From contig JADLBQ010000050.1 in NCBI GenBank assembly GCA_020847635.1, positions 1 through 42,986 on the forward strand: a stretch of DNA of 42,986 nt, read 5' to 3'. Shown piece by piece: positions 1 through 42,986 of this stretch (position 1 is the first letter of the stretch; every line of letters starts with the position of its first letter). The translations under genes were made by a program, and so were the position numbers. The notes beneath the pieces were generated by a model. The model saw nothing but the letters and a program-made list of their open reading frames with translations. It did no database searches and had not been told where the DNA came from. This DNA comes from Bacteroidia bacterium. Its GTDB lineage: Bacteria > Bacteroidota > Bacteroidia > AKYH767-A > OLB10.

Positions 1-3000
1 GTGATGCTACTGTGGATGACTGGCCATTCCCAAACGTCCAGGAATAAGACGGATTCTGAAGTGAATTCGATGTGTTGGTCAGCTGAACACTTAAGGGTGA
101 ACATCCCGATGCCGGTGTAGCTGTAAAACCAGCATCAGGTACCTTTTCAGCATCAATAACAGCAACCTGAAATGTATCCTGACAACCAAACTGATTATAG
201 GCAATTAAATAAACGTTAAACGTTCCCGGATTCTGATAAGTATAAACAGGATTTGTAGCTATAGAACTGTCACCGTTACCAAAATGCCATACCACACTAG
301 TGTACAAAGTTGATTGATTAATTAAGGAAACAGTCAAAGGGACACATTTTGATGCCGGAGTGATTAACTGACCCTGTGCAACAGGTGATGGATGAACGAC
401 AATCGGATCAGGATAAGTGTAATATGAAGTGCAACCTATCGAGTCAGTAGAAATGAGTGATACGGTATAACTTCCTGTATCAAGATAAGTATGTGTAGGG
501 TTTTGTAACGTAGAAATATAACCATCTCCAAAGTTCCATAACCAACTTGTAGCGCCTACCGATGAATCACTAAACTGTACAAAGGTATTCAGACAATTAT
601 TATTAGCGATCAGGCTAAAATAAGTATAGGTCCCCGGCACATAAATGTAATCTGTGTTAATTTTGGTAGCTGAACATCCCAATGAGTCCCAAATTGTAAG
701 TGAAACTGTGTAGTAACCAGGGATATTATAAATATGTGATGGGTTTTGAACTGTAGCTGAAGTCCCGTCACCAAAATCCCAATGCCATTGAACCGCTCCA
801 GTAGACAAATCATTAAATTGAACTAATGAAGGAGCACAAACTGCAACTGTTGGAGAATTGAAATCCGGCATTGGTTTTATTACATAAATTTTCTCAGGCA
901 ACAAAATAGTTGCAGTGCAGTTATTCATGCTGACAGTTAAGGTAACATTATAAACTCCTACTGATGTATAAGTATGGACGGGATTCTGCAGAGTTGAGGT
1001 GTTTCCATCTCCAAAATCCCAAAGCCATGAAAGAGCTCCCTGAGCAGATCCTGAAAAGGATGTAGAAAACGGGCTGCATCCGATTGTGTCAGAGACCGTT
1101 ACCGAAATATTAACCCCGGTAATATTCGGTTTGGATATTGTTTTTGTACAGCCATTATTATCAGTAATGGTAAGTGTAATTGGCCCTGAAGGTGGATAGT
1201 GAAAAACATGAGTTGGGTTCTGTAATGTGGAGGAATATCCATCTCCAAAATTCCAATACCATGAAACCGCATTCGTACTTAAATCAGTAAAGACTACTGT
1301 AACCGGATAACAAGTACCATTTGAAGAATAGGAGAAGTCAGCCTGAGCCTGCCTGACAATAATTATATTATTTTGAGTAACTGTTTTTGAACAACTGCCT
1401 CCAGAGGCAGTAAGTGTTACTGAATAGGTACCTGCAACATTATAGGTATGCACCGGATTCGGATCAGTTGATGACTGACCATCTCCAAAATCCCATAAAT
1501 AGTCAGTAGCTCCAGTCGATGTATTGTTAAACTGGACAGTTAATGAATCACAGCCGGTCAATGGGGCAACAGCTGTAAACCCGGCTACAATACCATAAAT
1601 TGCCTTAGGACTCGTTCGGAATGTATCAACACAGCCATTGATATCTGTTGTGATCAGAGAGATAACATAGCTGCCGGGTACTGAATAAGAATGTATGGGA
1701 TTGAGCAGGTTTGAAACAGGGCTGCCATCTCCAAAATTCCATGTCCAGGAAGTAAAAACAGCAGGATTATTAATATTAAACTGGATTGGATTGTTGGCAC
1801 AGTTATTAAAATTGGAAATCTGAATTGGGTTCTGCCTTCCAACGGTTACTGTTGTTGAAACTGTACTGACACATCCATTGATATCAGTAAGAGTAACACT
1901 AACCGTATATGTACCAGCCTGAGCAAATACATGAACAGGGTCTTTAGTAGTGTCTGGTGGTGTATTATCTCCGAAATTCCAGGTATATGAAACAACATTA
2001 GGAGTTAAATTATCAAAATGAAACTGAAACGGCTGACATCCGGAAGAAGATAATATTATTATTGAATCCGGAATGAATTCAGAGACCTGAATGATTGCAA
2101 ACGGATTAATGAGTTGCCTACACCGGTTAGGCATACTCCCGTAAAAACTAACAACATAAATTCCGGGCGTGGTATAGGTATAGGAAGTATTAGGAGTAAA
2201 AGCAGAATCCCCGTTTCCAAAAGTCCAGATAATTGTATCGCATCCCTGCAGAGGTGTAGTAAAGGAAATTCCATACGGAACACAGCCCGTAATTGTATCC
2301 GGAAGCGAATAATTGACATGACCCGGTAAGATCCGAATATGATTAACTTTAATGATTGAATCAACACAACCATTACTTGTTGTAATTACCAGTTTAACAG
2401 TGTAAAACCCATTTACAGTATATATATTAGTCGGGTATTGCTGAGTGGAAGTATTACCATCTCCGAAGTCCCAAAACCAGGCAACTGCTCCTGTATAATT
2501 ATAGGGTGAAAACATTACCGATAACGGAGCACATCCGGCACGTGGGCTGGCATTAAAGTTAACTATTCTGCCTGACAGGGAAATAACCTTACTAACGGAT
2601 GCTGAAGCTGAACAACCATTTGGTGAATAAGCTGTTAGTGTTACATTATAGGTTCCGGCTCCGCTATATGTATGGCTGGGATTGGGACTTGTTGAAGTAT
2701 TCCCGTCTCCAAAGTTCCATTGGTAATTTACTGCATTTGTACTTGTATTATTAAACTGAAAAGTCAGCATTGCACAGGAATCTGGTTGTGTGATATTGAA
2801 GGCTGCAACCGGTGTTGGATCTACCACAATAGCATTGGTATAAGTAGCTGTTCCATTACAACCGTTTGAAGTGGTAACAGTAAGCGTGATTGTATAGCTT
2901 CCGGGAGCATTATAGGTATGTGTCGGATGTTTCACATTTGAAACAGGTGAACCATCGCCAAAATTCCATATCCAGCTGGTTGCATTCTGAACCAATGCAT

Positions 3001-3886
3001 GAAATGTAGTAGTTAAGCTATCACAGCCCGTTAACTGGGTTGCCGAAAAATTAGGTACCAGCGTGTTTCCTATGTTAATATAATTTGTCTTTACAATTGT
3101 ATCTGAGCAACCAGCACCATTCGTACCGATCAGTGTTACTGTAAAGTTTCCGGTTGTTCCGTACGAATGAGAAGGATTTTGCTGAACAGAAGAAGAGCCG
3201 TCTCCGAAATCCCAGTACCATGAGCTTATACCGGTTCCGGAAGCACTAAATTGAAAAACATCATTACTGTCACAGGAAGAAGTGAAGCTAGCCGAAAGGC
3301 TAAATGATGGCTCTGGATAGATAGTGATATAATTGAGCCTGGTTTGGATTGTATTGCAGCCAAATCCATTGGTAGAAATTAGTTTAACCGTATAGGTCCC
3401 GGCATTTAAATAGGTATGTACCGGATTGATCTGGCTTGAAGAATTACCATCTCCAAAATCCCAGATATAAGAGATTGCTCCGGTTGATGTATTAGTAAAA
3501 GAAATTACGTTATCATTTTCACATCCGGATAAAGTGTTGGCTATAAAAGATGTTACTGGTGCGGGAATTGTGTGAATATAGTTTTGGGCGACCATTGTAT
3601 CCCGCTGACCTGTCAGGGTATTCGTAACAACGAGGGTCACCGTGAACATTCCCGGTGACAAATAAATGGTAGTTGGATTTTGCAAGGTTGAAGTATTTCC
3701 ATTCCCAAAATCCCAGAAATACTGATTTGCATTAATTGAATTATCAGTGAAATTAACGGTTAGCGGGACACATCCAGATGTCGGTGCTGCTGAGAATGAA
3801 GCCGTTACTTGTGCTCTTGCAGCAATTCCTGTAACTAATGCTACAAGCAGAATGAATATATGTTTCTTTTCAGATATTTTGTGCAT
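1..3886 (-). CDS. Giant PKD-repeat surface protein, N-terminal part (C-terminus outside window)
   Basis: Partial gene: 1295 codons are visible and the frame is open at the left edge. The start at 3886 gives a signal peptide (MHKISEKKHIFILLVALVTG, cleavage near ARAQ); an in-frame ATG at 3907 would add seven residues. After the signal come 16 tandem PKD domains of about 78-84 residues. Their W-x-F-G-[DN]-G cores sit at codons near 3713, 3461, 3212, 2966, 2717, 2471, 2225, 1979, 1739, 1493, 1253, 1019, 779, 536, 287 and 38, all in one frame. Most repeats read like WDFGDGN.S..QNP.HTY and carry two cysteines, one before the core (C-x-P) and one after it. PKD arrays are typical of extracellular adhesins and polymer-binding proteins of Bacteroidota, usually exported by T9SS. 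The sorting domain would lie beyond the window, so export by T9SS is inferred. No enzymatic domain is seen in this part. Confidence 0.9.
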   Translation of the reverse strand, partial: MHKISEKKHIFILLVALVTGIAARAQVTASFSAAPTSGCVPLTVNFTDNSINANQYFWDFGNGNTSTLQNPTTIYLSPGMFTVTLVVTNTLTGQRDTMVAQNYIHTIPAPVTSFIANTLSGCENDNVISFTNTSTGAISYIWDFGDGNSSSQINPVHTYLNAGTYTVKLISTNGFGCNTIQTRLNYITIYPEPSFSLSASFTSSCDSNDVFQFSASGTGISSWYWDFGDGSSSVQQNPSHSYGTTGNFTVTLIGTNGAGCSDTIVKTNYINIGNTLVPNFSATQLTGCDSLTTTFHALVQNATSWIWNFGDGSPVSNVKHPTHTYNAPGSYTITLTVTTSNGCNGTATYTNAIVVDPTPVAAFNITQPDSCAMLTFQFNNTSTNAVNYQWNFGDGNTSTSPNPSHTYSGAGTYNVTLTAYSPNGCSASASVSKVISLSGRIVNFNASPRAGCAPLSVMFSPYNYTGAVAWFWDFGDGNTSTQQYPTNIYTVNGFYTVKLVITTSNGCVDSIIKVNHIRILPGHVNYSLPDTITGCVPYGISFTTPLQGCDTIIWTFGNGDSAFTPNTSYTYTTPGIYVVSFYGSMPNRCRQLINPFAIIQVSEFIPDSIIILSSSGCQPFQFHFDNLTPNVVSYTWNFGDNTPPDTTKDPVHVFAQAGTYTVSVTLTDINGCVSTVSTTVTVGRQNPIQISNFNNCANNPIQFNINNPAVFTSWTWNFGDGSPVSNLLNPIHSYSVPGSYVISLITTDINGCVDTFRTSPKAIYGIVAGFTAVAPLTGCDSLTVQFNNTSTGATDYLWDFGDGQSSTDPNPVHTYNVAGTYSVTLTASGGSCSKTVTQNNIIIVRQAQADFSYSSNGTCYPVTVVFTDLSTNAVSWYWNFGDGYSSTLQNPTHVFHYPPSGPITLTITDNNGCTKTISKPNITGVNISVTVSDTIGCSPFSTSFSGSAQGALSWLWDFGDGNTSTLQNPVHTYTSVGVYNVTLTVSMNNCTATILLPEKIYVIKPMPDFNSPTVAVCAPSLVQFNDLSTGAVQWHWDFGDGTSATVQNPSHIYNIPGYYTVSLTIWDSLGCSATKINTDYIYVPGTYTYFSLIANNNCLNTFVQFSDSSVGATSWLWNFGDGYISTLQNPTHTYLDTGSYTVSLISTDSIGCTSYYTYPDPIVVHPSPVAQGQLITPASKCVPLTVSLINQSTLYTSVVWHFGNGDSSIATNPVYTYQNPGTFNVYLIAYNQFGCQDTFQVAVIDAEKVPDAGFTATPASGCSPLSVQLTNTSNSLQNPSYSWTFGNGQSSTVAS

Positions 3887-3959
3887 GTGCCAACGAATGC
3901 AAAGCATGTTTAAAAGTTAATTAGACTTTGACAAGACCAGTTGAAATTCTTAGAATTTC

Positions 3960-4595
3960 TTACTGACCGGTTTTTGATTCTGTTTTTCCTTTTGCGTAAT
4001 TCATTTTCGGGTTATAGCTTGCATCCATATTTATTACCGCATTAGCCGCACTGTAAAATTGCATGCCGTCACGGGTAATTTTCTTGACCCTGTAATAAGC
4101 AAAACCTTCAGGAGGAGTTTCATCCATCCAACTGTAAAACAGTTCGATCTCTGTTCCAATACCCTCCTTCACACCTATCGAAGTATAATCATTGCCATCT
4201 TGCGAACGTTCAATGATATAAATACAGTCTGCAGGTTCATTGCGGGCAGTCCAGTTAAGAAAAACTTTCCCGGAATTATAAATGGTTGTATACTTAGTAA
4301 TCGTTCCTGTTGATGAAGAAGAAGAGGTAACCCCAGGATTCTCACTATAAACCCTTTGACCAAACGCAACTGAAACGGTTAACATAGCAATCATAAAAAC
4401 AACTGCATACATAAGAAAGAGAAACTTAAAGGCATTTCCGCTTTCACCATCCCGGTTGTAATATCTTCTTGGTTTGGCATACATAACAAACCGATTCTGC
4501 CGAATCAGTTTGTAGAATTCAGCATTGTTGGCAGAGTCATTCATATCCATTGAATTTATGTTGATTAAGTTAATTGAGTTTTTTCCGGAATTCAT
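3960..4595 (-). CDS. Hypothetical membrane-anchored protein with a FnIII-like region
   Basis: The 211-residue product is not recognised. It has a polar, Asn-rich N-terminus of about 55 residues, one hydrophobic segment at about 57-80 (FKFLFLMYAVVFMIAMLTVS), a Ser/Thr-rich linker, and a beta-rich region at about 105-190. Residues such as KVFLNWTARNEPADCIYIIE and YYRVKKI resemble the fibronectin type III-like strands seen just before T9SS sorting domains in this phylum. No sorting domain follows. An internal Met at residue 38 or 54 could be the true start, which would turn the hydrophobic stretch into a signal peptide ending near FGQ. It lies 73 bases upstream of the PKD giant on the same strand, so co-expression is possible. 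Function unknown. Confidence 0.7.
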   Translation of the reverse strand: MNSGKNSINLININSMDMNDSANNAEFYKLIRQNRFVMYAKPRRYYNRDGESGNAFKFLFLMYAVVFMIAMLTVSVAFGQRVYSENPGVTSSSSSTGTITKYTTIYNSGKVFLNWTARNEPADCIYIIERSQDGNDYTSIGVKEGIGTEIELFYSWMDETPPEGFAYYRVKKITRDGMQFYSAANAVINMDASYNPKMNYAKGKTESKTGQ

Positions 4596-4915
4596 GTTTT
4601 ATAGTTTCTAATATTTCCAATGCAAGATTTCTGAGCATCTTACGAACAATAGCCATTACGGTTACATTGAAGTCAAAACAATTTCCTGATTCTTCAAGAT
4701 CTTTCATCCGATTTTTTGTTTTGAGTTGCTCATTTTTAAAGCCGGTTATACTAAAAATGACCCAATAAGGTTATGATTTGCCTCTCCTTTAGAATTTTGT
4801 TATCGTATCCGGCTATTCAGGAAGCAGAGCACGTTTATGTTGCTAGCCAACAGCATCCAGAAACCTTTTATTCCATCCTATCGTTAGAAAACCCTGAAAA
4901 ATCAATAAACATCCC
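4596..4915. other. Divergent intergenic region, no recognisable feature
   Basis: These 320 bases separate two divergent genes and should hold both promoters. I find no exact TAnnTTTG element, no convincing hairpin terminator and no small RNA signature. A short frame at 4574-4768 has no features of a real gene. Confidence 0.5.
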
Positions 4916-6373
4916 ATGAACGTTTTGAATAAAACAATTAAAAAACTTACAACAGAAGAATATCAACAACTCATTCAGCTGATCTCTGGCGGAAGACAGA
5001 ACAAGCCCTTTAAGGTACTCGAAGCAGCACGACATACTAATAAAACAGATAATGAAATGATGAGAGAACTTGAAGTGAGTCCAAGTGCCTATTATACTTT
5101 AAAATCACGGTTAAATGATAAGATAGCTTCATTGTTTGCTCAAAACACAAAAAGTCCGGTTAATATTCTAATGGACGAAGTAACCCGTGTTCCTGCACAT
5201 TTGTACGGAACCAACCGTGAATTTTCAATCAGGGCATTAACTGATCTTCAAAAGCAACTCATCGAATATGATCTTTCTGCTGAGCTTATTGTTGTTTATA
5301 AGACACTTGCTCAACTATCCTTATATACTGAGAATTATAATCATTATTTCAGGCTTTATGAAAAACATGTTGCCTATTCCCTGGCAGTTGGTAAAGCAGA
5401 AGATATTTTTTATCGTTTTCTCCAGAAGCTGGGAATGTACCTGATCAGCAATTCAGATAAAGAATATGATGACCTGATACTAATGAAAAGAGAATTATTT
5501 AACATCTGTGAACTTTATAATTCACACCGACTGACAGTCTTTCAATCCATTGCCAATATTTATTGGCAATGTGGATTACCTGAGAAAAAAGATGGGCTCA
5601 AAAAGAAAGAAATTGAAATAGAGCAACAGATTCAGCATTTAGAAGCAATTTTTGAAAAATACAATCAGGATACGCTTTATCAGAACATCAATTTCATTAT
5701 CCCATTTCTTTACTTCGAGTTTTACCAGAAAGCAGGCAACCAGGTTAAAGCCGATTTTTATTATGCACAGGCAAAAAAAAATATTCCGGAAATCTGCAGC
5801 AAACATTTTCATAACTTTATTGTCATTCAGTTTCTGAATTCCAAGATTGACAAGTTTCTTACTGATCATTCTGAAACAACCTTAAGTGAGTTAAATGATC
5901 TATTAGTGAGTCAGATGGATATCAGCGTTTCCGAATGCTATCATCTTATTTCCTTTAACAGATTTCTTGCAATCGGAAAGTTTTACAACCATGACTATAA
6001 TGGAGCAGCGAAGACGCTTAATCAACTCAGAAACACCCTATCCATGAAGAAATTCAAAATTGCCGATGTGGAGTGCCGGTTATTTCAGGCTTTACAATAT
6101 TGCATTCTTAATGAAGATGGATTATGCCAGCAAATCATTTCAAGTTTACGGAGGCAATTAATGGAAGAAGAGGATCAATGGAAATCAGCCCTCACCTTCA
6201 TGAAACTGTTAAAAACAGCTTTAAAGGCAATTGACCTGCGCAAAAAGAATAAACGAATCCACTCCTTATGGGAACAGTTTCAATCTGAAAATACAGGTAA
6301 AAACGCTATCCTTAAATTTGTCAGATTAGATGAATCAATGATTCGAAGAATGAGTAACCCAATTAAAAACTGA
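4916..6373 (+). CDS. Unrecognised cytosolic helical protein with HTH-like N-terminus
   Basis: The 485-residue product has no signal peptide or membrane segment. Residues about 43-72 (NKTDNEMMRELEVSPSAYYT, then LKSRLNDKI) look like a helix-turn-helix, a resemblance by eye only. The rest is almost entirely alpha-helical with amphipathic pairs, many Tyr/Leu/Phe residues and the spacing of divergent TPR-like repeats (for example around AAKTLNQLRNTLSMKKF). I recognise no enzyme motif. An HTH plus helical-repeat layout would suit a scaffold or transcriptional regulator, but that is inference. The 3' end overlaps the convergent receiver gene by 11 bases. A nine-A run at about 5773-5781 lies inside the coding sequence. 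Confidence 0.85.
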   Translation: MNVLNKTIKKLTTEEYQQLIQLISGGRQNKPFKVLEAARHTNKTDNEMMRELEVSPSAYYTLKSRLNDKIASLFAQNTKSPVNILMDEVTRVPAHLYGTNREFSIRALTDLQKQLIEYDLSAELIVVYKTLAQLSLYTENYNHYFRLYEKHVAYSLAVGKAEDIFYRFLQKLGMYLISNSDKEYDDLILMKRELFNICELYNSHRLTVFQSIANIYWQCGLPEKKDGLKKKEIEIEQQIQHLEAIFEKYNQDTLYQNINFIIPFLYFEFYQKAGNQVKADFYYAQAKKNIPEICSKHFHNFIVIQFLNSKIDKFLTDHSETTLSELNDLLVSQMDISVSECYHLISFNRFLAIGKFYNHDYNGAAKTLNQLRNTLSMKKFKIADVECRLFQALQYCILNEDGLCQQIISSLRRQLMEEEDQWKSALTFMKLLKTALKAIDLRKKNKRIHSLWEQFQSENTGKNAILKFVRLDESMIRRMSNPIKN

Positions 6374-6752
6374 TAGCCTCCAGGTATTTCTCGCTTAAGG
6401 GCTTATTAATATAGCGAATCACATAAGGATTGGAGGATGCCTTATTGATATCTTCAGGGCTGATTGAAGCACTCAGTACAACCACTTTACTTCTCTTTTT
6501 AATCTCATCCTGAAATTGATTAAATTCATCAAGGAAGGCAAACCCATCCTTAACCGGCATAGTCAGATCAAGAAAAATTACATGCGGGATATTTTCTGGT
6601 GCAGAGGTTCTTAAAAATTCCAGTGCATCATCACAGGAGGTTTTGACAATGACTTGCTCAGCAAATCCGGATGTCTGGATAATCCTCTCATTTATGAAAT
6701 TATCAATTTCATTATCATCAATCAGCAAAACAGAAGAAAATCGATACGTCAT
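6363..6752 (-). CDS. Stand-alone response regulator receiver protein
   Basis: The 129-residue product is a complete CheY-like receiver domain without an output domain. The acidic pair is D12-D13 (LLIDDNEIDN), the phosphoacceptor is D62 (VIFLDLTMPVKDGF), the switch serine is S94 (VVLSAS) and the conserved lysine is K117 (NKP). The DNEIDNFINE start is typical of Bacteroidota single-domain receivers that relay phosphate or act by protein contact. No kinase is adjacent; the nearest is at 25.9 kb, and partnership with it is unproven. It starts 22 bases after the 3' end of tRNA-Phe on the same strand, so it may be expressed from the tRNA promoter. Its 3' end overlaps the convergent helical protein gene by 11 bases. 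Confidence 0.93.
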   Translation of the reverse strand: MTYRFSSVLLIDDNEIDNFINERIIQTSGFAEQVIVKTSCDDALEFLRTSAPENIPHVIFLDLTMPVKDGFAFLDEFNQFQDEIKKRSKVVVLSASISPEDINKASSNPYVIRYINKPLSEKYLEAISF

Positions 6753-6774
6753 TGTAGCTGCTGTTTACAGGTTG

Positions 6775-6847
6775 TGGTGACAGGTGGAATCGAACCACCG
6801 ACACAAGGATTTTCAGTCCTTTGCTCTACCGACTGAGCTATGTCACC
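6775..6847 (-). tRNA. tRNA-Phe (anticodon GAA)
   Basis: The minus strand folds as a complete 73-nt cloverleaf. The acceptor stem is GGTGACA/TGTCACC with discriminator A; the D arm is GCTC/GAGC; the anticodon stem is AAGGA/TCCTT around loop CTGAAAA (anticodon GAA); the variable loop is GTGTC; the T arm is GGTGG/CCACC around TTCGATT. CCA is not encoded and must be added after transcription. Confidence 0.97.
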
Positions 6848-6987
6848 AACAAGTCTCTGAATGAATCAGTCCTTAAATTCGAGCGCAAACCTAAATTATT
6901 TTTTTAAGATTTTTGGCTTCTTTCAGATTTCAGTAAAAATTTATTCAGTTCTCTGAATAATTGCTTTTACTTTACGGTCTGTAAACC

Positions 6988-7707
6988 ATGAATTTACTAA
7001 TTGACTCAGGCAACACCTGCATTAAAACTGCAGGATTTACCGGCAGAAAGATGGTATTTGTTAAAGTTTTTAACCATGAAGATTCGCGAGGTTTGGTTAA
7101 GTTACTAAAATCACAAGCATTTAATACCATTATGGTTTCAGATGTAGGTAATACGCTGAACAAACCGGTTTTCAAAGGAATTAAAATCCAAAAGCTGCAT
7201 TCGGGAATTCCACTCCCGGTTAAGTTAAATTACCGGCCAAAATCAAATTTAGGTCAAGACCGTATCTGCAATGCAGCGGCTGCATCCTTTCTATTCCCTA
7301 AGAATCCTGTACTGATTATTGATTGTGGTTCTTGCCTGAAGACCGACCTGGTCATTAATTCTGAATTTACAGGAGGTTCCATTTCTCCGGGCTTAAGCAT
7401 GCGTTACCGTTCTCTTCATGAGTTTACTGCTGCACTCCCCCAATTAAAGCCTGTTAAAAACTTTAAGCATTTAGGGAATTCTACTGAATCTTCTATCACC
7501 AGTGGCGTTCAGGCCGGAATGGTTGCTGAGATTGAGGCAAAAATTAAATTTGTCAGGCAGCAATCAAAATCACTTAAAATAATATTAACCGGAGGTGACT
7601 GGCATTTCTTTGTGAATCAGCTCAAAAGTGTCATATTTGTCGCCCCGGAGTTAACCCTCATTGGATTAAATGAAATTTTACTATACAACCTCAGTTCCAG
7701 CAAATAA
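6988..7707 (+). CDS. coaX: Type III pantothenate kinase
   Basis: The enzyme phosphorylates pantothenate with ATP, the first step of coenzyme A synthesis, in the cytoplasm. The 239-residue length is normal for the family. ASKHA-fold motifs are present: DSGNTCIK at residues 6-13 (phosphate 1, D6), the GQDR motif at 89-92, DCGSCLKTD at 112-120 with the catalytic Asp at 112, GGSISPG at 129-135, and TGGD at 201-204. The phosphate-2 motif reads GSC where GTA or GTC is more usual, a mild departure. The downstream barrel gene starts 38 bases before this gene ends, so the two are probably translated from one message. A weak promoter-like TACTTTAC lies about 15 bases upstream. Confidence 0.93.
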   Translation: MNLLIDSGNTCIKTAGFTGRKMVFVKVFNHEDSRGLVKLLKSQAFNTIMVSDVGNTLNKPVFKGIKIQKLHSGIPLPVKLNYRPKSNLGQDRICNAAAASFLFPKNPVLIIDCGSCLKTDLVINSEFTGGSISPGLSMRYRSLHEFTAALPQLKPVKNFKHLGNSTESSITSGVQAGMVAEIEAKIKFVRQQSKSLKIILTGGDWHFFVNQLKSVIFVAPELTLIGLNEILLYNLSSSK

Positions 7708-9085
7708 CCTTTTCATTTTGCTTTACATTCTTTTTTTAGTTCCACAACTCTCGTATTCGCAAGGAGGTTCAGGTTCTCCGTATGCCCGTTTTGGAATTGG
7801 GATACTCTCCTTTCAAGGATCTGTAAAGCAAATTGGCATGGGGAAGAGCGGAATTGCAGGCTATTCTTTTGACCAGGTGAATCTTTTAAATCCCGCTGCC
7901 CTTGGGTATGATACGATAACAACTTTTGAAGCCGGATTAAATGCAGAAATGTACAGGCTAAAATCATCTGCTGTTTCACAAAGTGGAAATGATGTTTCAC
8001 TAAATTATTTTAGTATGGCCTTTCCATTGGTAAAACGGAATACTTCCTTGGGATTCGGAATTCTGCCATTCAGCAGCATGGATTTTGAATCATCCAATAT
8101 TACTTCATCAGGAGCATGTAATTGCGGAAACATTAAAAACAGTTATACCGGTGATGGTGGTGTTAACCGGTTTTTTCTGTCTCTGGGATATACTCCTTTT
8201 GGAAAAAAGTCAATGCAGTTTTATTCTTCTGAGAATTACAGAAGATGGACTGACCTGAATGATTCTATTTCTTCTGAGAATGAAGTTAAAAAATTTCGTT
8301 TCATTGAAGGCTTCTCGTTCGGTTTGAATTCTTCCTGGTTATTCGGTACCCTTGATTATTCGCGTGCCGTAACTTTTATTGATTCTACTGCATTTATTGC
8401 AAACCGAAAATCTTCCGGCTCAACCCTGGGCGATTTTTATTTTGAAGCCGGTATTCATTATCATTTTACCAATAAAAAAGGAATCACATTTGCAACCGGA
8501 GCAGTTCTTATTCCTGAACAAAAGATAAAAACTTCATTTAACTCTATCTGGTATAATTTCAGAGAATCCGGTTCTTTTGAAAATATCAGAGATACCGTTG
8601 AAATCATAACAGATAAGAAAAGTACAACTATTTTCCCTACCGGTTATTCAGTTGGAATTATGATCAGTAAACAAAACAAATGGTCATTTACTGTTGATTA
8701 CTCAGCCAGGCAGTGGAACAACTTTCTTTCTGATATTGACGAGACAAGACTTAAAAACAGTTATTCAATTACAGCAGGTACAGAGTTTACACCAAATGTT
8801 AAAAGCCTCAACTACATGAACAAGATAAATTATAGGGCAGGTTTTTATTATCATTCATCGTACCTTCAGCTAAATCAAACAGATATCCTAGATGTTGGCA
8901 TTTCCTTTGGCTTAGGTTTACCATTAATCAAGAAAGACCGAATTCAGAGAACCATGATTCAGATCGGTATAGAAGCTGGCAAGGCAGGGACCACTCAAAA
9001 CAACCTCTTAGAACAGGATTATATCCGGTTTTATTTTGGAGTTACACTCAATGAATTCTGGTTCTTTAAAAGAAAATATGAATAA
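7670..9085 (+). CDS. Outer-membrane beta-barrel protein (hypothetical)
   Basis: The 471-residue product starts with a signal peptide (NNLFILLYILFLVPQLSYSQ). The mature part opens with GSGSPYARFGIGILSFQG and VNLLNPAALGYD, the pattern of FadL/PorV-like Bacteroidota barrels whose N-terminus names an inner plug and first strands. Alternating aromatic and polar strands continue to a C-terminus ending in an amphipathic strand with aromatics (YIRFYFGVTLNEFWFFKRKYE, in two parts). The substrate is unknown. The start lies inside coaX (38-base overlap), which is long but supported by the signal peptide. A TPR protein follows 16 bases downstream, suggesting a three-gene operon. Confidence 0.85.
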   Translation: MKFYYTTSVPANNLFILLYILFLVPQLSYSQGGSGSPYARFGIGILSFQGSVKQIGMGKSGIAGYSFDQVNLLNPAALGYDTITTFEAGLNAEMYRLKSSAVSQSGNDVSLNYFSMAFPLVKRNTSLGFGILPFSSMDFESSNITSSGACNCGNIKNSYTGDGGVNRFFLSLGYTPFGKKSMQFYSSENYRRWTDLNDSISSENEVKKFRFIEGFSFGLNSSWLFGTLDYSRAVTFIDSTAFIANRKSSGSTLGDFYFEAGIHYHFTNKKGITFATGAVLIPEQKIKTSFNSIWYNFRESGSFENIRDTVEIITDKKSTTIFPTGYSVGIMISKQNKWSFTVDYSARQWNNFLSDIDETRLKNSYSITAGTEFTPNVKSLNYMNKINYRAGFYYHSSYLQLNQTDILDVGISFGLGLPLIKKDRIQRTMIQIGIEAGKAGTTQNNLLEQDYIRFYFGVTLNEFWFFKRKYE

Positions 9086-9101
9086 TCCAAGTTTTATTAC
9101 T

Positions 9102-10424
9102 ATGAAAAAAGTTGCAAACCTGATTTATGTTGTCGTTTTATTGCTGATCAGTTTTACTGGTAAAGCTCAAACAGACAGTTCTAAATATGGATTAGACAGT
9201 GCTGAATGCGTGAAGAATCTGTCGTTGTTTAACGAATATTATAAACAAGGTGCCATGACTGATGCCTTCGAACCCTGGAAATGGGTATTTGAACATTGTC
9301 CGGCATCCAGCAAAAATATCTATGTAAGAGGTGGAGGAATGCTCAACCATTTTATTCTGAATGAGAAAGACTCTTCCAAAAAACGGGCTTACCTCAACAC
9401 CTTGTTAAGCATGTATGATCAGCGAATCAGGTATTTTGGAGAAGAAGCCTTTGTACTAGGAGAAAAAGGTTTAACCCTTTATGATAATGCAACTTCGATA
9501 CAGGATAAAAAAGATGCACTTCAGTTATTGAAGGAATCAGTTTCAAAAGGCGGAAATCAAACCGGGCCTATCCTGCTTTATCGTTACTTCCAGCTAAACA
9601 CTGAGTTATATAATCTTAAACTTGTCACAAAAGAAGATATTCTTGATCTATATGATCAGTTAGGCAGTATCATTGATTACAATCTCGAAAACAATTCGCC
9701 AGATGCTGCCGATTATGAAAAATCACGGAACAATATTGAAACTTTCTTTGGCCCGTTTGCAACCTGTGAGGATCTGATTAATATTTATTCACCCCGCTTA
9801 AAAACCAATCCCGATGACAAGATTCTTTTAAAGAAGATTGTAAATCTTTTTGAAAGAAAAAAATGCCTGGATGCTCCGGTTTACCTTGAAGCAACCGAAA
9901 AGTTGTATAAAGAGGAACCCTCGGCAGCTTCTGCCGCTTCACTGGCCAGAATGTATGCTGCTAAAGGCAATTATACAAGAGCTACAGGCTTGTATTCCGA
10001 TGCAATTGACCTAGACTCATCGTTAAGCAAAAAAGCATTATACAATCTTGAGCTTGCCGAATTAAACCTTTATAAACTCAAGAACTATCAACAAGCCAGA
10101 ACGTATGCTCAGCGGGCTATTTCACTTCGAAATGGCTGGGGACGCCCCTACATTATGATTGGAGATATTTATATAGCAGCAGCCTCTTCCTGTGGAGATG
10201 ATGACTTTAAAAAAGCTGCTGTTTACTGGGCAGCCGTTGATAAATACCAGTATGCCAAATCTATTGACCCTCTAGTTTCTGAAGATGCCAATAAACGCAT
10301 TGTAACTTATTCAAAATATTTTCCGGATAAAGAAGCTGTATTCTTCCGCAGTCTTAAAGACGGAGCTTCTTTTGTAATTGATTATTGCTGGATTAACGAA
10401 ACAACCACTATCCGGATCCGTTAA
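9102..10424 (+). CDS. Secreted or periplasmic TPR protein
   Basis: I place the start at 9102 because it gives a clean signal peptide (MKKVANLIYVVVLLLISFTG, then KAQ) and clears the previous gene; in-frame ATGs at 9036 and 9078 would add a non-hydrophobic leader. The 440-residue mature chain is helical. A TPR pair is clear near the C-terminal third (ASLARMYAAKGNYTRATGLY and LAELNLYKLKNYQQARTYAQ). The conserved N-terminal block includes AMTDAFEPWKWVFEHCP and VRGGGML, which recurs in Bacteroidota TPR proteins found beside barrel genes. A role as periplasmic scaffold for the neighbouring barrel is inference. The terminator at 10450 ends the transcript. Confidence 0.85.
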   Translation: MKKVANLIYVVVLLLISFTGKAQTDSSKYGLDSAECVKNLSLFNEYYKQGAMTDAFEPWKWVFEHCPASSKNIYVRGGGMLNHFILNEKDSSKKRAYLNTLLSMYDQRIRYFGEEAFVLGEKGLTLYDNATSIQDKKDALQLLKESVSKGGNQTGPILLYRYFQLNTELYNLKLVTKEDILDLYDQLGSIIDYNLENNSPDAADYEKSRNNIETFFGPFATCEDLINIYSPRLKTNPDDKILLKKIVNLFERKKCLDAPVYLEATEKLYKEEPSAASAASLARMYAAKGNYTRATGLYSDAIDLDSSLSKKALYNLELAELNLYKLKNYQQARTYAQRAISLRNGWGRPYIMIGDIYIAAASSCGDDDFKKAAVYWAAVDKYQYAKSIDPLVSEDANKRIVTYSKYFPDKEAVFFRSLKDGASFVIDYCWINETTTIRIR

Positions 10425-10449
10425 AGTTTAACAAGTAAAATATAGAAAA

Positions 10450-10475
10450 GCCGGAAACCAGTTCCGGCATTTTTA
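10450..10475. terminator. Bidirectional rho-independent terminator
   Basis: GCCGGAA (10450-10456) pairs with TTCCGGC (10462-10468) across a five-base loop. A T-rich run follows on the plus strand and a TTTT run follows on the minus strand. It sits between two convergent genes and can serve both. Confidence 0.85.
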
Positions 10476-10479
10476 TTGT

Positions 10480-11379
10480 TCAGAAATCAGCCAATTTTAA
10501 TACATGAGAAGCTGCAACACTCAGATTCCCGTCAATGTAAATTTCAATCAGGTAAGTTCCGGGTGAAAAAATTCTTTCATTTTCCTCCCATGCCATACAG
10601 ACATCTTGTTTTGAACCATCATAATCAATCCGGGATGAGGTTGTAAACATCACTTCTTCATTACTTCCAGCTTTAGTAAATGTATTGGAGCCTTCTGCTC
10701 TGCTACCCATTGTTTTTCCACCAGGCTCTACAACTCTTAAATAAATTGTTTTTTCTCCTGGTTTTGCTATTTTATTATCCAACACGGTAAAACAAGCTTC
10801 CAGTTTATTAGTCCGTTTTGCCATTGCTGTTTCGGTATACTTATTATTGCCTTTTCGTTTATACGAATTAACTTTTACATATTCTGACCGGAGAACTGAA
10901 GCAACATTAACTGTATTTTCAAGATTTTTTGATATGGTTTCTACTGTGCTTGTTAATTCTTCCCTGTCTTTCTTTAATTGCGCATTTTCAACTAACAGCT
11001 CATCAATCTTTTCCAGGTACTGATTGCGTAGCTTCTTCAACTCATCTAATTCAGCTTTCAATTTGCTGTTAAGTGCATCCGTATTCTTCTCCTTTTTACT
11101 GATTGCTTCAATTCGAGCCTGTTGTTCGTCAATTTTATTATTGGCTTCAAGTAACAGACTGTCAATTCGGGCATTATCACCTTTAAACTTATTCAATTCA
11201 TCACGAGTTGCATCAAGTTCCTTTTCAATATCTATTCTGGCAGCTACCAATTCTTCGTTTTTATTTTCAAGTCCTTGTACCTTTGATGAGCTTGAAATCC
11301 ATTGGACAACATTTCCTGCAAGTGACAGTATTAATAAAATCAGAATTCCTTTTTTAGCAGATGATTTTGTATTTTCCAT
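10480..11379 (-). CDS. Membrane-anchored coiled-coil protein (hypothetical)
   Basis: The 299-residue product has a short cytoplasmic N-terminus, a single membrane helix at about 11-30 (GILILLILSLAGNVVQWISS), a long heptad-rich coiled coil at about 33-160, and a C-terminal beta-rich domain at about 165-299 (for example KTIYLRVVEPGGKTMG and FSPGTYLIEIYIDGNL). This layout is common in Bacteroidota envelope proteins of unknown role; I recognise no enzyme signature. The C-terminal domain may sit in the periplasm and bind other envelope proteins, which is inference. It has its own promoter candidate at 11400-11407 and shares the terminator at 10450. Confidence 0.85.
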   Translation of the reverse strand: MENTKSSAKKGILILLILSLAGNVVQWISSSSKVQGLENKNEELVAARIDIEKELDATRDELNKFKGDNARIDSLLLEANNKIDEQQARIEAISKKEKNTDALNSKLKAELDELKKLRNQYLEKIDELLVENAQLKKDREELTSTVETISKNLENTVNVASVLRSEYVKVNSYKRKGNNKYTETAMAKRTNKLEACFTVLDNKIAKPGEKTIYLRVVEPGGKTMGSRAEGSNTFTKAGSNEEVMFTTSSRIDYDGSKQDVCMAWEENERIFSPGTYLIEIYIDGNLSVAASHVLKLADF

Positions 11380-11399
11380 AGTCTAATTATTTTAGTTTT

Positions 11400-11407
11400 C
11401 AAAGTTA
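11400..11407 (-). promoter_or_regulatory. Bacteroidota -7 promoter element
   Basis: On the minus strand the bases read TAACTTTG, an exact match to TAnnTTTG, 21 bases before the coiled-coil gene. No TTG was found at the usual -33 spacing. Confidence 0.5.
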
Positions 11408-11461
11408 ATAAGCAATAGTTATAATAATCGTTTGCAATTTTCTAATTTTCAACAACAGGTA

Positions 11462-12496
11462 TTAAAAACCCCTAAACCTGGCATAAGGTGCGGTACTTTG
11501 ATCTGAAAATTCACCATTCAGATACTTAAAGTATCCTGCAATGGAAATCATGGCTGCATTATCGGTGCAATATTCGAAGGGGGGTACAAAAATTTCCCAA
11601 TCCAGATGTTTACCTTCTTCCAAAAGGGTTTTCCGAAGTCCTTTGTTAGCAGAAACTCCTCCTGCCAGGGCTATTCTCCGGATTCCAGTCTGGCGGGCAG
11701 CTTCCTTTAGTTTAGTTAACAATGCGGTTATGATGGTATATTGAACAGAAGCACATAAATCTGCCCTGTTTTCTTCTATAAAAAGTGGATTTGCGGATTG
11801 CTCCCTTTGGAGAAAATATAAAACTGCCGTTTTAAGTCCGCTAAAACTGAAATCCAGCCCCGGCATCCGGGGAACCGGAAAATGAAAGGCATTAGGGTTC
11901 CCGCTTGTTGCATATTGATCAATCAGTGGACCTCCGGGATACGGAAGCCCAAGCAGCTTAGCAATTTTATCAAATGCTTCACCTGCTGCATCATCTGTTG
12001 TATTTCCGATTAAAATCATATTCTCCGGTGATTCGACTTTTATTAACTGGGTATGACCTCCTGAAACCGTCAGGCATAAAAACGGAAGCATTGGCGAATG
12101 GGAGTTATCCTGGCCTGGCTTTTCCGCAAAATGAGCCAGCACATGGGCTTTCATGTGATTAACTTCAATAATCGGAAGGTTTAGCGCCAAAGCCAGAGCC
12201 TTGGCAAATGCAGTTCCCACCATTAGCGAACCTATCAGTCCAGGGCCGCTGGTAAAAGCAATTGCTGAGAGGTCATTTAAGGTAATACCTGACTGTTCGA
12301 TAGCCGTGTCCACTACCGGAATGATATTTTTCTGATGTGCTCGCGAAGCTAGTTCGGGAACTACGCCACCATAGGCTTCATGAATTTGCTGGCTGGCAGT
12401 TACATTAGCCTTTACCTGCAAATTGCCGGTTACAGCTGCTGAGGTCTCATCACATGAGGATTCAATTCCAAGAATAAAAACCGTCTTTTTATCCAC
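11462..12496 (-). CDS. tsaD: tRNA N6-adenosine threonylcarbamoyltransferase TsaD
   Basis: TsaD, with TsaB and TsaE, transfers threonylcarbamoyl from TC-AMP to A37 of tRNAs reading ANN codons. The 344-residue product has the full family signature: ILGIESSCDETSAA at 8-21, GVVPELASRAHQKNI at 44-58, the metal-binding HMKAH (H114, H118), SGGHTQL at 145-151, the GEAFDK motif, and the late LAGGVSANKGLR and CTDNAAMI motifs. The start is GTG at 12496; it gives the standard N-terminus with no leader. It is divergent from the tamB-like gene with 115 bases between them, an arrangement that recurs in Bacteroidota as far as I recall. Confidence 0.97.
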   Translation of the reverse strand: MDKKTVFILGIESSCDETSAAVTGNLQVKANVTASQQIHEAYGGVVPELASRAHQKNIIPVVDTAIEQSGITLNDLSAIAFTSGPGLIGSLMVGTAFAKALALALNLPIIEVNHMKAHVLAHFAEKPGQDNSHSPMLPFLCLTVSGGHTQLIKVESPENMILIGNTTDDAAGEAFDKIAKLLGLPYPGGPLIDQYATSGNPNAFHFPVPRMPGLDFSFSGLKTAVLYFLQREQSANPLFIEENRADLCASVQYTIITALLTKLKEAARQTGIRRIALAGGVSANKGLRKTLLEEGKHLDWEIFVPPFEYCTDNAAMISIAGYFKYLNGEFSDQSTAPYARFRGF

Positions 12497-12611
12497 TTTT
12501 TAATTGTTGATCAACTGTACTAAACAATCATAATGCTTTCAGATTATTAACCTAATTTGCATCCGAATTAACGGCCTCAAAGTTATCAAACGCTTCGTCC
12601 GAATTTCAGTA

Positions 12612-15600
12612 ATGATTGTATATATGCTCGTAAGCGCATATATTTTCCTGTTTACAGCCTTACGTCTCCCAATCATTCAAAAAAAGCTGGTTCATGCTGT
12701 AGCTGCTTATCTTTCAAAAGAGCTCAACACTGAAATTTCTATCAATTCATTCCGCTTTGAGCCCTTTGACAAAATTGTTATCCGGGGAATTTATGTTGCC
12801 GATCAGGATAATGACACTCTTCTCTTTGCCAGAACTGTCAAATTAAATTTTGCTTCACTAAACCGTAGCACTAATTTTTTGAGAATCCGAACCATTGAGA
12901 TTACTGATGCCGTCACTCACCTGGTAAGATATGAGGGAAGCGGTGAAATGAATTTTGATTTTATCCGGGATTATTTTGCTCCTGCCTCAGAAGCCAACAG
13001 AACTGAGAGAAAATGGAAAGTATCAGCAAACAACATTTCATTCATAAACTGTAGTGTCAGTTACAAAGATTTAGGAGCTGATAACCCAAGTGTCGGTATC
13101 AATTTACACGACCTGGAAGTGAGCCGTTTATTTGCTTCATTTAAAAAAGTATCAGCTACAGAAGATTCGCTGAGTTTCAATTTGTCATCACTCTCATTCA
13201 TCGAAAAAAGCGGGTTTACCATTCAGGAACTTTCCTCATCCATGATTAAGCTGATTCACGATTCGCTGACTCTTCAATCTTTGGCTATATTAACTCCTCA
13301 GACTCATATCCTAGGAGATCTGGCGGTCGGATTCTCATCTTTGAAAGATTTTGGCGATTTCATAAATAAGATAAATCTAAGATCAGAATTCCGGAATTCG
13401 GAAATTCATTCTTCTGATTTAGCTTATTTTATTCCCGAACTTACCGGATTAGAAAGTTCAGTTGGATTATCGGGGCAGATTCGAGGAACAATAGCTAATT
13501 TAAGACTCCGGGATTTTTTCTTTAAGTATGGAAATGCCACTGAATTTAAAGGCAAGATTGACCTGATTGGTTTACCTGATATTGATGAAACCTTTATTGA
13601 TTTAAAAGTTGATAATCTGAATACCTCATCATCCGATCTGGCTTCCATCCAACTTCCACCTTATGACAGCCTCAACTACCTCCGGTTGCCTCCTGCTGTT
13701 CAACGACTTGGAAAAATTAATTTTAAGGGAAAGTTTACCGGATTTTATAATGACTTTGTTACATATGGAAATATAAAAACAGATCTTGGATACCTGGCAA
13801 CTGACTTAAACCTTAAGTTTAAAGGAACACCTGTCTATTCAGGGAGATTATCTTCAACAGACTTTCAACTTGGAAAATTTGCTGCTTCAGAAAATTTAGG
13901 ACTAATTTCTTTAAGTGCTGAAGTGAACGGGAGCTATTTTGATATCAATAAAATTAATGCTGAAGTAAAAGGGGAAATTGACCGGTTTGATTTTCGTGGC
14001 TATTCCTACTCAGAAATAGAAATTGGAGCTAATATTTCAAAAAGACTTTTTAATGGCTTTCTGAATGTTAACGATCCCAACCTGGATCTCAATTTTTCCG
14101 GTAACATTGATTTTACGCATAAAATCCCAAAATTTGATTTTATTGCAGGGCTTAACCACGCTAATCTTTCTAATTTAAACTTCTCCCACCATGACAGCTT
14201 AACTACCCTCAGTTTTGAATCAGCAATTAATATGACGGGAGGAAATCTTGATGAATTTCAGGGTAGTCTGAATCTGAGCAAAATCACTTACCGGGCAGGA
14301 AATCAACAATTCAAAATAGACTCAGTTAAGCTAGCTTCCTCAATCGATCAGCAGAATAAGCGAATTACTCTTGAATCAGATGCCATTACTGCCAAAGTGA
14401 ACGGTCAGTTTAATAATACAACTATCTATCCTGCCTTTCTCAATATGCTGCAGATGCATTTCCCAGTTTCATTTTTAACTTATACACTTGCTCACAATAA
14501 GCAGGACTTTAGTTACATTATAATAACCAGGCAGACACAATCTGTTTTCAACATTTTTGCACCTGGCTTATCTATAGCACCGGGTACTGTTATCAGTGGT
14601 AACTTTTCTTCTATTACAAATGACTTCTCTTTAAGTCTTGAATCCGATCAAGTTACTTATCAAAATATTGCAATCAATAATCTGAGTTTTACTGGAACAA
14701 CTTCCGATTCAGCCTTCAAGTATCTGCTAAAGGCTGATCATTCCTCCGTCAGGGACAGCCTTGTTTTTAATTCACTTGAGATCAACGGCTATTCCACATT
14801 TGAACAGGCAATTCTTAACCTGAATGTTCAGGGTCGTGATTCTCTTCTTGATAAAATAAAGATAAGTTCTGAAATTGCTTTTGAAAAATCCGGAAGCCCG
14901 GTTTTGAGTTTTCTTTCTTCTGATCTTCTTATAGACGGCCAATACTGGATGATCCCAACAGGTAACCGGATTCAGCTTGATTCTACCGGAGCAAGCATTC
15001 ATGATTTCCGGCTAGTCTCCGGTAATGAAATAATAGCATTCAACGGATTTGCTGGTTCCAAGCCAAATGATGTACTCAATGTGTTTTTCTCCTCTTTCCC
15101 CATTCAGCCGCTCAATAAGATTTTATCAACTTATGGTATCACATCAGGAGGATTTATAGACGGAGAACTTAAACTTTTCTCATTACTTGCCAACCCAATG
15201 GCAAGCTCAGATCTGCTAATCCGTGATTTCAGCCTTTTCGGAGACACCTTAGGTACTGCTAACTTCCTGGTTCATTATTCTTCAGGAGAGAAGAAAATTT
15301 CTGCAGAAGCTGATATTATGCGGCAGGATATTAAGAATCTGATATTAAAAGGAGAGTACAACATTAAATCTGACAAACTTGACTTTTCTGCAGAATTGAA
15401 TAAGATGAACGTAACTCCTTTCGGTCATTATCTTAACTCCTTTGCAAGTCAGGTAAGAGGTTTTGCATCCGGTGAAATTTCCTTAACAGGTACGACATCT
15501 AAACCTTCACTGAGAGGTAAAGTGAGGCTCCAGAAGGCAGCGATGACAATTGACTACCTGAACTGCCGTTATAGCTTTTCAGATGAAGTTACTATCACAC

Positions 15601-16967
15601 CCGGAGCTTTCAGCTTTAATAATATTACTATTTCAGACGAATTGGGCAACACAGCCCTATTAAGTGGAAATATTGCACACCGTAATTTCAATGACTTCAG
15701 CCTTTACTTAAGTATCCGGACAAAAAACCTTCAAACCTTAAACACCAATCCTCATCAGAACAACCTGTTTTACGGAACCGGGTTTGTATCGGGCCAGGTT
15801 GTAATCTCAGGACCCTTCGAACTCATTTCATTTAATGGCTCCATCCGTTCAGAAGCGGGAACTGAAATTTCAATTCCCCTTTCGAACCCTGAGGAAGTCA
15901 CTCAGAGTTCATTTATTCAATTTATCACCCGTGATTCAACAGTAAAGACCTTTGAAACAGATAAGATTGACCTGTCGGGAATTAATATGAGGCTGGATGT
16001 TAACATTACTGAAAATGCGCTTATCAAGTTGATTTATGATGAGAAAATTGGAGATAAGATGGAAGGGCGTGGTACCGGAAATATTGTTTTTGAAATTACA
16101 ACTGATGAAGTTTTTACAATGCGAGGTGATTATACAGCAACCTCGGGGAATTATGTTTTCACTTTACAAAATATAATTAATAAGCGGTTCTATATTCAAA
16201 ATGGCGGAACCATCCGATGGAACGGATCACCTTATGAAGCCATCATTAATATTGATGCCATTTACCGTACCCGTGCAAGCTTATATGACCTTTTAGCTGA
16301 TACCTCTTCAGCCGGGAGAAAGCGAATTCCGGTTATAATTAATCTGTCGCTGAGAAACCAGCTTTTAAAACCTGATATCAGTTTCTCAATTGATATTCCT
16401 GATATTGATCCGACTATGAAGGGACTGGTCCAGCAAGCTATTTCTACAGAGGAAAGCAAAAATAAGCAGACACTCAGCCTTCTTGTGCTCAATCGGTTTT
16501 TACCAGGTGATAACCGAAGTACTGATTTTGAAGCATCCTCTTCCGGATTGAGTGCCAATGCCTCTGAACTGTTATCCGTACAGCTGACTAACTGGGTATC
16601 CCAATTAACAGACAAAGTAGATGTCGGAATTAATTATCGGGCCGGTGACAAACTAAATAGCGATCAGCTGGAAGTAATGCTGGGCACACGATTATTTAAT
16701 GACCGGGTTGCCGTTGAAACTAATCTTGGATTTAATTCCAATAATACAAATGCTAGTGGGCAAAACAATTCAAATATTGTTGGCGACTTTAATGTTGATG
16801 TCAAACTTACAGATGACGGCAAGTTCCATTTTAAAGCTTTCAACAGGGCAAATAACATCAACTTCCTGACCAATTTTAATTCACTCTATACACAAGGAAT
16901 TGGCTTTTATTATAAGCAGGAATTTAATACCCTGAAAGATATCTTTACAAAAAGAAAAGAAGAATAG
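12612..16967 (+). CDS. tamB: TamB-like translocation/assembly module protein (DUF490)
   Basis: The 1451-residue product has an N-terminal membrane anchor (MLVSAYIFLFTALRLPIIQ at about 5-23), a very long beta-rich body, and a C-terminal DUF490/TamB domain. The end shows the family pattern: ESKNKQTLSLLVLNRFLPG, LTNWVSQLTDKVDVGINY, MLGTRLFNDRVAVETNLGF and YTQGIGFYYKQEFNTLKDI. TamB-family proteins span the periplasm as a grooved beta-taco and help outer-membrane protein assembly or lipid transport; in Bacteroidota the partner is TamL. ATG at 12612 is the first standard start, but the frame stays open 26 codons upstream and encodes a basic stretch expected before such an anchor. It ends eight bases from the convergent DinB-fold gene. 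Confidence 0.92.
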   Translation: MIVYMLVSAYIFLFTALRLPIIQKKLVHAVAAYLSKELNTEISINSFRFEPFDKIVIRGIYVADQDNDTLLFARTVKLNFASLNRSTNFLRIRTIEITDAVTHLVRYEGSGEMNFDFIRDYFAPASEANRTERKWKVSANNISFINCSVSYKDLGADNPSVGINLHDLEVSRLFASFKKVSATEDSLSFNLSSLSFIEKSGFTIQELSSSMIKLIHDSLTLQSLAILTPQTHILGDLAVGFSSLKDFGDFINKINLRSEFRNSEIHSSDLAYFIPELTGLESSVGLSGQIRGTIANLRLRDFFFKYGNATEFKGKIDLIGLPDIDETFIDLKVDNLNTSSSDLASIQLPPYDSLNYLRLPPAVQRLGKINFKGKFTGFYNDFVTYGNIKTDLGYLATDLNLKFKGTPVYSGRLSSTDFQLGKFAASENLGLISLSAEVNGSYFDINKINAEVKGEIDRFDFRGYSYSEIEIGANISKRLFNGFLNVNDPNLDLNFSGNIDFTHKIPKFDFIAGLNHANLSNLNFSHHDSLTTLSFESAINMTGGNLDEFQGSLNLSKITYRAGNQQFKIDSVKLASSIDQQNKRITLESDAITAKVNGQFNNTTIYPAFLNMLQMHFPVSFLTYTLAHNKQDFSYIIITRQTQSVFNIFAPGLSIAPGTVISGNFSSITNDFSLSLESDQVTYQNIAINNLSFTGTTSDSAFKYLLKADHSSVRDSLVFNSLEINGYSTFEQAILNLNVQGRDSLLDKIKISSEIAFEKSGSPVLSFLSSDLLIDGQYWMIPTGNRIQLDSTGASIHDFRLVSGNEIIAFNGFAGSKPNDVLNVFFSSFPIQPLNKILSTYGITSGGFIDGELKLFSLLANPMASSDLLIRDFSLFGDTLGTANFLVHYSSGEKKISAEADIMRQDIKNLILKGEYNIKSDKLDFSAELNKMNVTPFGHYLNSFASQVRGFASGEISLTGTTSKPSLRGKVRLQKAAMTIDYLNCRYSFSDEVTITPGAFSFNNITISDELGNTALLSGNIAHRNFNDFSLYLSIRTKNLQTLNTNPHQNNLFYGTGFVSGQVVISGPFELISFNGSIRSEAGTEISIPLSNPEEVTQSSFIQFITRDSTVKTFETDKIDLSGINMRLDVNITENALIKLIYDEKIGDKMEGRGTGNIVFEITTDEVFTMRGDYTATSGNYVFTLQNIINKRFYIQNGGTIRWNGSPYEAIINIDAIYRTRASLYDLLADTSSAGRKRIPVIINLSLRNQLLKPDISFSIDIPDIDPTMKGLVQQAISTEESKNKQTLSLLVLNRFLPGDNRSTDFEASSSGLSANASELLSVQLTNWVSQLTDKVDVGINYRAGDKLNSDQLEVMLGTRLFNDRVAVETNLGFNSNNTNASGQNNSNIVGDFNVDVKLTDDGKFHFKAFNRANNINFLTNFNSLYTQGIGFYYKQEFNTLKDIFTKRKEE

Positions 16968-16975
16968 CCGCTTTC

Positions 16976-17539
16976 TTATTTCTTAAAAGGGAACAAAAGA
17001 TGTTCTTTAATATTAGTTGCCTGAATCAAATGTCTTCGAACATGATTATTATACAATATGAGTGCTTCTCCGGCATTAACGTGAACTAAAGAGAATTGAG
17101 GTGGAACCATTTTTACCTCTGATAAGTGAATTCCGTAAAATTTTTCAGCATACGAAATCATTCTTTCCTGAACTTCATAAAACTCTTCCATGCAAGCCCG
17201 GCCACTTACCAAGTGATGAGGTTCAAAAGATGAGGGCGACCTGAGTTTAATCTTCACCTGAGGAGTTATTACTTTCAACAGATAACGGCTTAAAATTCCC
17301 ATTGAGAATTTCTCATTTGGAGCTTCCAGCAGTTTCTTTTTGCTAATCTTTTCAAACTGCCTGACCCAATGAGTTGCTACCATTGTAATATGTTGAATGC
17401 ATTGAGCAATACTCCATTCATCAGGTTTGACTCTCCAATTGAACGCATTCTCATGCAAGGTACCAAACTGGTTTCTGGCAAAGTCTGAATTCTCCTTTGC
17501 GTCTTCAATAAAAGACTCAATAAGAACCGTATTTGTCAT
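16976..17539 (-). CDS. DinB-fold family protein
   Basis: The 187-residue product matches the DinB_2 four-helix-bundle superfamily, which contains metal-dependent thiol-S-transferases and many uncharacterised members. Features are the helix with KPDEWSIAQCIQHI (first metal-ligand His in the WS.xxxxxHI pattern) and the late NNHVRRHLIQA helix that supplies the remaining His ligands. The substrate cannot be told from sequence. It begins inside the stop codon of the upstream serine hydrolase gene (ATGA, four-base overlap), so translation of the two is probably coupled. Confidence 0.87.
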   Translation of the reverse strand: MTNTVLIESFIEDAKENSDFARNQFGTLHENAFNWRVKPDEWSIAQCIQHITMVATHWVRQFEKISKKKLLEAPNEKFSMGILSRYLLKVITPQVKIKLRSPSSFEPHHLVSGRACMEEFYEVQERMISYAEKFYGIHLSEVKMVPPQFSLVHVNAGEALILYNNHVRRHLIQATNIKEHLLFPFKK

Positions 17540-19068
17540 TCCTGTTTACGTATAAATTTATAGGGTAAATAATCAATAAAATCATTTATTTTGATTGTTA
17601 CTGCCGTAACCTGATTTGAGTCTGTTTCAAACGGAACTTCATAAACTCCATAAGTTACATCTGAATAATCACAAAGAAAAGTATTATCACCCAATGAACG
17701 TAGTTTCCCTTTTAATCTTGGATGATATTCAAACGTAATTACCAGCTGAGTCCCTTCAATTTTAATTTCAAGATCACCAAATACCGGATTTTCATAAGTC
17801 CCGGTATACTTTTCCAAAGGAAACCGGGGTGTATGATTTTCTTCAGCTTCTTTCCACAAACGGTGAATTCTTTCGGTCTCCAGGCTTGCATTTCTTTTAT
17901 ATCCTGAGTAAAAAATTTCACTGAGATTCCTGTAAGGCAGTCCTGTGAAAGCCTCCGTTAACTGAAAAGATAATGCTTGGTAAAAATCATTTGCGTCCGT
18001 ATTTGTAAGTACCACAAAACCTGCCCCTTCACCGGGTATAAGAGTGGTCATAGTAACAAAACCATTAGTCCCCCCCCCATGCCTTAAAATTTTCCTTCCA
18101 TAAAAATCTTCAACAAACCAACCCAGTCCATAAGCAGACAAGGTCCGATAAGGAAACAACTTTGAACTGATACTTCTGACCAGCATATTAGGCGACCATG
18201 TAGCTAAAATAACCTCCTTCGGAAAAACCTGAACCCCCTTAAACCGGCCGGTATCAAGCTGCATTTTCATCCATTGAGCCATATCACTTGCTGAAGAATT
18301 GATAGAGGCTGCCGGGCCCAGTGCATCAATATAGGCATAATCAAGTCTGAGCAGCTTATTATCAAAAACAGTGTATGGAACGGCTGCATTCTTATCAGTT
18401 GCAATTGACTGATAGTCGGTAGAAGAGCGGTTCATTTCTAATGGACTGAAGAAATGAAATTTAATAAATTCATCCCAGGTTGTATCGGTAACAGAATGAA
18501 CCACTTCTCCGGCAGTCAGGAAACAAACATTGCAGTATCCGTATTCATAACGAAAGGGGTTTACAGGCTCAACATTCCGCATGTTTTCAATCAGGTGTTT
18601 CCTTGTTGTTCGTGCATCCCAATTCAGAAAATCACTTTGAAAAGTTTTAAATCCGATCCGGTGGCTGAGCAAGTCCCTGATTGTTGTATGTTCGGTTGCA
18701 TACGCATCCATTAATTCGAAATAATTCAGATACTTTTTAACCTTGTCTTCAAGTGAAAGCCTTTTCTGGAAATCAAGTAAAGCAACGGACGTACCGGTGA
18801 AAGCTTTTGAATTAGATGCAATCTGAAACAAAGTATGCTCATTTACTTTTTCAGATTTCCCGGACTCAATTACGCCATGTCCCTTTAGATAGACTATATC
18901 ACCCTTATAGACAACCGCCACAGCAACGGCAGGAATATTCCATCGTAACATTTCTCGTGTTATATAAGCATCAAGGCTGTCCGTTACAAATGATGGCTGT
19001 GCAGAGACTACCTGACTAAAAATCAAGATTATCGCCTGAATAAGCGCGTTTATAACTACCTTTCTCAT
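17536..19068 (-). CDS. Serine hydrolase, class C beta-lactamase / D-Ala-D-Ala peptidase fold
   Basis: The 510-residue product starts with a signal peptide (INALIQAIILIFSQVVSAQ). The penicillin-binding fold is complete: the nucleophile motif S85-N-S-K88 (FQIASNSKAFT), the Y178-C-N180 motif, and H330-G-G in RHGGGTNGFV. A C-terminal DUF3471-like beta domain (about 415-508; FPLEKYTGTYENPVFGDLEI) follows, as in Pab87-type peptidases and other Bacteroidota members. The substrate could be a D-amino-acid peptide, ester or beta-lactam and is not determined. A run of nine G residues encodes the three glycines after H330. The gene is coupled to the DinB-fold gene by ATGA. Confidence 0.93.
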   Translation of the reverse strand: MRKVVINALIQAIILIFSQVVSAQPSFVTDSLDAYITREMLRWNIPAVAVAVVYKGDIVYLKGHGVIESGKSEKVNEHTLFQIASNSKAFTGTSVALLDFQKRLSLEDKVKKYLNYFELMDAYATEHTTIRDLLSHRIGFKTFQSDFLNWDARTTRKHLIENMRNVEPVNPFRYEYGYCNVCFLTAGEVVHSVTDTTWDEFIKFHFFSPLEMNRSSTDYQSIATDKNAAVPYTVFDNKLLRLDYAYIDALGPAASINSSASDMAQWMKMQLDTGRFKGVQVFPKEVILATWSPNMLVRSISSKLFPYRTLSAYGLGWFVEDFYGRKILRHGGGTNGFVTMTTLIPGEGAGFVVLTNTDANDFYQALSFQLTEAFTGLPYRNLSEIFYSGYKRNASLETERIHRLWKEAEENHTPRFPLEKYTGTYENPVFGDLEIKIEGTQLVITFEYHPRLKGKLRSLGDNTFLCDYSDVTYGVYEVPFETDSNQVTAVTIKINDFIDYLPYKFIRKQE

Positions 19069-19210
19069 AATTCTGCCATTTTTTGCGGAAAACTACATGA
19101 TTAAGTTTTCATATTTGTTGAAATAAATAATGTAATAAGACCGGTTATTAACATAGCAGGTTGGTTGAATTTTATATTTTTACCCCGATTACAAACCGGG
19201 AACCACGCAC

Positions 19211-19846
19211 ATGAATAAATTAATAAAGCCACTGTTTTTCTTAGTACTGCTACCCGTTCTTTCATTTTCTCAAAATTCTCAGAAGCCTAAATATGCGCCT
19301 GGAAGGGAAAAACATCGGAATACAACAGACGAACTGAACAGGCGTCAGGGCATTTGGAAATTTTACAATGCCATGGGCGATATCACACAGGAAATTGAAT
19401 ATGTTGATGACATCCGGCATGGCATTTCAAAAAAATATTACCCCTATACCAAAATACAAGAAGAAATTGAATATCAGTACGGAATCAAAGAAGGGGCTTA
19501 CAGAAGATATTATTATAATGGCCAGATCCGGCTTGAAGGAGAATACACTAACGTCAAAAAAACAGGTTTATGGACTGCTTATTACAGCGATGGCCAGGTC
19601 AGAAATACAGGTAGTTACAAGAATAATGTAAAGGATGGAGACTGGAAATTCTATAATCGAAAAGGCGAACTGGTGCAAGCCATTACATATAAAGATGGTC
19701 AGGATGTTAAATCATTAGAAGCAGCCAGATTAGCTGCTGAAAAGAAAGCTGCTGAAGAAAAAGCAAAAAAAGAAAAGCAAAAGCAGGCATCTCCAATTCA
19801 GCAAAAAGCAACTTCCACAGAAAATAAACCTGCTGAGAAGAATTAA
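19211..19846 (+). CDS. MORN-repeat variant (YwqK-like) exported protein
   Basis: The 211-residue product has a signal peptide (MNKLIKPLFFLVLLPVLSFS). Its centre holds four or five MORN-type repeats (for example QGIWKFYNAMGDITQEIEY, LEGEYTNVKKTGLWTAYYSD and DGDWKFYNRKGELVQAI). The C-terminus from about residue 170 is a highly charged Ala/Lys/Glu helix followed by a polar tail. YwqK family members are often labelled antitoxins by transfer from one Bacillus locus; nothing here supports that. The thiolase gene starts nine bases after the stop, so the pair is probably an operon. Confidence 0.88.
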   Translation: MNKLIKPLFFLVLLPVLSFSQNSQKPKYAPGREKHRNTTDELNRRQGIWKFYNAMGDITQEIEYVDDIRHGISKKYYPYTKIQEEIEYQYGIKEGAYRRYYYNGQIRLEGEYTNVKKTGLWTAYYSDGQVRNTGSYKNNVKDGDWKFYNRKGELVQAITYKDGQDVKSLEAARLAAEKKAAEEKAKKEKQKQASPIQQKATSTENKPAEKN

Positions 19847-19855
19847 TTTTTCAAA

Positions 19856-21034
19856 ATGGATACTTATATAATTGCAGCCTTCCGGAGTGCTGTTGGAAAA
19901 GCACCCAGAGGTATGTTTCGTTTTACAAGACCTGACGATCTTGCTGTTCAGGTTCTGCATCATCTTTTTCAGTCATTGCCGGCATTTGATAAAGAAATGA
20001 TAGATGATGTAATTGTTGGTAATGCTACACCTGAAGCCGAACAAGGTCTTAATATCGGCAGAATGATATCCCTGATGAGTCTTGATACTGTAAAGGTACC
20101 AGGAATGACGATTAACCGTTATTGTTCTTCCGGGCTTGAAGCCATTGCTATTGCTCATTCAAAAATTAAAGCCGGACTGGCAGGATGTATTCTTGCTGGA
20201 GGTGTTGAATGTATGTCACCTATTCCATTCGGAGGCTGGAGAATTGTTCCGAATCCTGAGATTGCCAAAACCCATGGTGACTGGTATCTGAATATGGGAT
20301 TAACTGCAGAGGCGGTTGCACGGGAGTTTAACGTATCCAGAGAAGATCAGGATGCATTTGCATTACGTTCCCATCAGAAATCAATTGCTGCTATAAAAGA
20401 AGGAAAATTTAAAGATGAAATTGTTCCGATAAAAGTAACTGAAACCTACCTGGATGTAAATCAGAAAAAGCAAACCCGCGAACATATTGCAGATACAGAT
20501 GAAGGCCCCCGTGCCGACACTTCTGCAGATAAATTAGCCAGACTTAAACCTGTTTTTGCCGCCAATGGAAGTGTTACTGCCGGAAATTCATCACAAACAA
20601 GTGACGGTGCGTCATTTGTTCTGGTTGTTTCTGAGGAGGTACTGAAAAAGCTTAATGTAAAACCAATTGCCAGGCTGGTAAGTTATGGAGTTACAGGCGT
20701 TGAGCCCCGGGTGATGGGAATTGGTCCGGCTGAAGCAGTGCCGAAAGCTTTGAAGCTGGCTAACCTGAAGCTTAAAGACATTGAACTGATTGAGTTAAAC
20801 GAAGCATTTGCTTCCCAATCATTAGCTGTAATCCGTAAACTTGATTTGAATCCTGAGATTGTCAATGTAAATGGTGGAGCAATTTCAATCGGACACCCAT
20901 TGGGGTGTACAGGAGCAAAACTTTCAACTCAGCTGTTCAGCGAAATGAGAAGAAGAAAATTAAAGTACGGACTTGTTACTATGTGTGTCGGAACGGGCCA
21001 GGGAGCAGCCGGAATTTTTGAATTTCTTAATTAA
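19856..21034 (+). CDS. Acetyl-CoA acyltransferase (thiolase)
   Basis: The enzyme cleaves 3-ketoacyl-CoA, or condenses acetyl-CoA in reverse, in fatty-acid beta-oxidation. The 392-residue length is standard. The catalytic residues are in place: nucleophile C90 (INRYCSSGLEA), H347 in GGAISIGHPLGCTGAK, and C377 in MCVGTGQG. NEAFASQS is also present. The sequence lies closer to FadA/FadI-type degradative thiolases than to biosynthetic AtoB/PhaA, a judgement by eye. No hydratase/dehydrogenase (FadB/FadJ) gene is in the window. It follows the MORN protein by nine bases. Confidence 0.95.
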   Translation: MDTYIIAAFRSAVGKAPRGMFRFTRPDDLAVQVLHHLFQSLPAFDKEMIDDVIVGNATPEAEQGLNIGRMISLMSLDTVKVPGMTINRYCSSGLEAIAIAHSKIKAGLAGCILAGGVECMSPIPFGGWRIVPNPEIAKTHGDWYLNMGLTAEAVAREFNVSREDQDAFALRSHQKSIAAIKEGKFKDEIVPIKVTETYLDVNQKKQTREHIADTDEGPRADTSADKLARLKPVFAANGSVTAGNSSQTSDGASFVLVVSEEVLKKLNVKPIARLVSYGVTGVEPRVMGIGPAEAVPKALKLANLKLKDIELIELNEAFASQSLAVIRKLDLNPEIVNVNGGAISIGHPLGCTGAKLSTQLFSEMRRRKLKYGLVTMCVGTGQGAAGIFEFLN

Positions 21035-21079
21035 TTACTAGTACAGCTTTTATTCCCTCCCTGAGTAAGGTGAATTTTT

Positions 21080-21087
21080 TACTTTTG
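21080..21087 (+). promoter_or_regulatory. Bacteroidota -7 promoter element
   Basis: TACTTTTG matches TAnnTTTG exactly, 29 bases before the start of the small secreted protein. No clear -33 TTG is visible. Confidence 0.45.
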
Positions 21088-21116
21088 GCTGCTCAAAAAC
21101 CAAGATTCTCATACTT

Positions 21117-21479
21117 ATGAAAAAAGTTTTCCTTACATTCTCGTTTATCCTGTTCACCTTCGTCTCGATTGCACAGGAAAAAGAATTTCTTCAGGTTACA
21201 ACCGTTGAGTCTGTCGTGCCGGGAGGGCTGGGCCGCTCACGAATGATTACTCATAAACCCGATGGCAGCATGGATGAAATCAAACTTGAAAATTTTTTCT
21301 CATTAGCCGGAATCAATTTTGGAAATATCCGGCTGAATGATAAAATCATTGCTGATAAAATTGCCGATTTATCCCGTGAAGGGTGGACTCTTGAACACAT
21401 TACTCCCGGTGTTTACGGAGCCGATAAGAGTACTGGAATATTTATTACCCGGTATCTGTTTATGCGTATAAAACAGTAA
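21117..21479 (+). CDS. Small secreted protein, DUF4177-like (tentative)
   Basis: The 120-residue product has a signal peptide (MKKVFLTFSFILFTFVSIAQ). The mature part, about 100 residues, contains VPGGLGRSRMIT, FFSLAGINFGNIRLND and a closing REGWTLEHITPG...FITRYLFMR. The last part recalls DUF4177-type small proteins (xGW.l..v.pg...flfrR), though the match is by eye. Function unknown. It has its own promoter candidate and ends before a strong hairpin. Confidence 0.8.
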   Translation: MKKVFLTFSFILFTFVSIAQEKEFLQVTTVESVVPGGLGRSRMITHKPDGSMDEIKLENFFSLAGINFGNIRLNDKIIADKIADLSREGWTLEHITPGVYGADKSTGIFITRYLFMRIKQ

Positions 21480-21493
21480 TCCCGGCAAATGAA

Positions 21494-21537
21494 ATTAACA
21501 ACAACAGGCAGTCATTTGACTGCCTGTTGTTGTTAAT
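21494..21537. terminator. Perfect 21-bp inverted repeat, bidirectional terminator
   Basis: The arms 21494-21514 and 21517-21537 are exact reverse complements with two bases between them. The repeat lies between two convergent genes (ends at 21479 and 21546), so it most likely terminates both. The GC core GGCAGTCA is flanked by AAC/GTT repeats rather than a classical U-tract. Confidence 0.75.
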
Positions 21538-21545
21538 GAGTGACA

Positions 21546-24500
21546 TTAATTGAGAATGACTTTTACTGATTTCCGAACCTGGTCATTTTCAAGAACAATT
21601 AAATACACTCCGGGCGAAACATGATTCACATTCATATCTAAACCATTTTCTCCTTGCTGAAGACTCACCGTTTCCTGAATCAACTCCTTACCTAACAAAT
21701 CATATAATGTAATTACACTCAGGTTATTATCGGGTGATTTAATATTCAGATGAATCATTCCCTCCGTAGCCGGATTCGGATTTGCATCCATAGTAAGTTG
21801 AGTAGTATTACTACCTAAACCTGTAGTCTTACAAACAAATGCAACATTAATTGATGATTCTGTGCTCATTCCACAGGAATTAACAGCCTTGACCAGCACT
21901 TTCCCTGCTATTGTTCCCCAATTAACTACAACTGCAGCAGCTGGTGTTGTTAATATAAATGATTGTGAAGTAGTAACTCCGTCACTGATTGTTGCCTGTT
22001 GCGGAACACGCCACCGGTAAGCATTTGCACCTGATACCGGGTTGGTTGAATAAGAAACTCCCTGTTGACCAATACACACCCCCGAAGGTCCGGTTATTGC
22101 AGAAGGCATTTCGGGGAATCCCCTAATGAGTAAAATTCTTGAATTACCCGTTGTACAGACATTTACACTGGCAATTTTGATGTTTGTTTTCTCATAGTTA
22201 TTTTGGAAAGCAACCGTAATGGAATGAGTACCCTGTCCGGAAAGAATTGTGACTTTTGAATCATCATCAAATGACCAGTTATAGCTAAGCCCGGGAATAT
22301 TGGTTACTGAATAGGTTTGTTGAGAATTACAGACCCCGAATTGAGGACCATTAATCACTGAAGGAAATGGCGGAATATCTTTATAAACAATCCTTTCAAC
22401 CGGACTGCTTGTACCACAACTGTTTTCTGCGACTACTGAAATAATTCCCGATCTTCCAAATTGATTATCAAACTCCACTTTAATTGCTTTTGTCCCCTGT
22501 CCGTTTAATATAGTGGCTCCCTGCGGAACTGACCAGTTATAAGTTACTCCAGCAACTTCAGGCACCCTGTAATTTCTAATCTCCCCTGGACAGATCTTAA
22601 AGGGGCTCCCGGTTTGCGTTATCTTGCCAGGGGAATCCGGAGGATTACATATACAACCATTAACAACAATAACCGTTTGGTCACTGTTGCTGCAACCTGC
22701 CGGATCAGTATAACTATAAGTTAGGGTATAACTTCCGGGACCGATAACCGGGTTAAACTGATTGTTTACAACACCTGGTCCACTAAAAATTCCTCCTGAG
22801 GGTGTCCCGTATAACATGAGAACTCCGCTTGTATCGCATACAGAGTTGTAATTTCCCGCATCAATAGCTGGAAGTGAATTAACAGCCTGTGTTGATGTTG
22901 CTGTCTTCACACATCCATACTCATCTGAATAAGTATAGGTGACGATATAGTTACCCGCACCAATTGAAGGGTTAAATTGATTATTAGAAACTCCAGTGCC
23001 ACTATACGCACCACCTACAGGATTACCGCCTGATAAGCTAAACGGTGCTGCATTCTCACAAACCGGATTAAGGCTGCTTAATGTAACTGTTGTATTACTA
23101 ACCGTCACTGTTACGGGTATCCGTCCGCTAACACAAGATAGAGGCTGTAACACCCAGTTATAATAAAAATAATAATAGCTGCTCCCAGCAGAAGATCCGG
23201 TAATGCTAATCAGGTTCCCGCCATTATATGGATAGGTAGTGCCAGCTGAATTTCGGTACAAATTCATTGATGAACCGCCTAACCTGAATCCGGTACCTGG
23301 TGTAAGAGCAAGATTCAATGTAACTGTCTGTACACCTGAGGTCAGGGTTACCGGTATAGTCTGAAGTACCTGCCCCTGACTGTTCCATAAAATAATATTT
23401 CGGTTCCCGGCTGATCCGGAGTTAACAAGGACCGAAACCAGAGTACAAGGTTGGAAAACATCAAAAATCAGGTATTGTGAGGTCGAGTAATTATAGAAAC
23501 TTCCAGATCCAAAATTATACGATGCTGGACCTGCATTTACGGATGTTGAGCTAACTCTGTTTTCAACATAATAAGTAGTTGAAGCATTAAGCACAGGAGT
23601 AGTAAAGTTTGAGCCGGTTGCCAGCTGATTACCACCCGTTTGTTGATCAAACCAGTAAACCGTTCCATTAGCTGATGCACTTAACGTGACAGCACCTGGC
23701 GAACAAATAGTATCACCTTCAGCTACGGGAGATTGAGGAGTTTCAATCTCAATAAAACTTGCTTTTACAATCGAATCCGAACCACAAGCTCCATTAATTG
23801 TAAGAGAAACTGAATAGTGTCCAGGATTAGAATAGGTATGAACCGGATTTTCAAGATTACTCGAATTTCCATCTCCAAAATTCCAGGAGTAGCTTCCAGC
23901 GTTGGTTGATGTATTGATAAAAGAAACAGTAAAAGGAAGAGAACAGGAATTTGTTGTTACAGCTGAAAAATCAGCTGTAACTGTAGCATTAAATACTGAT
24001 CCAACACCAACAGCATACCATGCATTGGTTACTGTAATCACTTCTGGTGAACACGGGCCATATAAGTCTTCAGTTGCTTTAATTGAATAATATCGGGCAT
24101 CAGTGTATTGAGAAGTCGGAGTCAGATAAATTGTTAATGTCCGGTAAGCAATTGCAGCAGCTTTAGCCATTCCGATACCTGTAATATTATAACTATTACC
24201 ATTATCATTGGTTCCAGAACCACCCATTGTTATAAGGTAAAACCAATAATTCTGAACACCACTGTTATAATGTACACCGCCATTATCGCCCGATCCGGTG
24301 TACCAGTATGTTCCCAGGTAAGTATTTGGCTGCTGATAGGTTTTTGGATTAGACATGCTTCTGAAAGGTGTCCCGAAATCTTCTCCTATTAACCAGTCAG
24401 CAGTTGGGAGATGCCCGTAAAATTCAATAATGGTTCCAAAAATGTCAGAGAATGATTCATTTAACGCTCCTGACTGATAAGAATAATTCAGATTAGCAGT

Positions 24501-25655
24501 ATATGAGGTCAAACCATGTGTAATTTCATGTCCACATACATCTAAAGAAGTAAGTGGAGTATATGATGAGTTCCCGTCACCGTAGGTCATTCGTGAGCCA
24601 TCCCAGAAAGCATTTACATAGTTGGTGCTGTAATGAACATAGCTTAAGAGTTTTAGCCCGGCATTATCAATGCTGTTTCTTCCAAAAGTAGTTAAGTAAT
24701 AATCATACGTCATTTCAGCTCCGTAATGAGCATCGGTTGCATACTGGTCTAGGTTAGCATTGACATTATTCCAATAATTATCTGAATCTGTAAAATCAAC
24801 TGCCGAACTATAACTGCTGCCCTTATTCAGGTTATAGGTTTCAATACCTGCCCCTCTCCCGGTTTCCCGCAACCTGTAAATTGAACCAGTATAATCTGTT
24901 GTGATTGTTTTTGTCCCAACATACCCGGTTACAGCTGTTCCCGAAGCATTTGCATGCTGCAGGAGCTCATTACTGTGAATCACTTCACCGGAACGTGCAT
25001 CAACATAAACCTGCTTTCTGGAAACAGGATCCTGAGCATAAATATCAAATTCCCAGGCAAGGGAATATTCATTTACATTTTCCGGTAATGAATGAGGTGC
25101 ATAAACCAAGTTCCCGGATGGATAAAAAGTAGCATTTGGATTTTGCTGCTCTGATTTCAGCCAGGATTCTTCTGCAGGAAATTGCCATTTGTATGTTGAC
25201 GCACCAATAAACCTTAATGCTTTGTTTAATGCAGCATCTCTTTGTATAGCCGGAGTGTTATCCGATTCAATAAACTTAGGAATTACTCCATTGATTGATT
25301 TAATCCTTCCTGCTATGGTATGAAAAATATACATTGATCCGATAACAGGGAACTTGTTATAAGTTGCCCGATACCTGTAATGTTTCATACCGAGCTTATC
25401 TTCTTCAACAGCCAAAAGCTCAAGCCCGGCAGCCGGAGGTAAACCAAAATGCTCTTTTAAAAAATTTTCTCCATCAGAGAACTCGGGCATCGAAGCCGAA
25501 GCATAAACTACATGCAAAGGCACCAGGGTATTTTGATCCAGGTAAACCGTTTCGCTTCCCTTTACTTTAAGCATTGCTTCAGTACCCCTGTGAAGTTGAG
25601 CATTGATGATTGTAACAATAAAAGCAGCACAAATTGTTAGAATTAGTTTTTTCAT
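21546..25655 (-). CDS. Secreted M4 (thermolysin-family) metalloprotease with PKD/Ig modules and T9SS sorting domain
   Basis: Start 25655 gives the signal peptide MKKLILTICAAFIVTIINAQ; an in-frame ATG at 25700 would add a leader of 15 residues. Domains in this 1369-residue protein: FTP/PepSY propeptide (about 45-225), M4 catalytic domain (about 240-555) with zinc site H376-E377-I-T-H380 and E400 (NESFSD), the same 24-residue spacing as thermolysin H142/E166, and the catalytic His in GGVHYNSGVQNYW. Then come a PKD domain (SWNFGDGNSSNLENPVHTY), an Ig-like/beta-sandwich module shared with the cargo at 37618-40275, two tandem GVxNNQFNP repeats, and three PKD-like repeats. A type A sorting domain starts near NPNPATEGMIHLNI and ends VRKSVKVILN. 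It should be a secreted, self-processed protease. Confidence 0.95.
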   Translation of the reverse strand: MKKLILTICAAFIVTIINAQLHRGTEAMLKVKGSETVYLDQNTLVPLHVVYASASMPEFSDGENFLKEHFGLPPAAGLELLAVEEDKLGMKHYRYRATYNKFPVIGSMYIFHTIAGRIKSINGVIPKFIESDNTPAIQRDAALNKALRFIGASTYKWQFPAEESWLKSEQQNPNATFYPSGNLVYAPHSLPENVNEYSLAWEFDIYAQDPVSRKQVYVDARSGEVIHSNELLQHANASGTAVTGYVGTKTITTDYTGSIYRLRETGRGAGIETYNLNKGSSYSSAVDFTDSDNYWNNVNANLDQYATDAHYGAEMTYDYYLTTFGRNSIDNAGLKLLSYVHYSTNYVNAFWDGSRMTYGDGNSSYTPLTSLDVCGHEITHGLTSYTANLNYSYQSGALNESFSDIFGTIIEFYGHLPTADWLIGEDFGTPFRSMSNPKTYQQPNTYLGTYWYTGSGDNGGVHYNSGVQNYWFYLITMGGSGTNDNGNSYNITGIGMAKAAAIAYRTLTIYLTPTSQYTDARYYSIKATEDLYGPCSPEVITVTNAWYAVGVGSVFNATVTADFSAVTTNSCSLPFTVSFINTSTNAGSYSWNFGDGNSSNLENPVHTYSNPGHYSVSLTINGACGSDSIVKASFIEIETPQSPVAEGDTICSPGAVTLSASANGTVYWFDQQTGGNQLATGSNFTTPVLNASTTYYVENRVSSTSVNAGPASYNFGSGSFYNYSTSQYLIFDVFQPCTLVSVLVNSGSAGNRNIILWNSQGQVLQTIPVTLTSGVQTVTLNLALTPGTGFRLGGSSMNLYRNSAGTTYPYNGGNLISITGSSAGSSYYYFYYNWVLQPLSCVSGRIPVTVTVSNTTVTLSSLNPVCENAAPFSLSGGNPVGGAYSGTGVSNNQFNPSIGAGNYIVTYTYSDEYGCVKTATSTQAVNSLPAIDAGNYNSVCDTSGVLMLYGTPSGGIFSGPGVVNNQFNPVIGPGSYTLTYSYTDPAGCSNSDQTVIVVNGCICNPPDSPGKITQTGSPFKICPGEIRNYRVPEVAGVTYNWSVPQGATILNGQGTKAIKVEFDNQFGRSGIISVVAENSCGTSSPVERIVYKDIPPFPSVINGPQFGVCNSQQTYSVTNIPGLSYNWSFDDDSKVTILSGQGTHSITVAFQNNYEKTNIKIASVNVCTTGNSRILLIRGFPEMPSAITGPSGVCIGQQGVSYSTNPVSGANAYRWRVPQQATISDGVTTSQSFILTTPAAAVVVNWGTIAGKVLVKAVNSCGMSTESSINVAFVCKTTGLGSNTTQLTMDANPNPATEGMIHLNIKSPDNNLSVITLYDLLGKELIQETVSLQQGENGLDMNVNHVSPGVYLIVLENDQVRKSVKVILN

Positions 25656-25871
25656 AAATGTATGATTTATAATTTGATACGTCTGTAAAAGGCGCTGCAA
25701 TTTACAAATAAAGGACTGACATTATCAAGTGCTGGATAGACCCGTTTAAAAACAATCAGTCTTTCCGGATTACCTGAACCTGATTGATTAAAGAAAGAAA
25801 TTTTCAGAAAATACTCTTATAAGAAGGTATCGTTTTAACTTAGCAGCCAAGGTTTTGCAGACCATTAGTGT

Positions 25872-27119
25872 ATGTCAAAGAGTGAGATTCGAAGATTATT
25901 TGAAGTATTGTTTAGCCATGCATCAGAAGGTATTATTCTCTGTCTTAAAGACGGTACTATTCATTCAGCCAATCCGGTTGCCTGTCATCAGTTTGGTTAT
26001 GAGGAAGGCGAACTGAACAATGAGAAAATTGAAGTGCTGATCCCTAAAAAATCAAGGGAAAGCCATATAGAATACCGGCATGAATACAATGAAGAATCCA
26101 GCCACAGAAGAATGGGACATGACCGGGAGACACTGGGTTTAACCAAGCAAGGTAAAGAGTTTCCGGTGGAGGTTAGTTTGAGTCCTGCGGTTATTGATGG
26201 AAAAGAGATTATTGTGGTTTTTACCTTAGATGTCTCGAAAAGCAAAAACCAGGAACAGCTGATTCAGAGAAAGCAAAAAGAACTGGAAGCCCTTACGCAG
26301 CGTCTGATGCAAACCAATGAACAGCTCGAAAAAAAAGTTGCAGATCGTACCAAAGTGCTTCACGAAGCATTAACAGCACTTGAAAACTCAAAAGAGGAAT
26401 TACAGAAATCACTTGTGAAAGAAAGAGAATTAAACGAACTGAAATCCCGTTTTCTGAGCATGGCTTCTCATGAATTCCGTACCCCGTTAACAGCCATACT
26501 TTCATCAGCCGGACTGATTGGTGAATACAAGGAAGAAACGCATCAGGAAAAAAGGCTTAAACACGTTGAGCGAATTACAAATGCAGTGATCAGCCTGAAT
26601 GATATTTTGACGGATTTCCTTTCATACAGTAAATTTGAAGAAGGTAAAATTGCCGTTGACTTCAAATCGTTTCATTTAACCGACCTGCTTGATGAAGTTA
26701 AAGCAGAAGTTAAAGCTTTATTACAAAAGAATCAGCGAATAATCACCAGATATAAAGGAGAATCAGAAATTATCAGTGACCGTAAACTAATCCGCCAGAT
26801 TTTGATTAATCTGCTTTCCAATGCGATTAAGTATTCATATGAAAATTCAGAAATCAGGCTTATCACCAATGTAACATCACGACTCCTGAATTTTGAAATT
26901 CATGATAAGGGAATTGGTATCAGCCAGGAAGATCAGAAACACTTGTTTGAACGCTTTTTCAGGGGCTCCAATGCAGGAAGCATCCAGGGTACGGGACTAG
27001 GACTCAATATTGTTAACGGCTATGTTGAATTATTGAATGGTGAAATTACTTTTGAAAGTAAACTTAAAAAAGGAACTTCATTTTTTATTACTATACCTTT
27101 AAAAAAACAAAATTATTAA
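25872..27119 (+). CDS. PAS-domain sensor histidine kinase, soluble
   Basis: The 415-residue protein has no membrane segment. An N-terminal PAS domain (about 8-125) is followed by a coiled coil (about 125-190), a HisKA domain with phospho-acceptor H200 (FLSMASHEFRTPLTA), and a HATPase with N316 (LLSNAIKYS), DKGIGI at 345-350 and GTGLGL at 373-378. The PAS belongs to the S-box type with RETLGLTKQGKEFPVEVSLS. H65 and R85 fall, by my count, at the positions of the FixL heme-ligand His and the distal Arg, 20 residues apart; non-heme PAS proteins of this type often keep them too. The stop codon overlaps the start of the receiver-CRP regulator by one base (TAATG), so they form a cognate pair. Confidence 0.95.
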   Translation: MSKSEIRRLFEVLFSHASEGIILCLKDGTIHSANPVACHQFGYEEGELNNEKIEVLIPKKSRESHIEYRHEYNEESSHRRMGHDRETLGLTKQGKEFPVEVSLSPAVIDGKEIIVVFTLDVSKSKNQEQLIQRKQKELEALTQRLMQTNEQLEKKVADRTKVLHEALTALENSKEELQKSLVKERELNELKSRFLSMASHEFRTPLTAILSSAGLIGEYKEETHQEKRLKHVERITNAVISLNDILTDFLSYSKFEEGKIAVDFKSFHLTDLLDEVKAEVKALLQKNQRIITRYKGESEIISDRKLIRQILINLLSNAIKYSYENSEIRLITNVTSRLLNFEIHDKGIGISQEDQKHLFERFFRGSNAGSIQGTGLGLNIVNGYVELLNGEITFESKLKKGTSFFITIPLKKQNY

Positions 27120-28177
27120 TGTACACTGTTCTACTAATTGAAGACAACCGGGCTGTTCGTGAAAACACTGCTGAGATTCTCGAACTTGCAGGTTATAAAG
27201 TTATTACTGCCATTAATGGTAAAAAAGGAGTTGAAGCAGCTTTTAAGCATCTTCCTGACTTGATTATCTGTGACATTATGATGCCGGTTTTAGACGGATA
27301 TGGAGTACTTCACCTTCTGTCTAAAAAAAATGCAACTACCAATATTCCCTTTATTTTTCTGACAGCAAAAACAGAAAGAAGTGATATGCGAAAAGGAATG
27401 GAGTTAGGAGCTGATGACTTTATCACTAAACCTTTTGAAAAACGCGAATTGCTGAATGCAGTAGAGAACCGCTTAAAAAAAATTGAATCCTTAAAAAAAG
27501 ATTTTGAACAGATGCTGGATGGTTTGTCAACCTTTATTTCACCAGCAGGAGGCAAAAACATCCTTCAGAAATTTGTTCAAAGTAAAAAGATTAATTTTCA
27601 TAAAAAGAAGGATACTATCTATATGGAAGGAAATTATGCAGGAGGTATGTATTATGTTGTAAGTGGAAAAATTAAAACCTTTAAAACCCACTCATATGGT
27701 AAAGATCTGATTCTGGATTTATTGAAAGAAGGTCAGTTTTTCGGATATGCTGATATTATCCTGGGGGAAAGGCATAACGATTCGGCCCAGGCACTGGAAG
27801 ATTCAAAGATTATTTTTATTCCACGTGATGAAATTGAACCATTAATTCTAAGTCACAAGGAAGTAGCAGGTAAATTTCTCAGAATCCTGACGAAGAATCT
27901 TGCTGACCGGCAGGAACAGATGATGAAAATTGCTTATAGTTCGGTTCGCAGGAGGGTTGCTGAAGCCTTGCTTTATCTATATGACAAATTTAAAACAGAT
28001 GATCCTGAACCTGTTAAAATTACACTTACCCGTGAAGAGCTGGCTAATCTGGTTGGAACCGCCACTGAATCATTAATCCGTACCTTAAGTGACTTCAAAG
28101 AGGAGAAACTGATTAGTATCAAAGAAGGAAAAATTTTCATTCTCAATGAAGAAAAACTTAAAGGTATTAAAAACTGA
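27119..28177 (+). CDS. Response regulator: receiver fused to CRP/FNR-type transcription factor
   Basis: The 352-residue product has a receiver at 1-122 with acidic E8-D9, phosphoacceptor D52 (IICDIMMPVLDGYG), T82 and K104 (FITKPF). A cyclic-nucleotide-binding-fold domain follows at about 145-265 (MEGNYAGGMYYVVSGKIKTF, GQFFGYADIILGE), then a CRP helix-turn-helix at about 300-335 (LTREELANLVGTATESLIRT). The family is a transcription activator or repressor; fusion to a receiver lets phosphorylation replace or add to ligand control. The E of the FGY/GE pocket is present but the classic RxS cAMP-binding motif is not evident, so cAMP binding is doubtful. The kinase immediately upstream is the obvious donor. 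Confidence 0.95.
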   Translation: MYTVLLIEDNRAVRENTAEILELAGYKVITAINGKKGVEAAFKHLPDLIICDIMMPVLDGYGVLHLLSKKNATTNIPFIFLTAKTERSDMRKGMELGADDFITKPFEKRELLNAVENRLKKIESLKKDFEQMLDGLSTFISPAGGKNILQKFVQSKKINFHKKKDTIYMEGNYAGGMYYVVSGKIKTFKTHSYGKDLILDLLKEGQFFGYADIILGERHNDSAQALEDSKIIFIPRDEIEPLILSHKEVAGKFLRILTKNLADRQEQMMKIAYSSVRRRVAEALLYLYDKFKTDDPEPVKITLTREELANLVGTATESLIRTLSDFKEEKLISIKEGKIFILNEEKLKGIKN

Positions 28178-28203
28178 ATGATTCATCTTAAAATCAAAAC
28201 TCC

Positions 28204-28731
28204 ATGTCACTTAATCCGAAAACTGCTCAGCAAACAGTTAGTATCACAACAGAAATTGTACTCCCGAACGATACCAACACATTAGGTAATCTGATGGGGG
28301 GCCGTTTACTTCACTGGATGGATATCTGTGCAGCTGTTTCAGCACACCGCCATTGTGGCCGCGTAGTCGTCACAGCATCCGTCAATAATGTTTCATTTAA
28401 TCAGCCGATCAAACTGGGTGAAATTGTGACCTTGCAGGCTAAAGTCTCGAGAGCATTTACATCCAGCATGGAAGTGTTTATTGATGTTTGGGTCGAAAAC
28501 AATCAGACTGGCGAAAAAATTAAATGCAATGAAGCAATCTACACCTTTGTTGCCGTTGACCAGGTTGGCAATCCGATTGCTGTTCCTCAGCTGATTCCAG
28601 AAACTGAGGAAGAGCAAAAACGCTTTGACGGTGCGTTAAGAAGAAAACAGCTTGCTCTTATTCTGGCTGGGAAAATGAACCCACATGATGCAACCGAACT
28701 AAAAGCATTGTTCTTAATTAAGAAGGAATGA
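28204..28731 (+). CDS. Acyl-CoA thioesterase, hotdog fold (YciA/BACH type)
   Basis: The 175-residue product hydrolyses acyl-CoA to free acid and CoA. The family motif lies at residues 29-40 (NLMGGRLLHWMD), with N29 and D40 at the usual positions for this group. VTASVNNVSFNQPIKLGEIV and YTFVAVD are also typical. It sits 26 bases after the receiver-CRP regulator on the same strand, so it may be part of that transcript. With the thiolase at 19.9 kb it hints at acyl-CoA metabolism nearby, though they are separate units. Confidence 0.92.
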   Translation: MSLNPKTAQQTVSITTEIVLPNDTNTLGNLMGGRLLHWMDICAAVSAHRHCGRVVVTASVNNVSFNQPIKLGEIVTLQAKVSRAFTSSMEVFIDVWVENNQTGEKIKCNEAIYTFVAVDQVGNPIAVPQLIPETEEEQKRFDGALRRKQLALILAGKMNPHDATELKALFLIKKE

Positions 28732-28797
28732 ATGAGCAGCTCTCGGTCTTAACTCAGGTATTGTTTTTGAAAATTGAACTGTAATTAAATACCGATT

Positions 28798-29499
28798 ATG
28801 AAAAATCTATCTATTATCTTAATGGGATTATGGTTGTTATCTGCTGCTGCTAAGGCACAGCATCCACCTGATAAATCAGGATATACATTAACCACCTCTG
28901 AAATGATTTTTTCATCAGGAACGCTTAAAAACGGTAATATGAAAATAGACCCTGTAATACGGTTTTCCGGCTTTTTCCATTTTCAGAATCAGTTTCATTT
29001 TGATCTGAATGATTTTACCGGAATTTATACAGGCATTGGCATCCGTAATATTGGTTTTATTAATAAGCTGAATGATTCAGTCAGAATCAAACAACGCTCC
29101 TACAGCCTAGGCATTCCATTTGCTTTTAAATTTGGAAATATGAAAGACAAAATCTGGTTTGCAGCAGGTGCAGAAGCTGAACTGATGTTTGCCTATAAAC
29201 AAAAAGTATTTTATGGCGGACAGAAATTTAAGAATTACAAGTGGTTCTCGGACAAGGTCAATCTTTTTAATCCGGGACTTTTTGCAGAAATTCATTTCAA
29301 AGACGGAGTTTACATTCGGGCAAAATACTATCTGTTTGACTTTTTGAAAGAAGATAAACAGGAAATCAAATTATTTGGTATTCCTTATGACTTTACACCC
29401 GAAGAAAGTAAACTATTTTATATTTCAATCGGGAAAACCATAACACCCAGGAAAGCACTCAGAAAAAAAGGTAAAATAAAGACCGGTACAGTCAGTTAA
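28798..29499 (+). CDS. Hypothetical outer-membrane barrel-like protein
   Basis: The 233-residue product has a signal peptide (MKNLSIILMGLWLLSAAAKA) followed by alternating beta strands rich in aromatics (for example FHFDLNDFTGIYTGIGIRNI and GVYIRAKYYLFDF). The size and pattern fit an eight- to ten-strand Bacteroidota outer-membrane barrel of the OmpW/PorT-like class. It ends in a basic tail (ALRKKGKIKTGTVS). No specific function is recognised. It starts 66 bases after the thioesterase and overlaps the convergent methyltransferase by four bases. Confidence 0.8.
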   Translation: MKNLSIILMGLWLLSAAAKAQHPPDKSGYTLTTSEMIFSSGTLKNGNMKIDPVIRFSGFFHFQNQFHFDLNDFTGIYTGIGIRNIGFINKLNDSVRIKQRSYSLGIPFAFKFGNMKDKIWFAAGAEAELMFAYKQKVFYGGQKFKNYKWFSDKVNLFNPGLFAEIHFKDGVYIRAKYYLFDFLKEDKQEIKLFGIPYDFTPEESKLFYISIGKTITPRKALRKKGKIKTGTVS

Positions 29500-30659
29500 T
29501 TTCTTTTTTTGCTTCCTGCATACATTTCATACCCAAGTAGCCTGCATTCAATATCGCCATTAAAAAAGATGAGTCGCTTCGATGTTTTTAATCCTATCTG
29601 ATGAGATAAGAGTCGGCTGCCAGTAAAAACAAAGCACGTTTTACCAATACACTTCTTTTTAAAAAACTCCCCTATTTGCTTATATAATGGAATAAGGCTC
29701 TCCTCTTCTCCTAATCTTTTACCATAAGGAGGGTTAATAATAACTACCCCTTCCGACTCGGCAATTTTGACCGATTCCAATTCACTGTTTGAAAAATCAA
29801 TCCAACGCTCTACACCGGCTCTGCATGCATTTTCAAAGGCGGCTTTTATAGCTCCCGCGGAGTGATCGGAGGCATAAATCACTCTGTTTGGCTCAGAATT
29901 CACTTGCTTATAAAGTGACTTCTTCATGTTCAGTAAAACCTGCTTATCAAATCCGGAGATATTCTGAACTGAAAAATGCTCTCTTAAAAGGCCCGGTACA
30001 ATATTAGCAGCCATCAATGCTGCTTCAATGGCAATTGTACCAGAGCCACACATCGGATTATAAAGGTCGGAGTATCTGTTCCAGCCTGAAGCCATTACGA
30101 TTGCCGCAGCCAGGGTTTCCTGCATTGGGGCATAAAGCCCTTGCTGGCGGTAGCCTCTTTTACCTAAGGGTTGACCGGTTGTATCCAGATAAATTCTGGC
30201 TTTCCTATCGGCCCAGTGTACAAACAGACTAACCGCATCCTCATTCCATTTACCCGAATCCGGTCGTTCATTGAACTGAGTTCTGAAGTAATCAGCAATT
30301 CCGTCTTTCACCAATTGATTCAGGTACATACTGTTATTTACAGACGGATGATTCGCAAAAGACTGAATGGTAATACATCCTTTAGTTGATACAATTTTTT
30401 CCCATTTTATTTTACTCAGGCTATGCTTCAGGCTTTGCTGATCAGGACAGTTGATAACCTTTAATTCATAATACACCCGGTATGCCGTTCGTAATATAAG
30501 ATTCAGGCGGATGCAATCAGTCAACGAACCTGAAGTAATTACATGGTTCTTTGCCTGATTTATAATTGTAAAGTTATTTTCTTCCAATTCAGCAGCCAGG
30601 TAATCGGATATTCCCAAAGCGCAGGTAATGTGAATAGAAGATTCTTTCTGAAAGTCCAA
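29496..30659 (-). CDS. THUMP-domain class I SAM-dependent RNA methyltransferase (RlmL-N-like)
   Basis: The 387-residue protein has a ferredoxin-like/THUMP N-terminal part (about 5-165) and a Rossmann methyltransferase part. Motif I is NPMCGSGTIAIEAAL at 201-215 and the catalytic motif IV is INPPYGKRLGEEE at 308-320. This is the YpsC/YcbY N-terminal (RlmL) group, which makes m2G in 23S rRNA; the exact target here is inferred. No RlmK half is fused. The start is a TTG at 30659; the next codon upstream leads to a stop six bases away and no ATG is near. Confidence 0.93.
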   Translation of the reverse strand: MDFQKESSIHITCALGISDYLAAELEENNFTIINQAKNHVITSGSLTDCIRLNLILRTAYRVYYELKVINCPDQQSLKHSLSKIKWEKIVSTKGCITIQSFANHPSVNNSMYLNQLVKDGIADYFRTQFNERPDSGKWNEDAVSLFVHWADRKARIYLDTTGQPLGKRGYRQQGLYAPMQETLAAAIVMASGWNRYSDLYNPMCGSGTIAIEAALMAANIVPGLLREHFSVQNISGFDKQVLLNMKKSLYKQVNSEPNRVIYASDHSAGAIKAAFENACRAGVERWIDFSNSELESVKIAESEGVVIINPPYGKRLGEEESLIPLYKQIGEFFKKKCIGKTCFVFTGSRLLSHQIGLKTSKRLIFFNGDIECRLLGYEMYAGSKKRN

Positions 30660-30793
30660 CTCTTATTTGAATGCCGTAAAGAAAGTGAATTGCTACAGGA
30701 TACCGGTAACGAACGGCATGCTGAAAAATTATTTTTTTATTTTCAGGCAGGCACTTATCTTGGTCAGCCTGAAACCGCATCAGAAATACTGAT

Positions 30794-31084
30794 ATGAAAA
30801 ATTACCGTTCATTGCCAGTCAACAATATTTCCCTTTTAATAGCCGGGTGTGCAATGTTCTCCTTTGCTCTGACTTTCTATTTTTTTCATGCTCCGCCTAA
30901 TAATCCAGTTATTAATTATATATGTAACCTGCTTGCCAAGCCTGCAAATTTTTTATTCCAGAATATCAGTAATGCTGACTTTTCACAGAGCAGTCAGCTA
31001 CCTCTACTGATTTTTGTTACAATGTTTGTATTGTATTCCTCCGTAATACTGATAATCTACTCAGTCCTTAAAAAAATAACTTGA
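30794..31084 (+). CDS. Small integral membrane protein, unrecognised
   Basis: The 96-residue product has two hydrophobic segments (about 13-31, LLIAGCAMFSFALTFYFF, and 67-92, LPLLIFVTMFVLYSSVILII) separated by a polar loop of about 35 residues. Both ends would face the cytoplasm if the basic residues follow the positive-inside rule. I recognise no family. It is divergent from the methyltransferase with 134 bases between starts. Confidence 0.7.
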   Translation: MKNYRSLPVNNISLLIAGCAMFSFALTFYFFHAPPNNPVINYICNLLAKPANFLFQNISNADFSQSSQLPLLIFVTMFVLYSSVILIIYSVLKKIT

Positions 31085-31153
31085 AGAAACTGATAAGCGA
31101 TAATCATTTATTTCCTTACTTTTATCCTGTTTTTGTACCTAAACACTTCGAAT

Positions 31154-33010
31154 ATGATAAAAAAATTACCCCTTCAAATCACAACCATCTTATTGGTTGT
31201 TACCCAACTATCCTATGGGCAAACCTCAGGAGGCCCAGATGCTTATGGCTACACCTGGCGAAACAGCAGTGATCCAAACGGACCTGTATTTAGCTGGATT
31301 GATTTAAATCAGCTAAGCGGGGTTATTACCGTTACCGGCCTTGCTGATGATAACCTACGCGGTCCATTTGTAATGCCTTTTACTTTTCAATATTACTGGT
31401 ATCAGCCAAGTAAATTCTGGATTGGTTCTAATGGTCATATTGGCTTTACCAATGCATCTGTAGCTCATCCCTTTCCGGCAATTCCATTACCTACGGGAAT
31501 TAATGATTATTTAGGGGTTATGGTAACCGATCTCACTCATACAGACGTTAATAGCCAACCCATATCAACAGCTTCCTGCAAATACTGGATCAATCCTGCA
31601 AATGACACACTGATTGTAACCTGGGAAAATGTTCCATTTTGGGCTCCGGGTTCCCCTGGTTACTCTGGTTCAAATACCTTTCAGGCAATTCTTACTTCAA
31701 CTGATAGTTCAATTACTTATCAGTATTTAAATCAATCCGGGTCCAGTGCTTCAACAGTGTCATTCGTTACAACCGGCATTGAAAACAACTCAGGCAATAT
31801 TGGATTGCAGGTTCTCTATAATATCTATCCTACCGGAGGTACTGCTGTAAAATTTTATGCTCCCGCAACTACTTCTCTTCAGATTAATGATGCATCTACC
31901 CTTTACTGCAACAACCTGACCACCGGTGGCTTGTTCCTTTCTGCTAACGGAAATGCTTATGAGAGTATGGCTGAAATTGCTAACTCAGGAAATCAATCGC
32001 TTGCTTCATTCAATGTGTATTCAAGAATTTTAAGTTCTGCCAATACAATTCAGGTCAGGGATACTGTGCCTGTGTCAAATTTATCTCCCGGCCAGACCCA
32101 GGTGGTTACATTTCCTGATTTATGGACTCCAACAAATGCTGGCGTTTACCGGCATATAACTGAAACCCTTCTTCCGGGTGATGCTACCCCATCAAACAAC
32201 CAACGGATGCTGGAATTACAGGTTATTGACACTACCCAGGCATCAATGCAATTGAGTTTTGATACCGGACTTGATGCCGGATTAGGCGGTCTGTCGTGGA
32301 ATGGTGGCTCCGGTGGTGCTGCAATGCATTTTGTACCACCCTTTACTCCATGTATTCTTACAAAAGCCACTTTTTATATTGTTGCAAATAATTTAGGAAA
32401 TGGATTTCATGCATTGGTATTTGATGATTTAGGACCAAACGGAGAGCCTCAGAATTTATTAGATTCCGTTTTTGTACAAGGGGCATCGGTTATCCCCGGT
32501 GCATGGAATGAAGTCACCTTTTCTCAGCCATTGCTGATTTCTTCTGGAGGATTCTATGTTGTATGGATGATGGGTGGTGAAGAAATCTCAATCGGCCAGA
32601 ACCAGATTCCCCCTATTTCAAACCGTACTTTTGAAGTATTAGGCTCGGCTTCAATTTTTACCAACTGGGCTGATTACCGCTATCGTGAAATTGAGGAAGT
32701 AATGATTAATGTATTTATTGAAAAAGTACTTGGTGTAAATGAAGGCGGATCGCTTGTTTCATTTGCTTCTGTTTACCCTAATCCGGTAACAGATCTTGCC
32801 AATGTTGTTTATCGTGTATCTGAAAAATCGCTGGTCAGTTACCGTTTATATTCATTCAATGGTCAGCTGGTTGAAGAAAGAACACTAGGCTATTCAAATG
32901 GAAATGGAATGTTTTCAATCAACGTCTCAACTCTTGATTCCGGAATTTATCTGTGCAGCATTTCCATCGGCAAGAACCTAATTAACAAAAAAATTACTGT
33001 AACCCGGTAA
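31154..33010 (+). CDS. Secreted protein with T9SS type A sorting domain
   Basis: Start at ATG 31154 gives the signal peptide MIKKLPLQITTILLVVTQLS and YGQ; a TTG at 31133 is also in frame but adds nothing. The 618-residue product has an N-terminal jelly-roll-like region (about 20-230) typical of Bacteroidota surface proteins (DDNLRGPFVMPFTFQYYW, FWIGSNGHIGFT), a CARDB-like middle (about 240-360), a second beta-sandwich (about 365-520) and a C-terminal sorting domain starting at VYPNPVTDLANVVY and ending NKKITVTR. No catalytic motif is seen. It should be exported by T9SS and anchored or released. A terminator follows. Confidence 0.92.
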   Translation: MIKKLPLQITTILLVVTQLSYGQTSGGPDAYGYTWRNSSDPNGPVFSWIDLNQLSGVITVTGLADDNLRGPFVMPFTFQYYWYQPSKFWIGSNGHIGFTNASVAHPFPAIPLPTGINDYLGVMVTDLTHTDVNSQPISTASCKYWINPANDTLIVTWENVPFWAPGSPGYSGSNTFQAILTSTDSSITYQYLNQSGSSASTVSFVTTGIENNSGNIGLQVLYNIYPTGGTAVKFYAPATTSLQINDASTLYCNNLTTGGLFLSANGNAYESMAEIANSGNQSLASFNVYSRILSSANTIQVRDTVPVSNLSPGQTQVVTFPDLWTPTNAGVYRHITETLLPGDATPSNNQRMLELQVIDTTQASMQLSFDTGLDAGLGGLSWNGGSGGAAMHFVPPFTPCILTKATFYIVANNLGNGFHALVFDDLGPNGEPQNLLDSVFVQGASVIPGAWNEVTFSQPLLISSGGFYVVWMMGGEEISIGQNQIPPISNRTFEVLGSASIFTNWADYRYREIEEVMINVFIEKVLGVNEGGSLVSFASVYPNPVTDLANVVYRVSEKSLVSYRLYSFNGQLVEERTLGYSNGNGMFSINVSTLDSGIYLCSISIGKNLINKKITVTR

Positions 33011-33030
33011 TGGTTCACCATTCTCAATAA

Positions 33031-33060
33031 AATCCCGGTTAATAGCCGGGATTTTTATTT
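33031..33060 (+). terminator. Rho-independent terminator
   Basis: AATCCCGG (33031-33038) pairs with CCGGGATT (33046-33053) across a seven-base loop, followed by TTTATTTT. It ends the cargo gene transcript 21 bases after its stop. Confidence 0.85.
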
Positions 33061-33140
33061 TCCGGTAAAATCTTCTGCGAAATATTACACTAAACGGATA
33101 CTATAATCTGGCATTCCGTTTCAGAAACTTAAGTGTTCGT

Positions 33141-33148
33141 TAGTTTTG
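33141..33148 (+). promoter_or_regulatory. Bacteroidota -7 promoter element
   Basis: TAGTTTTG matches TAnnTTTG, 15 bases before the OmpR-type regulator start at 33164. No TTG at the -33 position. Confidence 0.5.
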
Positions 33149-33163
33149 TACCTGAGTTCTGAG

Positions 33164-33853
33164 ATGCTAACACGAATTTTACTTGTTGAAGATGAGCCTG
33201 CTTTGGCTGATACAATCAAGCTTAACCTGGAGCTTGAAAAATACCATGTTACTGCTGTTGCAGATGGTAAACAAGCTGTACGTACATTTAAAGAAGCCAG
33301 GTTTGACCTGATTGTTCTGGATATTATGTTACCCGGTCTTGACGGATTTTCTGTTTGCCAGGCTATTCGGCTTGAAAATACTCAGGTTCCGATTCTTATG
33401 CTTACTGCCAAAAATACAAGCAATGACAGAATTGAAGGATTGAAAATTGGTGCTGACGACTACCTCACTAAACCATTTAACCTTGAAGAATTACTGCTTC
33501 GTATCAGTAACCTGCTTAGAAGATCACAGAAAAAAGGAAGCGATAAGGTTCAACGTTATTCTTTAAATGGTTATGAAATTGATTTCCTTAGTCACGAGGT
33601 AAAAAAACCAGATGAATCAAAAATTCAACTAACCAAAAAGGAAGCTGCTTTGCTGAAACTGCTTATTGAAAGGAAAAATGAAGTGATTTCGAGAGAACAT
33701 ATCCTTGAAACAGTCTGGAGTTATGATGTTTATCCAAATACCCGGACAATTGACAATTTCATTGTTACATTCAGAAAATATTTTGAGCCAGATCCTTCCC
33801 ATCCGAAGCATTTCCTGTCCGTAAGAGGAGTAGGATATAAATTTACCGACTAA
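33164..33853 (+). CDS. OmpR/PhoB-family response regulator
   Basis: The 229-residue DNA-binding response regulator has a receiver with E9-D10-E11 (LLVEDEPALAD), phosphoacceptor D53 (LIVLDIMLPGLDGF), T81 and K103 (LTKPF), then a winged helix with LTKKEAALLKLLIER, VISREHILETVWSYD, RTIDNFIVTFRKYFE and VRGVGYKF. ATG 33164 is preferred over an in-frame TTG at 33146, which would lie inside the promoter element. No kinase gene is adjacent, so it is an orphan here. A DUF7935-like membrane protein gene, NUDIX and pyrE follow, a block that recurs in Bacteroidota as far as I recall. Confidence 0.95.
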   Translation: MLTRILLVEDEPALADTIKLNLELEKYHVTAVADGKQAVRTFKEARFDLIVLDIMLPGLDGFSVCQAIRLENTQVPILMLTAKNTSNDRIEGLKIGADDYLTKPFNLEELLLRISNLLRRSQKKGSDKVQRYSLNGYEIDFLSHEVKKPDESKIQLTKKEAALLKLLIERKNEVISREHILETVWSYDVYPNTRTIDNFIVTFRKYFEPDPSHPKHFLSVRGVGYKFTD

Positions 33854-33864
33854 GATTAGGGAAA

Positions 33865-33904
33865 GCAAGCAATGCTTGCAGATAGATATTTCCTATTAGT
33901 TTTG
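33865..33904 (+). promoter_or_regulatory. Promoter with palindromic operator candidate
   Basis: TTG (33876-33878) and TAGTTTTG (33897-33904) are spaced 18 bases apart, a good -33/-7 pair. A 15-base palindrome (GCAAGCA-A-TGCTTGC, 33865-33879) overlaps the -33 element. The downstream ATGs at 33908 and 33911 are only four to seven bases from the -7 element, which would give a leaderless message. Confidence 0.45.
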
Positions 33905-33910
33905 CCGATG

Positions 33911-34441
33911 ATGAATTCAGCAAAAACTCTTCTCGACACCCTGTTTATTCTGGCACCGGCTGTCCTTGTTCTGATAACATCCTTCTTCTTAATCAAGAAG
34001 TTTCTAGATAACCAGCACCGTTTAAAAGTCATAGAACTTAAGATGCAGTTCCAAAAAGATATCATGCCTTTACGTTTTCAGGCATACGAGCGGCTGGTCC
34101 TGTTTCTTGAACGAATTACTCCCAATAATCTTCTGCACAGGATTTATTTACCTGACTATTCTGTTAAAGAATTTCATCTTGAGTTATTGTCGGCAATCCG
34201 TCAGGAATTTGAGCATAATATCACTCAACAAATTTATGTAACTTCTGATGCCTGGAGTTCTGTTAAAACTGCCAGAGATGAAGTAATAAAATTATTAAAC
34301 AAGGCTGCCTCTCAGGTAATCAGCCAGGACAAGGCATCTGCTTTGAATAAAGCTGTATTTGATTTGATAATGAACGAAAACTGGAATAAAGTCGAAGAAT
34401 CTATTGAGGAAATCAAATCAGAAATGAACAGGAATCAATGA
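33911..34441 (+). CDS. DUF7935-like membrane protein
   Basis: The frame opens with an ATG at 33872, but that ATG would lie upstream of the promoter candidate, so I choose 33911 (33908 is equally possible). The product, 176 residues from 33911, has one membrane segment (LLDTLFILAPAVLVLITSFF) followed by a basic, helical domain: QKDIMPLRFQAYERLVLFLE, then RITPNNLLHRIYL and a long C-terminal helix. RFQAYERLVLFLERITP matches, by eye, a conserved Bacteroidota family (DUF7935). Function is unknown. It lies 57 bases after the OmpR-type regulator and ends 14 bases before the convergent NUDIX gene. Confidence 0.8.
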   Translation: MNSAKTLLDTLFILAPAVLVLITSFFLIKKFLDNQHRLKVIELKMQFQKDIMPLRFQAYERLVLFLERITPNNLLHRIYLPDYSVKEFHLELLSAIRQEFEHNITQQIYVTSDAWSSVKTARDEVIKLLNKAASQVISQDKASALNKAVFDLIMNENWNKVEESIEEIKSEMNRNQ

Positions 34442-34455
34442 TTCGGCCAATTCTA

Positions 34456-35088
34456 TTAATCTGGTGAACTGCTTTTTATAAAATAAGTTTTGACCAGCAT
34501 ATAAATTGAAGGATAGATGAAAGCTTTCAATTCCCGGATCTGGGCCGAATCAACCCATTTTGCTTCGGTTATTCCTTCTGACCGCTGAATAGAAAGCGGT
34601 TCGTTTCCATTAGCAGACATCTTAAACCAGGATGTCCTTTTTAGAAAATGTTTTTTATTCTGAACATAGGTGTGCCATGTTTCTTCGGCAAGTTCTTGAA
34701 TGCTAAGATTACAAATTCCTGTTTCCTCACAAACTTCTCTCAAAGCTCCTGCTTCCACTGTTTCACCTTTTTCAATCTTTCCTTTAGGCAAATCCCAGAA
34801 TCCTTTGCGAAAAATCATCAGTAATCTGGATGCTGAATTAGTAACAATTCCACCTCCGGCATGTATCTCTTTGAACAAATTCACAAAATCATTCCATGTT
34901 TGTGCCAGATTATGGGTTACAAAATAGATCCTTTTAAGGTCATTGAGCGAATAAGCTAAGTCAAATAATTTATCAAAATCTGATTTAGTTCGATATTGTA
35001 ATACGACCTCTCCAACCTGGAAATCAGAAGTTAAATAGTTTTCTTCGGTAAATACAACAGGTTTGTTATTTATAAAAACTTTGTACAT
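34456..35088 (-). CDS. NUDIX hydrolase
   Basis: The 210-residue product carries a complete NUDIX box at residues 103-125: G103, E109, then REVCEETGI (R117, E121, E122, G124). WDLPKGKIEKGE precedes it. The family hydrolyses nucleoside diphosphates linked to another moiety; the substrate cannot be inferred. An N-terminal extension of about 80 residues precedes the fold. It is divergent from pyrE with only 13 bases between the start codons, and this NUDIX/pyrE pair recurs in Bacteroidota. Confidence 0.94.
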   Translation of the reverse strand: MYKVFINNKPVVFTEENYLTSDFQVGEVVLQYRTKSDFDKLFDLAYSLNDLKRIYFVTHNLAQTWNDFVNLFKEIHAGGGIVTNSASRLLMIFRKGFWDLPKGKIEKGETVEAGALREVCEETGICNLSIQELAEETWHTYVQNKKHFLKRTSWFKMSANGNEPLSIQRSEGITEAKWVDSAQIRELKAFIYPSIYMLVKTYFIKSSSPD

Positions 35089-35101
35089 TGTGGCACTTTA
35101 A

Positions 35102-35734
35102 ATGGAAGACACCGCTTCAAAAATAGCTGAATTCCTTTTGCAGATCAAAGCTGTAAAACTTCAGCCGGAAAATCCGTTTACCTGGGCGTCCGGCTGGAAA
35201 TCACCGGTTTATTGTGATAACCGGATGACTTTATCTTATCCGGTGATTCGAACTTTTATCAGGCAAGAGTTTGTCAAGCTTATTGAACTCCGGTTTGGAA
35301 GACCTGATCTCATTGCCGGTGTTGCAACTGCAGCTATTGCACCTGGCGTACTTGTAGCTGAAGTTATGGGGCTTCCTTTTGTTTATGTCAGAAGTTCAGC
35401 CAAGGACCATGGTTTGAAAAATCTGATTGAAGGTGAAGTTCAGGAAGGTCAATCGGCAGTTGTTATTGAAGACCTGATATCAACCGGGAAAAGCAGCCTG
35501 AATGCAGTGAATGCATTGCGTGCTGCCGGTGTTGTGGTTAAGGGTATGGTGTCAATTTTCACTTATGGCTTTCCACAAGCAGCAGAAAGTTTCCGAAAAG
35601 CAGGTGTGCCGGTTTACTCACTTAGTAACTATGAAACTTTACTGCAGATTGCTTCTGTTGCAAAATACATTCGTTCCGATCAATTAGAACAACTTGTCCA
35701 ATGGAGGGAGAATCCATCTGAATGGGGCAAATGA
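35102..35734 (+). CDS. pyrE: Orotate phosphoribosyltransferase
   Basis: PyrE joins orotate to PRPP to form OMP in pyrimidine synthesis. The 210-residue product has the PRPP-binding loop VIEDLISTGKS at 121-131, the WASGWKSPVYCDNR substrate-binding segment at 28-41, and KDHG at 101-104 with the flexible-loop residues K101 and H103. Length is normal. It stands alone downstream of a divergent NUDIX gene; other pyr genes are absent from the window. Confidence 0.97.
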   Translation: MEDTASKIAEFLLQIKAVKLQPENPFTWASGWKSPVYCDNRMTLSYPVIRTFIRQEFVKLIELRFGRPDLIAGVATAAIAPGVLVAEVMGLPFVYVRSSAKDHGLKNLIEGEVQEGQSAVVIEDLISTGKSSLNAVNALRAAGVVVKGMVSIFTYGFPQAAESFRKAGVPVYSLSNYETLLQIASVAKYIRSDQLEQLVQWRENPSEWGK

Positions 35735-35792
35735 CTACTAAATCAAAAATCTGCCAGCCTTTCCGGACAAAGTGTGTTGTAAACGTATCTGC

Positions 35793-37574
35793 TTATTTAA
35801 TAATTAGCTGTTTTGTTGTGAACAACCGGTCAGCAGTAATTCTAATGAGATAAAGACCTTTAGTCCAATTACTGGAATTTATCTGGAAGCGATTCTGACC
35901 CTTGTTAAGTCTGGCCTGTTGCTCAATCGCTTTTCTTCCGCTTGTTTCAAAAACCGTCAGGATGATATCATTTTCACCGGAAGAGTTGATTTCAACTATA
36001 AAAATGTCTTTTGCCGGATTGGGGAAAACTTGTATCTTATCAAAGGCATTAAAATCATGGATACTCACCGGAACAAAATATAAAGAATCTGAGATAGTTG
36101 AACATCCGCTGCTGCTATCCGTTGCAGTCAGCTGATACGTACCAGCAGCAACAGCAGTATAAGTATTTCCGGTTTCTCCAGGTAAAAGATTGCCATTAAA
36201 ATACCATTGAAGCATAAACCCTGCCAGCGGACAATTGAAGGTATTCCCCGTTATATAAAAGGTTGGTTTAGGAGGTTTGGGATGAACTATGATTGAGAAT
36301 TCAGATGATGAAGCAGTACATCCAAATGAATTTGTAACTACCAGGTGATAATCTCCCGAGTTCTTGACAACAAGAACCGGCTGATCCGCTCCTATCAGAA
36401 TCTGACCATTCAGATACCACTGTACTGCAAGGGTATCATTATAAGTTAAGACCACTGAGTCTCCGCTACAAACTGATAAAGGACCTCCAATTGTAACAAC
36501 AGGCGTATCAGGAACCGGATAAACAACAACCGTATCAGAAGCAGTAAAAGTTGCTACCGGAATTTCAAGTATGGTATAGTTTACATTTAAAGTGCCTGAA
36601 GAACCGGGTACGGTTCCTGATGCGGATCCGCTGCTGTCCCATCCCTGAAAAATAATTTCACCCATATCATCGTCAGCACCGAATAATCCGCCATCTTCAT
36701 CCCAGAAATGAAGCCGATAAGTCCCGCTATCTAAGCTTATGTTCGGAAGTTGCCATGAAACCGGTGGCTGTGTATTCAGAATTGCAGGACGTGAATCATA
36801 GATCATGTTATTCTGCGGATCATACATTAAAAAATATAGATCCGGAACATCCAGAGGTGCTCCATAATTATTAGGAATACTGGTTACTTCAATCTTGGTT
36901 AGAAAATATTGAGGATTTCCAGCTGCTGTAACAGTCTGGGTTATTACAAAAGTTCCGGTATCTGTATATATATGGGCCGGAGGATTTTCAAGACTACTGT
37001 AATTACCGTCTCCAAAATCCCAATAGTATCCGGCCTGACCCGGATTATTATTAGTAAAATTTACTGTTAAAGGACTGCAGCCATTTGAAGCACTCATACT
37101 GAAACCGGGATTACTGGATGAATCCGGAAGGATAATCAATGGCATGCTGTAAGTGATGGTCTGATTTCCTACAATCTGAACGGTAGCTACTACGGTTACC
37201 TGGGGATTATAAGTTCCTGCAATTAACGGAGTACCAGTTAATCCTATACATCCATACACAGATGATGAAGGATTATAATTACAGCCATTTGAAAAATTAT
37301 TGCATTGCCAGGATATTCCAACCGGTAAACCGGTAATGGAAACAATCTGAAAATTAGAAATTGTCAGGCCAAGTGTATCCGTAATCATCACAAAAGTAAT
37401 ATCCTGTGAATAGGTCTGATTTACGACTCCAACAGCCAGCGTATCCGGATAAATACCAGGAGTGGTCTGAGAGGAATCTATTGAACACTGACTTAGAAGT
37501 TGTGTGTTATGTGGCAAGAAAAGAAGAAGCAGAACCATCTTCCTCCACCATTTTAGTTTTTCTGAATTGGCCAT
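35793..37574 (-). CDS. Secreted T9SS cargo with PKD and C2-like domains
   Basis: ATG 37574 gives a signal region (MANSEKLKWWRKMVLLLLFL, cleavage near LLSQ); an in-frame ATG at 37631 would overlap the upstream gene by 14 bases. The 593-residue product begins with a Cys-rich Ig-like region (about 30-155; FSNGCNYNPSSSVYGCIG), then a PKD domain (YYWDFGDGNYSSLENPP at about 190-240), a C2-like segment (about 250-345; DLYFLMYDPQNN, then FWDEDGGLFGADDDMG), and two Ig-like repeats (about 360-510; QWYLNGQ, QWYFNG). The type A sorting domain runs from VFPNPAKDIFIVEI to the end (TKQLIIK). It follows the cargo gene at 37618 by 43 bases, so they are probably cotranscribed. Confidence 0.9.
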   Translation of the reverse strand: MANSEKLKWWRKMVLLLLFLPHNTQLLSQCSIDSSQTTPGIYPDTLAVGVVNQTYSQDITFVMITDTLGLTISNFQIVSITGLPVGISWQCNNFSNGCNYNPSSSVYGCIGLTGTPLIAGTYNPQVTVVATVQIVGNQTITYSMPLIILPDSSSNPGFSMSASNGCSPLTVNFTNNNPGQAGYYWDFGDGNYSSLENPPAHIYTDTGTFVITQTVTAAGNPQYFLTKIEVTSIPNNYGAPLDVPDLYFLMYDPQNNMIYDSRPAILNTQPPVSWQLPNISLDSGTYRLHFWDEDGGLFGADDDMGEIIFQGWDSSGSASGTVPGSSGTLNVNYTILEIPVATFTASDTVVVYPVPDTPVVTIGGPLSVCSGDSVVLTYNDTLAVQWYLNGQILIGADQPVLVVKNSGDYHLVVTNSFGCTASSSEFSIIVHPKPPKPTFYITGNTFNCPLAGFMLQWYFNGNLLPGETGNTYTAVAAGTYQLTATDSSSGCSTISDSLYFVPVSIHDFNAFDKIQVFPNPAKDIFIVEINSSGENDIILTVFETSGRKAIEQQARLNKGQNRFQINSSNWTKGLYLIRITADRLFTTKQLIIK

Positions 37575-37617
37575 CTTGCTTCTCAGGAATAATACTGACC
37601 TATTGGTATTAAAAATC

Positions 37618-40275
37618 CTATTCCTTGACAACTTTTGTTAGATAAATCCTATCTGTTGTATGTATCTCAACAAAATACAACCCGGAAGATTCTGGAAGTT
37701 TAACTTCAATTAACTTACCTGGAATGCAATGTGACTCTGTAACACTAATAAGTCGTCCTGAAACATCTTTTAACTGAAGAGAAACTTCACCGGTTAATGA
37801 ATTGCCGGGATCCAGATACACTACTGAACTGGCAGGATTGGGGAATAACAAAACAGATCCGGGTAATCCTTCTGTAATTCCGCTTATTATTATAGGTTGT
37901 GATTCAGCAGTACAACCTGTTGCTGGATCTGTAACTACTACAGTATAGCTTCCAGGGAGAGAAGCTGTAATAGTCTGACTGGTTGCCCCCGGAATAGCAT
38001 TTCCATTTAAGTACCATTGGTTATTTGATGCGGATGAAGAAGTCAATTGTGTTCCGTTCTGTGAAATAACCGGAGTTGACACAGCCGGATAAACAACTGC
38101 TGTTACCGGAACCATGTTGCTGTTACAACCCTCTATAACTTTCCAGTTATAGAAATAATAATAATAAGTTCCGGTAGTTTGTCCCGGGGCCAGGTAACCA
38201 GTTATTGTAACCGGGCTGCCCGGTGTTGTGTATGGATATGATGCACCCATTGAATTAAAATAACACTGAACACTGCCGGCACCCAACTCTAATCTGTATC
38301 CGGTACCTGGATTTACTATGAAATTCAAAGTTGGCTGTGCCTGGATAAAAGCAGTTACCGGAACGGTAACCGTATTCAGAATAGTCCCACTCTGAACCTG
38401 GCGAAGATTAATTATCACATTACCGGTGCCTGCAGGTTCAATTGTTACTTTCTCAATTACACTTTGAGCGGTTACATCAAAGGATAATCCGAAGTTTGCC
38501 GAGCTACTCATATTCTGTGCACCAATCCCTGCATTAGGTGCTCCAACATAATAAGAACTACCGGAAGCTGCCTGTACATAGTAGGTTGTGGTAGAAGTTA
38601 CATTCGGGCTATAACTTGTTCCGCTGCTGACCGCTGTGCCGCCCGATGGAGATGTGTACCAGTTTAATACACCCGGACCACTGGCCGACAGACTAGCTAT
38701 ACCAGACCCGCAAAGTGTATCATTTACAGTAACAGGATCTGTTATTGCAATTACATAAACTGAAACGATTGCGCTGGTTGAAGGGGCACATCCTCCACTG
38801 GTAACCACAGCCTGATAATTTGCACTAACAGCAGGAGTAAAATTATATACTGCAGAGTCGCTGCCCGGACTGGTTTCATTTATCCAGCCGCTGCCTGTAT
38901 TACTCTGCCATTGTATATTTCCGACCGAACCACTAAGTGAAAGTATGACCGGACTTCCGGCACAAATTGTATCTGAACTGACTGATATCACTCCTGCCTG
39001 TGATGTTGGGCCTACACTGATCATGATACTATCAATGGCACCACAGTTACCATCTGTTCCTATTACCGAATAGGTAATTGTTGTGGTTGGCTGGGCAGTT
39101 ACGGATGGGCCTGAAGTTCCGCTAAGGCCTGTTGACGGAGACCACTGATAACTGTAATTCGAATTATTGCTGGATACATTCAGAGTAGTTGACTGACCAA
39201 GGCATAAAGCATTTGAGCCTGTAACAGTAATCGGATCAGTAGGAGTCACAGTTGCTGTTACCGGTACCCGCGGGCTTGTACAACCTTCTTCATAAGTGAT
39301 CTGAACTAGACCCAAGCTGCCTCCGGGTTCTGACCAAATATCCTGAGGCTGGTTAGTATCAAGTGAAGCTTGCATTCCCATACGTTCTAAGAGTACCGGG
39401 TATCCAGCAATGGATGACATGAATGATCCGGTTCCATAAGGTACAATGCTCCCCCGTGAACCCAATACTCCTATCACATCTCCTGCTGAAATCTGGATAT
39501 TGACAGGGATGGGAGTTGTTGCCAGATTATTCTGAGTCAGATAAAGAACCACAAAATCATTCGTGGTTTGTGAATATGCGGGCGGTGGCACCGCTGGAAC
39601 AAATTTTAATACAGCAATACTTTGTACTCCGGATCCATCTACATAAAGGGATGATATAGTAAAATCAACCGGTGCCGTAAAATAGTATCCACGAACCCAA
39701 GGACTAAAGGATGAACTCTGAATAGGTAATGGCATCATTGCTCCGCCTCCTCCGGCACTGCTGCTACTCTCAACATAGAAGTCTGTTGTCTGACCAACTG
39801 TTGTTGAGTAACTGTTCCCGACAAACAGGGGGTTTCCTCCAGTTGCTGAACTATACCATCGCTGCGTACCTGTTCCCGATGCATTGAGCGTTACCTGGCC
39901 ATATCCGCAGCGGGTTGCTCCAGTAACTACCGGCACTGACAAAACACCAACTGCTATATCAACCACATTTGAACTGTCAGCCGGACAACTACCATCTGTA
40001 ACTAATGCCCTGAAAGATTTGTTAACACTGATGGTAACAGTATAATTATCTGTTGTAGATCCCGCCCCGGTTTCATTAATCCAGCCTGTACCATCAAATC
40101 CCTGCCACTGAATACTCCCGTTGTATCCACTGAGCTGTAAGCTTGTAGAAGTATTCTCACAAATCGAATCTGCACTTGCAGATGCTGACCCCGCTACCGA
40201 ATTACAAGGTTGGGCGGTTGAATTAATTCCATAGCAAATCAATGCAGCTACTAATAAAATTGTCAAGTATTTCAT
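37618..40275 (-). CDS. Large Ig-like repeat T9SS cargo protein
   Basis: The 885-residue protein has a signal peptide (MKYLTILLVAALICYGINST, then AQ), at least five Ig-like domains with repeated starts such as SADSICENTSTSLQL, VTGATRCGYGQVTLNASG, SVSSDTICAGSPVILSLSG and TVNDTLCGSGIASLSASG, and two larger beta-sandwich modules (about 170-335 and 565-735). The second module ends TYYYYFYNWKVIEGCNSN and matches one in the M4 protease. Repeated GSGWINE and TGWINE turns show internal duplication. A type A sorting domain closes it (LFPNPASSVVYLDPGN to LTKVVKE). No catalytic motif is visible; an adhesive or structural role is inferred. Confidence 0.92.
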   Translation of the reverse strand: MKYLTILLVAALICYGINSTAQPCNSVAGSASASADSICENTSTSLQLSGYNGSIQWQGFDGTGWINETGAGSTTDNYTVTISVNKSFRALVTDGSCPADSSNVVDIAVGVLSVPVVTGATRCGYGQVTLNASGTGTQRWYSSATGGNPLFVGNSYSTTVGQTTDFYVESSSSAGGGGAMMPLPIQSSSFSPWVRGYYFTAPVDFTISSLYVDGSGVQSIAVLKFVPAVPPPAYSQTTNDFVVLYLTQNNLATTPIPVNIQISAGDVIGVLGSRGSIVPYGTGSFMSSIAGYPVLLERMGMQASLDTNQPQDIWSEPGGSLGLVQITYEEGCTSPRVPVTATVTPTDPITVTGSNALCLGQSTTLNVSSNNSNYSYQWSPSTGLSGTSGPSVTAQPTTTITYSVIGTDGNCGAIDSIMISVGPTSQAGVISVSSDTICAGSPVILSLSGSVGNIQWQSNTGSGWINETSPGSDSAVYNFTPAVSANYQAVVTSGGCAPSTSAIVSVYVIAITDPVTVNDTLCGSGIASLSASGPGVLNWYTSPSGGTAVSSGTSYSPNVTSTTTYYVQAASGSSYYVGAPNAGIGAQNMSSSANFGLSFDVTAQSVIEKVTIEPAGTGNVIINLRQVQSGTILNTVTVPVTAFIQAQPTLNFIVNPGTGYRLELGAGSVQCYFNSMGASYPYTTPGSPVTITGYLAPGQTTGTYYYYFYNWKVIEGCNSNMVPVTAVVYPAVSTPVISQNGTQLTSSSASNNQWYLNGNAIPGATSQTITASLPGSYTVVVTDPATGCTAESQPIIISGITEGLPGSVLLFPNPASSVVYLDPGNSLTGEVSLQLKDVSGRLISVTESHCIPGKLIEVKLPESSGLYFVEIHTTDRIYLTKVVKE

Positions 40276-40388
40276 ATAAAAGAGTCTATGTTATTTAATG
40301 CTGCTAATTTAAAAGAAAGTCATAAACTTAAGCAGATTTTGCATTCAATATTTACCGGATTCTATTATAAAATCAGCTATTCACCCGG

Positions 40389-40973
40389 TTAATTTCTCAT
40401 CAGCTTCTTGACATATTTTCCAATAATATCAAATTCAACATTTACAAGGTGTCCCTTTACTATTTGACAGAAACTGGTATGCTTAAAAGTATATGGAATC
40501 AGCACTACTGAAAATCTACTTTCGGATGAATTCACTACTGTCAGGCTGACACCATTAATACATACAGAGCCCTTGGGAACAGTTATAAAGTATTCACCTT
40601 CCGGATGTGTAAAATAAAGAAGATGGCTTCCAAGTTCATCTCTAATAGCTTCACATACTGCAACAGTGTCAATATGGCCCTGAACCAGATGTCCATCAAC
40701 CAATGAAGACAGTTTTAAACTTCTTTCCAGGTTGACGATCCGGCCTGGTTCCCAAAATTTCAAATTGGTTTTCTGCAATGTTTCAGAAACAACTGTAACA
40801 GTATGTGTATTCCCATGAACACCTGTGACGGTGAGGCATACTCCGTCATGGGCTACACTTTGATCCATTTTCAGCTCTTGCGAAACAGGGGATTCAATTG
40901 TAAAGCAGATACTGGTTCCTGATTTCTCAGATGCAACTACTCGACCTGTAGTTTCAACTATACCGGTAAACAT
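40389..40973 (-). CDS. ribE: Riboflavin synthase alpha subunit
   Basis: The enzyme disproportionates two 6,7-dimethyl-8-ribityllumazine molecules to riboflavin. The 194-residue product shows the hallmark MFTGIVE start and the two homologous lumazine-binding halves (DGVCLTVTG at 43-51 and NGVSLTVVN at about 139-147; LVDGHLVQGHIDTV opens the second half at 91). Length is normal. It begins three bases after the stop of the type-B cargo gene, and no FMN riboswitch is seen in the window, so expression depends on the upstream gene's promoter. Confidence 0.97.
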   Translation of the reverse strand: MFTGIVETTGRVVASEKSGTSICFTIESPVSQELKMDQSVAHDGVCLTVTGVHGNTHTVTVVSETLQKTNLKFWEPGRIVNLERSLKLSSLVDGHLVQGHIDTVAVCEAIRDELGSHLLYFTHPEGEYFITVPKGSVCINGVSLTVVNSSESRFSVVLIPYTFKHTSFCQIVKGHLVNVEFDIIGKYVKKLMRN

Positions 40974-40976
40974 ACA

Positions 40977-42986
40977 TCAGTTTTTTACCCCTCCGGTATT
41001 ATGAATCAAATGAACAAAACCAGGTTTGAGTGGCCGTTCCCTGAGACCGTTACTGTACTTCTCAAATACTTTTCCATAATAAAAATAAACTCCGTCAGGA
41101 AGCATTTGACCTGTATTGTTGACTTTACCATTCCAGTTGATATCAGGATCGGTTGTTGAAAACACTTGTTGCCCCCACCTATTTACAATGGTTAGTTCAA
41201 CTTTTTCAACAAACCGGTATGGAAACGGCTGAAACAGGTCATTATAGCCATTCCCGTCCGGAGTAAATACATTCGGCAACTGATAGTCAGGACATGTTTC
41301 AAGACAGACTTGATTCCCCATATCGCTTTCATTCCCATTGGTATCAACAACTGTAATATAATAGCAGCCAGCAATTGAATCCGGATTAGTTATTGAATAA
41401 TGATTTGACAGAACAGCAGTTATGACGGCAATCACTGAAAACGGATTCCCTTCTCCTGATGCATAGTAGAGATTATAATAACCAAAATCAGGGGCACAGT
41501 TCGAATCGGGAATTTCCCAATGCAGGGTAAGTTCGCCTGAACTGCAATCAAAGTTTAATGCTTCCAGGTGATTGCTGTTACAGGGTTTTACATTATCAAT
41601 CGGCACAGCGCAGGCTTCCTGTGAATTATTTTCAATTGGATTTACCATACCCGGTGAAGAGTAGGCCCCAATACTTTTTACATAATAACAATAGGTTATC
41701 CCATTGGTTATACCCACATCAGTAAAAGTCTGAGTATTGCTAAGTCCAATTGAGTTCCAGCCAGTTCCATCCCATCGGTAGATTTCATAACTTGAATTTA
41801 GCCAGGGAACCTGTTCAGTCCAGGTGAGAACCAGTTTCTCATCTGAGGGGCTGATTGACAGGAAAACAGAAGATGCTGAAGCTGATGTGCCAATTAATCC
41901 AAAGCCCGGATTATGAAGTTCCACTTTGTAATTATAAACCTGGCTTGCTGTATTTAATCCATTATCATTAAATGTTGTATCATCCAGGTTGCTAAAGGAA
42001 GCAACCTGAGAGAAGTTCTGGTTGTTTGGCCCTGTACTTCGTAACAACCGGTATTCATAAGGGCCCGGAAAGGCTACACTGTCAAGTTCAACCGGTTTTG
42101 ACCAGGCTACGTACATCGTTCCGACAGAATTATTGGTTGAAGTAACACTTACATTTGTGATAACTGGCACATCCTTTTTCAAGGCTGCACATACTTCAAC
42201 AGAGGCATAACTGAGAGCACCATCGGGATATTCAGCAACAATCATATAACAATAGTCATTCCCATGCGTCAATCCTGTTCCGTTATTATCATCAGTATAA
42301 TTGGTGGTATTTAAACCGTTTATGGTTGTAAGGTAGGTATAGCCTGTATAAGTCGGAACTCCGGTTTCGCAGGATGAAGGAGAGAATCCGTAAGAACCCT
42401 GCCTTCTATAGATCTGGTAACCAACAGCCTGAGGACATGCACTGACATCCCAGTTGAGAATAATTGAATTTCCCAATGAAACAGCAGAAGGATTTTGTGG
42501 TGCCGGCCCGACTACCAGCATATTCACTATTTTCAAATCGGTCAGTGAAGCCTGTGCATTATTATCCCGCGCTGAGAAGACAACCTGGTAGGGTGTCCGC
42601 CTTACCTGAGCACAACTTGTCAGCCAGGTGAATGTACCGTTAACCGTACTGCTTCCTGTGGTTGTTGTAAAAGTAGCTGGATTCGGACTAAAATAGAAAG
42701 GCGCTCCTGTAGCAGTTAATGTAACCGGATCGTTATCCGGATCACTTGCAATTACGTTAAATGTAATTAAGTCACCCGCATTCACACACACATCAATGAG
42801 GTTCTGAATTACCGGAGGAAAATTGTTTGAAGGTAAAATTGTGATTTGCATATCACGTTCAACATATCCGATTTCAACTCCGTTTCGCCATTCGTGAATC
42901 AGAAAAGCAACATTAAATTCACCCAGGCTTAATGGGGTATCCCAGGTCAGTGTTCCGGTAATCGGATCAATGTTAAATAAATTGGA
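40977..42986 (-). CDS. Secreted protein with type B T9SS (gliding-motility-type) C-terminal domain; N-terminus outside window
   Basis: The frame is open through the right edge: 135 bases upstream of the first internal Met (42851) hold no stop and encode FNIDPITGTLTWDTPLSLGE, a cadherin-like/He_PIG pattern, so the start lies outside. About 669 residues are visible. They comprise cadherin-like repeats, three or more fibronectin type III domains (SLGNSIILNWDVSACPQAVG, YQIYRRQG; SPSDEKLVLTWTEQVPWLNS; GELTLHWEIPD) and a C-terminal type B sorting domain (LPNVFTPDGNGYNDLFQPF, IVNRWGQQVFST, DGVYFYYGKV; TIGR04131 type). It should be secreted by T9SS and retained at the surface. Confidence 0.93.
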   Translation of the reverse strand, partial: SNLFNIDPITGTLTWDTPLSLGEFNVAFLIHEWRNGVEIGYVERDMQITILPSNNFPPVIQNLIDVCVNAGDLITFNVIASDPDNDPVTLTATGAPFYFSPNPATFTTTTGSSTVNGTFTWLTSCAQVRRTPYQVVFSARDNNAQASLTDLKIVNMLVVGPAPQNPSAVSLGNSIILNWDVSACPQAVGYQIYRRQGSYGFSPSSCETGVPTYTGYTYLTTINGLNTTNYTDDNNGTGLTHGNDYCYMIVAEYPDGALSYASVEVCAALKKDVPVITNVSVTSTNNSVGTMYVAWSKPVELDSVAFPGPYEYRLLRSTGPNNQNFSQVASFSNLDDTTFNDNGLNTASQVYNYKVELHNPGFGLIGTSASASSVFLSISPSDEKLVLTWTEQVPWLNSSYEIYRWDGTGWNSIGLSNTQTFTDVGITNGITYCYYVKSIGAYSSPGMVNPIENNSQEACAVPIDNVKPCNSNHLEALNFDCSSGELTLHWEIPDSNCAPDFGYYNLYYASGEGNPFSVIAVITAVLSNHYSITNPDSIAGCYYITVVDTNGNESDMGNQVCLETCPDYQLPNVFTPDGNGYNDLFQPFPYRFVEKVELTIVNRWGQQVFSTTDPDINWNGKVNNTGQMLPDGVYFYYGKVFEKYSNGLRERPLKPGFVHLIHNTGGVKN

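Follow-up and report, generated by a model that had tools for sequence, protein, structure and literature searches.

A putative heme-PAS kinase and a receiver-CRP fusion regulator as a candidate low-oxygen two-component switch in Bacteroidota

The primary determinant of heme binding in PAS domains of the FixL-DosP group is the F-alpha histidine (PMC10468136). A survey of the FixL/DosP cluster found that 40% of it is without this histidine, and that some members use another cofactor (Xing 2023; PMC10468136). FG214 (PDB entry 10jx) is also a heme-binding PAS protein, with His156 as the proximal ligand and His175, or perhaps Met172, as the distal ligand, and it binds heme with a leucine at the position of FixL R220 (PMC13060918). 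The arginine at that position is therefore unnecessary for heme. In rhizobia the DNA site known as the anaerobox has the sequence TTGAT-N4-ATCAA (PMC7888657). A search of the open literature, which leaves subscription journals mostly uncovered, returned nothing on receiver-CRP regulators of the kind described here, and no account of oxygen sensing in environmental Bacteroidota as detailed as those for FixL or FNR. Here we describe a kinase-regulator gene pair which is probably a low-oxygen (or heme-redox) two-component switch, similar to FixL-FixJ-FixK but with FixJ and FixK in one chain.

The pair lies on the forward strand of a 42,986-nucleotide stretch of DNA from a Bacteroidia bacterium (the window). 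The upstream gene (25872..27119) encodes a PAS sensor histidine kinase of 415 aa, made up of a PAS domain (residues 8-125; 25893..26246), a linker (126-190), a HisKA domain with the phospho-acceptor H200 (SHEFRTPL) and a HATPase_c domain. The matching Pfam calls are PAS_9/PAS at 10-122, HisKA at 191-258 and HATPase_c at 303-411, the last two forming a FixL-type transmitter. No hydrophobic transmembrane stretch was seen in the kinase by eye, without a predictor, and on this inspection the protein is predicted to be soluble and cytoplasmic. The downstream gene (27119..28177) encodes a response regulator of 352 aa, REC-CRP, with Response_reg at 4-116, cNMP_binding at 162-245 and HTH_Crp_2 at 279-348; its CRP/FNR-type output spans residues ~160-352 (27596..28174). 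The two open reading frames overlap by one base, the A of a TAATG junction. An initial sequence-only reading had described a FixL-type PAS kinase coupled by TAATG to a fusion of a receiver and a CRP-family protein, and the coordinates, open reading frames and Pfam domains all agree with this. Elsewhere in the window there is an OmpR-type response regulator with no adjacent kinase gene (33146-33853), followed by a DUF7935 protein (33872-34441), and upstream of the pair (21546-25700) a secreted metalloprotease-like protein of 1384 aa that contains PKD-type repeats and, at its C terminus, a tail which by eye resembles a type IX sorting domain.

The PAS domain was compared with solved structures in two ways. 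A profile built from the PAS domains of 61 orthologues matched FixL, DosP and 10jx in the PDB at E values of 8.8e-22 to 5.7e-18, all at or below 1e-17, while the remaining solved PAS domains scored 1e-7 or worse. The best structural matches of an AF2 model of the window domain (pLDDT 90) were FixL (Z 17.3), 10jx (Z 17.2) and DosP (Z 16.0), with the best match outside these three at Z 15.4. The profile thus separates the heme-PAS group from other PAS domains clearly and the fold does so weakly. Profile and predicted fold together place the window domain in the FixL/DosP/FG214 heme-PAS group, which bears out its proposed FixL-type identity. We had also considered a generic, non-heme type of PAS because of the lability of R85 (see below), and this was overturned by the PDB profile, by FG214 and by the FixL motif of flavobacterial orthologues.

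H65 and R85 of the kinase align without gaps to residues which we take to be H200 and R220 in BjFixL numbering, and so both are present at the spacing that had been suggested. H65 is the F-alpha histidine (H77 in DosP), and the other pocket positions are R79, M81 (at the position of FG214 Met172) and H83 (at that of DosP Met95). Eight loci, three with receiver N-termini and five with another PAS, and several truncated ones are omitted from the counts for these residues. H65 is kept in 76 of 77 near orthologues and all 19 distant ones (95/96 where the PAS is homologous), and heme binding by the kinase PAS through H65 is likely, judging by the alignments and the model. R85 is kept in only 10/77 near orthologues, Met (33) and Leu (21) being the replacements, as against 17/19 distant ones, flavobacteria included. 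The expectation that both residues would be conserved among orthologues therefore held for H65 and failed, in the near group, for R85.

A kinase tree computed without residues 60-90 requires about eight changes of R85, and the branch that keeps it consists of the window kinase, that of the same-genus relative G001 and that of locus L009. As R85 is labile among the orthologues, FixL-like stabilisation of oxygen cannot be general for them; for the window kinase itself, FixL-like oxygen ligation is plausible from its residues. M81 is kept in 76/77 of the near group. Flavobacterial orthologues have the complete FixL motif, the histidine being followed 14 residues on by H-I-I-G-I-G-R, and several orthologues from distant lineages have the whole motif PHIIGIGR. 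The window kinase combines both sets of residues (H65, M81, H83 and R85). H83 or M85 as a conserved distal ligand was dropped, since position 83 is variable and position 85 is Met in under half of the sequences. A wider proposal, which we put forward tentatively and at slightly less than even odds, is that Bacteroidota as a whole share an oxygen/redox two-component system, built from a heme-PAS kinase and a CRP/FNR-type regulator of cbb3 and microaerobic genes which the kinase phosphorylates directly. One orthologous sensor would then come with two types of pocket, FixL-like (I81, R85) in flavobacteria and, in many Chitinophagales-type relatives, FG214-like with His/Met (M81, with R85 lost).

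In REC-CRP the receiver active-site residues E8, D9, D52, T82 and K104 are all kept, and they are near-invariant in 107 regulators. The output combines a cNMP-binding fold with HTH_Crp by Pfam, as in the CRP-FNR superfamily, and residues 162-347 match 2gau and other CRP/FNR chains. Going by the generally known roles of residues in CRP and FNR, the cAMP-contact positions E72, R82 and S83 of CRP fall on Y210, N220 and D221, and the contacts are lost across the 107 regulators, among which GTATESLIR, the recognition helix, hardly varies. An FNR-type N-terminal Fe-S cysteine cluster is absent from REC-CRP, the sole cysteine of which is C51, inside the receiver. The AF2 model of the full regulator was weak (pLDDT 76, pTM 0.40) and was not used. 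Identification of the protein as FixJ was rejected because its output is cNMP_binding plus HTH_Crp_2, with no LuxR/NarL-type (GerE) HTH, and identification as FixK because residues 1-120 are a receiver with a near-invariant active site.

The regulator is conserved well beyond the window. A search of the window genome and 40 related genomes detected it in 39 of the 41, with most matches full-length and a single domain matched in a few of the 39. A scan of public genomes gave at least 579 confirmed relatives, the best 80 GTDB loci of which were analysed. Identity is 50-78% across the full length in at least 80 Bacteroidota loci, and so the pair is not a chance arrangement. A search for receiver-CRP fusions beside PAS kinases, which the earlier reading had called for, found a kinase of the same family with the regulator in 77 of these best 80 loci of at least 579, nearly always immediately upstream. 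In a sample of the phylum the regulator occurs in at least 43/296 genomes, a lower bound as seven candidates were scored per genome. Copies on plasmids of Hymenobacter, Runella and Spirosoma, beside a sensor histidine kinase, are labelled merely 'response regulator' or 'transcriptional regulator'. The orthologues cluster phylogenetically and the counts of loci are not fully independent; on these comparisons the pair is old and widespread across many families of Bacteroidota, and no local oddity. At some loci the kinase has a different N-terminus. Upstream of REC-CRP at L065, L073 and L117 it has a receiver in place of the PAS, and at L037, L054, L067, L069 and L079 the adjacent kinase has a different PAS. 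These are sensor swaps at a conserved regulator.

The neighbourhood of the orthologous pairs is rich in genes of respiration and stress, identified by recognising the sequences of cluster members, with Pfam added in some cases. The cco (fix) genes for cbb3 oxidase lie within ~6 kb of the pair in 30 of the best 80 loci of at least 579, and at least one of the cco, HemN, USP, HSP20 and DoxX genes is near it in 54 of the same 80, counts which kinship among the loci inflates. With one cco cluster per ~3-Mb genome, the expected proximity is ~1% or less, as a rough estimate rather than a computed control. In distant lineages cco or HemN is near the pair at 8/20 loci, and any of the five at 13/20. 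The arrangement varies (convergent, divergent, or in line as hemN-HK-RR), and this argues for several independent linkages of the pair with respiration genes. The idea of a gas- or redox-responsive switch gains from these neighbours, the cbb3 oxidase, hemN, USP and Hsp20 genes, and from the fit of the PAS profile to the heme group. Two families of small proteins also adjoin the pair repeatedly. Members of one (c2, for example L014:7175-7573; ~32 loci) are ~130-150 aa long, have no Pfam match, share the motif FPYLKIEFF...SVQVFRxxGxVWLETSATDxWTL and have the DNA box described below, in a relaxed pattern, in 16/21 promoters. Those of the other (c4, for example L021:7071-7460; ~24 loci) are coiled-coil-like, share HQFLHENLTWGRSIDFFKQENxxLKxRL, have only a sub-threshold Pfam hit and have the relaxed box in 14/19 promoters.

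Conserved palindromes upstream of shared target genes had also been proposed as something to look for, and one was recovered. When dyads were counted in the promoters of the pair and its recurrent neighbours, TGAT-N4-ATCA ranked first (52/191 vs 13/225, p 1e-9). The refined box, (A/C)TGAY-N4-RTCA(G/T), is present in 67 of 110 target promoters (61%) vs 31/225 others (14%; Fisher p 2e-18), although it was discovered and scored on the same data and the p-values are descriptive. The stronger argument is the fixed-spacer control, in which a spacer other than 4 was found in at most 2% of target promoters and at most 3% of any promoter class. The box lies most often 60-100 nt before the start. Kinase promoters have it in 34/74 cases overall, that is in 16/16 of those shared with a divergent target and 18/58 of those not shared. 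By its sequence the box is of FNR/FixK type. Its flanking base is A or C in 200/258 cases, against T in the anaerobox, and background boxes are flanked similarly. This flank would fit the Ile which replaces FNR Ser212 in REC-CRP. Box enrichment was not recovered at distant (flavobacterial and other) loci, and a dyad search in 20 such loci brought out no strong motif. Genome-wide box counts against a reversed control did not separate genomes with and without a REC-CRP gene; many genomes in which no such gene was found are also box-enriched, probably because of coding bias.

In the window genome, 41 of the first 50 (of 85) box sites fall within open reading frames. The intergenic boxes precede a USP/multihaem cytochrome c pair, a hemerythrin gene and a divergent promoter between carbonic anhydrase and cytochrome c-narG. 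A perfect box is absent from the window kinase promoter; in G001 there is one, ATGACAAAAATCAT, ~85 nt upstream of a YgaP-like membrane gene that precedes the pair. The ccoN model TIGR00780 does not reach its cut-off in the window genome, while G001 has a cbb3 cluster of the standard kind. The window genome (G000) also contains a divergent COX1 gene (586 aa) and FixO-cytochrome c fusion (C9:15892-18677; L222:2393-5177). A nitrate-respiration region (C19:62500-71300; L195) holds the start of narG, cytochrome c, carbonic anhydrase, an Fnr-like regulator, hemerythrin and a MoaA-like gene, with two perfect boxes and, by eye, narK-like and tehA-like transporters.

The sequences show the domain architecture, the conserved adjacency of the two genes, the relationship of the sensor to heme-PAS domains, the recurrent neighbours and a box that is enriched at one fixed spacing, and we infer the following mechanism. 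The cytoplasmic PAS domain would most likely hold heme b via H65, with the distal side shaped by R85, M81 or H83. A drop in oxygen, or a change in heme ligand or redox state, would lead to autophosphorylation of the kinase at HisKA H200, and the kinase would then phosphorylate D52 of the receiver directly. The CRP-type domain would in turn dimerise on the boxes located 60-100 nt upstream of genes, and the predicted targets are genes that serve microaerobic respiration or the stress response (cbb3 oxidase with its copper/assembly factors, HemN, USP, Hsp20 and DoxX).

The pair could also be a low-oxygen or respiratory switch that works without heme, with H65 and R79 as structural leftovers and the kinase responding to a different ligand or to how reduced the quinone pool is. 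Such a sensor would accord with the Met or Leu at position 85 in most Chitinophagales-type relatives, with Pfam calling only a generic PAS_9, and with the 40% of the FixL/DosP cluster that is without the histidine, some members having another cofactor (Xing 2023; PMC10468136). We regard it as distinctly unlikely given that H65 is found in 95/96 homologous PAS domains, that every solved structure clearly nearest to it is a heme binder, FG214 with no Arg among them, and that the near group keeps M81 at the FG214 Met172 position almost throughout (76/77). Another reading is a purely local role, in which an unrelated regulator senses a metabolite and controls the adjoining genes. These are a 4HBT acyl-CoA thioesterase (28204..28731, forward strand), which starts 26 nt past the regulator stop and is probably co-transcribed with it, and a predicted outer-membrane-type (barrel-like) protein with no Pfam match (28798..29499, forward strand). 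The order regulator-thioesterase-barrel is kept in G001, but neither downstream gene recurs in other lineages and no perfect box precedes either. The sole box-like core, TGATTAGTATCA (28110-28121; ~88 nt before the thioesterase start), is perfect but lies within the regulator coding sequence, and it is probably a chance occurrence because it is not conserved in G001. This makes a local regulator very improbable, and the earlier suggestion that the two genes are targets of the pair is not upheld.

A further explanation concerns the box, which may belong mainly to a separate Fnr/HcpR-type protein, with REC-CRP using another site elsewhere and the proximity of cco genes reflecting the clustering of respiratory regulators. 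A candidate exists in the Fnr-like paralogue of the nitrate-respiration region (L195:5732-6436), which has the N-terminal Cys motif CDECKNDNC; the low frequency of the box in unshared kinase promoters (18/58) and the failure of genome-wide counts to separate genomes with and without REC-CRP point the same way. However, the recognition helix of the paralogue, GTNREQISR, differs from the GTATESLIR of REC-CRP, and the box is enriched around the loci of the REC-CRP pair. The flank, mostly A or C and not the T of the anaerobox, also speaks against this explanation, weakly since the background flank is similar. Overall we consider it unlikely, and retain REC-CRP as the putative box binder in a low-oxygen or heme-redox switch.

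The pair brings together a candidate sensor, regulator, regulon and DNA box, and is amenable to testing in genera that can be cultured (Runella, Spirosoma, Hymenobacter or Flavobacterium). If the proposal is true, REC-CRP would be a natural response regulator in which phosphorylation, and not a ligand or Fe-S cluster, switches a CRP/FNR-fold output, and the kinases would provide a natural series of heme pockets in which the FixL arginine is swapped.

Several described systems share parts of this design. With CRP and FNR, REC-CRP has in common a cNMP-binding-fold domain and HTH_Crp_2, with an invariant Glu and an invariant Arg in the recognition helix, but it is without the cAMP contacts and the cysteine cluster and has an extra receiver. 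E. coli DosP and Fimbriimonas FG214 belong to the same heme-PAS group by profile and predicted fold, with a histidine at the same F-alpha position, and the window kinase has H83 and M81 where they have Met95 and Met172 respectively. However, neither of them is a kinase with a partner regulator: DosP is a phosphodiesterase acting on c-di-GMP, and FG214 is an HTH-PAS protein of the one-component type. NmpRSTU of Myxococcus xanthus is a heme-dependent kinase system whose targets include genes for cbb3 oxidase, hemN, hemerythrin and universal stress proteins (PMC11841059), but its sensor is a globin-coupled kinase and its output is NtrC-like, reached through a multi-component phosphorelay. FixL-FixJ-FixK and hFixL-FxkR-FixK resemble the proposed switch in having a heme-PAS-type kinase, a response regulator and a CRP/FNR-family output, with cbb3 (fixNOQP) and fixGHIS as targets and a palindrome with the core TGA-N6-TCA (PMC7888657). 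In contrast to FixL-FixJ-FixK there is no NarL-type HTH here, the half-site has mostly A/C where the anaerobox has T, and the receiver and CRP-type output form one protein, without a transcriptional relay via fixK.
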